DNA of 64,000 bases from Sphaerolaimus hirsutus (lineage: Eukaryota; Nematoda; Chromadorea; Monhysterida; Sphaerolaimidae): contig OZ038452.1 in NCBI GenBank assembly GCA_964036195.1, positions 25,617,785 to 25,681,784 of the forward strand. The letters are read 5' to 3'. The notes under the pieces were generated by a model. It saw only the letters and a program-made list of their open reading frames with translations. It was not told the origin of the DNA and made no database searches. A program made the position numbers and the translations under genes. The number at the start of each line of letters is the position of its first letter. Position 1 is the first letter of the stretch. Positions 1-64,000 of this stretch are shown one piece after another.

Positions 1-690
1 ACGGTTTCGCTTGTATAAACGCATAGCATTTGCCGCGTGACACGAAACGAAACATTAATTAAGTACACTTACAACGGGCAAACATGCGGGCGGCTGGGGG
101 ATTTGTGAATGAATGAAAAGCGGCGCCCGCCGCCAGTTTACATTCCAATCGGCGAGCGGCAGATTAATGTGACGCGGGCACGGCTTGGCAGGTGCGACGG
201 CTGTCATAAGCGTACGTGGCCGCCGTGCGCATGCGACGACAATAGCTGCGATACACCCACGCTTCGAGCTAGGTGAAGCGTCACTGAAGTATCGCAGCAA
301 ATGTATATTGATTACCGTAAACACCTGGGGGTACTTCGGGGGGGGGGCGGCGTTAATTCAAGGGGGGGGGGTATTTCGAGGAAATACGGTATATTGACCA
401 TTTTAAAAAGTGTACGGTAACTTTTTCCCATCTTACCAAAATAACATGAAAAGCTGTTGTTAAGATCCCTTTTTTCAATTGCCCAGCCGACAGCATCTTG
501 CATGTGCTCGAGGACATACGGTATGTAAAAATACTTGTTTTACTCACCCTCGAATACCGAAAATGTAAAATAGTTTTTTTTCCCGTACTCAAGAGTAAGT
601 AAATTACGTAATTTCAGGAAAATTTAAAATACCTAGAGTACTTTTTTCCTCGGAAAATGTAAAAGAGAGTACTTTTCTTCATAGAATAGG
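1..690. other. No gene recognised; GC-rich start then repeat fragment
   Basis: The first 300 bases are CpG-rich and have open frames in several phases without convincing splice sites or similarity, so no gene is called. Bases 325-395 are the right end of a TA-flanked G-tract element, ending in a GGAAATACGG terminus. The remainder to 690 is AT-rich sequence with nothing recognisable. Confidence 0.5.
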
Positions 691-1130
691 TACCGTATTA
701 CCTCGAAATACCCCCATGGGGGTTTATTATTTCGCCAGCAAAATTTGAGGGGGGGTTAATTCGAGGGGGGGGTTTATTCGAGGGGGGGGTTTATTATTTC
801 GTCAGAAATTTTCGTAAGGATCGTAGTAAATAGTAGGCATTTGCGTACCCAAAATAGGTAATAGATGTGTCCAAACAGGATATATTTGGACATCAAAACA
901 TAGATAGCTACACAAACTACTCTATGTGTAGCTGCAATGCAAATTAACAGTAATATACATCATGTACATTGCGTACATGACGTATTTATTATGTACATGA
1001 CGTACATCATTCCGAAGGGGGGGGGGTATTTCGAGGGGGGGGTTTATTATTTCCCCAGCCCATTTTGAGGGGGGGTTAATTCGAGGGGGGGGTTAATTCA
1101 AGGGGGGGGATAATTCGAGGTAATACGGTA
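691..1130. mobile_element. TA-flanked CCGTATT G-tract MITE
   Basis: The ends are inverted: it starts CCGTATTACCTCGAA and closes with the reverse complement TTCGAGGTAATACGG, each next to TA, the duplication expected of Tc1/mariner-like elements. The interior has C tracts near the left end and G tracts near the right, each beside degenerate repeats of the terminal motif. The copy at 14033-14475 is clearly the same subfamily, sharing middle sequence (for example a block around TACATCATGTACATTGC) as well as ends. Confidence 0.75.
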
Positions 1131-2946
1131 TCTAAAAGTGGGTACGTTTTATGCTACTACTACTTTTAAAAGCTTTAAAAGCTACTACTTTTTTTACAAG
1201 TGGGGGTGATTTTTACAATGGAAAACATAATGGATGTCGTTTTTTAGTGATTATTTAGTCTTTTTGTAGAAATGTGTTGTTGTTTTTAGTCATTATGTTT
1301 AGAAACATGATATGATATCATCAAGATTTTCTTATTTTGGCAACAAAAAATTGTGATTTTAGAAACATAAATACACTTTCTGTACACGTGTACTTTTCAA
1401 AAGCATGCGTACAGGTGAGTGTGCGTGGGCACATATACCTGTTATGTTGCTTCATAACCATATTTGGGAAGTTTAAAAAAGGTTGTTAAAAACGGGGACG
1501 TTGCAAAGCGTTTTTGTATTCCTAGTCAAGTGCAAAAAACCTTTGGGGATAATTTTTTAAGAAAATTTCCCTTTGGCAATTGGCACCATTTGCCTTGAGT
1601 GTGCTAAGTGTGTAATCCACTGGTAGAGTGGAAGGTGCTATAAGCTACTGCATGTGATATTATGGTGATTTTTGGGACTAGGCATGTGAATAACTTTTCT
1701 ATTTAGGACTCCATATCAATCCATTGTCTCTTGCATGCTAAACTGAATATGAGGTGTATTCATACTGGTAAGTAGAACAGATTTTTTGCAGAGTTGTGAA
1801 TAGTAGTACTGAATACTTTTCAAAGTAAACATAAACGTAAATTACTTTATTTTTACCCACCCCTGAGTACAGAAAACGTAAAGTATTTTTTTTACTTTTG
1901 CGCTGCGTAAAAAGTGAGTAAACGTAAATACCAGTATTTTTACTCAGGGAAAACGTAAAAGCAAGAATTTTTTCGATTTTGTACCTGGAAGATGCAAAAT
2001 TGGGTGAAATTAAAAGCGTGAGTCATCGCTTTCCCATCGCAACTTCTATCATTTCCGCTGACAATGTTGCAGCCGTCAAAATTTCTTTGTTTTGGTTTTG
2101 CTTCTTATGCACCCCTAAATGTTCTCCCAATTACGTTTTCTGTGCCGGTATTCTGTAAGTGAGTACCGGTATTTTGTTTCCGGTGGAAACGGTATTTACG
2201 CCATAGTTGTAAAAACGTATTTACGTTTACTCGATAAATACGTATACTCGCGTACTGCGTAAATACGTTTACGTTTCCTCCAGAAAAAAATACCTGTACT
2301 CACATACTCGCATACTTTTTGAAAGTACGCGAGTACAGAAAACGTATTTTAAGGGGACAGCAAATGTCATTTTGCCAGACAGAAAGTGACAAACATAGGT
2401 AGGACATTTTCCTAAGAAATACGTATCATGAGAGAAAAACACATCTTTTATGTATTTAAGAGTAAAAATTAAAGAAAAAAACAATTTTTACGTTATTTTT
2501 CAATTCAAGTATTTGGAATCCATTCAAGTATTTGGTAAAAAATCAACAGTTAGACATGGCATTTTTATGCTGCTCAGGTGAACATGCTTTTTATTTGACT
2601 GTTTTTTGTGATGCTTTTTCCTACCTTTGAATGATAAACAGACAGGTGCACTGACATTTATCTGATGGCACTTACAGTCCAGATAAGATTAAATGTAAAG
2701 TGCAAACAGTCGAGTAAAATGTCTGTGGGAGGGCTAGGGTGTCAAAAACTTGTCAAACAGGGAGAAAAAAACTGCACTTCCCGAAAACGGAAACAACATT
2801 GTCTGCACTTCATCATAAAATGCAGGAAATCATAAAATGCAACAAATGCGGGAAAACGCAAAGCAAAAATTGACCCCCTGAACATGCTTTAAGAATTTTT
2901 GATGAGAAAACCATGTTCAAGTGAACGCTGTCATCTGAAATATTGG
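1131..2946. repeat. AT-rich intergenic repeats, GAGTTGT/CGTAAA type
   Basis: No gene is seen. From about 1790 to 2500 the sequence is dominated by degenerate CGTAAA and TTTACG units bordered by GCAGAGTTGTGAA and CATAGTTGTAAAA ends. These match the family seen complete at 28871-29375. At least two overlapping or broken copies are likely; their exact limits cannot be set. Confidence 0.5.
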
Positions 2947-2950
2947 CCCT

Positions 2951-3188
2951 ACACACACTAGTTTTCACCGTGACCGATGTGAAAACTGAAATGGCGACAT
3001 GGCGACATCCGGCCTACTCTTTTTCTATGCTATATGTGTTTTAGTTTTCAAATTTTTAAATTTTAACTTTCATTAATTTAAATCCCAATTAAAATTAAAT
3101 AAAATCATTCAACCGTGCTCATTAATTTGTATTTGAAAAAGTTCAGTTTTCACACGAAGTCACGGTGAAAACTAGTGTGTGTAGGCAC
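2951..3188. mobile_element. Fold-back MITE with CACACTAGTT ends
   Basis: The left arm starts GGCCCTACACACACTAGTTT and continues into CACCGTGAC. The right arm is its reverse complement, with GTCACGGTG followed by AACTAGTGTGTGTAGGC. The middle is AT-rich and non-coding. The terminal signature recurs at 20990, 24970 and 50297 on elements with unrelated interiors. No transposase is present. Confidence 0.75.
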
Positions 3189-3294
3189 AATATGGTAAAG
3201 TATTGTAACGATGGCAAAAAAAGATTGAAAAATTCGAAAGTGTTTTCGAATTTTCGAATTTTTTTATACTTTTATTTTATTATAAAAACACATT

Positions 3295-3732
3295 TACCGT
3301 ATTTTCCCGAAATACCCCTCCCCCTTAAATTAACCCCCCCCCCCTCGAAATACCCCATGGTGTTTTCGAGCTGAGGAAAAAATGCCTCCCCCCCTCGAAA
3401 TACCCCCTCCCCTCTGGAATAAGGTACATCATGTATGCAAGGAACATGATGTAATTTTTGCGACCATTTTCCATCGCATTTATACGTATACGCTAGTTTG
3501 TGTAGCGATGTATGTTTATGTCCCTGTTATGTCCCTATATACCGTATTTGGTTACGTTTAATACCGGTTTGGGGTGTAAAAGCGTATTCTTCAGTATGAC
3601 TTTCCCCGAAAATTTCTGACGAAATAATACCCCCCCTCGAATAAGCCCCCCCCCCCCCCCTCGAGATACCCCCCTCAAAATTTCCACTCTGAAAAAATAA
3701 ACCCCCTGGAGGTATTTCGAGGAAATACGATA
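3295..3732. mobile_element. TA-flanked CCGTATT G-tract MITE
   Basis: The element opens with TACCGTATTTTCCCGAA and ends with TTCGAGGAAATACGATA, one base different from the usual terminus. C tracts next to CTCGAAATA repeats fill both ends. It is inserted next to a TTCGAAAA-type element that begins near 3206. Confidence 0.65.
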
Positions 3733-6360
3733 TTTATTTTTTCTAGAAAAATTCGAAATTTTTTCATTTTTTTCCATATTTTGTTTGAAATTGCAGAAAA
3801 ATGCAGAAACAGTACAAAAAAATCAATTTTACATTCCATATGATCTCGAATTACCCCCCTTGAATTAACCCCCTTCAAAATACCCCCATTTCTTTTCAAG
3901 CTGAGGAAAAATAAACCTCCCTCGAAATACCCCCGTTTGGAATACTGTACATCATGTATGCAATGTACATGATGTATTGATTGCTGCAAATTAGCATCAC
4001 AGCTACACATAGACTACTTTGTGTATATATATATACACATGTACAAATGTAACCTGTTTGGGCACATTTATTACCAGATTTAGGTATGTCTAATCTAATT
4101 TAATCTCTACTATTGTCCTTCACAAAAATTTCTGATGAATGAATAACCCCCCTCGAAACCCCCTCAAATTTTGCTGGTGAAATAATAAACCCCCATGAGG
4201 GTATTTCGAGGTAATATGGTAGATATATTTGCAGCATCACAACAAACAATGTGCAGAAGTGTCTGCGGTTTCAGCTTTGAAGGTGTAAAACATGAAAGTG
4301 TATTAAAAATTCACCAGAAAAATTCAAAAATGCTATAGTTAGATGCCAAAAATTAGAAAAGTCAGAAAAAATTCGAAATTCGAAAAGACGTTTTAGAAAA
4401 AAATCACTTGAAAATTTTAATACTTTTTTCCAGGGGTTTGCCATCATCAGGCACTTGGTACAAGTGAATGAGCCAAACTGAGGGCATATCATAAAAACTA
4501 CCATACCCGATATTTAAAAAGCAGGGGCAGTAGACATTTTATTTGCATATTTCAATTACCGTATTTCCCAGAAATACACCCTCGAATTCCATCCTCCCTT
4601 GAAATACCCCCCAAAATGGACACTATGAAATTATAACCCCCTCCCCTCGAAATACCCCCCCCCAATTGAGTGTAAAGAGAATGTAAATGACAAAAGCTGC
4701 GATTTGGTCCAGGCAATGCAAACACATGTTAAAAATGATGACTGTGTTATGTTAGAACAGGGCGTATACCATCTACATAAACTGGTGGAAAATATAAATG
4801 AGAAAATCACTTAATTGTATTTTACCAATCCCATGTGCAAGCTGTTAGGCTTTCATCTTGTGTGAGGGTGCGCCCTTTATTGTATTTACTATATATACCC
4901 TAGGGGGCACTCAGGCATTTTTTCTGGACAATATAAATGAGAATTCCATACAAATTTTTGTCCCAATGAAAATAAAATTTTGAATAACAAAATTTCTGGA
5001 CATTTGAGATCAAAAAGTTTTTTTAAACATTGGTAGATTGTAAGTATGTGCAACTTTTCTACCCCCTCTGAACCCCCAGAAGCCCCACACAATGATGGCA
5101 TTGTTAATCAAACTAAATTTTTTTTGTTGAGAAAAACAGGTTTGAAAAGGTGGACAATCCACTATCCCAAGCTATTCACGGAGCACATGGGGGCCAGAAT
5201 TACCTTGCTCAGTGTCAGAGGCAACATATGGCTGCTACTGGGCCCCATTTCTGCACTTAAGTATTTTTTGTGGCTAACGATAAAAATGGCCCTGTGTAAA
5301 GAGGGTGACAGCGTGTTCGATGCCTGCAATGTCAATGCAAATTTCAAAATACTTGTGCCCAGTCAATGTTGGGACTAATTATCTGTAAAAAAACCTATGG
5401 GGGCCAATGGGAAATCTGCCATGTATTTATCTAGTCTGAATGGGTGAGACAAAAAACTAGGTCATGTGCAGAAAGTCAAAAATCATGGTTTTTCATTTAC
5501 AATCACAATTTTGATAATCACAAAGTTCAAAATCAATGTTGACATGGCTTCGTGGCACATGTATGCATATTGGGGGCCATTTTTGTGTGGGGGTAGTGGA
5601 CTTGGGGTCAAAATATACCCCCAACTTACCAGTCGGTCAAAAGATGGCTTTGGGCAAGCCATAAGGAATTTTTATTTTTTGAAAAAGCACCAAACAGAGT
5701 GTATTCATCGCTTGTGTTGGCAGCACACAAAAAATTGACTGTGCACTTTACTGCAGCTGTAATTTTGTATTTTTCTAAAATTCTCATTTATATTTTCCGG
5801 GAAAAAATTGGAAAAAACATTCATAAATCTGTAGCAGCAGAACAGGGGGGTGCCATGGGGTGCCAGTTGGCATATATGTAGGTAAATGTTGTGGGCACCC
5901 CCACAACAAATGGCAACCATATTGGACTGCACGTTTCCTTGTGAGACGTTTTTCTCTCAACACGTTTTTCACGTTTTTCTCTCAAAATTTTCACTCTGAA
6001 AAAATAAACCCCCGGAGGGTAATTCGAGGAAATACGGTAAATACCAAATTGTCTACAGAAGCGAGATTTAGCATTTTTATGCAAGTGCTTTCAGACACCG
6101 CAGTCTACACATCTGTGATCAGCATAGCGATCGCGTTTTCGGTCCATCCTCCCAGGTAGATGAAATATAACCCACAATCATGGACGAGCGGCGCGCGCGC
6201 ACAATTCATGAAAATCACGTAGCGCGGCCGAGCAAAATGGATTAGCAGACTTTGCTGGGCCAACAGCGATCAAACAGGGACCCGCGTCAGCTGAAATTGA
6301 TGGCTGCACGTATCACTTCAGACAAATGTCCATTCGCAAATGCATAAAATCGGTGTCCAA
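3733..6360. other. No gene recognised; fragments of several repeats
   Basis: The stretch has truncated G-tract elements (3845-4222; 4557-4750; right end 5990-6040) separated by AT-rich sequence rich in TTCGAAAA units. Short open frames at 5046-5378 and 5466-5738 have no splice context, no recognisable motifs and ordinary AT-rich composition, so they are not called as genes. Confidence 0.5.
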
Positions 6361-6362
6361 TG

Positions 6363-7692
6363 GCGGCCCGCACACTTGTTGACACATGTGTGTCAACTAG
6401 GGTGTCAACAAAAACTTTTTGGCGGAAAACGGAAACGGAAACGGAAAATTTTTTGCACATGGCGGAAAACGGAAATGGAAACGGAAAATTTTTTGCACTT
6501 GCCGGAAAACGGAAAACGGAAAAATGGAAGGCCGGGAAACGGAAACGGAACAATTTGCTGAAATTATGCCGGAAACGGAAAAAGTTTGCTGAAATTTTGC
6601 CGGAAACGGAAAAAAATCAGCAGAAATTGATCCTGAATAAAAAAAATTTGCAGAAATCTCACTAGAAATAGGCAAAATTCACGTCATTGAGAACCTGCAT
6701 GCATTTTTACCAGTTTGGCTTAAACAGAAAACAGAAAATTGAGTTGGAAAGTGGAAAAAAGATGGAAAAACAGACAATTGAACCGGAAAACGGAAAAAGG
6801 CGGAAAAACTGAAAAAATTTGCCGGAAAACGGAAAATGAGCCGGAAAAACGGAAACGGAAACGGAAAAAAAATTTAGCAGCCGGAAAACGGAAATGGAAA
6901 CGGAAAAAAATTTGCCTGCGGAAAGCGGAAACGGAAAACGGAAAACGGAAAGTTGACACCCTAGTGTCAACTGATCTGTGTCAACTCAGATTTCGGCTTC
7001 TCGTGTCGCACGGCGATATCCTAATGCACATGATGCAATGTTGAAGAAAAAATGTTACGGCAAGTGCATTGGAGAATGCTCTGCGACACGTGAAGGCGAA
7101 ATATGAGTTGACACAGACAATAGTTATTAAAACGTATTTACGTTTACTCGATAAATACGTATGCTCGCGTACTGCGTAAATACGTTTACGTTTCCTCCCG
7201 AAAAAAATACCGGTACTCACATACTCGCGTACTTTTTGAAAGTACGTGAGTACAGAAAATGTATTTTTACAAAACAGAAAATGTCATTTTGTCAGACAGA
7301 AATTTACAAACATCAGACATTTTCTTAAGAAATACTTATCAGGAGAGAAAAACACATCTTTGTAGTATTTCTGAGTAATAATCCAAAAACACGAATTTTT
7401 ACATCATTTTTGCGAGAAAAATACTCACTTTTCCGTTTTCTGTGAGGAAAAATACTCATTTTTACGTTTTTCTTGGAAAAAAATACTCATTTTTTACGTT
7501 TGCTCTGGAAAAAAGTATTTTACTCACCTTTTACGCAGTGTAAAAGTACAAATAAAATACTTCACGTTTTCTGTACTCATGTGTGAGTAAAATAAAAATA
7601 CTTAACGTTTACGTTAAAAAAAGTTCAGTACTTTAACAACTCAGACACAGACCAGTTGACACACGTGTGTCAACTGGTGTGCGGGCCGCCAA
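6363..7692. mobile_element. Composite fold-back element with two nested inserts
   Basis: The outer ends are near-perfect inverted repeats: GGCGGCCCGCACACTTGTTG on the left and the reverse complement of GGCGGCCCGCACACCAGTTG on the right. Each is followed by a small internal palindrome (GTTGACACATGTGTGTCAAC on the left). Inside are an hAT-like element (6398-6963) and a GAGTTGTT-type element (about 7123-7650). It carries no coding sequence of its own. Confidence 0.75.
6398..6963. mobile_element. hAT-like MITE with GGAAAACGG interior
   Basis: Ends are TAGGGTGTCAAC and the reverse complement of TAGGGTGTCAACTTTC. An exact 8-bp duplication, GTGTCAAC, lies at 6390-6397 and 6964-6971. The interior is almost wholly degenerate GGAAACGGAAA units. 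The long lysine/arginine frames read across it are products of this repeat, not proteins. The 8-bp TSD fits the hAT superfamily; assignment beyond that is inference. Confidence 0.85.
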
Positions 7693-7913
7693 TATACCAG
7701 ACGGGCGCGCTTTGCTCGTATAATAAAGCAGGCGAAAGCCGGCATGAGAATCACATTTATGAAATCTGTCGCATTCCGCCGCCGAGTGTAAAAATATGCG
7801 CATAATGTCATTTTATTCAATCACATCAATATTTTATGTGATCGGATCGCCGGATATACCGTAGGGTGCAACAAGATGACATTTTTGGGGAAGTTTGGAA
7901 ATTCAGATTCCAG

Positions 7914-8313
7914 GGGCCAGTTCCGCAAGTTGTAGAGTACTCTCCTTTTCACTCTTCACTTTACTCTTTTACTCCACTCTACTTTTTACTCCACTTTTTT
8001 AATTTCCACGCGTGGAACCGGCACCAGGGTGCAGTCCCAAAATGTCAATTGTGTATATGTGTGTAACCAAATCTTATGTTTTTGTATCCAAATCTTATTA
8101 TCAAATATAAGATTTGGATACAAAAACATAAGATCTGGATACAAAAACATAATATTTGTATACACAGTTAACACTTTGGACCTGCCCCCTGGTGCTGGTT
8201 CCACCAGTGGAAAGTTAAAAAGTAGAGTAAAAAGTAAAGAGTAGAGTAAAAAGTAAAGTGAAGAGTGAAAAGTAGAGTTTTCCTTTTTACTCTACCACTT
8301 GCGGAACTGCCCC
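7914..8313. mobile_element. CWG-flanked element, GGGCCAGTTCC ends
   Basis: The left end is GGGCCAGTTCCGCAAGT and the right end is the reverse complement of GGGGCAGTTCCGCAAGT. CAG lies on both sides (7911-7913, 8314-8316), a 3-bp duplication. Sub-terminal arms are degenerate AAAGTAGAGT units. A further insertion fills the middle from about 8005 to 8210, with GTGGAACCGGCACCAG at one side and an inverted partner at the other. Confidence 0.75.
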
Positions 8314-8316
8314 CAG

Positions 8317-9793
8317 GTGCCAATCCCAAGCCCTGTAAAGTGTAAAGTAAAGTGTCAAATGTAAAGTAAAGTGTCAAGTCAAATGTCAAATGTAAAGTCA
8401 GGTGTCAAATGTAAAGTCAAATGCAAAGTCAAATGTCAAATGTAAAGTTAAGTGTCAAATGTAAAGTCAAATGCAAAGTCAAGTGTCAAATGTAAAGTCA
8501 AATGTCATGTCAAATGTAGAGTAAAGTGTCAATTGTCATGAAAAACATAAAATGTTCACGAAAAAAATAAAATATTTAATGAAACTCCAAATTTAATCCA
8601 ACTGAAATGGACTCCGACATGTATTGTGTCGTATGTATCGTGAATCCTCAACACCAATCATTGGCATATTGGCAGATCTTAAATGTGAGATATGTTTGGT
8701 ATTCAGATCGACTGCTTAAATTTAACGGAGATACAATTTGGCAGTCAGCCAAAAATTTCGTAATTGCATAAAATAAAAAAAAGAAGGCTAAAGATAGGTA
8801 TACAACCAGTTCCGTGTACTATCTCACATCTCTTACCAGGTATTTAGACAAAAATAGCAGTTATGAAGGAGAAAATTTGCAAAATAGAGTAAATTTTAGC
8901 GATTTTGAGCAGAAATTATGGAAAACTTGCTTAAGGTACAATTTACAACCGGTAACTTGGACATGAGCCAACTTGTCATACATAACCCGATGCAAATTTA
9001 ACAAATCTGACCGGATCATGTATGCGAAGTTGGCCCATGTTCAAGTTGCCGGTTACGTACTGTACGAACGAGAGTGAAAGCTGTCGAAATGAGAGTTTTT
9101 GCTTAAAATCACCAAAATAAGCTCCATTTTGACCATCTTAATCATCTAGGTATACGCATGTTCAAAATCTGCTTTTATCTATAGAGATTACGAAAGTTTT
9201 GGCTGTCTGCCAACTTCACATAAGGGGTAACTATCTGAAAAATCGTCATATTTCGAAATCGTTGGTTTGTTGCCAAATGAACAAGGATCAACGCGCGACG
9301 TTGTTAAAAAAAATATGTAAAGGGGGATTCAATCGTACATACAAAATTGATTCTTGGTCATTTGGGAACAAAGTGACATAAAATACTTATATATTTTTGG
9401 CTGACTGCCAAATTGTATCTCCGTTAAATTTATATTCGTATTTTATATTTATATTTGTATATCTCCGTTAAATTTATATTCGTATATTACATTTATATTT
9501 GTATTTTATATTCGACGTTGCGATTTCACGATACGTCCGACACGGATATCGTTACTTTCCTTTTAATATTTTTCTTTTTTTGTGAATATTTATCGTTTGT
9601 CATTACATTTGACACTTCACTTGACACTTTACTTTACATTTGACACTTTACTTGACACTTTACTTAACATTTGACACTTGACTTTACATTTGACATTTGA
9701 CTTGACACTTGACTTTACATTTGACATTTGACTTGACACTTGACTTTACATTTGACACTTTACTTTACACTTTACAGGGCTTGGGATTGGCAC
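8317..9793. mobile_element. CWG-flanked introner-family element, large copy
   Basis: It begins GTGCCAATCCCAAGCCCTG and ends with the exact reverse complement CAGGGCTTGGGATTGGCAC. CAG flanks it at 8314-8316 and 9794-9796, so the insert reads GT...AG on the plus strand. The arms are long runs of degenerate GTAAAGTCAAATGTCAA units. A second fold-back element (about 8700-9440) is nested in the middle. No exon is recognised on either side, so intron function is not claimed for this copy. Confidence 0.8.
8715..9440. repeat. Nested fold-back element
   Basis: The left arm ATTTAACGGAGATACAATTT with GGCAGTCAGCCAAAAAT pairs with the right arm, which contains the same bases reversed and complemented. 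A second inner pair surrounds ACCGGTAACTTGGACATG near 8950 and its partner near 9050. It is non-coding and sits inside the element at 8317-9793. Confidence 0.6.
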
Positions 9794-9796
9794 CAG

Positions 9797-10480
9797 GTGT
9801 GTTTTTTCTGTTTACTGTAGCCGCCTACATTCACAGTAGCGACAACGACAAGGGACAATAATATTATATAATAGGTAGCTGTAGCATACACAGACGCGCA
9901 TGGGAACAATGCCAATGTTTTCTATCAATGGAATTGTTGTGGTAGTAAAGCTGTGGTATTTTACCTACGATGAAAAACGTCGTGGGTTTGCTTAGGGCAT
10001 TAATTACAAGTGTTGGATGAAATCAACCGGTTGAGAAGTGCCCGTGAAACTAAAAATTCCGTTCCGCTCTCTCTAAAAAAACTCAGCGCCACCAGCTCAA
10101 CTTCAACAAATTTTTAGCACCGAAGCAAGTTCTACAGTTCTCAACTTGTAAAAATACGTGGTCCTTTGTACAGCGTCAGCCAATAAAAAGTATCGTTGAG
10201 CAACGGATAATCTAACAAAAGACCGAAAAAAAATCTCCGAAACATTTCTGCCGCGACTATGGTAATAATCAGAGCCGCGGCGGAATCAAAAAGAAAGCAA
10301 AATCAGTAGCGCAGCGCGATTCTCTCATCCAGCACCGGCGGCGGCCGCCTATTTGCGCAGTGGAAAAATTGAATAAATAACCGGAAGAATGCGCCGCGGA
10401 ATGCAGCGGGGAGTTAGTCAGCGCCGGCACGTGAGTGACCCAGAAACGTCGCCGCGGCGGTAATGAGAAGGCAGGTAGGT
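9797..10480. other. No gene recognised
   Basis: Ordinary AT-rich sequence leads into a CpG-rich block from about 10260. Nothing coding, palindromic or RNA-like could be supported before the possible minus-strand exon at 10483-10683. Confidence 0.4.
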
Positions 10481-10482
10481 AC

Positions 10483-10683
10483 CTGGGCGGCGCGCCGCCG
10501 CGGCGGCATAATTCTCGGCGCGGCTGCAGAAGTGCGCGCCGCCCGGGCGAAGTAGTCGGCCGACGGCGTCGGTGAGACGCCCCCCTCGCCCCCGTTGTCC
10601 GCTCCGCTGCGCAGGTTGGCCGGCGCCGGCGCGCGCCGCAGCGGCGGCAAATCGGCACGTACCATGCGCCGGGGTGACATAGC
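10483..10683 (-). CDS. Possible GC-rich coding exon, unknown protein
   Basis: On the minus strand a pyrimidine-rich acceptor ending TCTTCAG at 10684 is followed by 201 bases open in all three frames, then CAG and a GTACCT donor. The in-phase reading gives a Pro/Ala/Arg-rich, disordered-looking peptide with the stretch GVSPTPSADYFARAARTS. Being open in three frames is expected of very GC-rich DNA, so coding status rests mainly on the flanking splice sites. No family is recognised and no neighbouring exon could be linked. It could equally be a CpG-rich regulatory block. Confidence 0.3.
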
Positions 10684-10741
10684 CTGAAGATGAAGGAATG
10701 GAATAAGATACACACACTCCTGAGTATTTTATACTTTTTAT

Positions 10742-11430
10742 TATGTACCGTATTTCCCCCTTGAAATACCCCCCTCGAAATACCCCCCTTGAAATACCCC
10801 CCTCGAAATACCCCATCGAAACCCCCCGCCAAATTGAGTGTAAAGACAACTTACCGTATTACCTCGAATTACACCCACAGGAGGTTATTATTTCGTCAGC
10901 AAAATTTGAGGGGGGGGGGGGTTAATTCGAGGGAAGCTTATTCAAGGGGGGTTTATTATTTCGTGAGAAATTTTGGTGACATTCATACTGCAGAATACGC
11001 TTTTACATACCTAAAGTGGACCAAGTACGATAAGTGGCTTTTATAAAGGTACGTCAATACATAAACAAGCATTTCTGTGAAGTCTACAGATTATTTCTTG
11101 AGTAATTCCTCCCCTCCCGTTGAATAATTCCAAGTATTTCAACTCTTGAATAATTCCTCCCTGTTTGATGAGCATAATTTTTGTCCTTCCCTTGAATAAT
11201 TCCCAACTTTGCATATGATCAATTCGATGTGTCCAATTTGAACAAAAATGGCATGTTATTTTATTAATAAAGCATATTTTGTGAAATGAGTTTTTAAAAA
11301 ACCTGCTTGGATTTTCGATGAAATAATGATTCCCCCCCTTGAATAATTCCTCCCCTTGAATAGTTCACTCCTCAAGAAAGTCTGATGAAAAATAATTCCA
11401 CAGGGGAATTATTCAAGCAGGTAAGGTATA
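10742..11430. repeat. G-tract and GAATAATTCC repeat fragments
   Basis: Two left ends of TA-flanked elements lie close together (TACCGTATTTCCCCC near 10745 and TACCGTATTACCTCGAA near 10856). They are followed by degenerate TTGAATAATTCC units to about 11430, a diverged subfamily of the same terminal motif. No gene is seen. Confidence 0.5.
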
Positions 11431-12600
11431 TACCAAGTCCTCAGAAGTAAAAAAGTACTGCCCCTCAGCGCCTCAGCGCAGCGCACTTGATTACCGTGAA
11501 GTCGGCCAGTCCCCGCCGCCGCGGCGCTGTGGAATGTGCCGCGTGATCGGGGGCGCACTGCAAACTCGAACCAAATGTGTAGTCTAGACGGCGGCGAGCG
11601 GCAGTTCCAAGTCTGTCGCGCAGACGGCCGGCGTTCTCGCGTTCTCGCGTTCGGATATTATACCTGCAGCGCGCAGGTGTGTTGCCAGTGAGGATGGAAA
11701 ATACGGTGGAAAATGTGTTTATCTTTTTAAAGTGTTTTTATAAAATGATTTTTAGAATTTCGAATTGTTTTCCTAAAAATTGATGTTTTGAATCGTGTTT
11801 CTGCATTATATACCTATCAATTATGAACAAAAAAATTATGGAAAAAGTTTTCCAATTTTCGAATTTTTCTAGAAAAATAGAAAGTGTTTTTTTCTAGTGA
11901 CGAACTACAAATTCGAAAACTTGAAACAATTCGAAAATTTGAAAAAGTTTTATAATTTTAGAATTTTGGTTTGCCATCGTTACATACCACACGGCTTTGA
12001 TGACCGTTCAAAAACAGGTAGGCACCTTGAAGTGCATATCAAACTGCATAAAAATACCGTCTTTAAAAATTGAACGAGTTTGCATTAGATACCTTACCTG
12101 TGTATAATAATTGTTGCTTTTTAGCACTCCTTAAGCCTCGCTATAATAATGTTTGGCTGCCTTCCAATAATCGGGCGCATAATCATTTAAGAATGACAAA
12201 GCGAAAAATATAAAAACGGCTGAAACGCACTCACCAATTTAAACAAACGATCACAGTTTTTCGACGCGCAAGTTTTACGAGGGAAGGAGTTCCTGTTCAA
12301 TCAGAATTTTCCATAAGGTTATGATCAATTTACTGCGTTATTTAAATTAGTACATAGATAGGTAATAAGTCGGACGGAAAACAAATACCTACCATAATTC
12401 AACTACCTATTAAAATCGATACTGCTCAGCATCAGCAAAATAATACATAGATGGTTTTAACAGAATACTTACATAAAACATAAGGTAAATTGTTATCCAT
12501 GTGACATCATTCCTACCCACCAAAGAGGAGGAGTCATTTGAGGGGGAGTTTTTCGGGGGGGGGGGGGGGGTTGATTCGAGGATAAATAGTAATAACCGCA
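11430..12600. other. No gene recognised; GC block and TTCGAAAA repeat end
   Basis: A CpG-rich segment at about 11455-11690 has no supportable exon. Bases 11740-11984 are degenerate TTCGAAAA units ending in TTTGCCATCGTTA, the right end of the family seen complete at 29488-30630. The rest is featureless AT-rich DNA. Confidence 0.45.
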
Positions 12601-12925
12601 TTTACTTGAATAATTCCCCCACTTTAATACACATTCCCCTGTCAGATGAGTGAGGAATAAAAAGTTCCCCCATTTAAATAACCCACAGTGATGTAAAAAA
12701 TGCACATATCATTTGAAAAATAATGATGAATTCAGACGATGCGATAGGCCTGTGTCTGGTTTGATTCATCGAATGCAAATGCAGCTCATCCGGTTGGAGT
12801 CAAGACATGTGTGAATGAAGTGTGATAGAAACAAACTTAAATATTTTGATGAAATAATAATTACCCCACTTGAATAATTCCCCCACTTTAATAATCTTCC
12901 CTTGAATAGTTCCCCTCTCAAAATG

Positions 12926-13790
12926 GAGTGTGTTCCACTTTTCATCCCTCACGGTTTACAAGCTCACGTTTTTCATGTAAAATACTCCGTTTTACTTGCT
13001 AAAACGTACGGTTTTCAAGCCACTGACATGTTTTTACATGCCCAATTGATGTGTCACTTTTCATGCCAGAGTATACCACTTTACGTGCCAAAGTATTACG
13101 GTTTACAAGCCACCGACATGCCAAATAAATACCGTATTTCTTCTAATAGAAGCGCGTCCTTCTTTTATCACATGGAATTGTACAAACATTTGAATTTTAG
13201 TAAAATTTTACTAAAATTGTACCAATATTCAAATTTTAGTAAAATTTAATTTTAATTTATTAATTTTCCATTTTATTTTATTTTATTCTTCAATTTTCCA
13301 AGTTATTTTTATTTTTCTGATATTTTGCCAACCATGCCCAGTACGCACTGAGTATCAGCCTTGTGCATACCGGGAATTTGTGTGTGGCGGGCTCAATTTT
13401 GTGCGTACCGGGCATTTGTGCGTACCGGACATTTGTGCCTACCAGTGCACCCTCCTAAGTTTCATCATACAAAATGATGGAAGTGTCTTACATCATCTCT
13501 TCCAGCGGTTTTATGATGTACTTTCCATTGGAGACACCATTTTATCCAAGACCCAGCCTTCTATTAGAAGGAATATGGTATGCCACACTTCACATAAAAG
13601 AGTCAATTGACACAAAACACACAACTCCGGCTTGAAAAGTGGAATACTTATAGCAAGTAAAGTGTCATACTTTGGATGAAAACTGGCACAGTAGAGTAGA
13701 AAGTAAAGTGTCACACTTAGCTAGTAAAGTGACACAGAATAGCATGAAAACTGTGAGCTTGACAACCTTACGGGATGAAAAGTGGAAATC
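12926..13790. mobile_element. Fold-back element with nested MITE
   Basis: The left arm begins TTCCACTTTTCATCCCTCA. The right arm near 13760-13790 is its diverged reverse complement (GGGATGAAAAGTGGAAA). The arms repeat units such as AAGTAAAGTGTCA. A TA-flanked element (13130-13580) is inserted in the middle, and the whole lies within a GAATAATTCCCC-type element. Confidence 0.6.
13130..13580. mobile_element. TA-flanked MITE, TTCTAATAGAAG ends
   Basis: The ends are TACCGTATTTCTTCTAATAG and CTATTAGAAGGAATATGGTA, inverted and flanked by TA. The terminal CCGTATT is shared with the G-tract elements but the inner part differs. A 118-bp relative lies at 32287-32404. Confidence 0.65.
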
Positions 13791-14032
13791 GCTCCTCAAA
13801 ATGTTCTCACGAAAAAATGATTCTCCATGGGAATCATTAGAGTAAATGGGGAGTTTCATTCCAAGAACGCATATATCCACAATTTTCAATTTTTCAAAAT
13901 CGCATTTTAAAGTTTGGCGACAACCCGACAGTTTGGGCGTCAAAGCTTGCCTTTAACTTTTCAGATAGATCCAACATTTCTCTACAATTTTTGTAACCAC
14001 AAATTTTGTTGGCCGTGAAATATTTAAGGAGT

Positions 14033-14475
14033 TACCGTATTACCTCGAAATACACCCATGGGGGTTTATTATTTCGCCAGCAAAATTTGAGGGGGGGGGG
14101 GTTAATTCGAGGGTTTTTTTTCGAGGGGGGTCTTATTATTTCGTCAGAAATTTTCGTAAGGATCGTAGTAAATAGTAGGCATTTGCATGCCCAAAACAGG
14201 TAATAAATGTGTCCAAACAAGATATATTTGGACATAAAAACGTAGATTAGCTACACAAACATGTCCATGTGTAGCTGCAATACAGATAAACAGTAATATA
14301 CATCATGTACATTGCATACATGATGTATTTATTATGTACATGACGTACATCATTCCGAAGGGGGGGGGGGGTATTTCGAGGGGGGGGGTTTATTATTTCC
14401 CCAGCCGATTTTGAGGGGGGGTGAATTCGAGGGGGGTCAATTCAAGGGGGGGAGATAATTCGAGGTAATACGGTA
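14033..14475. mobile_element. TA-flanked CCGTATT G-tract MITE
   Basis: Its ends match CCGTATTACCTCGAA and its inverse, next to TA. It is closely similar along its whole length to 691-1130, including non-repetitive middle sequence such as TACATTGC and TATTATGTACATGACGTACA. It is therefore a relatively recent copy of that subfamily. Confidence 0.75.
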
Positions 14476-15645
14476 TCTGACATTTTGTAAATCACCCAAA
14501 ATTGGGAACAAATCTGAACATTTGAATTTAAATGTTAAAAAACTTCGTAACGGTGCATCGTAGGCAAAAACGAATTACACGACTGCAAAGCCTGTGTCTA
14601 ACACTGCCTCTACCTAAATTTTCAGATAAAAATATTTACGCAGTTTTGATTTATGGTGCAAAATAGATTTGGAAATTAACGTAAGCATTTTTGCAAATGA
14701 AACTTTTTTGTATGGGAATTCCGGCCAGCTCTTCGCGACCGTTCGGAAGCACGCGTGCATTTTTGGAAATGAAACTATTTTTTGGATATGTGCATTTTCG
14801 ATATGAAACTCCGGCGGTCTGAGATGGATTTATGCATTTTCGATGTGAAAGTCCTGTTTTTCATAGGGGACTGGTCATGGATATGTGAACTTTCGGTGTG
14901 ACAATTGCGATTTTTTGAAAATCGGTACCACTGTATCTCGGGAACGAAATGGACTATACGCTAATTTTTTTCTAAATTGTAAAAAACTATACGTGGAGGT
15001 CAAACCCACGCTTAACTTGATTTTTCTGGATTTGGCGCTTGTGAACTTTTGGAACTCCCCAAATACGGTAGAATATCTGAAAATCTCGCAAAAAGAAAAG
15101 AAAATTAAAGATTTCTGAAAAAGTAAAAGTATTCATGAATGGTTTTCATTTCAGAAGGAGTTGCAAGAATGCGCAGCATAGGCTGGTCAATACCTAATGC
15201 AATGTGATTTTTTGAGAAAACAATCAGCAAAGAATAGCTGCTTGCAGTTTGCTATCGCCGCTTTTTATTTTCTATCTTTTGTATATTTTCAAACAATCAT
15301 ATCTGACAAATTTCCTTTTCTGGCTCAGATAAATTGGTGGAAATCATAACAGAAATGCAATTAAAATCACTTTTTACGTGCTCAAAACTGAAAAAAAGCA
15401 GGGCAGGAATTACCCGGGTTTAAAACTGACGTATTTTGCGAGATAAATTTCGACATATTAGGCGAATTGTCTACCGATTGTTGAAGAAATGGCCCTGTAT
15501 CATATCAAGAGACTGCAGGTACTTAATTGGATGTTGTAAATGCTAAATTCCAACTGCAGCTTCTAAATATTAATATCAAAAATATCTAACCATAGTCGCA
15601 TATCCGTATAAACCCCCCCCCCCGTATAACTTCCACGCTACGCAG
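14476..15645. other. No gene recognised
   Basis: AT-rich sequence without palindromes, tandem repeats or convincing exons. The open frame at 14885-15118 has low-complexity AT-rich codons and no splice context. A run of C near 15611 precedes the exon-like block at 15646. Confidence 0.4.
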
Positions 15646-15844
15646 CGAGAAGCCCGCCAAGCTGAAAGTCATTTGTCCGGTTTCGGTTCCGGTTCGGACG
15701 GGGGCGAGCGCCAAGATGCCGGCGCCAGCGCCACGTCCACGTGGAGCCAAGGCGCGGCGCCGTACGCCCTGCGCCAGGGCTACTGCGCCAACGAGCTCCG
15801 CAAGCAGTTACAGTTGGCCGGCGTCAAGGATGGGGACTATGCAG
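15646..15844 (+). CDS. Probable coding exon, unknown protein (gene C, exon a)
   Basis: After an acceptor (CTACGCAG) there is a 199-base GC-rich block open in frame 1, then a CAG/GTTGAT donor. The reading contains SGFGSGSDGGERQDAGAS and then YALRQGYCANELRKQLQLAG, a soluble, charged, Gly/Ser-rich sequence. The second frame is also open, so the choice rests on composition. Leaving at phase 1, it does not join directly to the exon at 18576; either another exon lies between or they belong to different genes. No family is recognised. It contrasts sharply with its AT-rich surroundings. Confidence 0.4.
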
Positions 15845-16534
15845 GTTGATTGCGGTGGATTTTTGGTGGCCTTGCTATCATATTTATACCTAATGGCGTT
15901 TACAGCTTTTGGGTCAGCTCATTTTTCATCATACATTTTTTATTTAAGTTAGAACGTACCTCACGAATCTCGTGTAATAAATTTGTGAGAAAAATTGAAG
16001 TTAAGTAACATTTAAATTATATTTATATTGATAAAATGGAATATTTGAAAAAATACAGAATATCTATCCAATTGAAAGTGAAATCATTGCAATGGCATCA
16101 CAACCCTACGCTCAGGCATTCACACTGATGACTCTCTATCTGCTATTTTGCATGCAAGGAATCTCGATGTGATACTGTATCACCGATTAGAGCCTTTGAA
16201 CAAGGATCTCAGCGGTGCTAATGGCACGGAAGATGGCGATTTTGCCCAACACCTGGGTTATTTGTGGTTGGTTTTTGTCAAGGTTTTTGCACACGTTGGG
16301 CCGTGATCAAATGAATACATATGGTATATACTAATAACCCTCCAGCAGGCTAAGATATCCAATGGGCTACCCACCCCCCAACAATCTTTTTATGCCAATA
16401 CAACATTTTTCATACTACTATCCTCTAGACCCTACCACAAACCCTCCAATGTGTTTGTTACTCATATGAAAACTGGAGCCAGTTTCATCAGTGGCAGTGT
16501 ACTTTGTTCTTTACTCTTTAATTTACTCTTAACT

Positions 16535-18030
16535 TTCCATTTACCTAAACACCTTCCCGATCAAGTCCGGCCGCCTATTTTTTTTTCACTTCGCAGGCCA
16601 TATCTCCGGTTGTGGGAGGGATGGAAAACTAAAACTTGGGTGGTACATAGGCGCAACCCCCCACTACCCCTCATGAATAAATGGGGCAGCGGCGATACAC
16701 TATAGAGGGGGTCGCCATATATGTGAAAAAAATTTGCAGCGTTTTCACTGTCCCGCACAGGTCTGGCCCCCACTTGATTTCCTACACTGCGGGTGCCGGA
16801 TCTCCTGCTGTGGGAGGGGTATAAATCTAAAATTTTGGGGATGTGTCGCCCACACCCCTCCCCTACTATACACTGGCCAGGCGGTTTTTGGCAACTCACC
16901 ACGGTGTGGGGCACAGCGATAAAAGTTTGTTAACACATTACGGTCCCACACAAGTCCAGCACCTAATTGCATTTTAAAAAATGAACACTTTTGTGTTGTT
17001 TTAACACTTAAGCATTTGATAATGTGACATAAACCTGAAATATCCGCTAAAATATCTTATCCCACCCAAAACCGCCCACCACATGAATCTTATCCCCCCG
17101 GGTGGCTGACAAAAAAATCACTTTTCACAACTTTTTTATTAGACACTTGAACTGCTGGTTTACAATAATTTATAGGGGAGGGTTAAAGGTTTCAAATTGT
17201 GTAAACAACCTTACCTCACAAATGCCTTCATAAGAAAATTTGCTGGGGGTGTATTTCAAATTGTAAAAATGACATCATTGCAGGAACAAAAATAGGCAAA
17301 ATTTACGATTTTCAATTTACCCCCAGCAAATTTTCTTATGAAGGCATTTTGGAGGTAAGGGTGTTTACACAATTTGAAACCTTTAACCCTCCCCTATAAA
17401 TTATTGTAAACCAGCAGTTCAAGTGTCTAATAAAAAAGTTGTGAAAAGTGATTTTTTTGTTACCCACTTGGGGAGTGGGGTTCATGTGGTTGGCAGTTTT
17501 AGGTTGGATAAGATATTTTTAGAGGATATTTCATGCTTATTCCACATTGTCAACCACATTAGTGTTTAAACAACACAAAAGTGTCCATTTTTTTGAAATT
17601 CATATGGATGCTGTACTTGTGTGGGACAGTAACATGTTATTAAATTTTGAACGTTGCACCCCACACTGTGGTGAGTTGCCAAAAACGGCCTGGCCAGTGC
17701 ATAGTAGGGGAGGGGTGTTGGGGACACATCCCCAAAATTTTAGATTTATACCCCTCCCACAGCTGGAGGTACGGCACCCGCAGTGTAAGAAATCAGTGGG
17801 GGCCGGACCTGTGTGGGACACTAAAAAAGCTGCAAAACATTTTTGCACTCGGCGACCCACCCTGTAGGGGGTCGCCGCGACCCCTTCAATTCATGCGAAG
17901 TAGAGGGGGGTTGCACCAATATCTACCCCAAGTTTCAGCTTCTGGTGCGTCCTAGAACTGTAGATAGGACGTCAGAAGTAAAGTAAAAAATTGGGGGCCG
18001 GACTTGATCGGGAAGGTGTTTACCTATCAT
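16535..18030. mobile_element. 1.5-kb near-complete palindrome element
   Basis: The outermost arms are ACACCTTCCCGATCAAGTCC at 16549 and its reverse complement ending at 18020. Further pairs face each other inward: a block with GCCTGGCCAGTGCATAG near 17690 pairs with 16880, and AGTTCAAGTGTCTAATAAAA near 17418 pairs with 17140. The arms meet near 17270. Open frames read on both strands are mirror images created by the palindrome. No transposase is seen. It is bounded by AAAGTAAAG-type repeats with a GCGGAACTTGCC terminus at about 18200. Confidence 0.75.
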
Positions 18031-18575
18031 TTTACTTTATTTTTAGCTTTCCATTTATCATTTTACTTTATTTTTAACTTTCCAGTTATCATTTTACTTT
18101 ATTTTTAACTTTACTCTTTAATCTTTACTTTATTCTTTCTTTACACTTTATTATGGTCTTTACTTTACTCTTTACTTAACTCTTTACCTACTCTGTCACT
18201 TGCGGAACTTGCCGAACTTAAAATCAGCAATAAATTTTTTTTAAGTTCATGAAAAGTAACCCTAAAAGCTGCATTTACAACTTTATCCTATATTTAAAGT
18301 GACTTTTAAAATAAAGGTCACTGAAAAATGTATTATTCTCATGTTTTCAAATTTTTATTCAAATTCGCGTTCAAAACTTGGGTAATTTTTGTCAAAAATT
18401 CATACTGAAAATATATGATGAAAAATGAGCCAACGTAAAATCAATTATGCGTTGGCGCATTTTCTGTTCAATGACCCGTGATCTCCTCATCCGTTCTGAT
18501 GTTATAATTTTTAAAGTTATTTTATTATTCTAATCTACCCACCCATCCCAAAATCGCCCCCCCCCCAACACGCAG

Positions 18576-19301
18576 TCCACCCACGTTCGTCCCCCTGTGC
18601 GTGGGCCACAGTTGGTCGTGTCCCAAGGGACACACGCACGTGTCCCATGTGCCCGTCGCGTGCGAGTGGGACACCGACAGACATCGGGGGGACTCCGCTG
18701 AGGGGGGTGGTCCCGCGCAGTTTGTGTGGTTTGTTACGCCGCCCCGGGGGGAACCTGGGCGCAGGGTAAGTCTTTTTGGAATTGTACTTTTCTTGTAAAA
18801 GTACCTAAGCAGTATTTTGACTCGTTTTTAAAAAGTAAAATACGTATTTATGAGTACAGTAGGTGTTTCAACTTCCACGCCGCTTACAACATTTTGGGTT
18901 GACATGTTGTATCGAAAATTGAATAGCTATACCGAAAATATTCAAATATTTCGATATCAGCGGAAGAAACGGCATGTTGAATCCATTGTACCGAACTGAG
19001 CATTTTTAAACCTTTTAGACAAAAAATGGAAAAGTAATATTTCTGACAACACCGATGTCAAAAAGTAATATAGCTGCAAACTACTCACCTTCTCGACAGA
19101 AATCATCCAGCCGCAGTGACTCCACCGGGAGCGCAGCCCCAGCCGCAGCTGACACGTCAAAAATCAGCAGTTGGCACTCTGCCAGGCGCCACGAGTGCAC
19201 TGGCGCCAATGTGGCGCCAGCGCCGAGCGAAAGCACACACAGGCGCCACAGTTGGCGCGGAAGGAGCGACAAAACGGCACTCCCCGCATTTCTGGCGGCG
19301 C
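18576..19301 (+). CDS. Two probable coding exons, unknown protein (gene C)
   Basis: Exon 18576-18765 follows an acceptor with a C tract (ACACGCAG) and ends AGG before a consensus GTAAGT donor. Exon 19100-19301 follows CTCGACAG and ends before a consensus GTGAGT donor. The frame is continuous across the 334-bp intron (phase 0). The first part is Cys/His/Trp-containing (PLCVGHSWSCPKGHTHVSH); the second is Ser/Ala/Arg-rich (KSSSRSDSTGSAAPAAADTS), perhaps a disordered, phosphorylatable region. The second exon contains several GGCGCC hexamers, also the building block of a transposon in this window, so part of it may be transposon-derived. Neither domain nor family is recognised; further exons must exist. 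Confidence 0.45.
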
Positions 19302-19315
19302 GTGAGTTTTCTACT

Positions 19316-19672
19316 ACCGTATTTCCTCGAAATACACTCACCCCCTCGAAATACCCCCTGGAATTGACCCGAGAATTTTTGAAAGTTACAAGAAAATTGA
19401 AACATAAAGTTTTTCACGAATGGTATAATAATGTTGCATTTAAGTGATAGAGAAAGTTGTAATTGTTGAGAAATTTGACAAGTTTTTTCTAATCTTATCG
19501 CTCACATCGGAACAGCTGTACGTCACGTTTCTTACACTTCATACAATACTTACCTAATAGAATACCATCGAAGACCAATTTCCTCGAAGACCTCCTTCGA
19601 AACACCCCAGATCTGAGCGAGCTTATGAAAAATAAACCCCTGGGGGGGGTATTTCGATGACATACGGTATAT
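19316..19672. mobile_element. TA-flanked CCGTATT MITE
   Basis: It starts TACCGTATTTCCTCGAA 15 bases after the exon donor at 19301 and ends GACATACGGTA. The interior has CCCCCTCGAAATA units and unrelated AT-rich middle sequence. It therefore probably lies in an intron of the unnamed plus-strand gene. Confidence 0.6.
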
Positions 19673-20194
19673 ATTTTTGTAGAATTGACCCCAAATACCA
19701 ATTTAACGTCAAACCCACGCCCAGCTAGTGATATATCATCTGCTTTGCGCCGTTTCGACAATCTTCACGCACTGGTGCTATTTTCGCAAGTGCACACGTT
19801 ACAAGAAAAGTGTCCGGTGTTAGGCAACGTGGCAAATTTGATATAACACTGATAACTCGACAAAACACCGGCCAGCCACATCGCTTGTCGATTGTGCACT
19901 TTCGGAATCAGCCCCGAGGTGGCCCACTACCGCACTTTCATGGTGCTGCATTGGCTGAAACCGAACCTCGCTGTTGAAGATGTTGAGAAGAAACACGTGG
20001 AAAGCGGTCGGTTTTGGGTTCGGGTTTTTTTGCCCGATTTTTTAACGGGCAGCCCGATTAATGTTGTGTGATGTTACGAGATTCGAGTGCAATCCGCCCA
20101 CAAATTGTCTTGTGGGGGTGAAGAACATCGGGAGTTAGGTGGAAAACAACCTTAAGCAGGTACTCCTTGCCTAACATGGTTCCCTTACTATTGT

Positions 20195-20262
20195 AGTAGT
20201 TGATTGAACTTACTACAAGTTTAACTTGTAGTAAGTTCGATCAACTACTACACTATGACATT
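20195..20262. repeat. Short near-perfect palindrome
   Basis: TGTAGTAGTTGATTGAACTT followed by ACTACAAG is mirrored after a 4-base loop by CTTGTAGTAAGTTCG and ATCAACTACTACA, with one mismatch. Similar TAGTAGTTGATTGA sequence recurs near 41730-41820 inside an SLC6 intron, so this is a dispersed element. Confidence 0.65.
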
Positions 20263-20477
20263 GTCGCATGTCATGTCCATTCAAAAATTTTTTTATTGTG
20301 TCGTATTTTTTGTTGGTAATTGTTTACGATAGTAGCTTAGGGCACTTTATGATAAAAACCGGTACGGTAAAGTTTTTCCACCCTAAATTCAAGTGCTATC
20401 CTATTCCTCCCCAAAAAACATGTCGCAAAATCAGGTGACAAGCATTCCAAGCAGAGGGGCTGCGTGCCAATGTGCAC

Positions 20478-20695
20478 TCCCTGGTTCACTTCCAGACCGT
20501 GTAAAATGCCCTGTAAAATGTCGAGTATCATGCAAAGTGTCAAAGTCCTGGAAAATGCACTGAAAAATGGCAAACATATGTTTTCCATTTTACAGGGCAT
20601 TTTACATGACTTTTGGCACTTTGCATGACATTGGACATTTCACAGGGCACTTTAAAGGGTCTGAAAGTGCTCCCTGGTTCACTTCCCGCAATAGC
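20478..20695. mobile_element. Diverged introner-family element with direct-repeat flanks
   Basis: The interior has the GTAAAATGCCCTGTAAAATG and CAAAGTGTCAAAG units typical of the CWG-flanked family, folding back on itself around ACATATGT. The ends differ: CTCCCTGGTTCACTTCC stands in direct orientation on both sides. The usual GTGCCAGTCCC terminus is missing. It may be a degenerate copy or a copy moved together with a flank. Confidence 0.5.
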
Positions 20696-20989
20696 AACAG
20701 CCGCGAACACTGATGAATGATTGCGCCCGAACGGTGATGTTTTCAGAGTGAAGAAATGAGGGAAAACAATGAGCGATATTTTTGGTGAATGTGTAATTTT
20801 CTGGTCTGTGTGTGATGGTGGCTTATTAGTCGGTTTGGCTGCACCGTTATGTGCAATGTGTAATTGAAAAACTTGAAAAACAACAATATGGTAGATGAAT
20901 GTTTCAAAATCTGATGCGATCGCACATTTTGACGCATGGATGCTTCTCATGGTTGCATGCCCTCAGCGGGCATTTGCAAATGAAACATT

Positions 20990-21213
20990 GTGGCTGCACA
21001 CACTAGTTTACTAACAGAAGTAAACTCAATTTGGGTTCCAATAAATCAGCTTTGAACGTATCTGAGTTTACCAGAATACCTTTTTTTTAGATCCTCGTCA
21101 ACTGTAGTTTACAGATACTCCATTTTGGTAAACTCAAATACGTTCAAAGCTGATTTATAAGCACCCAAAATGAGTTTACTTCTGTTAGTAAACTAGTGTG
21201 TGCAGCGCCATTA
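20990..21213. mobile_element. Fold-back MITE with CACACTAGTT ends
   Basis: Left arm GCTGCACACACTAGTTTACT with AACAGAAGTAAACTCA; the right arm is the exact reverse complement across more than 30 bases, ending AACTAGTGTGTGCAGC. The interior again repeats TAAACTCA and ACGTTCAAAGCTGATTTAT in inverted order. No coding sequence is present. Confidence 0.8.
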
Positions 21214-22102
21214 TAGACCAACAATGTGCAATGTTATGAATACTTTATACACATTTATTTATTTGGGACATTATTGCATCGGTTATTTGGGACTTTAATA
21301 TTTATGTACAGGTCGGTGGCGAGCGGTCCATATCAGATTTAAATTGGCGCATAAATAAATATTTACCAAATTGGTGCCAAATTGGTAAAGTAGGTAGGCA
21401 TTTTATGTATCATCGTAAATACTTTGCTCATCGTGAATATTTTACCTAAAGTTCGCATCCTCATCCAAAAATTTACCTGTAGATTTTTAATGAAACCAAA
21501 TCAGTAATTATTCGAAATAAAACGTTTTTTATTGTTTTCTTCTCCTTGCCGTACAAAGTATACACCACTGTGGAAGAAAATGTTTCCTCTAATGAAAAAG
21601 AATTTGTTGCGAAAAACTTTTGATTTTACAAATTATTTCATCAAAGTTATTACGATTTTCAATAGACTTTTTCACTTTAACATGTTCCTTTTTACCGAGT
21701 ATTTCCTCGGGTCAAGATAAGTTTAATTTAATTTAATTTATGTAAAGGTATTCAAAAAAATAAATTTATGTATATTGTTAACGGTAAAGCTACGTTAAAC
21801 TACGTTAGCATTAAGTGTAAACGTTTATGTAGCCACGCTTAAGGGAACAGAAAAAAACTTTTCAAACCCTCGGAATGTGATTGCAATTTGAGTAATTCCA
21901 CAAACTAGCGATTACCCTGTGCTTAAGTTTCATGCGAAATATCCACTACCTGTTTTTCAATATAAATACATCACAGTCACACGCGGACTGAATCAGTGGA
22001 CGCACAGCAGGGGTTCAGGCAAATTTATTGCTACTCCGCTCGTTTGATGTTCATATTCATAAATTCGTTGCGGATTCACATGATAAAAACTCATATTTCA
22101 AA
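21214..22102. other. No gene recognised
   Basis: AT-rich sequence. The 62-codon frame at 21532-21720 consists of Phe/Leu/Lys-rich AT codons with no splice or start context and is not called. Confidence 0.4.
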
Positions 22103-22506
22103 TACCGTATTTCCTTGAAATACCCCCATTTAATATTTTAATGAGCACCTCGAAATACCCCCAGGTCTGTGCGAGCTGACAAAAAATACCCACCCGCCTG
22201 ACTGTATTTATGTATACAATGTTACATGACGCATTACCTAATTGCTGCGAATTTGCATCGCTGCTACACACACTGTATTTTCTCGAGTTATCTCCCCACT
22301 TGGATTGACCCCACTCGAAATACCCCCGGGTCTGAGCGAGCTGAGGAAAAAAATATCCCCATAGAAAGCCTATTCTTTACTATGAACATTCACGGTAATG
22401 TCTGACGGAATAAGAACCCCCTCGAATAAGCCCCTTCGAATTAACCCCCTCAAAATTTGCTGGCAAAAAAATAAACCCCCTGGGGGTATCACGAGGGAAT
22501 ACGGTA
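22103..22506. mobile_element. TA-flanked CCGTATT MITE
   Basis: Inverted ends TACCGTATTTCCTTGAA and CACGAGGGAATACGGTA. The C-tract arms contain the same GCGAGCTGA phrases found in several other copies, placing it in the most numerous subfamily here. Confidence 0.65.
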
Positions 22507-22958
22507 TTTCCTTGTAGGATGCCTATGATAGTTGAATTATTAACAACCTACACTCAGCAAGCAGATACCACGCTTTTCACATTGAACGTTTCAATACCTT
22601 GATCAATTAAGTTTGTGTAAAACTGCTCTGATAGTGAATAAATGTATTGTTAAACAAAATTGGTTTATTTTCCAGACGAGATATGGTAGATTTCAGCGCA
22701 AGGTACACGTAAATACCTACACACAAACGTAAGTGAAAATATAAGATGTACCAACCTATCGTTCTTTTTTTGAAAAACTTTGAGACAATTTTCTTTGAGA
22801 CGATATGTCATCTTGCCATTTTTGCTGATTTGCAGTGATTCTAACTCAGTTTAAACGCGCTAAAATATAACTTACAATTCAATAAATCGTTCAACTTCTG
22901 CCTGCTCCTGTTTTGAATGGCGTTCTTGTATTCTTTTAGTGCAAAACTAATATAAATG

Positions 22959-23521
22959 TACCGTATTATCTCGAAATACCACCAGGGGGTTTATTATTTC
23001 TCCAGCAAAGGTTCAGGGTGGGTTAATTCGAGGGGAGGGGCTTATTAGAGGAGGGGGTCTATTATTTTGCCAGAAATTTTGTGAAATTCCACATACCTAC
23101 TCAGACATAGAAAATCAAACAATTACATAGACGTATATGTGTTATATATTATTATAAACGTATTATATGCGTATTATATAACTGTATACCGTATTTCCTC
23201 GAAATACCCCCCGGGGGGTGATTGTTTCATAGTGGTCCCGAGAGGGGGGGGGGGGTCAAACGAGGGGGGGGGGTATTTCGAGGAAATACGGTATACGCAT
23301 AAACCCTGCCCTACCTAAGTCACTCAGAAATTGCTGTCAACGTGTGTTTTGCATCATACAGATCACACACTGCGGTATTTGTCATGTACATTCTCTTTAC
23401 ACTCAATTTGGGTGCGCGTGTATTTCGAGGGGGGGGGGGTTATGATTTCCTCAGCAAAATTTTAGGGGGGTATTTCGAGGGGGGGTCAATTCAAGGGGGG
23501 GTAATTCAAGGTGATACGGTA
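22959..23521. mobile_element. TA-flanked MITE with a nested relative
   Basis: The outer copy runs from TACCGTATTATCTCGAA to CAAGGTGATACGGTA. A complete 107-bp element of the same family (23187-23293, TACCGTATTTCCTCG to CGAGGAAATACGGTA) is inserted into it. Removing the nested copy leaves a length close to other full-length copies. Confidence 0.65.
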
Positions 23522-24463
23522 GGTGCATTTTGATCTGAAGTATAGTCTTCTATTTATTAGAGGACATACAGTATGTACACTCCAATCCCAGTGACTTTAC
23601 ACCTTGCACGCGTCGTTCACGCTGGAAGCGTGCTAGCAAAATTTAACACAAGCGTTTTAATCAAAAGTTGAAAAATACATTGCTGTTATTACACTTTACG
23701 TTAATAATCATTGGCACGCTTCCAACATGACACATAAATAAGTGCTAGTGCAGACTATCAAGTCTGCCGAGAATAGGTATCTTGTCTTTCGCAATTTGAT
23801 GTCTTTGGACATCAGCAACTGCCATCGCTGGTTCTGACAGTAAAACCATAAATGTGCATCGTTTTCATTCAATATAACGACTCCAATCAAAACAATTCCC
23901 AATGGCATTTTGTGGATAGCATGCCGTGCTTGTATGTATTTAAATATATGAATACCTATAAATATGTCCGGCTAAAAGGACTAGGCCGTCTTGTCAAGTC
24001 ATTAAATGAAATTCATTGAATTACTCACTAACTTAGGTAGTTCAAGATGAGATATAGGTATTTTATGTATGAGAGATTCGCATTCTCTGAAATATATTTA
24101 GGTACCTAGGTAGGTATGTCAACCTACATCTTTTTTGAAATTATCCAAATCGATTCGATAGATGCAAATTCACAGCGAGCATCGATACAAAAGCCACCGC
24201 TGCATCAGGGTTCGATTTACGCTTTTTACCGCAGGTACCGTGAATATACCGGTCTTCACGTGCAATAAAAATTGTGTATACCTGATAAAATCGAATGCTC
24301 CCAGCACCGGTTAAGGCCGTACACGAAGCGAGCGCATCGCACAGCCTCCAATAAGTCAGCACACCTCATTTCATCAGATAATTGGTGATGCAACTGCACG
24401 GCGGTGAAGACAGCTACGCTACAAACACCGCTATGCCATGCTTTACACGGCAATGGTCCTTCT

Positions 24464-24959
24464 AGTTCCAGAGTTGTTAAAAATACCTAACTTTTTTCAA
24501 AGTATACGTATGCATAAAGTATTTTATTTTAACTCACCCCCGAGTACAGAAAGCATAAAGTAAAATTTTTACTTTTACTCGAAATGAGAGTAAATGAGAG
24601 TAAATTACTTTTCTTTACCAGAAAGTGTAAATGTGAGTTTTATCTCAGGAAAGCGTAAAAACCAGTAAAACTACCTTTTCTTTCTGGAAAATGAAGAAGG
24701 GAGCATTATGAATGTTTACCTTGGACAACAAAAAGGTGTTTTTTTCTATTAATAAGTATTCTTTGTGAAAAGCAGGAGTTTCGAATGGCAAAAATACTCT
24801 TTCTGTACTCACAAAAATCACTCTACTGTACTCGAGTACTCTCAAAAAGTAAGCATACAGGCAAGTACAGATACTTTTTTCAATATATGCATATGCGTAT
24901 TACTCAGTACTCGAGTATGAGTACTTTTTGAGTAAAAGTAAAAATGCATTAACAACTGT
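24464..24959. mobile_element. hAT-like MITE, CAGAGTTGTTAAAA ends
   Basis: The left end CAGAGTTGTTAAAAATACC and the right end ATTAACAACTGTG are inverted. The 8-mer GGTCCTTC occurs immediately after the right end (24960-24967) and 6 bases before the left end, an apparent 8-bp duplication with a small offset. The interior is degenerate AAGTAAAA, GAGTACTTT and CGTAAA units. Confidence 0.65.
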
Positions 24960-24967
24960 GGGTCCTT

Positions 24968-25288
24968 CCCACACGCACACACACTAGTTGACAACACAAA
25001 TGTCAACTGGTTCCCATCCCAATTCAAAGCTTGCTGACGAGTAACACCACGCATTTATTGTATACGCTACTTCATGCCAGCCTTGCATTTACATTGCATA
25101 CACCGTGACGATACCGCAAATATGTTTCTCGACACTACAACTATATTTGCAACTTGATTCAACACTTTTGCATTTGAACGCCGTTCGCAAGCATAAATGA
25201 ATTCTTTGAATCGGGAGCAAGCTTTGAATTGGGATCGGAACCAGTTGGCATTTGGTGTCAATGTCAACTATGTATGTGTGTAGGCCAA
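24968..25288. mobile_element. MITE with ACACTAGTTGACA ends
   Basis: Left CACACACACTAGTTGACAAC and an inverted partner ending TGTATGTGTGTAGGCC. Both arms carry CCAGTTGACATTTG-like and CCCAATTCAAAGC blocks shared with 50297-50463, which is therefore the same family. It is non-coding. Confidence 0.7.
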
Positions 25289-25289
25289 T

Positions 25290-26845
25290 TGCGTCGCGTC
25301 AACCTGTGTGCCACATAGACCGCACATTTGGACGCGGGCGAAACTCTACAAACTGTATGCCGCCGGCGATATATATTCCTAATGCATTTTTGCCGAACTT
25401 GGCTGCAACAAATATCGGACAGAGATCGACTACTCAGTAGTCAGTTGCTCAAACAAACAGTTGTCCGGGCGCCAGGTAAATAGATCAATGTCACGGAGAT
25501 TTGTTGCCAGCGTCAATTTGACGTATAGCTAGTCGCCTAGCTCGCCAAAATCAACGAAACTTTCCAAGACGCACCTACACCCGCACTCGGTCACAATATT
25601 TCAACACTTTGGGTCGGAAAGAAGCCCATCGGTCGCACATTTGCGACGGGCGAAACAAATTTGCAAACGAGCCCGTATTTACAATGATGATGCGATGAGC
25701 AAGTTCATTTCCCTCAATCACACTGCGCTAGGGAGACGTCTAGCATAAGTACGGCGCGAGCGCGTCCATCACGCTTATAGCCTCATAAGCGCCGCCGCCG
25801 CGGCGGGCGGCCGCGCGACAGTTGTTTCTTGTCAGCGACGATTTCCCCGCGCCCAGTCGCTGCAAGTGTCAAAATGCAGCAGGTGTAGAGTTGTGCAGTG
25901 CGCACACAGCTGCGTAGCGATGTTCGCCGTTTTGATCTGATCTAAGTCGAGGGCTGGTCGCGATTGTCGGCCAACCGACTTGGTAGATTTTATTCACTTT
26001 TTTTCTTCAAACGCTCGAATTTTGATGTCTGTGTATGCCGTAAGTTTGCTGCGCAAAGCTTCCAATATAAACAAGTGCGACATGATTTACTGGCGTTGTT
26101 TGAACGCGGCAGCCCCGTAGGATTGTGTTCCGGCAGGGCATTGTCGTACATTTTCTTGGGCTACTTGCTATATTTTGGACTACTTTTACACGTATTACAT
26201 GTAATGCTGACAGGGGCCGGCCGTTTCACGTTGACGCCAAAATCCTCTTAAACATTCATATTTATCAAACAAATGGATCTGCTTATTTATGCTCGCAGTC
26301 ACTGCCGAATTTCCTGTTTTGTGACCAAAAAGAACCTGGACACCATACTATTTTTACATGGTTGAACAAATTGAAATTTTGAAGCAACCACCCAACCCCT
26401 CCCAGCATCCCTGAATTTTGCAATGTAATGAAATAATAGGATATATGATAAAATCTTATGTGCTAATTTATTTCAGACCCCTTTACCACAATTGTGTCAA
26501 AGGTCAGTGTTCTATCCAAATAAATTTGAATGTCAGAAACCAGAATCAATGAATATCATTTGTTTTCATTTTACACTGTTTTCTTGTAATAGAATGGTAA
26601 ACCTCCAACATAAGGTATTTCTTTTTTGGTGTAAGGCTTTGTGTTTCTTTTAGAGCAGCATGTGTAAATTATGTCGGCAGAGTGCCAGAACACAAAAATA
26701 TGATAGATGGACATGAATGTTTAGTGTTCAAAAGGATTATTAAAAGACACCATTTATTTTCATATTGTGTTTCATTTGTATTGATGCTCTGGTCGTAAAA
26801 TGTTGATGAAGTGTCTATGTCATTAAAAAAAAGAACTACCTAATT
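25290..26845. other. No gene recognised; CpG-rich block then AT-rich DNA
   Basis: About 25540-25960 is GC- and CpG-rich with (GCC)n/(GCG)n runs and could be a promoter region, but no adjoining exon could be identified. An open frame at 25964-26251 has no homology I recognise. The remainder is AT-rich and featureless. Confidence 0.4.
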
Positions 26846-27349
26846 TTCTCAAAATACCCCCCCTCAAAATACCCCCCTCAAAATACCCCCCTAAAAATAC
26901 CCGCCCTCAAAATACCCCCCCCCCTCAAAATACCCCCCTCAAGATACCCCCCTAAAAATACCCACCCTCAAAATACCCCCAATTGAGTGTAAAGATACTG
27001 TAAATGACAAAAGTTGCAGTTTGTGACCCAGGCAATGCAGAAAACACGTTAAAAATTATGACTGTGTTATGTTACAACAGGGTTTATACCAGCTAAACTC
27101 GGCGGACATGAAACGAATCAGTGATTCGGCCCTTTGTTACCAATGACGAATGTTTTTTAATTCGAACTTGTATGGACGGATTCCATTCGGTTCACGATAA
27201 ATTTGATTCAATCCGACTTTTTATGCGAGATTGATGTGAATTTGATAGACAAATCGTTATAGAAAGTCGGATTGTTAGGTCTTAGGTAAGATCTTATCGT
27301 CGCAGTCCCGACAAATTCATTCAAAAAATTACGTATGAACTTACCGCTG

Positions 27350-27592
27350 TGTCCAAGTTACTGTTGCGTTTTATACGAACAAAGTAAAAGACGCATGATT
27401 TCCGTTCGCGTCAACGATAATGACTGCAGAATGCAATTAAGTCAACACAAGTGTCAACTCGTGTGTGGGCTGCCATTAGCGACCAATTGTGGTCGCTTAA
27501 TCGCATTCCGCAGTCATTTTTGTTGCCGCTGACGGAAATCCTGCGTCTTTCATACTTGGTAACATTCTCGCAAACGGTAACTTGGACGTGTG
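27350..27592. mobile_element. Nested palindromic MITE
   Basis: The outer arms GTCCAAGTTACTGTTGCG and its inverse (CGCAAACGGTAACTTGGAC) enclose a second pair (AAAGACGCATGATTTCCG / CGGAAATCCTGCGTCTTT). Inside that is a piece with CACTTGTGTTGAC and GTGTGTGGGCTGCC, resembling the ends of the 6363-7692 element. Nothing is coding. Confidence 0.6.
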
Positions 27593-27934
27593 ACAACTAA
27601 GAATATACGCAGTTGTACGAAAATTCCTTAGACCATTGACTTCTATAATGTCCGTCGAGTTTACATACTTATATAAATCTATAGACTCTTATACATGGTG
27701 GTTATTGTCGCATTTTTCTGTGTCTGCATCTGTTACAGACAACAAAAAGTACTGGGAATTCAATAAAATTCTGGTGAAATAATACTCCCCTCAAAATACA
27801 CCCCTCAAAATTTCCACTATGATAAAACTCCCTGGGGGTATTTCCTGGAAATATAGCATGTTCAATTGAAAAATGTGTAAAAAAATTGTCAAGCTAACTC
27901 ACAGCGACACAACACTATTTTTGTAGCCAAACAG

Positions 27935-28155
27935 GGGCCAGTTCCGCAAGTGGAGAAGTGAAAGTGCAAATGGAAAAAGCGAAGTGAAATGGCAAGGAAA
28001 TTGGCAAAAGCGAAGTAAAATGGCAAGTCAAGTTAAAACCAAATGTGCCATTTCACTTCTCACTTCTCATTTTACTTGGCTTTTGCCAATTTACTTGCCA
28101 TTCCACTTCGCTTTTGCTGTTTGAGCTTTCACTTCTCCACTTGCAGAACTGGCAC
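27935..28155. mobile_element. CWG-flanked element, GGGCCAGTTCC type
   Basis: Left GGGCCAGTTCCGCAAGTGG; right is the reverse complement of GTGCCAGTTCTGCAAGTGG. CAG lies at 27932-27934 and 28156-28158. The arms are degenerate AGAAGTGAAA and GGCAAAAGCGAAGT units. The termini are clearly related to GTGCCAGTCCC, tying this to the elements that form introns in the SLC6 and patched-domain genes. Its right end supplies an AG, but its left end starts GG, so it cannot act alone as an intron on the plus strand. Confidence 0.75.
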
Positions 28156-28158
28156 CAG

Positions 28159-28236
28159 AGCAGCCGACCGGGAACTTTTGGAACAACCAAATAGTTTCGC
28201 GGGAGGCACACAGCAGTCGGTGCAAGAATGTGCACG
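28159..28236 (+). CDS. Possible short exon next to a transposon acceptor
   Basis: Directly after the CAG flanking the element at 27935-28155 there is an open frame reading AADRELLEQPNSFAGG followed by TQQSVQECARQ, then a GTATAG or GTATGT donor. The peptide composition looks protein-like and unlike the surroundings. No partner exon is recognised to the left, so this is weakly supported. Confidence 0.2.
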
Positions 28237-28870
28237 ACAAGTATAGGTATGTGTATTGTAGATCACAGATCGGGAGCAAAGTGCAAATGACAGCTGGCGT
28301 GTTTTTGCCGGCTTATTGGCGTTATTGCAGAAGCGCGCCGCTATTGGTAGATATTTACGTATACATCGTGGCCTAGTATTGGCCCTGGTTCCTACTCTGT
28401 GCCAAGGGGTGATACGGTTTGCAGTTGATCAAACATGTCACGTTGTCAATTAGAGTCGTGTATGTATAGTTGGACATGCTCAGGACAGGTCAGTAGTGTG
28501 CCCGCAGACGGTTTGTAAGATCTACCGGTGCTCGTGACACTTATCTGCGATCGATGGCAAGTTTTTACTATTTTCTATGATAATATTTCTTATTTTCATT
28601 GTTTGACTGTCGTTGTTTTTTCAAACACTGCTTTTTAAATAAGAAACTGGTGAAAGTGCTGGAATAACTGTGCAGCTACGTGTGAAGTGATAATTTTTTA
28701 ACGTTTTTACAACTCCGACGGCTCGTGCTATGTCAAAATCTAAAGATGTTTCTTCTATTTGCAGGGTTGAAGGATGCAACATGTCAGTATCATACACACC
28801 ATGCCATGATTAAATTCGGTTTCATTTGCACCGACTGTCAACAGGAATTTCTAGTCTTATTTATATGGAC

Positions 28871-29375
28871 CAGAGTTGTTAAAAGTACCGAACTTTTTTC
28901 AAGTAAACGTAAACGTAAAGTATTTATCGTTTACTCACCCCTGAGTACAGAAAACGTAAAGTAAAACTTTTTTACTTTTACTCATGAGTAAACACGAGTA
29001 AAATACTTTTCGAAAACGTAAAAGTGAGTATTTTTTAGGAATTTTGACCCATTTTTAAACCAAAATCACTTATTTTCGTAAATTTTTGACGATTTGAACC
29101 TTCAAATTCACTAGTTTATGTCTTATGTGCCTGTTTTCAACTATATCTGGCAATTTTCTCCTATTTTTGACTGTTTTTCTCGTTTTTCCCCATCTATTCC
29201 TCGAAAAAGCCTATATAAAGCATATCTGAATTACGTTTTCTGTACTCGAGTACTTTCAGAAAGAATACATAAAGACAAGTGCAGGTACATTTTTCAAAGT
29301 ATACGTAAACGTATTTACTCAGTACTCGAGTATACGTACTTTTTGAGTAAACATAAATACGTTTTAACAACTATG
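28871..29375. mobile_element. hAT-like MITE, CAGAGTTGTTAAAA ends
   Basis: Inverted termini CAGAGTTGTTAAAAGTACC and CGTTTTAACAACTATG, with near-matching flanks (ATATGGAC / ATATGGGA). The interior is degenerate CGTAAA, GAGTAAA and ACTCGAGTACTTT units plus a short unrelated middle. It is non-coding. Confidence 0.7.
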
Positions 29376-29487
29376 ATATGGGACATGTATTTATGCAGAT
29401 TTGCAACGTATGTATTTATTTACATACGGTCAGACCATTACGGTAGGTGCTAGCCACTATCCGATCCAATGTGCAGCAGTCTCCCAT

Positions 29488-30630
29488 TAACGATGGCAAA
29501 AAAAGATTCGAAAATTCGAAAACATTTTTGAATTTTCGAATTTTTTCAGAATTTTCGAATTTTTATTTCACCCCTAGAAAAAACACTTAAAAATCGATTT
29601 ATTTTTCAAAAAATTCGAAAATTCGAAAATTCAAAAATTCGAAAATAGTTTTCGAATTTTTCAGTCAATTCAAGGTAACAAAACAAACTCTTAAATTCAA
29701 TGTGCTATATAAATCGACAATTGATTCACCGCGCGTATGAAAAAGCGAAACGTAACAAAAAAAACGTTGAAATGTCATCTGCGGTGGAAGAGGCGGACAT
29801 CGACACATCCGTTTTTTATACTGTATTTCCTCGAAATATCCCCCCTCGAAATACCCCCTCAAAATTTACACTATGAATTTATAAACCCCCTCGAAATACC
29901 CCCCTCCCCTCCCCAATTTGGTGTGTGTGTTAGTCTATAGAGTCTTATAAATGGCAGTTTTTGTTGACATCTGTGTTACTTACAAAGAACAATTTAGTAC
30001 TGGGATTTTGAAAAATTTCTGGCAAAATAATAACCCCCTTCGAAATACCCACCCTCGTTTAACCCCCCCCCCCCCAAGTTTCTACTCTGAAAAAATAAAC
30101 CGGGGGGGGGGGGCAGCCAGCAGGGGGGTTAATTCAAGGAATTACGGTAATTGATACCAATTTTTGTTATGCCAAGATTTTATTTGATGCCAATTTTTCA
30201 ATTGTTCTTTTTATTGCCTTTGCTGTGTTGGTGAATAAAATGTGCCAATGTGTGTATTAAATGCAGCAAGCAAGAAGCAGCACACTGGTTTGCATAACTC
30301 CTTCCACCATTTTTAATGCTAAATTATGGTAAAAATACGGCTATAAAAACTGAGCAGAACATGAAGACAACATGAAGCACAGTCCAAATTCTGGGTTTTA
30401 AGCTCAAGATTCAATATTTTGCCAAAAAAATTCGAAAATTATTTGAAAAAATTCGAAAACTAGCTAAAAAAAATCGAAAATTGCCAAAAAAGATTCGAAA
30501 ATTCGAAATTCGAAAATTAAATTCGAAATTCGAAAATTATTTTGAAGAAAAATTCGAAAATTCGAAAATTCATTTCAGAAAAAACACTTAAAAATTTAAA
30601 TACTTTTTTTTCGACTGTTTGCCATCGTTA
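29488..30630. mobile_element. hAT-like MITE with TTCGAAAA interior and nested insert
   Basis: Ends TAACGATGGCAAAAAAAG and TTTGCCATCGTTA are inverted. An exact 8-bp duplication TCTCCCAT occupies 29480-29487 and 30631-30638. The arms are degenerate TTCGAAAATTCG units. A TA-flanked G-tract element (29819-30149) is inserted inside. No coding sequence. Confidence 0.85.
29819..30149. mobile_element. TA-flanked MITE nested in hAT-like element
   Basis: TACTGTATTTCCTCGAA to CAAGGAATTACGGTA, with C and G tracts inside each end. Its position inside 29488-30630 shows that it arrived after the host element. Confidence 0.65.
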
Positions 30631-30884
30631 TCTCCCATACAGAAACCGACGGCTAAGTCTCTGGAAAAAGTGTTAAAATTTATGACTGTTTTTTTGCTAG
30701 AATGACTTTTCAAATTTCGAATTTTTTCTTAAAAATAGTTTTCGAATTTAAGAGTTTTTTCGACTTAATTATGTATGTCGGTCTGTATGTTGTAGTGCCA
30801 GGCCAGTGCTATATTGCCATGTATGTAAGGTAAATTTTAGGTTGTGGGTCATGTCTACGTTGCATGAATGAATAGTCCACGTTT

Positions 30885-31763
30885 TAGGGTTGGGGAACCG
30901 AACCGACCCGAACCGAACCGAACCGAGAACCGAGCACTATTTTGGAACCGAGAACCGAGAACCGGAACCGAGCTTGAGAACCGAACCGGAACCGAGAACC
31001 GGCACTTATACCCGGAACCGATCTAAATACCCGAAAGAACCAAAATTTTCTAGGAATCTTAAAGTTTTTAAACAGCGTTTTGTCAACACCTACATCTAAA
31101 CCTTTAAACAGCAGCTGAACATCTTGGTGCGTGTTCAGAATTGCAAAATTCATCTGTTTGCAAAATGATTGCGCGGGAGCGTGTAATTTCACATATACTC
31201 CAGCGACATTACACCTTACAATGAAATCTACCACATCCCACCTTAATAAAAGAACAAACATAAGAAAAATTTCATCATATTTATCAAATTGCTTTGATAA
31301 ATGATGAAATTTTTATGTATGTTCGTTTATTCGGATGGGATATAGTAGATTTCCTTGTAAGGTGTAATGTCGCTGCAGTATACACATTATCACTGGTAGT
31401 AGTTTTCATTGGATTTGTGGCAGTTTTAACCGTAGTTGGCATAAGTGATTTATGTTTGTACTTAAAATAATACGCGTACTCACTCGCGTACTACATAAAT
31501 ACATTTACGTTTCCTCCAGAAAAAAATACCAGTAATCATTTACTCGTGTACTTTTTGATACCCGATACCCGGTTATTTTATTACCCGGAACCGAAATTTT
31601 GATCATTTTAGAACCGAAAGAACCGAACCGGAACCGAGTTTAAGAACCGAACCGAGAACCGGAACCGAAAATTTTCAGGAACCGAGAACCGATACCCGAA
31701 CCGAAATCTTTTGGAACCGAGAACCGAGAACCGGAACCGAAAATTCTGAAATTCCCAACCCTA
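30885..31763. mobile_element. hAT-like MITE with GAACC pentamer interior
   Basis: Ends TAGGGTTGGGGAACCG and TTCCCAACCCTA are inverted, with the exact 8-bp duplication CCACGTTT at 30877-30884 and 31764-31771. The arms consist of degenerate GAACC and GAGAACCGG repeats. A separate palindrome (about 31201-31376, arms containing GCGACATTACACCTTA) lies in the centre. Frames read through the pentamers are artefacts. Confidence 0.85.
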
Positions 31764-31771
31764 CCACGTTT

Positions 31772-34700
31772 TGTGGGGGCTGGTTTTTTGGTGTTTTCAA
31801 AACATTTTACGTCATATAGCGTAAAATTGTGCTGACTTACCTAATCGACATCCCCAGAAAGCACAGGCCATTCTTGTTGGCTTAACTTTCGCTCCGTGAC
31901 AAATTTCAGGGCCATACTGTCATTTATCCGTTCTATTGTTATGTTATTAATTTTACAGCTTTATTTATGATTGTATGATTTATAATTTTATGATATGTCA
32001 TAATGCAAAATCCACGTCCCTTACGGTTTGAAATACGGTGAATCTGATACTCGAGCTATATTTATTTTACCCCGGGACTGCAATGTAACGCAGTGAAGCA
32101 ATTACAAACATCGGTTTCACGGCGCAATTTCGTAGTAAATTTACCCATTTAGTTGCAGCTTTTGAGCACGTGGGCCGCCGCCACCACAAATCGCCTAAAT
32201 GGCAGATGGGAAAAGTTGCGATTTACGTTCAATTCGATTTAACGGTGCATATGGCCCACGCGGTGCTTACAATCCACAATATTATATACCATATTTATTC
32301 CAATAAAAGAGCGCCGTTCAATTTTTTGTCAACTTTCTACCTGCCGTTCTATTGCAGGTGCCCTTCTATTGGAGCTATGCCGTTGTATTAGAAGAAATAC
32401 GGTAATACGAAGCGTGGCGGGGGGCGATTGTCCCTCTTCCGCACTTTCACGGAGGGCTAGTGGTTTTGCGTGCGCGAGCACGTCAATTGGTAGCGCGGCA
32501 CTCAAAGTGAGCGCGTGCACGCCGTACAAACGTTTCTATAGCCTGGCTGCCGCCTCTGATTGAGCGAGTGACAAAATCGGATAACGGGATTATAAAGCAT
32601 TTCATTGTGAGAGTTCTGCGAACATAATAGTAGCTTAGTACCTACCAGAGTTGCGAAAGTGTATTTACACTTACCCGAAATACCCGGGTAAATGGGTATT
32701 TATATTTGCACTTACACGTACACTTTCATAAAATACCCATACACTTTTTTTACACTTTCCTGGGCAAAATACCCGGGTACAGAAAGTGTATTTTTTTCTT
32801 TCAGATGGCTCTGTTTTATGCTTTTGAGAAAGCATAAAATAGGGTCATGTACAAAAAATGCATTGAATGTAGAAAATATGGCAAATGTACAAACTAGCCT
32901 TTGATCTATATACAACCTTTGATCAGTACTCATGGTATTCTACAGTTTCATCATATTTTTGTAAAAAGGACAAGATCAATGGAAGTTCACCAACTGGACA
33001 CACAGTCAACTTTTGCATTGACATTTGCTGCATGTCCATTCTTGCATTTAAAAAGTGTGTATCGCATTACTTAATCAGTAAAATATCCACACTGAAAAAC
33101 TGCCATTATTAGGTAACTTCATACCGCTACAGTATTTGTTACAGTCTGAAATGTTTCATAAAAGGCTGTAAAAAGTGAAATAATGCATGAAAATGATAAA
33201 TAAATTTATCTAAAGGTGAGAACAGCGGTGCTTTCTAGTGCTCAACAGTGAGAGCGCTTTCTAACAAAAATTTACACTTACACTTTTTTACACTTTCCTA
33301 GGTATTTTTAAAATACCTTACACTTTTGGTATCCATACTCAAAATTTGGAAAGTGCATTTACACTTACACTTACACTTTCCAAAAATACCGGTATTTTAA
33401 CAACTCTGACCTACCGTATTTCTTCGAAATTCACCCAGGTCAGAGCGAGCTCATGAACCCCCCCCCCTCGAAATACGCCGAAATGAGTGTAAAGATAATG
33501 TAATTGCCAAAAACTACAGTTTGTGCGTGATCTGTGTAATGAAGGATTACACACGTTAAAACGATTACTGAATTACGTTAAGACAGGGCTTATACCAACT
33601 ATTTACATATATAAGCCTACAGATGCTACAGATTTAATACATGTCTGTTATTGTTTTCATTTTTCTACGCCTCACGTTACAAACAACGAATAAGTACTGG
33701 GAGTTAAAAAACATCTGGTGAAATAATAAACACCCCTCGAAACATCCCCCCACCTCGAATCACCCCCTCAAAAAACCCCAGTGGGTATTTCGAGGAAATA
33801 CGGTAATTTAGGAGTGCGTGCGGCACTAATAACTTGATGGGGAGGTGTGGAATGGAGACATCACGCATGGGACCGAACATTCATTTCTGGCGAGGAGATT
33901 CTTTGTGTCCACGCACGCTAGTGCATCGTCGAAATCTGGGAAACTCAGTAGTTGACACTGTTCTTTCTGGTAAACTCAAATACCGTATTTCCTAGAAAAA
34001 TACCCTCTAAACACCCCCTCAAAATGTCCATTAAGAATTGCTAACCCCCCCCCCCTCGAAATACCCCCCCCCCCATTGAGTGTAAAGAGAACGTAAATCA
34101 TAAAAGCTGCGGTCTGTGATCCGGGCAATGCAAAACACACGTTAAAACAATGATTGTGTTACATTAGAACAGGGTTTATAAACCCCCGAAGGGTAATTCG
34201 AGGAAATACGGAATGTAAAGAATGTGTGAGTTTCCCCGATTTCGGTGGCGTACTACTGCGTAACTCTGGCAGCGTATAGTTTAAGATACCATATGTATTT
34301 CTTCCCAGTTAGGACCCGTGACATGTAAACCCGGTGCTCATGTAGCGCTACCCGGTGCTCACGGACGTAGCCAAGATTTTTGGGCGGGGGGGAGGGGGCT
34401 TGTATACGGAGCCCGGTGAACGGGGGCCCATTTGTAGGCGTCGCGGCATGGCGTGATTGGAATTGGTGTTGGCGTCAATGTTAATCGTTTACTACAGAAG
34501 AACTAAATGTATGACAATGGGCATGAAATAGCGGTATTTACACTACTGAAACGTAAATTACTATAAGAGAGTGTGAGGTGCAGAAATGGGTGTACGTTGT
34601 ACCTGGGTTTACATGAGCACCAGGCCTACATGAGCAGCGGCACAAAGCCATTTCCTCCACACATGCCCAGAGGATTTATTTTGCGCCAGCATAATTTGGG

Positions 34701-36456
34701 GTGGGTTCATTTAGAGCTAAAATATTTCGGAAGATTTTTCATGTAAATATATGAAAATTCATGTACTTCCCAGTTCTCATGTCACTTGTTACTTCTCATT
34801 TCACTTCTCGCTTCTCATTTTACTTCTCACTTCTAAAATGTTTTCTACATCTCCACTCGCGTTATTGATCACAGTGGAACTAGGTAATCGGGTTCACTAC
34901 ATTTATTTAAATATGTACATGGCTACACATTGAAAAAAATGCTAGGGAGAAAATGCTGATTATCACAGCAGAGTTGTTAAAAGTACCAACTTTCTTCAAC
35001 GTGTTATTATGTAAACATAAAGTATTTTATGTACTCGAGGGCTTTCAAAAAGTGTATGTGAAAGTGAGAACATTTGCTTTTTCCGAGGAAAGATAAATGT
35101 ATCATTACACATCAGTATCAGTATCAGTATCAGATAAATGTAAAGTAAACGTAAATATATTTTTTAACAACTATGTTTATAGCACCTGTTTCAATTTACT
35201 AAAAAAAATATTTACAAAATTGTTCAACCAACTAGTTTTACTATAAATACTATCAAAGCCATTAATATTAAAATAAGTGCGTCTCAAAGGTTAATTATTT
35301 ACATTGTCTGGACAAGCACGACTAAAAAAATTTCTACGTAGATTCAAGTAAACATTATCCTTAATTAAGGGTGCACAATGCCATGCAAATATACCGACTG
35401 TATTTTCTCGAAATACCCCCAGGGGGTTATTAAGTCATAATGCAAATTTTGAGGGGATTAAACGAGGGGATATTACGCAAGGGGTCTGATATTCCGCAAG
35501 TATTTTCTTGAACTCCCAGTACTTATTTGTTGTTTGTAAGAGTCGATTTACTTCTATAAGTATGTACCATATTTCCTCGAATAATAAACCCCCATGAATT
35601 GACCCCCCTCGAAATACCCGTCTTAAATGATTGGCATGGTTGCATTCAGGTACACTAGGGAATTTTGAGTGGGTGTATTTCGAGGGGGGTGGGGTTATTT
35701 CAAGGAAATACGGTATACATCATTCTTAGAAGTGACCGTTTCTTATTTACATTGCAGGCGATTAACCTAATCTATATAAAACCATTGCATTTTTACTGCG
35801 ACTGGTCTATAAAGGACTCTCCGGTAACACCTCAGCCATTCGAAGTGTCATTCGCTTGATGAATCGTTTCAAGAATCTTTAGTCTGCCCGTAATTTACGA
35901 AGCAGTGCGCCGCCCGGAGGTGATTTTAGCTCATTTTCACCGGCTTTTTTTGTGATTTCAGTGTGGATCAATGGAGGAAACCTGTCTGATGATGGCAGAG
36001 AAACATATTTACGAAAAAGTGTATCAATTTTTGAGTTCTGTTATCGCAAAATATTCTTTCATGGAAAATAAAATTGTAATTATATCTTCTGTTGAAAATT
36101 TAACACAGCGTTTGTTGAATTTTCCATGAGATGTTCAGCTGCACATATACCTAGGAATTAATGTAAATATTGAATTACAATAGGTATTTTGTTTTTCCTC
36201 CAAAATACAGAAACCCATTTTTGAAAACCTCAAAAACACCCGAAAATCACAATCGTTCTTGAAAACTATTCCACGAAATTTGAAGCTTTGAAGCTATAAA
36301 AAATCGAAGTATAATCACTCACACTTATTGACACACTAATTTCACCATCATTATATGCGATTAGATCCACCAAAAGCGTTCCCGCCGGGCACACAGGCAT
36401 AAGCATAGTTGCAGTCGCAGCGCCGGTAGCACAGCCAGAGCTAAACTAGCGGCAGC
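31772..36456. repeat. Repeat-rich region upstream of the SLC6 gene
   Basis: The region holds a 118-bp TA-flanked element (32287-32404); a GAGTTGCGAAAG/AACAACTCT element with ACACTTAC and GAAAGTGTA units (32649-33409); G-tract elements at 33412-33805, 33981-34213 and 35567-35715; and a GAGTTGTT element at 34969-35176. From about 35720 to 36456 the sequence is unique-looking and probably includes the promoter and 5' UTR of the transporter gene, but no TATA box or initiator can be placed with confidence. Confidence 0.55.
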
Positions 36457-39400
36457 ATGCGCGCCGAGGAGAGCGTGCCGCTGCGCGACAAGGGCGACGG
36501 GTCGGGTGCCAGTCCCAAACCCTGTAAAACGCCCTGTCAAATGTCAAATGTCACGCAAAGTGTCAAAGGTCATGTAAAATGCCCAGCAAAATGGCAATGG
36601 CAACTCGGTTGCCATTTCGCAGAGCATTTCACGTGACTTTCAACACTTTACACGACACTTGACACTTCACAGGGCACTTTACATGCTCCGGGACTGCCCC
36701 CAGGTTTCGTTCCACCACCCTACCCCGTGGGCGACGGGCCGCACGATGGCAACAAGAGGGTGGAGCACCTGGACCAGGTGGTCATCGAGGGCGACCCGCC
36801 CAGGGAGAAGTGGGACAGCTGGTTCGAGTTCATGCTGTCCTGCGTCGGCTACGCCATTGGATTGGGCAACGTGTGGCGCTTCCCTTATCTGTGCTACCAG
36901 AATGGAGGCGGTTGGTTTGGGGGGGGGAACGATGGGAAATTGTGGGGAGCATGACAGTAGGCGTCATGACAAAGATCATGCTAAGTGGCATATGTCATGC
37001 AACGTGTGAAATGTCATGTCGACTGTTAATAAAAGTGTCAAATTTCAAGAAAAGTATCAATGTCAAGCAAAGTGTCAATTTTGTATCCAGATCTAATGTT
37101 TTTTTTTAAATCCAGATCTTATGTTTTTGTATCAAGACCTTATGTTACTGTATCCAAATCCTTATTAGTAAAATCTTTTGCATACAATCTTAAAGCTTGC
37201 ATACAAAAACGTAAGATCTACATTTGTTATGACAAATGCCATGCAATTGTCATGACAATTGACGCTTTGCTTGAGATTTGTCATGACAATTGACGCTTTG
37301 CTTGAGATTTGTCATGACAATTGACACTTTTCACGACATTTTACATGACATTTGACACATAACTTTACATCTACCATTACATCACTGTTCGGGTATTCAA
37401 TCCAGTTTGTGTTCCCAACCCTAACAGTAACTATTGGGGCACAGCTCTCATGTAAATTCACAACTATCGGTGCCGTTGCGGTGCAAGGTACCTGACGCAA
37501 CGGATCCTTCAGACGGTACCGGTGCGGACATTGCCACATCCACCGGTACTATTCATCTACTAAATAAACGACGACATCCCCTTTTCAGGTGCCTTCCTCA
37601 TACCCTACGTCATCTCAGTGATTTTTTGCGGCGTGCCCCTCTTTGTGATAGAGACATCCTGGGGACAAATGCTGTCAGTTGGTGGATTGGGCATGTTCAA
37701 AATATGTCCATTATTTAAAGGTATTTTATAAAGTTGATTTTATTTTTCAATTGAGGTGTAAATTTATACCGTATTTCCTCGAATTAACCACACTTAAATT
37801 TAGCCCCCTCGAAATACATCCAGGTCTGCGCGACCTGGGGAAACCCCCTCCCCTCAAAATTTGCTGGCGAAAAAATAAACCCCCTGGGGGTATTTCAAGG
37901 AAATACGGTAGGTAAATAGCTTGAACCATGTATAGTGATGGAAAAGCGCCAGGAAAAATGGCGCCAGGCGCCAATGGCGCCATGGCGCCATTCAAAAAAT
38001 TGGCGCCGGGCGCTAAAGGGCGCCAGAGAAAATGGCGCCAGGCGCCAAACGGCGCCAACGATAAAATTCACTGTTTCAGTGAATACCGTATTTCCTCGAA
38101 ATACCCCCCGGGGGGTGATTGTTTCATAGTGGTCCCGAGAGGGGGGGGGGTTAAACGAGGGGGGAGGGGGGGGTATTTCGAGGGGGGGGGGTTATTATTT
38201 CCCACGAAAATTTTTGACAACCAAGTACGAAATTGTCGTCTGAAACGTACGCAGACGTCGATAAATGCAACAAAAACCGCCATTTATAAGGTTCTGTAGA
38301 CTAATATTAGTACGTAGATGGTATAAACACTGTTCTCACATGATTCCGACATTGTTTTAACGTGTGTTCTGCACTACGCAGAACACAAACTGCAGTATTT
38401 GTCATGTACGTTCTCTTTACACTCAATTTGGGGGGGGGGTATTTCGAGGGGGGGGTGATTGTTTCATAGTGGTCTCGAGAGGGGGGGGGGTCAAACGAGG
38501 GGGGGGGTATTTCAAGGGGGGGTATTTCGAGGAAATACGGTATATCATCACGGAAGCAGGTATAGAACAGGAACGTGCTATACCATTTTTCTCATGCTGC
38601 CTCAAGCCACAAAAATCATCTTATCATGAATATTATATGCCATATTTCCTTGAAATATGCCCAGGGGGCTTATTTTTTGACAGCAAATTTTGAGGTGTTA
38701 ATACAAGATTAATATTAGGTAAAATATCTATTTATTGCTTGTCACATACTCATACAGGCAGATGCAACAAAAACTACAATTATAGAGATGCATAAGTGTC
38801 TATTGTTGCTTAAATTATTCCTCCCCTGAATACTTCCTCCTCAAAACGGTCTGACGAAAAAATAATCCTTGAGGGGAATATTTCAAGCCAAAAAAGTACA
38901 AGCAAATACTTAAATACAGTAAATACGGTCCCACGTAAGGAAATTACGGTGTTTCGTCGAATCAACCTCCCACAAAATACCCCCAAGTCTAAGCAAGCTG
39001 AAAAAACCATAAACCCTGTGAGTATTTCAAGGAAATGCAATGCATTGTAAATAGGTAATCAATGATGTCAGGGCTTGGAAAGAATTATTGACGTTTTTCT
39101 AATAGTGGGTCAAATGTGAATATTTGCAGTTTATGTGGTATAAAACCATCAACATGAAGTTAAACTTACAATGCTAGCAAAAAACTAGAAACATAGCAAA
39201 AAATCAGAAACATGAATGTGTTAAACACCACCAAAATAACATCATTTGGCAGATAAGGCAGTCGAATGTGAAAAATTTGAACCGTTCATCGCTGCATCTT
39301 GGCGCCATTTCCGGCGCCATCAAAAACAATGGCGCTGGGCGCCAAATTGGCGCCAGCGAAAATGGCGCCAAGCGCTAAGGGCGCCATGGCGCCATTCGAA

Positions 39401-42400
39401 ATAATGGCGCCGGGCGCCAGATGGCGCCACAGAAAAGGGCGCCAAGCGCCAATGGCGCCATGGCGCTGGCGCCCTTTGGCGCCATTAAAGGGCGCCAGCG
39501 CCATGGCGCCATTCCATCACTAACCATGTAACTTTCACAAAAAAGCAGATGAAATAATATTTGTCTGCAACACTTCACAGGAGTCGGCTATGCAGCCGTA
39601 GTGATGGCATTCTGGCTGAACGTTTACTACATCGTCGTTCTATCGTGGGCACTGTATTACCTGTGGTACGCTTTGAAGGCGCTCTTCACAAATGATTACC
39701 TCGCCTGGGGCCAGTGCAACAACACGTGCGTTTCATTTGCAAACATATTTTGAAGCAACTTTAGTTGGGGCTGATAATCGCTTCTTGGCGATTTTATGGG
39801 TGACATGTGGGGCGGTAGAACCTTCAGGTCCCAAACCCTGTAAAATGTCACGTGTAATGTAAAAGTCCCTGTAAAATGTTATGTGTCATGTAAAACAGCC
39901 TGTAAAATCATCATGTGTCATGTAAAAGCCCCTGTAAAGTATCCAAATCTTATTGTGTAGGTAGTACCTATTCAACTCATTTTCGTTTTTATCCAACCTT
40001 ATGTTGTTGTATCCAAATCTTATGTTAATGTTTAATTTTCACTCTGAACAACTTTTGCAGCTGGAATGAGCCATCTTGCCAGTCCGACTACGAAGTGTGC
40101 ACAACTGTGAATGAAACCCTGAAAAGGGCTTTCGATGTAGAAGACTTGAATGATTGGCATTTGAACGAATACACTGTCAAGGGTAAATCTCTGCTTTTCA
40201 ACGTGCTCGCCGAGGATGAAGTTCTGTGTCACGAAAACCGGTCGTCCCCTGTGAGAGAATTCTGGGAGTGAGTGAACGTTTTGAGCGACCGCTTAACGTA
40301 GGAGTACCGTGGAAGTTTGAAAGGATACTTGCAGTTTGAATTTAGCTTTGGATTTTGAAATGGGAAATTTGAACCCCATTGTCAGAAAACTGGCAAGTAT
40401 GTTGAATACACCAAAGTATCTAAATGGACTACGTATACATTGACAAATGTATTTTCATTGTCGTTTCTATAAGTGTATCCAATTGGTTAGGCCCTGCATG
40501 CGTAAGAATCCAAGAATTTTCGGTATTTCAATATCGTTAGCAAACGTCGTACGCGTATTATATGCAGTATACAGTAATTTTGTCACAATTTCAGAAATCA
40601 AGTTCTTCAAATGTCAACCGATATTTGGGATGTGAACAGAATTCGCTGGGAACTCGCACTCACACTGGCCATAGCATGGGTTCTTTGCTACTTTTGCATT
40701 TTCAAAGGGGTCAAATGGACTGGCAAGGTGATCTAGATTTTTTTGCAATTTTCCACAATACCTAAGTGGTAGAAAAATCTAATTCAGTGTGACATCTAGC
40801 TGCCCATTTTAGGTATATTGGAAATCTACAAGTGTACCAAGGATAAATAATTCTTTTTTTACACCATTTGTTGTACACCATTTTTGAACAAATGAAAAGT
40901 TTCAACCAATCAGTTTCCCGAAACAAAGATGGTTAAATGACAATGACAATGACACTGCCCAGGAAACTTCATTTGCATTTTCACCCAACCAAACAAAAAC
41001 GCAGGTGGTATACTTCACTGCAATCTACCCATACGCGATGATGTTCATACTGCTTATCCGTGGTGTAACCCTCCCAGGAGCTGGAGGCGGGCTCGAATTT
41101 TATTTGTATCCCAACTTCACCAAACTTGGAGAGTCACAGGTAGCCTAGAAATTCCTTTCTGTTAATGCAGTTTATTGAAGTACCATGTTTGATTGAATAA
41201 TTCCCCCTGTAAGACGAGTGAGGAAAAAATAATTCCCCCTTGGACAATTCCCCCCTTGAGTTTGTTATGTCGGATTTCAAAGAAAATGGGGTGTTATTGT
41301 GCAAATAAAGTATATTTGTGGAATGACTTGATAGGAACATGCTTGAAAAGTTTGAAAATATAATAATTCCTCCCTTCGAATTATCCCCCTCTCGAATGGT
41401 CCCCCTTCAAAAAGTCTGACGAAAAAATAATTCCTCATGGGAATTATTTGAGAAAATACGATATGTACCTACATCCTATATGTTAATATAAAATATGTAA
41501 TTTACACAAATATTTTATCAAATATTTGATAGGTTTGGATTGATGCATCAACCCAAGTATTCTTCTCATATGGACTGGGGCTTGGAGCACTTGTGGCTCT
41601 CGGCAGCTACAATGCTTACCACAACAATGTCTACAGGTATGTCATTTGGCAACATTGTCTACATTGGTATTTACATACACTGTCACTTGACAGTTTGACT
41701 CCTAGCATGTGTATTATAGTAGTTGAATGAACTTATTACTGTAGTAGTTGATTGACAATCTGTAGTAAGTCAATCAACACCTGCATTAAAAATTTTCAAT
41801 CAACCACTATCAGCCCAACTTACTAGTGCTAAATTGATATATGCACCCCATGTAGGACATGGTGGCTACTGGAATACTCCTTGATTTGTCCTATTTGGGG
41901 TTGAAAAGTTTCACAGATTTTGCAGAACAAATAAGGTGTTTTTGCATAAAACATTTGCGGCATTTGTGCCCATCACATAATTTGGCACTGGAGGCACTTT
42001 TCCTCACTTTGTATACACTAAATACCATAGATTCGTCCATTTAGGTAATTGTCACACCAGTATTTTCTAGGAAATGGGGGTTATTTGCGGGACAATAAGA
42101 GAGGTAACACGTTAAACAAAAATTTTGTCACACCAGGCAGGCACTGACAGTGTGCTGTGTGAATAGCTGCACGAGCTTTTTTGCTGGGTTTGTGATTTTC
42201 TCGTTCATTGGATACATGGCACAGGCACAGGGAAAAACAGTTGCTGACGTTGCAGAATCAGGTGTGTCATTTTTTAATGAATTTTTAGTTGATTAAAAGA
42301 AAATGAATTGTGGGTTTTCTATTGACAGGCCCTGGTTTGCTGTTCCTTGCATATCCATCAGGGATAATGCAACTGCCGGGGGCTCCAATTTGGTCCATAA

Positions 42401-44883
42401 TGTTTTTCACTATGGTGCTCTTCTTGGGGCTGGATTCACAGGTTGAGTTTGTACTGATTTGTTGTGACTAAAAATAGAACTTTTTACAAATACAATTTTC
42501 AAGTACATTTACAATTTTGACCATTTAAAAAATACTGAAAAAATCAATTCTTTGGCTGAAATACGAAATTTCTACACAATTTTATACCCAGATCCCATAA
42601 AATACCTAAAAAGATATACTCATCTTTATTCTTCCATATAGACAAAGGCTTTTATACAATTTTAACCAGATTGGCTTGTTTTGAGTGCCATGCTTGAATT
42701 GAGTGCCATGCTCGAATACAGTGCCAGGGTAACTGCCTTATGAAACAATACAGTGCCATGCTTGAATTGAGTGCCCCTCACACCTAAGTAATAGAAGCAA
42801 ACATGACGCGGGAAACGCAGTACGTTCAAAAACGTTACTGCATGCGAGTGGCTTCTGTTCTGTCGCTTCTGTTGTTAAAAAATCCAGTCGTTGTTGCATC
42901 TAATTGACGCAGCTGTTGACATTACATCATAATTACGCAGCTGGAATCGATATACGTACCAAAATATGTATATCGATGTCTATAATTGAATTGAAATGCC
43001 TTACCAAATAATACAGTACCATGCTCGAATTGAGTGCCATGCTCGAATTGAGTGCCACTGTAAGGACGTTGTGAAAAAATACAGTGCCCGGGGTTCAAAA
43101 CAAGCCAATACGGTACTGGGTAAAAAATTATCTTACCCAGGTGTTACATGAGCATGAGTAAACATGTATGTGCCCTGTATGTGTACTTTTGAAAACGTTT
43201 GAAGGCGTTTAATAACTGGTAACTAACAACCCTCAATCTCTGAAATATTTTTTTCAGTTTTGTACAATGGAGGGCTTCTTCACAGCAATAATTGATGAAT
43301 TTCCACATTTAATAAGAGGACGGAAGTATGGTCGGGAGCTATTTATTCTAGTAATATGCGTTATTTCTTACTTTATTGGCCTAGTCACAGTGACAGATGT
43401 GAGTTTTTACTTTACTTTACGCAATTTATCTGTTTTAATACCCAAATATAATAATCAAAGCACCTTCTTTTCAGGGTGGTATATATGCCTTCAAAATATT
43501 TGACTTTTATGCTGCCAGTGGTTGGGCTTTACTGTGGCTTCTATTCTTTGAATGTGTGGCCATATCATGGGGTGTAGGTATGTGATAAGTATAGTCTCCA
43601 CACAATTTACTACTTGTCAGTGCTAAAGCAAAAGTGCAAAAATATTCACATTTCTATGCACTTGAACACTTTCAGAAAGTGAACAAAACAGGTACTTTTT
43701 TTGGGGGGGGGACACAAAATATTTATTCTTGCCCTTGAGTATAAATTTTTGTTGGAGTAAAAGTAAATTAGTTTTCACAACTTTGGTGGACACAACAGAC
43801 ATCATAAATACTTGTTTATCGCAATTTTAACTGTTTTCACTGATTGGTTTGCAGCAAGGTGCTTTAATATTCACACTCTACCCTAGTACACATATGTCTT
43901 GTCAACACATATTTCCATTTCAGGTTTGGACAAATGGTATGCTGGATTGTACCACATGCTAGGGTACCACCCCCATGGCTGGTGGAAAATATCCTGGCTG
44001 GTGATCACGCCTGGAATATGCCTGGTCAGTGAATCACAACATAATTTGTGGTGGCACTTTAACTACAGGGTTTTCATGTGCAGGGTGTCATGATATTCAG
44101 CCTTGCAAGCTATGAAAGGGTGAAGCTGCCTGGATATAAATTTCCCGTTACTTCAGAGCTCATAGGATGGTTCCTTGCATTGTCGTCAATGCTGTGCATA
44201 CCTGGATATGCCATTTACAAATGGGTGGTAACTCCAGCTCATGGCATGACCTGGCAGCAGGTAAACGCAATTTTGTCATTAGTGGTGCAGGCAGAACCTA
44301 ACACCAGAACAGATGAGCTTTCAATAACAGGGGAATCTAAATTGAAAGTTTTAATTATTGTGTATATTGCAAATCTTCAACTAAAACTCCTAGGTTTACT
44401 ATTTCCTTCATATTTTTATACTGGGGTGTTATTCAAACAGAGTTCACTTGAAGTAGGCAAATTGATACCTAGACCACTTAATGATAGACCACTAAGTTTA
44501 AAGACCACTGAGAATAGACATGTTTATTTCTCAAAACTGAAAACCATATTGGTGTTAGTGTGTAGGAGTAGTTACACTAGATATGGATTTATTCATGACC
44601 TGTATGGAAAAGGCATTGTATGGTGTAGCTCAGAAAGGGTGTAACTAGTTATTGAAGAAGACAGGTATATCCTCACATGACTAATGGGTGGGTCAAACTT
44701 GGGGGAGGGGCGGTATTCAAAGGCGAAGCTCGCTACCGATTCAAGTTTCAGTTTTGGAAAATGATTATGTTTTGGTGACCTTTTGGGAAATTTTGCACAC
44801 AGAAACTGCGCCATCTGAGTCGAACGACGGGACCAATTGAGGATATGAGAGCAGACGTGCCACCGAGCAGCCACGTGGCATAG
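36457..44883 (+). CDS. Gat: SLC6-family Na+/Cl- neurotransmitter transporter, GABA-transporter type
   Basis: Fifteen exons give one continuous 650-residue frame: 36457-36505, 36704-36910, 37589-37720, 39581-39725, 40061-40267, 40595-40727, 41005-41139, 41533-41636, 42137-42261, 42329-42441, 43258-43398, 43475-43577, 43924-44024, 44084-44260, 44803-44883. All introns are GT-AG and phases match. The product is a 12-helix plasma-membrane symporter expected to take up GABA with Na+ and Cl-. Visible: TM1 motif [19 protein letters not shown] (residues 67-85), the TM3 YYIVVLSW, the extracellular-loop cysteine pair with Asn glycosylation sites (NET, NRS), TM6 [17 protein letters not shown] and the TM8 [12 protein letters not shown], the last characteristic of GABA transporters. 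Length suits the family (about 600-650). The second extracellular loop is longer than in vertebrate GAT1. Intron 1 is a transposon. Creatine, taurine or betaine specificity cannot be excluded. Confidence 0.9.
36506..36700 (+). mobile_element. Introner-like element forming SLC6 intron 1
   Basis: The element begins exactly at the donor (GTGCCAGTCCCAAACCCTG) and ends GGGACTGCCCC, followed by CAG (36701-36703) whose AG is the acceptor. The arms have GTAAAACGCCCTG, TGTCAAATGTCA and matching inverted units around a hairpin (TGGCAACTCGGTTGCCA). The intron is therefore the 195-bp element plus 3 bases of target duplication. The left trinucleotide is now CGG; a CAG there would read Ser TCA instead of TCG, so the mismatch is explained by one silent change. 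Removing 36506-36703 keeps the transporter frame (phase 1). Confidence 0.85.
36911..37588 (+). repeat. SLC6 intron 2 with introner-family interior sequence
   Basis: Between exons 2 and 3 the sequence is rich in TGTCATG, CAAAGTGTCAA and TTTGTATCCAGATCTTATG units that also occur inside the CWG-flanked elements at 8000-8160, 39834-40025 and 63300-63410. The diagnostic termini are not recognisable, so it may be a degraded older copy. Confidence 0.5.
37767..37910. mobile_element. TA-flanked MITE in SLC6 intron 3
   Basis: TACCGTATTTCCTCGAATT to CAAGGAAATACGGTA, 144 bp, immediately upstream of the larger hAT-like insertion in the same intron. Confidence 0.65.
37933..39522. mobile_element. 1.6-kb hAT-like element with GGCGCC ends, nested inserts
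   Basis: Ends TAGTGATGGAAAAGCGCC and GGCGCCATTCCATCACTA are inverted; the exact 8-bp duplication ACCATGTA lies at 37925-37932 and 39523-39530. Both arms are degenerate GGCGCCA/TGGCGCC units. A full TA-flanked G-tract element (38084-38542), a second one (about 38637-39030) and GAATAATTCC-type sequence are nested inside. The whole occupies most of SLC6 intron 3 and ends 50 bp before the exon 4 acceptor. Confidence 0.85.
38084..38542. mobile_element. TA-flanked G-tract MITE, young subfamily
   Basis: TACCGTATTTCCTCGAAATA to TTTCGAGGAAATACGGTA. It shares nearly all of its length with 55562-56023, including non-repetitive middle sequence (GTCTGAAACGTACGCAGACG, TTGTTTTAACGTGTGTTCTG). The pair are recent copies of one source. 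Several runs of eight or more G lie on one strand. Confidence 0.8.
42665..43115. mobile_element. MITE in SLC6 intron 10, GGCTTGTTTTGA ends
   Basis: Left ATTGGCTTGTTTTGAGTGCC pairs with right TTCAAAACAAGCCAATACGG. The arms repeat ATGCTCGAATTGAGTGCC units. The right end is CCGTATT-like and TA-flanked, linking it to the other TA-flanked families. Confidence 0.7.
44261..44802 (+). other. SLC6 last intron with long in-frame read-through
   Basis: The exon 14 frame stays open past the GTAAAC donor to a stop at 44642-44644, adding 127 residues if the intron were retained. The added peptide has no resemblance I recognise to any transporter C-terminus. The spliced ending at 44803-44883, by contrast, gives a short Ser/Pro-containing tail ending in a natural stop and is preferred. 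Confidence 0.5.
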
Positions 44884-47312
44884 TTGTCACTGCAATGCAA
44901 ACTTCACCGAAAGCACTTAATCTTGTTGCATTTTATTATTTTTTACGGAATTCCATCGTCTACGTGAAGAAGAGTTTAAAAGTTTAAAACTGTTTAAATA
45001 TGATGTATTTATATGTTAAGTTTAATATAGAGACAACAATAAGAACCTTAGATGTCGCATTTGGTGTTATCATTTGGCACGCAAAACATATTTTCATGGA
45101 TTTACTATGTATTTACTATTTACTTTATTATGTATTGACTAATCAAGTATAATAAGGTATGAACTTCTTGAGAACATTTTAAAATTAATCGAGTAAACCA
45201 TTTTTCATTATTTTATGCTTTTATTATTATTGAATGCCCACCCAAATTCTATGAATAACCCAAATCCCCTGAGTAGGCAATTCAAACAACCTTTTGCACA
45301 ATTTTTAGGCATGTATAAATACTTATGTAAAGTCTGGCGGCACTATCAGACCCAGTAAAATGTTATCTGAAGTATTTTTATAAATTGTCATGTAAAGTGT
45401 AAAAAGTCAAAATATCAAATGCCTGGTAAAAATAAAAGAATGGTTTTACACATTTGACTTTGGAAGTGCCCCCTGAGCGAACATTCAGCACTGAGACTTT
45501 ACATTAGCATTAGCTTGTGTATGGATGAATACTTCATTACCTGGGGCCAGTTCCTCAAGCGGAGAAGTCAAAAACCGTTTGAAAAGTTAAATTAGAAGTG
45601 AAATGAGAAGTGAGAAGTAAAAACACCACTTGTGGAATTGGCACCAAGAGATAACGCAGCATCTATTAGCAGTTCAAACAAACTTTCAATTAGCAATTTG
45701 AATGATTATAATCACCTAGAAGTTCGCAGTTGCTGCAGGGCGGTGCTGGTAGAAGTGAAAGTGACGTAAAAAAGCACCACATCATGGCGCTATTGGCGCC
45801 CACTTTCCGTGGCGCCAGTCGCCAACGTAACGTGCACTCGACAATTTTTTTCTGGCGCTACTCACAGCTTTACTTGTGACTTACAACCTTTCATGCCACT
45901 TGAACATTTGAAGAATTGACGATACACGGTACAATATCTTTCACCTGTCATTCACCACTTTTCTGATCAATTGATGATTTTAAGGGATTGACCACGGTAT
46001 TAGATCACAAATTCATGTTTTCCGATCCTGAATCATTGAAAAACACTCGGGAGATTTATATTCCTTTAAATATCAGGAGATATCAAGAAATCTTGTATTT
46101 ATTTACATTTACTCTGATGGATTTAACTGGGTATATTTTATTTATGAGAAGAAAATTGTAAAAATACATAACTTATTTATATTCCCTCTTCGTTTTTTTA
46201 CAGAGTGATTTTATAATATTTCCCTTTCGAGGGATTTTCTGATATTATATTTTCTCAAAATCACTCATTTCTTCATCGATAATCCCAAAAAATGGAGTTT
46301 TCCAGTGCCAACACCTCAACCTGGGTCACAATAAAACTAAGTCCCATCTTATCCCAAGCCCGAAAAGAGTTCAATTTGAACTCTGCTGCGTGATGCTAAT
46401 TACGAGAGTAGACAAGACAAGTGACAAGAAACGTGGTGAAGTAAGGTCAGAAAAGTAAACCAAGGAAAGCTTGAATTCAAGTGACAGATAAAGTTACAGA
46501 TACAAATAAATTTCTAAAGAGAACGAGTCCCACTTAAGGTTTGCTTGTCATGGCAGCAGAGCAGAGGTGGCACTTCACCAGTCTTTTAGTCTTATTTTGT
46601 GTCTGTAAACTCTGTCTGTTTGTTAATATTTACTGTTTGTCATTATCTATTATTTTCCTTTTGATAACATATTTATGTATGATGGAAACATTTTGTTGTA
46701 TCGTTATTGTTTTATTTAAAAAGTATCGAAGATCGAGTATTTATAGTATGTATTTTTATTAACATTGCATTTTAACTTTAACTATTTGAAAACACAGAAA
46801 TAGTGTAGCAGAACAACTGTTTTACTGAAAATTTTACTGTTTTTTATATTTATGTTAGCATATGCATTTGATAAAATGGATCTCGGTTTTATATGGCATA
46901 TGGATGTAGCATATGAACATTTAAATACGAAAAAATACAACAAACAATCACTTCTATACAAACGAACACACAAACAAAATGTTGGCTGAAAAAATTGAAA
47001 TGCTAGCAGAACCACTATTGACAGGGTCATCCTAAGATTTTTAAACAGTAGGATAATAATTCCAGCACCACAGGAAGTTTACCCATAACCAATCCAGAAT
47101 GCTACAATGATTGCATTACTATATTATCGGAGGAGTTAGCTTAGCTGTATATTTCTCCAAAAATAAGATAAATAGGTATCATTAAACATAATAGTTTAAT
47201 CAATCCACCTTGCACAAATTATACCAATTTTGTGCATGGCGTTAAAAACAAAATTTGATCACTCACACCAACATTAACCCCATATACATTCAAAAAATGT
47301 CAGAAAATCAGT
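44884..47312. other. Intergenic region between SLC6 and the chitin-binding gene
   Basis: The two genes are convergent, so this should contain both 3' UTRs. No strong polyadenylation signal can be assigned; AATAAA at 45431-45436 is a candidate for SLC6. A short CWG-type element (45544-45644, GGGCCAGTTCCTC to GAATTGGCAC) and a GGCGCC patch (about 45783-45865) are present. The remainder is AT-rich with no gene seen. Confidence 0.5.
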
Positions 47313-50300
47313 TTAGCTCAGCATAGCACCCATATAGCAGCAAGTATTCGGGCACTGATTCTGTGGCTGTTCCACCTGGCAAACAGACTGACCAGGGCAC
47401 TGGAAGTTTTGGCCACACTGTCCAATTGCTTGGCCAGTTTGGCAACCACACTGCTGCTGTGCTGGGCCCAATGGACCAGGCTGGTTGTCTGCAAATAAAA
47501 ATTGAATTGAATGGGTAAATATTTACACAAACACAAACACATAGATCCACAAAGTCTCAGGTATGCTGCTTCAAATTGAAAATCACTCACTAGGGTCGAA
47601 TGTGCATACTTGGAGCTGCTCATTGAAGATTGTGCCGGGGGCACAGCACATTTTCCTCCATCTGCCGCAGAACTCGTTACCGGGGGCTGGCTGGCACTGC
47701 AGGTAGAATTTCGGGTCCTGGTGAGCCTTCAATGGGTCGATCATCCAGCTGCAGATACCATTTTCCTGTGCTTGAGCAACACCTCCTTGTTGAGCCACTG
47801 CGAGATAAGCATTGTTTCCATTGAGTACATAGTTGATCAATGATTCACACAGAAAGACAAACCAAGTGGGCATGGCTGAGGTGACACGATAGTTGGCTGG
47901 TTGCATCCACACTGCTGGGAGGGCTGGCTCGGGCACGCGCAACCAGATGGCTGGGGCACGCTGGGGTATGGCACTGGCACTGATGGGTACACTGGTGGTT
48001 GAGTGTAGATTGGCTGGGTTGGGATGACCTGCATGTTGGGTAGCCCAAATTCAGCTGGAAACATCTGTTGCTCAAGATTGGTAGTTTGTTGTTGTTGTTG
48101 TTGTTGTTGCGAATCCATAGGAGGAAAAGCATTGTGTTGTATCAGTGTGTCAGTTGGGTTCTCATACATAGCTAAAGACAGCACTTCATTTTGGATGGGA
48201 ACTGGTTGTGGTGGTTGTATTTTACCTTCTAGATTGTTAGTAGTAGTGAGTTCTCGTCCTGGTGAATGTTGATTGTGTTTAGTTTCTACTTTATTATCCA
48301 TTTGTTCAATTTCTTGGGCCTGATCACTAATGAAAAATTGCTGGCTGGCAAAAGGCGAATCTGGGGAATCAATCTGTTGAAGATTGATAATTGGATTTTC
48401 TTGTGATGGCTGAAAATTGGCCAGCTCCCCAGCATTCTCCGAAGGAGGTGCTAGGCTCTGTAGACCACTTAGACCTGGTTGCACAACATTTATATTATTT
48501 TCAAGATCTGGATTAGTAAATGAATCCTTCTGACTGCCTGCACCTGGACTGAAATCAAAGTCAGGAACAAAACCATTCACAGCCTCTACAGGGTTCTGTA
48601 AACTCTCTCCAGGTTGAACTTGCTCCAAATTGACAGCTGTTGGCAAATCAGCAATTTCTAGCCCAGGAACTCCTTGAAATGCAGGGAAGTTGAACATGGC
48701 ACCATTTGAATCTGGTAGTAGTGAGTTTGCACTATGATCTGTAATGAACTGGACTTCAAAATACTCAAAATGGAATGGTATTTTGAGTTAAAATTAGAAT
48801 AAATAAATTAATCACTACCTTCAACATCATGTTGTGGCAGTTGAAAGCTGATTAAAGATCTACGCAAGCGCTTCTTGTTAAACTGTTGCACTGTGCGACC
48901 AATGTGAGGATTGAAGAGAAATGCCATTATGGCGTGATGGAAAAGTTGCCAGAACAATAAGTACCGATTTCTCCCCAGTTTGTTATGGGATAAATATAAA
49001 TATGTATTAAGTGGTCCCATTTTAAAGACATTTTACACCTATATTTTTCCCCCTGGGGCTCTTAGTTTGAAGTATATTACATTGAGACTGACATGACAAG
49101 TGGGCACCATCCCAGTTAATGAATAATATCATTGAAAAGTGAACAGGGAATGCCTTTAAACTACCATGAAAATCCACTTAGTTAATCTCTACAACTTTGC
49201 GGAAATCGGGCGCTATCTTTCTAGCATTTTTTCCATCAATAATTACCACGTCGGGCTGGTAGACAGTGCCGCAGCCGGGCGCGCCTCCGCACTGCTGGGG
49301 GACAGCTTGCACGGGCACCTGCGAGTAGACAATACTCGCTTGTATCCTTGTTTAAAAGTGTTCATAATAAGTGCGCAACTTAAAATACCTATTTTGGCTG
49401 CCATAGAAAAGCATATTGAATCAGACAAGGCCAGAATCAAAAGAATTTATGCCAGTTATACTGGAGAGGACGCTATACATTGAATGCTACCATATTTTGA
49501 TGAATAGGGCTACGTAAATAATCGCACACCAAATTACCCTCAAAGTGGGATAAATGTGATGAGACATTTTTAAGTCCATTAATTTATTCAGATGTGAAAT
49601 GGTAGGTTCAATTAGACCACAACAAACCGCCTGGCATCCCCCGGTCTGGGCGCCGCACAGGGACACTTGAGCGCGGCGAATGGCCGACCGACCGACGCAG
49701 CGCCGCTTCACGGGCACGAACTCGAAGCCGGGCTTGCACTTGCGCAGGATCCACTGGCCCAGGTCGGGCCTGAGTGGCGGGGAACGTGTGGATGTGGGTG
49801 GAGGGAATGTAATGCAATGGATGCTATCATATTTTGATGACTAATGTTACGCGAAAAGTTCATCCAAAGTGGGAACGGTGTGATCAGACGAGGACATTTT
49901 TTCAATGTCCGTCGGTTTATTCAGATGGGATATGGTAGTTTTTACTGTAAGGTGTGCCATCAGTGTTCCCACAGGTGGACACAGACACCCAACCGCCAGC
50001 CCACAAACCTCTGCTGCTCCTCTGGAAGGTTGATGCACTCCAGGTAGTAGTCGGTCTCGTTGGTGGGCCGGGGGATGGCCGCCTCCAGCAGGCAGATGTC
50101 GTTCACCACGGCGCGCCAGTGCTCCAGGCGGCCCGACTTGGGGTCCTTGGCGAGCGCGCGCAGAAGCGCCTTGTTGCTGGTGTCCATGTCGAGGGAGGAG
50201 CACACGGCCGCCACCGCCGCTGATATTGGGTGGGCGGTTGGGGTTTGGAACTTGGTGGTTTGCATCAATGCAAATTGGTTTTAAAATAAGGGTATAATGG

Positions 50301-50499
50301 GCCCACACGCGCTAGTTGACATCGATACCGAATGTCAACTGGTGCCGATCCCGATTCAAAGCGCGCTGACGAGTGGACGAAGAACGTTCAAACGCAATCT
50401 TTGAATTGGGATCGGAACCAGTTGACATTTGGTGTCGATTTCAACTAGCGTGCGTGGGGCTAATGAGGGAAACGCACCGAAAATGATAAGGTGCTGCAT
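47313..50499 (-). CDS. Secreted protein with two chitin-binding type-2 modules
   Basis: Eight exons read on the minus strand give 594 residues: 50478-50499, 50009-50219, 49628-49769, 49247-49318, 48819-48882, 47863-48753, 47591-47797, 47313-47488. Phases agree at every junction. Start: MQHLIIFAAVAAVCSS is a classic signal peptide formed only when exons 1 and 2 are joined. Module 1 (exons 2-3) has NDICLL, DYYLEC, WILRKC and RRCV spacing; module 2 (exon 7) has NGICSW, KFYLQC, MCCAPGTIF and QVCTF, the six-cysteine pattern of peritrophin/CBM14 domains. Each is followed by short QCG-rich repeats. The 297-residue exon 6 is Gln/Pro/Asn-rich with an 8-Gln run, likely a flexible linker. It probably binds cuticular or peritrophic chitin. 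The joins through small exons 4 and 5 (weak acceptor at 48883) are least certain; two adjacent genes are the alternative. Confidence 0.75.
50297..50463. mobile_element. MITE with CGCTAGTTGA ends in intron 1
   Basis: Left GCCCACACGCGCTAGTTGAC, right its diverged inverse ending CAACTAGCGTGCGTGGGGC. The arms share AATGTCAACTGGT and CCCAATTCAAAG blocks with 24968-25288. It occupies most of intron 1 of the chitin-binding gene, ending 15 bp from the exon 1 donor. Confidence 0.75.
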
Positions 50500-50517
50500 G
50501 ATGATGCGCGCCGGGTT

Positions 50518-50752
50518 GCCGCAGCCAAATTATTGGGGAGTGAATGAATTTAGGCCTGATTCGAAAGGGGTGGGAATTTTTATTTTGTTCACCTGAAACT
50601 AAAACTGTTCAACTGAAACTTTATATTATGCCGCAGTCAAATTATTGAGAAGTAAATGAATTTAGGTCTGATTCGATAAGGATGGGACTGGGAAAGTTTA
50701 TCGTGTCCACTAAAACTAAAACTGTTCAACCAAAAGTCCAAAACTTTATATT
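50518..50752 (-). promoter_or_regulatory. Probable promoter with tandemly duplicated TATA region
   Basis: A unit of about 112 bp is repeated directly: GCCGCAG at 50518 and 50630, AATGAATTTAGG, CTGATTCGA and AACTAAAACTGTTCAAC in each copy. Both copies end in a minus-strand TATAAAG (50620-50625 and 50745-50750 on the plus coordinates). The proximal TATA box lies about 120 bp upstream of the ATG at 50499, a fitting distance for a core promoter of the chitin-binding gene. Start sites were not determined. Confidence 0.5.
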
Positions 50753-50869
50753 TCGACACGAAAATTGATGCAGTAGTCGCTTGAACTCAGTACAAAATCA
50801 GTGACTTTATAGCAAGTTCAACCAGCCACCACCAGTGGACACGCCGCACCGAGATGCGTTGTGAGCTAC

Positions 50870-51970
50870 AGGTTTGGAAGTCGGCTATAAATGGTCCAAG
50901 TTGGTCGAATGCGAAGCTATGAACGCTGCAGAGGCGACGCGGCCCGTTCTTCAACGGCGCGGCCGAGGCGGGTCCGCATTTTTCGAGTTTTTCGTTCGCG
51001 ATTCGCTCGTGAGCGCGCCTTCGGAGGAGACAAAGCGCGCAAATATCCCCCCCCCCCCGCCGCCGCGCGCAAAGCAGAACGTCCCATCTGGGCTGAAAGC
51101 TGCCGCGCCGCGCGACTTTGGATGATTGGGGCGGGGAGTCTGAGAAGGGCTTTGTGGGCGAGCCGCCGCCGCCGCGGCATAAAGTAGCTGATTGCCGGCG
51201 CGGCGGCGCGGCCGCCGCCCCGCCGCGCAGCGCAGCGCAACTTTTCGAGTATGGCCATTATTCGGTTGACACCCCGGGCCCCGCACAATGTGGACGGGCT
51301 AATGGGCTACGCCCTCCAAACCTGGGTGGAAATGCAACGGCGCAGAACGAGAAGCCCAAATCAAGTGTCTCAGATGGGTCTGGGCGGGCACAATGCGGCT
51401 GCGCGGCGACGCGCGAAAAAAAACTGCCCGACCTGAACGAAGCGCCAGTGCAAACAGACGGATGCCTTACAGATCCCGCAGGTCTGGGCATTGTGTCGGC
51501 GATATGGCCGGCCCACCTGTAGCCGCGAGTAAATGGCATTGACAATTTTGCGACGGGTTTTTTCAAAACGTTTTTAAAGTGTCGGAAGCTTCTTTGGACA
51601 GCGACAAAAGAATTTTGTGCAGTTATTTTGCAGTGACGATATAGCTAATCAGATTACATGGAACCTCACTTCTCCCCAAAAAACCTCTCCCCAACCCTAC
51701 GATCCACAAAAATGCGCGCGTCAACGGGGCGGCTCCGCTTTGTCTAGTTACAGGAGCCATTGGGACCGGTCAGTCGGGGCGGCCGCTGCCGCCGCCGCGG
51801 CGCAACTTTCTTCGGGGATCGCGATTGCGATACGTCGCGCATTCAGCCGCCACGTGCGCAACTTCAATCGGGGGCCATTCCATCGGGACACGTGAATTAG
51901 CTTCACCTGCCGCCGCGCGGCATAAAGTTGCGTCATATCGCAGTCGGCGTTTTTGCAGCGCGGCATAGGT
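50870..51970. other. CpG-rich region, no exon supported
   Basis: GC- and CpG-rich DNA with (GCC)n/(GCG)n tracts and C runs. Long frames are open on both strands in several phases (for example 50874-51288 and 51118-51522), as expected of this composition. None has a convincing start, splice site or recognisable motif. A promoter or CpG-island role is possible. Confidence 0.4.
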
Positions 51971-53011
51971 GGGATAGGAGGTTGGAAACTGGTATTTATT
52001 TTCGATGATTAGGTGTCAATTTGTCAACGTGTTGTCAATTTTTGCTTCCATTTCTTTTGAGGGCAGGTTGTTGAAAGGCGATAGTAGAGTCTTGCCATTG
52101 TTGCATTCATTGGGTATATCAAAGGAAAACTTCACACTACCCGTTTTCTGCAATATGTAAAAACATGGGAACATTGTAAGCTTCTCGAAGGAGTACACTT
52201 CTCAGTCAGTGTTAGGGATGTCAAAATGGGTTGCCATCTCTAGTCAGTGTCTTCAAATTGATTGATGTAAATTCCGATAGATTTTTTTCAACATAATTTT
52301 ATTCACAGCGCGTCAAGGCGGCAGACTTCAAATATTTTAATCCGCTTACAGCGCAGCGCTACGTATAATAATAGAATAAAGTAACAAAGAACGGAGTAAT
52401 ATTCAATTATTGAAAGTGCACCGTTTTTTCATCCAAGCTCAGAAATAGAATGTTGTCACATACAAAGGACTTTTTACAGACCACCCGAACGCGACGGAAT
52501 GAACCCCGTTTAAGACTGAACAAACAAATGGAACTGTTCGCTAAAAGCCAGCCACAGATATAAAGGAACAGCGATATGGCATAAAATCGAATGTCGCTTG
52601 AACTAGATGTTAGGTGGCCGCAATTTGCAGTTTAATTGTATGAGAAATCATTCGATGTTCGATTCTACGTGGGTCTGATTGGTAGTTAAATACCAACCAG
52701 ACACATGTTGGATCGGATAGCGAGCATTTCAAATGGATACACTGAACCAGACGGGCTGGAAAAAGTTCGTGCCTGAGCGCAGATGCGCCCAATGATTATC
52801 ACCAATTGCGCTTGTAAAAGCGCCATGGCGCTTCGCGCTATTTCACAGTGGCGTCAAACTAATAGAAAGTCTTTGGCGCCATTTTTCGATGGCGCCCGTT
52901 ACAAGCGACTGGCGTTGGCGCCAGTTCAAAACCAGCTGGCGCCATTGGCGCTCGGCCCCTGAAAAGCACCATGGCGCTTTTTTTACATACATAACTATCC
53001 ACCAACAGACG
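51970..53011. other. 3' flank of the patched-domain gene; GGCGCC fold-back
   Basis: No gene is seen. At 52813-52987 a fold-back element runs from TGTAAAAGCGCCATGGCGC to GCACCATGGCGCTTTTTTTA. It lies 24 bases beyond the stop codon at 53012-53014, so it is probably transcribed in the 3' UTR. Two- to eight-base GGCGCC/TGGCGC repeats fill it. Confidence 0.5.
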
Positions 53012-56000
53012 TCACGACCCGATCCGCTTTGACAAAGGCCAGTAAAGAGCGCGCAGCAAGCCAAGAAAGTCATCAGCGGCGGCGAATGCCACCGGCACAA
53101 GGAAGAGGCCGTGCAGCAGGCCGAGTAGGACCACCAGGGTGACGGTCTTGGCGAACACGTTGCCGATGTAGCTGCCCGCCGGCCACAGCGCCGACACCAC
53201 CAGCAGGGTGCTCAGGCCCGCCTGCCAGTGGGCACGACGTAATGTACTAAGGTGTATGTGTACTATTCAAAAGACATGCACATAAATGGCTGATGATGGA
53301 AAGTATTGATCTTATTGCTTCAATTAAAGACTTTGTAATGCAACTTATGATTTATGACAGTAATTTAAGCTTATTTATCAGCAAATTGGACATGCATTTT
53401 ATGACAAATTACTCCTCCCCTCGAAAAACCCAAAATTCTAATAAATCCCCAGTCACAAAATTCTGACGAGAAAATAACTCACCCTGGGGACTTGATCGAG
53501 GATTTACACTAAACACCATATCAAATATACGTATTGGACATATGCATATTTGATTCTACTTGGATGTTTGGAAATAATGGAACATAAATTGATGTCGAGG
53601 AACTCTGAAGAAAAGACCGACCATTCACCAGGGACATGAAGTTATCTGCCAATTTACACAGTAGATACAGTAACAAGAAAAGAACAACGCACGAAAAGCG
53701 TCGGCTGTGCCATTTCATCGAGAGTATGATGCACGCGTTCGATCTGCGTGCCGAACATGCCGCGCGCCTTGGAGTACCTGTGAACCACGTGCGCGGTGAA
53801 GTCCACGCTGAAGCCGACCGCCATGAGGATCGTGCCGGCGGCGAGGGGGTCCAGCGCCGTGCCCCACCAGTACAGGCCGCCGACCACGCCTGTGGGTAGG
53901 GTGCCCTGTTTGCGACACCGTACCGTAGTTTTCAAAATCACCGTGCGGTTTCCGACAAGATGTACCGGAATGCACCCAATGAGGTTGCTACATACATATG
54001 AGCATGTTGGCACACTAAAACTAAATGTGTGTGCGCATAAGCAGCCACGGGGAGGATAAATGATCAAAAATCGTTTTTTAAATGTTACGTCCAGGTCCAA
54101 TGTACCGTATATCCTCGCATAAGACCCAGAATTACTTTTTTCTTCTGAAGTTTTTGAGGTGGGGGGAGTTATTCAAGATGGTTATTCCAGGGGGGGGGGG
54201 GTATTTTTTCATCACCTGGCAACAGAGGGATTTGCAAATTATGCTCAGATTACGCTAAAAAAACGAGCAGTGGCCGATTTGCATACAGTACACACACGCG
54301 CTGCAACTAGTGATGTTAAAGGCACCGGGAAAAATGGCACCGCACCGCACCGGCACCTGTGCCAACACATGAAAAGGGCACCTGGCACCCTGGGGCACCG
54401 GCCAGAAAATGGCACCGCACCGCACCAGCACCGGTGCCTTTTGGAAAAAATGGCACCGGCACCGAAGGGCACCGGCGGGTTGCCGGTGCTAGCACCGAAA
54501 GGCACCGCACCGGGCTGGAATTTCTGAAGTGAATATCGGGCAGTTTCTCAGTGGTCTCACTTTTGGAAGCGCATATTTCCATGAATTTTCAACCGATTTT
54601 GATGGTTGAGCACTTAAAATGATAAGAATGATGTGGCAATCACTTTTATGAAGCAATTACAATGATTACAAATGAAAGATAAAATATTTAATTCACTGCA
54701 ATGTCCATAGCCACTATTGTCTACTGATCGGAATCGTTGCTGTACAGAGAATGGAACTATCTCTGTCATAAACTGACAACAAATTTTGAACAAACAAGTA
54801 AGATAAATATAAAATATAAAAATGATTTAAAATTCAACAAAATTTTAGATTCGTTCATCAGATCACGTATCGGGTGTAATGGATTTCACAGTAGGTATAT
54901 TTATTTGATGGGAGGTTTACAAAAAAGGCAAAAACGGTTGGGTAAATATATCGCTGTTTTTTGAAATATGAATACGCACATACTATGGACAAAATTGCAC
55001 AGCACATGAAGCCTTGGCCGGTGCCTTTCCCGGTGCCTTTTACTTTGGCCCGGTGCTAGCACCTTTGGCACCGGCAAAAAAATGGCACCGCACCGCACCG
55101 GCACCGGTGCTATTCTGAAAAAAATGGCACCGGCACCGGCATGGCACCCCTGAAGATTGCAATGGCACCGCACCAGCACCGGTTCTGGTGCCCTTCGGTG
55201 CCCAGCACCGGGGCACCGGTGCCCCGGTGCCTTTACATCACTAGCTGCAACATCAAGAACAAAAGTCGCCTCCCACCAACCAACCCAGGCAAACGGACGC
55301 CACAGTGGAAGCAGCCAGCAAAACGGCTATGGGCGAGTGAATGAACGCGGCGCACACGGCCGCCATGGCGGCGAGCGTGACCAGCGCGGCGCTGAGCGAC
55401 GTGGACTTGAGCGTGAGCATCTGGTCCACCAGGTAGCTGTCGTTGGTGAACGCCACCGGCTCGAGCCAGCCGTACTTTCGGGCGATGCGACGCACGCTGC
55501 GTGGGGAGATAACGCAAGTACCTATTTATGTACCGATACAAAAAAACTAAGATAGAGTAGATACCGTATTTCCTCGAAATACCCCCCGGGGGGTGATTGT
55601 TTCATAGTGGTCCCGAGAGGGGGGGGGGGTCAAACGAGGGGGGGGAGGTATTTCGAGGGGGGGGGGTTATTATTTCACAAGAAAATTTTTGAAAACCAAG
55701 TACGAAATTGTCGTCTGAAACGTACGCAGACGTCGAAAAATGCAACAAAAACCGCCATTTATAAGGTTCTATAGACTAATATTAGTATGTAGATGGTATG
55801 TACACTGTTCTAACGTGACACCGACATTGTTTTAACGTGTGTTCTGCAGTACACAGAACACAAACTACAGTTATTGTCATGTACGTTCCATTTACACTCA
55901 ATTTGGGGGGGGGGGTATTTCGAGGGGGGGGTGATTGTTTCATAGTGGTCTCGAGAGGGGGGGGGGGGGGGTCAAACGAGGGGGGGTATTTCAAGGGGGG

Positions 56001-59000
56001 GGGTATTTCGAGGATATACGGTAGTCGGATAAGCGATAGTGGAATTATTCTTCCCAGGGACGTATCCAGGATTTTTGAGCGGGGGAAGGCTGCTTGTTTA
56101 CGGGGGCCGGCGAACGGGGGGGGGGGCTCAGCCCCCCCCTAAATTTTTTCCCTATAGAGGGACGGAAAGGCGTTTTGGCGCTAGCGCCATACATAGGCGC
56201 CACGCCATGGCGCCATTGACATTGGCGCCAGCACCAGGAACCGCTTTATATGTATGTAAATATGCATACATATACAGCGAAACTCGCAAAAAATGTGTTC
56301 ATTTTCAACGAAATTGGTCTAAAGGGACCGATCCGTTGAAAATACCATGCGCGGAGAAGCAATTGCGCGCTAGCGCGCAATTTTTCAGAAACATCGAAAA
56401 ATATATAGGAAAAGTTGCATTTTCCGGGACGTTTTAGGTCTCACCCCGGGAAGGGGGGGTGGGCTGCAGCCCCCCCCCCCCCCCCCCCCCCCCCCTGGAT
56501 ACGTCCTTGATACTTCCATCAAGTAATTTGGAGGGGAAGTTACTGAAATGTGACTTAGGTATATTTAGGTGAAAATTATCATACCATGGATCTACTGGAT
56601 ATTCTCATAATGAATCATTTTTCCGTCAACATTTTTTTTGCTATTTCTCTCTCTCAGCACCTTGAACGAACATCGAATCAAACAACCCTCATTCACAAAC
56701 ACATAAGTATTTTCATGCGGCACACCTTGCGACAATTTCGGCACGCGTATTCCAATCGGCAGCATCAGTGAAAGCCACAGTAAACATGAAGCTATCGACT
56801 GTGACAGTGTCATTCCTGCAGAATGAAAAAACTTATCATAAAAAAATTCGATATATAATCCAAATACAGGGGTCTCCAAGGGACAGCCCCATCCCCAATC
56901 GGCCAGCTATCTACCGTAAATCATCGAATACCTCCCCCTGTTGTGAGCGTGGGGGAAAATGACTCCCCCTCGAATACCCCCCCTCACTGATTGATGCCGC
57001 AAATGCATCGTGTCCCATCAAAAAACATACGATGAAACCACACAGACCAAAAGAGGCATGGTCTGATTCATAGAATGCAAGTGCAGAGCAGCCGCAGCGT
57101 GCAACGATAATCTCATAAGAATGTTTTACCTTCGGCGGCGACGTATTTACGCTGTTATGTATGCAGTTTTATCCTTTTTTCTGCTTAGTTTCCTGAATAT
57201 TCTGACGAAAAAATAACTCTCCACTCGAATAACTCGACAAAAAAATAACTCCCCCGGTACTATAATAAATATTCGAGAAATTACGGTATCTATCACGGAG
57301 GCAGCTTGGCAGGGGTCTTCTAGATTTTGACCCTCCGGGGGTTGGATAGATACCTGAGCGGCCTCCGGAATAGAGAGTTAGCTGGGCGGTTTGGGGGACG
57401 CCCACCCAACCCTCCTTGGATACCCCTGCCGCTTGGCTATCTATTTATGTAGCAAATTTTGGTAGCTTTCACCCCCAAAATTACTATTTTCGGCCATAAA
57501 AATGGTTACCTCACACATGTTTTTAGTAGCTATTTTTAACCTATATTTTTGCGATTTTACCCCTTTCTGCTTTCTATACCTCGAAAAAATCTATACATTG
57601 AGCCCCCTCCAAGAAATTATTTCGGCTATCTATCCCTCCGCGTGAGCGATTTACTACACACAGTGAGCCTCGCACACGGTAAAAATCATGGAGACCCCAG
57701 ATGTAATCAAGCATAATACCTGCAGTTATAAACCAACACTAGTCTGTAGTTGACGTACGGCTGCCAAAAGGCAAACTCGTTAAACGCCAGGAATTCCGGC
57801 AGGGCGTTGAAGTCAAACGCAGCACCTGGTGCCCGTTGTAAAAATTCAGGGTTCGCATCCAAAAGTCGCTCATAATCGACCAGCCAAAGTCTGGTGCCGT
57901 TCGGCGCGGCCAGGTGGGCAGTCCCAAACCCTGTGAAATGCCCTGTAAATGTCAAATGCCATGTAAAAGACCGTGTCAAATGTCATGTAAATGATCTTGT
58001 GAAATGTCAAATGTCATAATGGCAAAGTGTCAAAAGTCATGTGAAATGCCCTCTAAGGTGGCAAACGTACGTTTGCCATTTTCAAGAGCGTTTTACATGA
58101 GTTATGACACTTTGCAAGACATTTGACATTTAACGGGGTCTTTCATATGACATTTGATACAGGACATTTTACAAGGTCTGGGACTGGCACCAGGGGGGCG
58201 TGGCCTAATTCATCGACGAATCGCCAGAACAGCAGTCGCTGATTGGTGCCGTTTGTGTTTACGGCGAACGGCTGCCGCACGATAACGAACACGTCGAAAC
58301 GCTCGTTGAGCACGAAGCGAGACCGCAAGTCGTACAGCTGGAATTTTTGTGAGGTTCCGCACGAGACATAGGCATACAGGATTCGCACGTAAATATATTT
58401 CAACTTTCTGATTCAGGAAATAGCCATTCTAGCCGAGAAATAGCAAGTTTTAGTGACCACACAGACACATTTGTGACCGGAGTAAACAAGAGTATCAGAA
58501 CACATTTTTCTACATGCAAACTTTCCTCCGATTTTAAATTTTTACCACAAATGCCTTGTTCAGAAAAGAAATAATAACCTTGTCTTAATAACAAGCCGAA
58601 AATACTAGACACAAAAACACCCCCACGTAGGGTTGGAAAAAAATCAATTTTTTTTAAACGCCTTGATAAAAAAAATTGATTAAAAAAATTAAAATCAGAT
58701 TTTTTAAATCGTCCAAAATGGGGGTATAGAGAAAGATTATGTGTATGTTTAGTGTCAGACAATGTATTGTTATGTATGTTGCGGTCATATAATGACTGTG
58801 GAGTCATGGGATAGCATTGTAGTGATTTCTTTCAAAAATATTCATTTTTAAGTCAACTTATTACGTATGTCGCATTTTATCGAATATTCATGACTTCGAG
58901 TGAAGTTCAGCATGGAATAGTGCTTAAATAATTAACGCTGTCAGAGACAGCTCATGCATTGACAGTGATGTTACACACTGTAGAAGTATGTGGGAGCACA

Positions 59001-62000
59001 TTGGCTAAATATTATATACTACACTAGCATATGACGGCTTATTATTATATGGTAGCATGAATAAATGGAAGCTTTTACACTAAAAATGCTTCAAAACCAA
59101 TGAAAACACTACCATTGGTAATGTGTATGAGAAATTGCGCGCTTGCGCGCAAAAAATTGCAAAATACGTAATGCAAATCTACCAGAAATTTTGCCTTTTA
59201 ATTTTTAAAATTAAAATCAGTTTCCACCCTGTGATTTTTTTTAAAATACGATTTTTTAATCAGTTCAAAAAAAGTGCCAACCCTACCCCAACCAACAGTG
59301 TGAACATAACTATCGCTGAGAAATAGCCGCCGGGGAGTCATGTCCACCCTAATATTATACACGCCGCAGAGACAAAACGTCCACATAATGACAGCCAACA
59401 GAAAAGCCAAAATCTGCGTCGACGTGCAACACAACAGCTTGCTGTAGGTTTCGATCGCCTGCCGCTTGGTGGGCAACGGCAAGGACTTGGTGCAGCTACG
59501 CAACTTTCCCTGTGGACGACAGAGAGAGTGACTGCGTTGTGTTGAGTCTGCGGTGGATATACAGAATTATACATAATTGTACTGTGTGATCGATGTAATG
59601 TTTTTGAGTTCAAAAAAATAAAAACAATAAATAAATAAATACAAACACCAACAAGCGTTTTCAGGGTAATGTGTATGAAATGATCATAATTTACAACCGT
59701 CCGCACACGTGCCAATCAGAGTTGTGAAAGTATTGAACTTTCTAAAGTAAACGTAAAGTATTTTGTTTTTACTCACCCCTGAGTACAGAAGAGGTAAAGT
59801 CAATTTTTTACTTCTACACCAAGCGTAAAACAAGAATTTACACTACAGAACATGAAGACTACCTATACCTTTCTTCCTATACTACACAAACTCTCGAATA
59901 ACACACCATTATCAACGGCACCTGACGGGGCATCACCCCCATTGCGCACAGGTCGGCTACCGGATCCGCTGAGCAGCTTGAACATAATCGGCGTGAAGAA
60001 CATCAGTTGCAGCAGCAGGTCAGCGGCGACGCACGCTGCCGCCGCCGCGCAGAACACCACCACGTCTGGAAGGATTTCGATTAAAATAACATAATGGTAT
60101 TTCTATTCGGGCTGCACAATTCCAGCTACCGTATGTCCTCGAATGAGACCCCAGGGGGTTATTTTTTCGTCGGAGTTTTTGAAGGGGAAGTTATCCAAGC
60201 GGGAGTTATTTTTTCCTAGGGGTAATATTTTTATCTGTTGTTGCTGCTGTTGGGTAATATTCTTTTGTATTTTTCGTTTCACACACTGAACTGCATAAGC
60301 AGACCAGGCGTAGCTTCATTTGGTCTGTCTAATTTCATTGATTGTGTTTTAGATTGACCTAACATCTTTTCCACCTATGACAAATGGGGGGGGTATTCAA
60401 GTCTGGGGAGTTATTCAAGGGGGTTTGGGTAATTTTTCTCACTCGGCAAATAGGGGGGGGGGGTGAGTTATTCACGGGGTGTCTTATTCGAGGATATACG
60501 GTAATCGAACCGCGAACCTGGTATGGGCGTGACCAACCCGCCCACAAAAAACGCGGTCACATTGGTGAGCGACGTGACGAGCACGCCGGTGCCGGCCGCG
60601 TCGAGCGCCAGCGCCAGCCGCCCCGGGTCGTCGGCCGCGCAGCCGCCGCACCGGTGCCACGCGTGCAGCAGCAGAAACGCGTCGTCGATGCCTGCGCGGG
60701 TTTGGGTGGGTGTGAAAGAAACACGGGGAAACACCAACGGCGACACGAGGTTTGGGTTGAAACGGGATCCCGAATCACGTAAAAATCCGAGATTTTGCGG
60801 TCCCGATCCCGAGACCTCAATCCCGATCCCGAAACCCCAATCCCGATCCCGAAATGGCTATCGCAATCCCGAAACACCAATCCCGAAAATTAAAAAACAA
60901 ACAATCCCGATCCCAAAAAGTCAATCCCGCTTGAATTGAACCCTACACAAGTGACGCACCAACGGCTAATACGAGAAAAGGCACCACGATCACAATGGAA
61001 GTGATATTCATGTTGAGCCAGCCGAGCGTGCCGAAACCAGCCGCTATGCCCAGCGACGGCGTGCCCAGCGCCACGGCGCACAATGCCGCTCGCCGGGGGT
61101 AACTCTGAAATGAGCAGCATACCTATTTCTGGGCAGTGGTTTCTGTATACAAACGCCAAAAGTTGTCGAGCTTATCTGGCTAGTAAATCATCAAGGTGGA
61201 GATGTTAAAATGGCTTTTTCTGCCATCCTGTATTCATTTTCACGGAACAAGTAATATTTTTAACACCATTTCACTATTTTCACCTAGGTAGGTATTTAAA
61301 AATTTTATCTAACTTAGCCAACTCGAATCATTCGGGAGAATGATTCGAGCCCTGGAGAATAATTCTTACGTCAGGTTTTTTGAGGGGGTACTATTCAAGG
61401 GGGCAATTATTCAAGTTCAAAATTTTCAATCACAAAGTTGGTAGAGCAAATTCCATGACAATTGGTAGTGCACACCGGGTGTGCTGCTTTTGCATTCGAC
61501 GAATCGAACCAGACACAGCTCATTTGCTGGGTCTGTGTTCATCGATTGTTTTTAAAAGTTTTGTGCAGTAATTTCCTTCCATTTCTCGCTCGTCTAACGG
61601 CGGGGTGGGGGTGAATTATTCAAGGGGGAATTATTAAAAAGGGTTATAATTATAATTAATTATATTATTATTATAGGGGGAATTATTCATGGGGAGATTA
61701 TTAAAAAGGAGACTTACCCTAAATCCTCGAATAAGACCCCAGGGGAGTTATTTTTTTCGTCAGATGTTTTTTAGGGGGGGACTTATTCAAGGAGGGAGTT
61801 ATTCGAGGGGGGGGGGGGAGTTATTTTTTCCTCAGAAAACTTGGACACAAATCATTGCTGATGCAGTCTGTCAACTCATGTTTTTCAGGTATTGACCTGT
61901 ACACAACAACAAAAAGATGTGTGTACACTGTAGGGTTGGCCGATGTTTTTTTTAAACGTTTTTTTTTAAAAACATGACGTCCGAAATATTTTTTTTTTAA

Positions 62001-63568
62001 ACATCGGCTGAAATTTTTAGTACTAAGCACTAGGTATTTTGCAAAATTTTTGCGCGCAATTTCACACACAAATTGACATTGTTGGTTGTTTTCATTGGTT
62101 TTGTAGCATTTTTAGTATCAAACCAAGCATGCAGCTATGTGCTCCATGGGTGAATAAGCCGTCATATGTTGCTGTAGTATATAAATTTGAGGTAATGTGC
62201 TTCCATGTACCTCCAGTGTGTAACATCACTCCCAAAGTAACAACCTGCTTTTATAACCTTGTTTGATCACTATTCCATGCCAAACTTCACTCGAAGTCAC
62301 GAACATTCGACTATAAGCCGATATACAAACATGTCGACAAAAAATGGATATTTTTGACACAAATCACCACTTATAATGCTATCCCATGGCTCCACAGCCA
62401 TTATATGGTCATATTTAACATAACAGAGTATTGCCAGTGTCTGATATACCTATATATGTTGACACTAGGTCATATCTGGGAGCTTTAAAAAAACAACGTT
62501 TTTTATTAAAAAAACGTTTTTTTTATAAAAAAAACATCGAGTTAAAAAAACGTTTTTTTCCAACCCTAGTTCACTGCATACACATCATGTATTTATCTGC
62601 TGTCGCTGCCGTTGGCTAATATTCATATGTATTTTGTATTGTATTCTTTCATACACATGGGCAGTTATTCAGGAGGGGGGGAGTTATTTTTTCCTCGCCT
62701 CGCCAACAGGGGGGAGGTATTCGAGGGGGGGAGTTATTCGAGGGGGTCTTATTCGAGGATTTACGGTATTTAAGAGGAGTGATTATTAGAGTACCTAAGT
62801 AAGTTATGTGAAGACGTCCAAATTTCAGAAAGACAAACTATAACTATTCCATCTAAATGTCCGCCAAACCAGGGACGTATCCAGGATTTTTGAGCGGGGG
62901 GGCTGCTTGTTTACGGAGGCCTGCAGCCCCCCGCCCCCCCCCCCCCCCTGGATACGGCCCTGCGCCAAACCAACCATGTGCACCCCATCTCCAGTAGTGA
63001 ACACAACCCAAACGACGAAAAACGCAGCGATGAGCACCCCCACGCCGATGAACGGCGCGTTAGCCACGGCGGCCCTGAGCACTTCGCGCGCCAACACCTG
63101 GGGACAGTCCCAGACCCTGTAAAAGACCGTGTAAGGTGTAAAAGACCGTGCAAGGTGTAAAACGCCCTTTAAAATGTCAGGTGTCATGTGAAAGACCCTG
63201 GGAAATGTCATGTGTCATGTAAAAGACCCTGGGAAATGTCATGTGTCATGTAAAAGACCCTGGGAAAAGTCATGTGTCATGTAAAATACCCTGTTATGTG
63301 ATGTATCCACATCTAATTGGATCGTTTCCAAATGTTATGTTTTTGTATTCGAATATTACTTTGGATTTGAATCTCACAAAAGATTTGGATACAAAGGTAT
63401 AAAATTTGGATACACACGACACTTTTCAGAGTCTTTTACATGACACGTGACATTTCACACGGTCTTTTACTCTTTACAGGATTGTTTACGGGGTCTGGGA
63501 CTGGCACCTGGTCGCCCAACGTCACCGCGTCCAAGGAGCCGGTCACGTTGCGTTCGCGCACGAAATCA
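53012..63568 (-). CDS. Patched-domain (sterol-sensing, RND-like) membrane protein, partial
   Basis: Eleven exons on the minus strand, 5' part beyond the window: 63508-63568, about 62975-63097, 60960-61104, 60518-60691, 59905-60065, about 59297-59509, 58191-58337, 57720-57910, 55285-55496, 53693-53889, 53012-53221. The reading shows the patched/PTCHD order: first sterol-sensing helices with PFLVLAVGIDDAFLLL and LTNVTAFFVGGLVTPIP, a second extracellular domain after MTPRRLFLSDSY, then VGFSVDFTAHVVHRY and FAKTVTLVVLLGLLHGLFLV before a short cytosolic tail. The family (PTCHD/ptr) comprises RND-fold proteins linked to sterol or lipid transport and hedgehog-related functions. In TM4 the usual GxGVDD is AVGIDD. 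Introns are GT-AG where resolvable except at 57911-58190, where no acceptor is present at the transposon boundary. It is close to PTCHD3-like proteins; the exact orthologue is unknown. Confidence 0.85.
54308..55243. mobile_element. hAT-like element with GGCACC interior
   Basis: Ends TAGTGATGTTAAAGGCACC and GGTGCCTTTACATCACTA are inverted. The 8-bp duplication GCTGCAAC is exact at 54300-54307 and 55244-55251. The arms are degenerate GGCACCGGCACC units around a unique AT-rich centre. It lies in the intron between patched-gene exons 55285-55496 and 53693-53889, 42 bp from the upstream exon's donor. Confidence 0.85.
55562..56023. mobile_element. TA-flanked G-tract MITE, young subfamily
   Basis: TACCGTATTTCCTCGAAATA to GAGGATATACGGTA, matching 38084-38542 throughout. 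It lies in the large patched-gene intron upstream of exon 55285-55496. Confidence 0.8.
56055..56509. mobile_element. hAT-like element with CAGGGACGTATCC ends
   Basis: Left CAGGGACGTATCCAGG pairs with the right CCTGGATACGTCCTTG. Flanking 8-mers ATTCTTCC and ATACTTCC differ at one base. A GGCGCC patch (about 56160-56235) and a run of more than 20 C are inside. A 93-bp deletion derivative sits at 62870-62962. Confidence 0.7.
56510..57719. other. Patched-gene intron, no further gene
   Basis: AT-rich intronic sequence. A degenerate GAATAACTC-type repeat with an ATTACGGTA end lies near 56915-57290, followed by a short patch (57297-57430) with GACCCTCC and GGGTTGGATAGATACC of unknown nature. No exon was found. 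Confidence 0.45.
57914..58190 (-). mobile_element. Introner-family element splitting a patched exon, CTG target
   Basis: On the gene's strand it starts GTGCCAGTCCCAGACC directly after a coding CTG (58191-58193) and ends GGGACTGCCCAC before another CTG (57911-57913). The protein frame continues exactly across the insertion (...GHAPL, then AAPNGTRL...), so it interrupts what was one exon. The duplicated trinucleotide is CTG on the sense strand (CAG on the other), so a GT exists at the 5' side but no AG at the 3' side. Arms carry ATGTCAAATGTCA and CATTTTACA units folding on AACGTACGTT. Confidence 0.85.
58628..59285. mobile_element. hAT-like element with TAGGGTTGG ends
   Basis: TAGGGTTGGAAAAAAATC to TTTTTGCCAACCCTA-type inverted ends (right end GTGCCAACCCTA). 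The arms are A/T-rich degenerate AAAAAATTGATT units around a unique centre. Flanking 8-mers match at six positions. It is intronic, 11 bp from the exon ending near 59297. Confidence 0.7.
60127..60503. mobile_element. TA-flanked MITE, GAATAAGACCCC subfamily
   Basis: TACCGTATGTCCTCGAATGA to TTCGAGGATATACGGTA. The arms have AGTTATT and GGGGTTATT units in place of GAAATACCCC, a diverged subfamily. It ends 15 bp from the patched-gene exon donor at 60518. Confidence 0.65.
61715..62768. mobile_element. TA-flanked MITE with nested hAT-like element
   Basis: TACCCTAAATCCTCGAATAA to TTCGAGGATTTACGGTA with GAGTTATT arms. A TAGGGTTGG-type element (61931-62568) with 8-bp flanks GTACACTG and GTTCACTG is inserted within. 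Both lie in a patched-gene intron. Confidence 0.7.
62870..62962. mobile_element. 93-bp hAT-like MITE beside a patched exon
   Basis: CAGGGACGTATCCAGG to CCTGGATACGGCCCTG, with the exact 8-bp duplication CGCCAAAC at 62862-62869 and 62963-62970. It is inserted about 12-20 bp downstream of the exon that encodes a sterol-sensing helix. The open exon frame runs through its first bases. Confidence 0.8.
63101..63507 (-). mobile_element. Introner-like element forming a patched-gene intron
   Basis: On the gene strand the coding CAG at 63508-63510 is followed directly by GTGCCAGTCCCAGACCC, and the element ends GGGTCTGGGACTGTCCC before a second CAG (63098-63100), then GTG TTG. The donor is the element's first two bases and the acceptor AG is in the duplicated target trinucleotide. 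Splicing removes 63098-63507 (410 bases) and rejoins GACCAG to GTGTTG in phase 0. Arms are GTAAAAGACCCTG and ATGTCATGTGTC units; the centre has ATCCAAATCTT-type units shared with 8000-8160. Confidence 0.9.
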
Positions 63569-63662
63569 CTGCGAACAGAGATGACACTGGGCAGGGTGAG
63601 ATGGTCAGGTGGGAATTTCATTACAGAGTATCCGCGATTTTTCGACAGCTCACTTATATCAT

Positions 63663-63829
63663 GGCCCAATCCCAGACCCTGTAAAGTGTTAAGTGCCAAA
63701 CGCTATGTAAAATGTCATGCAAAGTGTCAATTGTCATGCAAAGTTCAGTCATAAAATATTTTGTTGTTTTTTTAATAGACATTTTACATGATGTTTGACA
63801 CTTTACTTTACAGAGCCTGGGACTGGCCC
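63663..63829 (-). mobile_element. Introner-family element in a patched-gene intron
   Basis: Inverted ends GGCCCAATCCCAGACCC and its partner GGGACTGGCCC, with TGTCAATTGTCATG arms. The termini have lost both the GT and AG that the intron-forming copies carry. It lies upstream of the acceptor TCTGTTCGCAG before exon 63508-63568, so it is probably a passive insertion in a larger intron. Confidence 0.65.
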
Positions 63830-64000
63830 AAGGGCTCAATTTCAATCGTTGTGTGCTTATTCGATGATTAACAACAGCCCAAAAACACGTCGATCTAATA
63901 AAACCAAGACTCAGGCTATAAAAGTCATTTTAAAAAACAACAAAAACGAACGCGATGCACCCGTGCAAATCAGTCTCCCACACTTTGAGCGCTTCACTGA
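63830..64000. other. Right window edge, no exon assigned
   Basis: The upstream exons of the patched-domain gene must lie here or beyond. A minus-strand frame from the edge to about 63932 could encode a short peptide, but nothing diagnostic is visible, so it is left uncalled. Confidence 0.3.

Follow-up and report, generated by a model that had tools for sequence, protein, structure and literature searches.

A transposon-like element that coincides exactly with a predicted intron of a Patched-family gene, and its relatives at CWG triplets across the genome

The origin of new introns is a long-standing question, and the locus described here poses it in a narrow form: can a transposable element, together with the target triplet that it duplicates, make up an intron from the first base to the last? 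The window, which is the whole stretch of 64,000 nucleotides that was analyzed, contains a Patched-family gene that occupies the minus strand over roughly 63.6 to 53 kb, as judged from exons read by eye and from Pfam matches. One coding exon of this gene is split by a 407-bp inverted-repeat element lying between two copies of CAG. Based on the evidence presented below, the element is very probably an introner, that is, a non-autonomous DNA transposon (MITE) whose terminus serves as the 5' splice site and whose 3' AG comes from the duplicated CAG. The features are collected in Table 1.

Read on the minus strand, the exon upstream of the element ends with ...GGGCGACCAG, the final CAG being the first of the two copies. 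The element starts with GTGCCAGTCCCAGACCC and finishes with GGGTCTGGGACTGTCCC, and it is followed by the second CAG and by GTGTTGGCGCGC, so that the complete layout is GACCAG/GTGCCAGTCCC...GGGACTGTCCC CAG/GTGTTG. The donor GT is the first dinucleotide of the element, and the preceding CAG completes a donor-like CAG/GTG, while the acceptor AG sits within the second copy of CAG. Past position +3, the donor CAG/GTGCCA is weak. The first-pass annotation had described a 407-bp element with inverted ends that splits the exon at a duplicated CAG, with the GT at its start and the AG in the copied triplet, and direct reading of the letters agrees with it on all of these points, coordinates included.

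Of the 11 bp at each end of the element, 9 match between the two ends, and inverted similarity extends further inward (AGTCCCAGACCCnGTAAA). As RNA, the 410-nt predicted intron folds into a near end-to-end hairpin of -167.8 kcal/mol, compared with a mean of -90.3 kcal/mol for 100 shuffles (z -16.4). The 3' inverted end, read as RNA, contains TTTAC, a branch-like site of the form YTNAY, with 22 nt from its A to the end of the intron. One competing AG, a rival acceptor within the element, lies 19 nt before the intron end (TTTTACAG). Just past the downstream Patched exon there is also a separate short inverted repeat at 62870-62962 (CAGGGACGTATCCAGG...CCTGGATACGGCCCTG), which is G/C-rich between its arms, and G-rich repeats like GGGGGGAGTTATTCGAGG are seen at 62680-62770 and in other places.

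Table 1. Features of the window, with positions counted from its first base.
Feature	Position	Strand	Basis or remark
Predicted intron, 410 nt, GTGCCA...CCCCAG (element plus one CAG)	63098..63507	-	Direct reading; homologue alignment gapless at the junction
Inverted-repeat element, member of a large family	63101..63507	-	Sequence, genome matches, hairpin
Upstream copy of the CAG target duplication, stays exonic	63508..63510	-	Direct reading
Downstream copy of the CAG target duplication, gives the AG acceptor	63098..63100	-	Direct reading
Inverted end with the GT donor, GTGCCAGTCCCAGACCCCGTAAA	63485..63507	-	
Opposite inverted end, GGGACAGTCCCAGACCCTGTAAA; its minus-strand RNA has the branch-like site	63101..63123	+	
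Upstream coding exon piece, ...SDFVRERNVTGSLDAVTLGDQ	63508..63570	-	5' limit approximate
Downstream coding exon, VLAREVLRAAVANAPFIGVGVLIAAFFVVWVVFTTGDG	62984..63097	-	3' limit predicted
ORF with a further Patched SSD exon (GIDDAFLLLHAWHR...)	60468..60857	-	Pfam Patched 2.2e-10
Family copy inside another Patched exon, CTG flanks on the coding strand	57914..58190	-	
Degenerate family copy a short way upstream within the Patched gene, flanking triplets unmatched	63663..63829	+	
Exact-intron copy close to the start of an SLC6 gene, made up of a 195-bp element and CAG	36506..36703	+	
First coding piece of the SLC6 gene, 19 residues plus G from the likely start	36457..36505	+	Start codon predicted
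Degenerate family copy	20483..20673	+	
Family copy of 1,477 bp, CAG on both sides	8317..9793	+	
Degenerate copy adjoining the 1,477-bp copy, CAG 8314-8316 common to both	8028..8313	+	

Once joined, the exons give a match to Pfam Patched of 4.9e-23, which upholds the assignment to a patched-domain gene made by the first-pass annotation. When a 550-residue composite of the exons was compared with 7,999 scored candidates, five relatives were above the cut-off, and three of these five are nematode proteins. Together with a weak match to a nematode-type receptor at another locus (L014, below), these nearest relatives would place the host among nematode-like or other ecdysozoan animals. Joining GACCAG to GTGTTG gives SDFVRERNVTGSLDAVTLGDQ/VLAREVLRAAVANAPFIGVG, and in a BLASTP alignment with a Meloidogyne Patched-family protein (E 1e-18) the sequence is gapless from residue 2 to the mid-forties, with the junction at 21/22. 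Because the alignment is gapless at the junction, the homologue predicts exact removal with zero codons lost or gained, which is what had been claimed from the reading frame. From this continuity of the protein, it would follow that the Patched intron is spliced at GACCAG/GTGTTG. Scans of the 64-kb window with Rfam (gathering threshold) and for tRNAs gave no matches. Elsewhere in the window, a likely chitin-binding Peritrophin-A (CBM_14) protein on the minus strand at 47583-48050 falls just under the Pfam cutoff, and several six-frame ORFs with a recurring YRISSNKTP-like peptide suggest another dispersed repeat.

The element belongs to a family that is spread through the genome, which comprises 348.5 Mb in 762 contigs. 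A 413-bp query has at least 148 matching pieces in the genome, often several per copy, with 40 of 1,982 candidates scored, and the closest other copy among these 40 has 77% identity. The pattern CAG+GTGCCAGTCCCAGACCC, consisting of CAG and 17 end bases with up to 2 mismatches, has 8,842 matches, a count that also includes ends preceded by CTG, which is one mismatch away. The reversed control pattern has 1 match, so the focal element is not the product of chance. In 20 random 10-kb stretches, 10 copies were detected with both ends, which by rough extrapolation corresponds to about 17,000 copies genome-wide. Paired copies are mostly about 110-600 bp long. Terminal inverted repeats are evident from both sequence comparison and the hairpin. 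The 1,477-bp copy, the one copy checked in this respect, has no listed stop-to-stop ORF of at least 120 aa inside it. At 8028-9793, this copy and its degenerate neighbor stand head to tail with one common CAG, as if the duplicated CAG had been a new target.

The copies of the family are not all independent. Two loci (L049 and L050) are duplicates with identical flanks. Additionally, flanks on one or both sides are common to L004, L008, L011, L013, L015, L017, L019, L022, L023, and L026, which indicates a family copy carried inside a larger repeat at these loci.

The family has a 3-bp CWG target duplication of fixed length. Among the matches listed, pairing of the C1 end lists (81 places of CAG+GTGCC, 89 of CTG+GTGCC, and at least 100 of CTG+GGGGC) yielded 24 copies with exact ends, one GTGCC and one CTG+GGGGC, and 21 of the 24 have the same triplet on both sides. 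The form CAG/GTGCC...GCCCC/CAG was found 21 times and the mixed form CTG/GTGCC...GCCCC/CAG 3 times, where the 850:722 marginals given below predict about 13 and about 11 (p 8e-4). In two further C1 copies, which duplicate a single locus and share its flanks, both ends are GTGCC and both flanking triplets are CAG. A mixed sample comprised 43 pairs after 11 duplicate loci had been dropped, and 34 of these pairs had strong ends; identical triplets, all of them CWG, flank 19 of the 34, while CAG/CTG mixtures flank 5 and other triplets 10. Permutation gave a mean of 14.1 identical pairs and reached 19 or more in 148 of 10,000 trials. The correlation between flanking triplets in the mixed sample alone is weak (Fisher p 0.028); the C1 pairing is the better test. 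Copies whose two flanking triplets are CAG and CTG, and so differ in the middle base only, were seen at L004, L024, L027, L028, L051, and L053 and at the C1 places 7947230, 9559686, and 12116288. These copies may be mutants, recombinants between copies, or the results of an odd duplication step.

The orientation of the triplet is slightly biased. Exact genome-wide counts are 850 for CAG+GTGCC, 722 for CTG+GTGCC, and 989 for CTG+GGGGC. Before the GTGCC end, CAG is found in 54% of cases (850 vs. 722; binomial p 0.0014). The genome-wide excess of CAG is real by this simple binomial test but small, and a small excess is expected if most copies lie outside coding exons.

Copies of the family also appear to form exact introns in other genes. 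In a random 10-kb stretch (L041), a MAP3K2-like kinase domain is interrupted at KYCRQILQ/GLAYLHEQ by the minus-strand copy at 493-672. The borders of this copy are CAG/GTGTCA at the donor and CCCCAG/GGT at the acceptor, and the protein read across the junction matches PDB 9p6a at 1.5e-44, gapless at that point. Another six copies were taken from the listed C2 places without prior sight of their flanks. One of them, L055, interrupts a beta-1,4-galactosyltransferase and keeps its frame; PF13733 is matched by the joined protein at 2e-17 over residues 46-102, with the junction at 51/52 and only six matched residues upstream of it. In L052 the frame is kept, with 51 open codons on one side and 118 on the other, and L054 has 34 and 109 open codons on its two sides. 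L051 is open, has mixed triplets, and shows homology on one side only, to zinc fingers downstream of the junction; in L053, no frame is open for 12 codons on both sides. L056 is ambiguous, and in this draw four of the six copies are not clear introns.

Further candidates came from other sampled loci. At L014, a chemoreceptor-like gene is split in frame, and a match to 7TM_GPCR_Srv (7.6e-4, below the curated cutoff) spans the junction. The copy at L002 keeps the frame and is flanked on each side by a long open stretch. The joined proteins of L052 and L002 matched no Pfam or NCBIfam family, and neither matched PDB convincingly (best E 0.94 for L052, none for L002). Pfam gave no match for the joined protein of L054, nor for L033, L046, L016, L003, L027, L009, L043, or the left flank of a second L041 copy. 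In the window, the 195-bp copy in the SLC6 gene has the donor TCGG/GTGCCA and the acceptor CCCCAG/GTTTCG, with the triplet CGG on the left and CAG on the right. This intron would be in frame from the likely ATG of the gene, and the exon downstream of it matches PF00209 at 4.3e-16, with homology that stops short of the junction. L027 has CTG/GTGCCA...CCCCAG in frame and no homologue. At L046, the copy at 4295-4471 lies between CAGs and starts with GC (CAG/GCAACA), and it is a possible GC-AG intron. Judged solely by protein continuity, copies of the family would coincide exactly with introns in unrelated genes, namely the Patched, MAP3K2-like, and galactosyltransferase genes, the Srv-like receptor gene, where the match is weak, and the SLC6 gene, where the homology is short of the junction.

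A codon-score test set 45 pairs against random CWG sites, and 8 of the pairs scored above the 95th percentile of these sites (1.8), where about 2 would be expected. This test is a weak guide, as the exons beside four of the eight top pairs sat in the codon training set. Read GT-first, seven of the eight top pairs end in AG. L009, the eighth, and likewise L027 score best when read from the other strand, on which they begin with GG. Most of the sampled copies carry no sign of an exonic location in this test.

Exact coincidence with an intron could also arise if an element entered, or largely replaced, an intron that already existed, in which case the intron position was not created by the element. 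A copy beside an Ig-like exon (L012), for which an apparent older donor was recognized upstream by eye, is of the kind that this history would leave. In the Patched and MAP3K2-like genes, however, the coding sequence abuts the element and the second CAG, and no other intron sequence is left. Moreover, the two flanking triplets are copies of each other, which is what insertion into an uninterrupted CAG would leave. A pre-existing intron is thus considered very unlikely.

The Patched gene itself contains a counter-example, the copy at 57914-58190. On the coding strand this copy is flanked by CTG, which provides no terminal AG, and exact GT-AG removal is therefore impossible. When the copy is removed together with one CTG, the resulting FVDELGHAPL/AAPNGTRLWLVDYE resembles a nematode homologue, with a one-residue gap near the junction. 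TG 3' splice sites exist as a rarity. This insertion could be a lesion, either recent or polymorphic, or it could be spliced at a TG 3' splice site or removed in some other way. A search by eye for a frame-keeping GT-AG pair found only AAAT/GTCCTG with CACAG/GG, which would add 15 residues, has a weak donor, and was judged unlikely.

One other way of removal would be precise excision of the element and one duplication at the level of DNA, in place of splicing. Such excision would also account for exonic CTG copies, and the exon parts around 57914-58190 do join well after exact loss of the element and one CTG. Nevertheless, the GT...AG borders and the excess of CAG favor splicing, and to our knowledge no DNA-level elimination has been described for elements of such kind, so that excision is regarded as extremely improbable. 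The CTG-flanked copy also bears on a simpler explanation, in which an ordinary MITE has inserted into exons, the interrupted genes are broken alleles or pseudogenes, and borders of the form GT...AG result by chance from the triplet that was targeted. This would agree with the occupation of CAG and CTG alike by the family, with a copy in the same gene that is not exactly spliceable, and with the non-exonic appearance of most sampled copies. On the other hand, the split kinase, Patched, and galactosyltransferase genes are conserved, the exon pieces that flank the elements are open and in frame, and the exact genome counts lean toward the splice-competent orientation. An ordinary MITE without a role in splicing therefore seems unlikely.

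The favored explanation remains that the element is an introner, and a mechanism can be proposed from the sequences. The wider claim of the first-pass annotation, that the family creates introns, is supported by independent copies in other genes and by the matching CWG triplets, with a limit to insertions at CAG on the coding strand: the CTG copy in the same gene is without an AG. A MITE, mobilized by a transposase encoded elsewhere, would insert at CWG and duplicate the triplet. Where the coding strand reads CAG, the insertion would be a ready-made U2-type intron, in which the upstream CAG and the first bases of the element form the donor CAG/GTGCCA and the downstream CAG supplies the acceptor AG. 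The spliceosome would use exactly these GT and AG sites, with the near-palindromic hairpin perhaps holding both splice sites together and the YTNAY site near the intron end serving as a putative branch point. If the element and one CAG are spliced out, the protein is unchanged. Because the ends are inverted repeats, the element is much alike both ways round, and it is CAG or CTG on the coding strand that decides splice competence. Only insertions at coding-strand CAG give an exact intron.

A more far-reaching proposal is that an animal genome has been invaded by introns throughout by a CWG-targeting, Harbinger-like MITE and that nothing but the triplet determines what follows, a coding-strand CAG giving a perfect intron and CTG a lesion. 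The case for this proposal is evenly balanced. If it is true, a genome-wide strand count would make selection for splice competence readable, and exonic CTG copies that persist would need another exit, such as GT-TG splicing. The same element at CAG or at CTG is a built-in control within one genome, and this control could gauge the share of insertions spliced at once, the purging of unspliced insertions, and the number of introns added per family.

Among known transposons, PIF/Harbinger elements have a 3-bp duplication, TWA or CWG in some, and MITEs are among their members. The criterion for membership is a cognate DDE transposase and a Myb-like protein with the same inverted ends. The present family is likened to PIF/Harbinger MITEs by duplication and ends alone, that is, by the 3-bp CWG duplication and by inverted ends starting with G, and it is filed as an introner and not as a Harbinger element. 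Among introners, Huff et al. reportedly described the elements of Micromonas and Aureococcus in Nature in 2016. A limited literature search, with subscription papers mostly outside its scope, found no report of a CWG-targeting introner family in a comparable animal.

Introners are an established kind of element. The survey by Gozashti et al. (2022; PMC9860276) describes repeats serving as introns, many families of which have target duplications and/or inverted ends, and several ways in which splice sites can be split between element and duplication. Other sources mention introners as a known source of introns elsewhere (PMC9169325) or deal with tunicates (PMC13326754). According to the same survey, introners among animals and land plants occur in only two groups, both of them animals, with copepods named (PMC9860276), whereas the nearest Patched relatives here are from nematodes. 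The Aureococcus introners are DNA-transposon-like and combine direct repeats and inverted ends with splice motifs of the canonical type (PMC7789003), and these three properties are also found here. The hosts and target sites of the Micromonas and Aureococcus elements differ from those of the present family, and one Aureococcus family has 8-bp duplications and a net exon gain of 12 bp (PMC9860276), in contrast to no gain here. The Amoebophrya introners have hairpin-forming inverted repeats and direct repeats of 3-5 nt over the exon/intron borders (PMC7789003). Inverted-repeat hairpins and short direct repeats are thus common to both, but the Amoebophrya introners are defined mainly on non-canonical splice sites, while the borders here are canonical GT...AG. 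Lastly, a Chrysochromulina family carries its own 5' splice site and co-opts the 3' one (PMC9860276), and the present family is alike in its own donor and co-opted acceptor. The two differ in that the Chrysochromulina introners have 4-bp duplications and no inverted ends (PMC9860276), while the family described here has a 3-bp CWG duplication and long inverted repeats.
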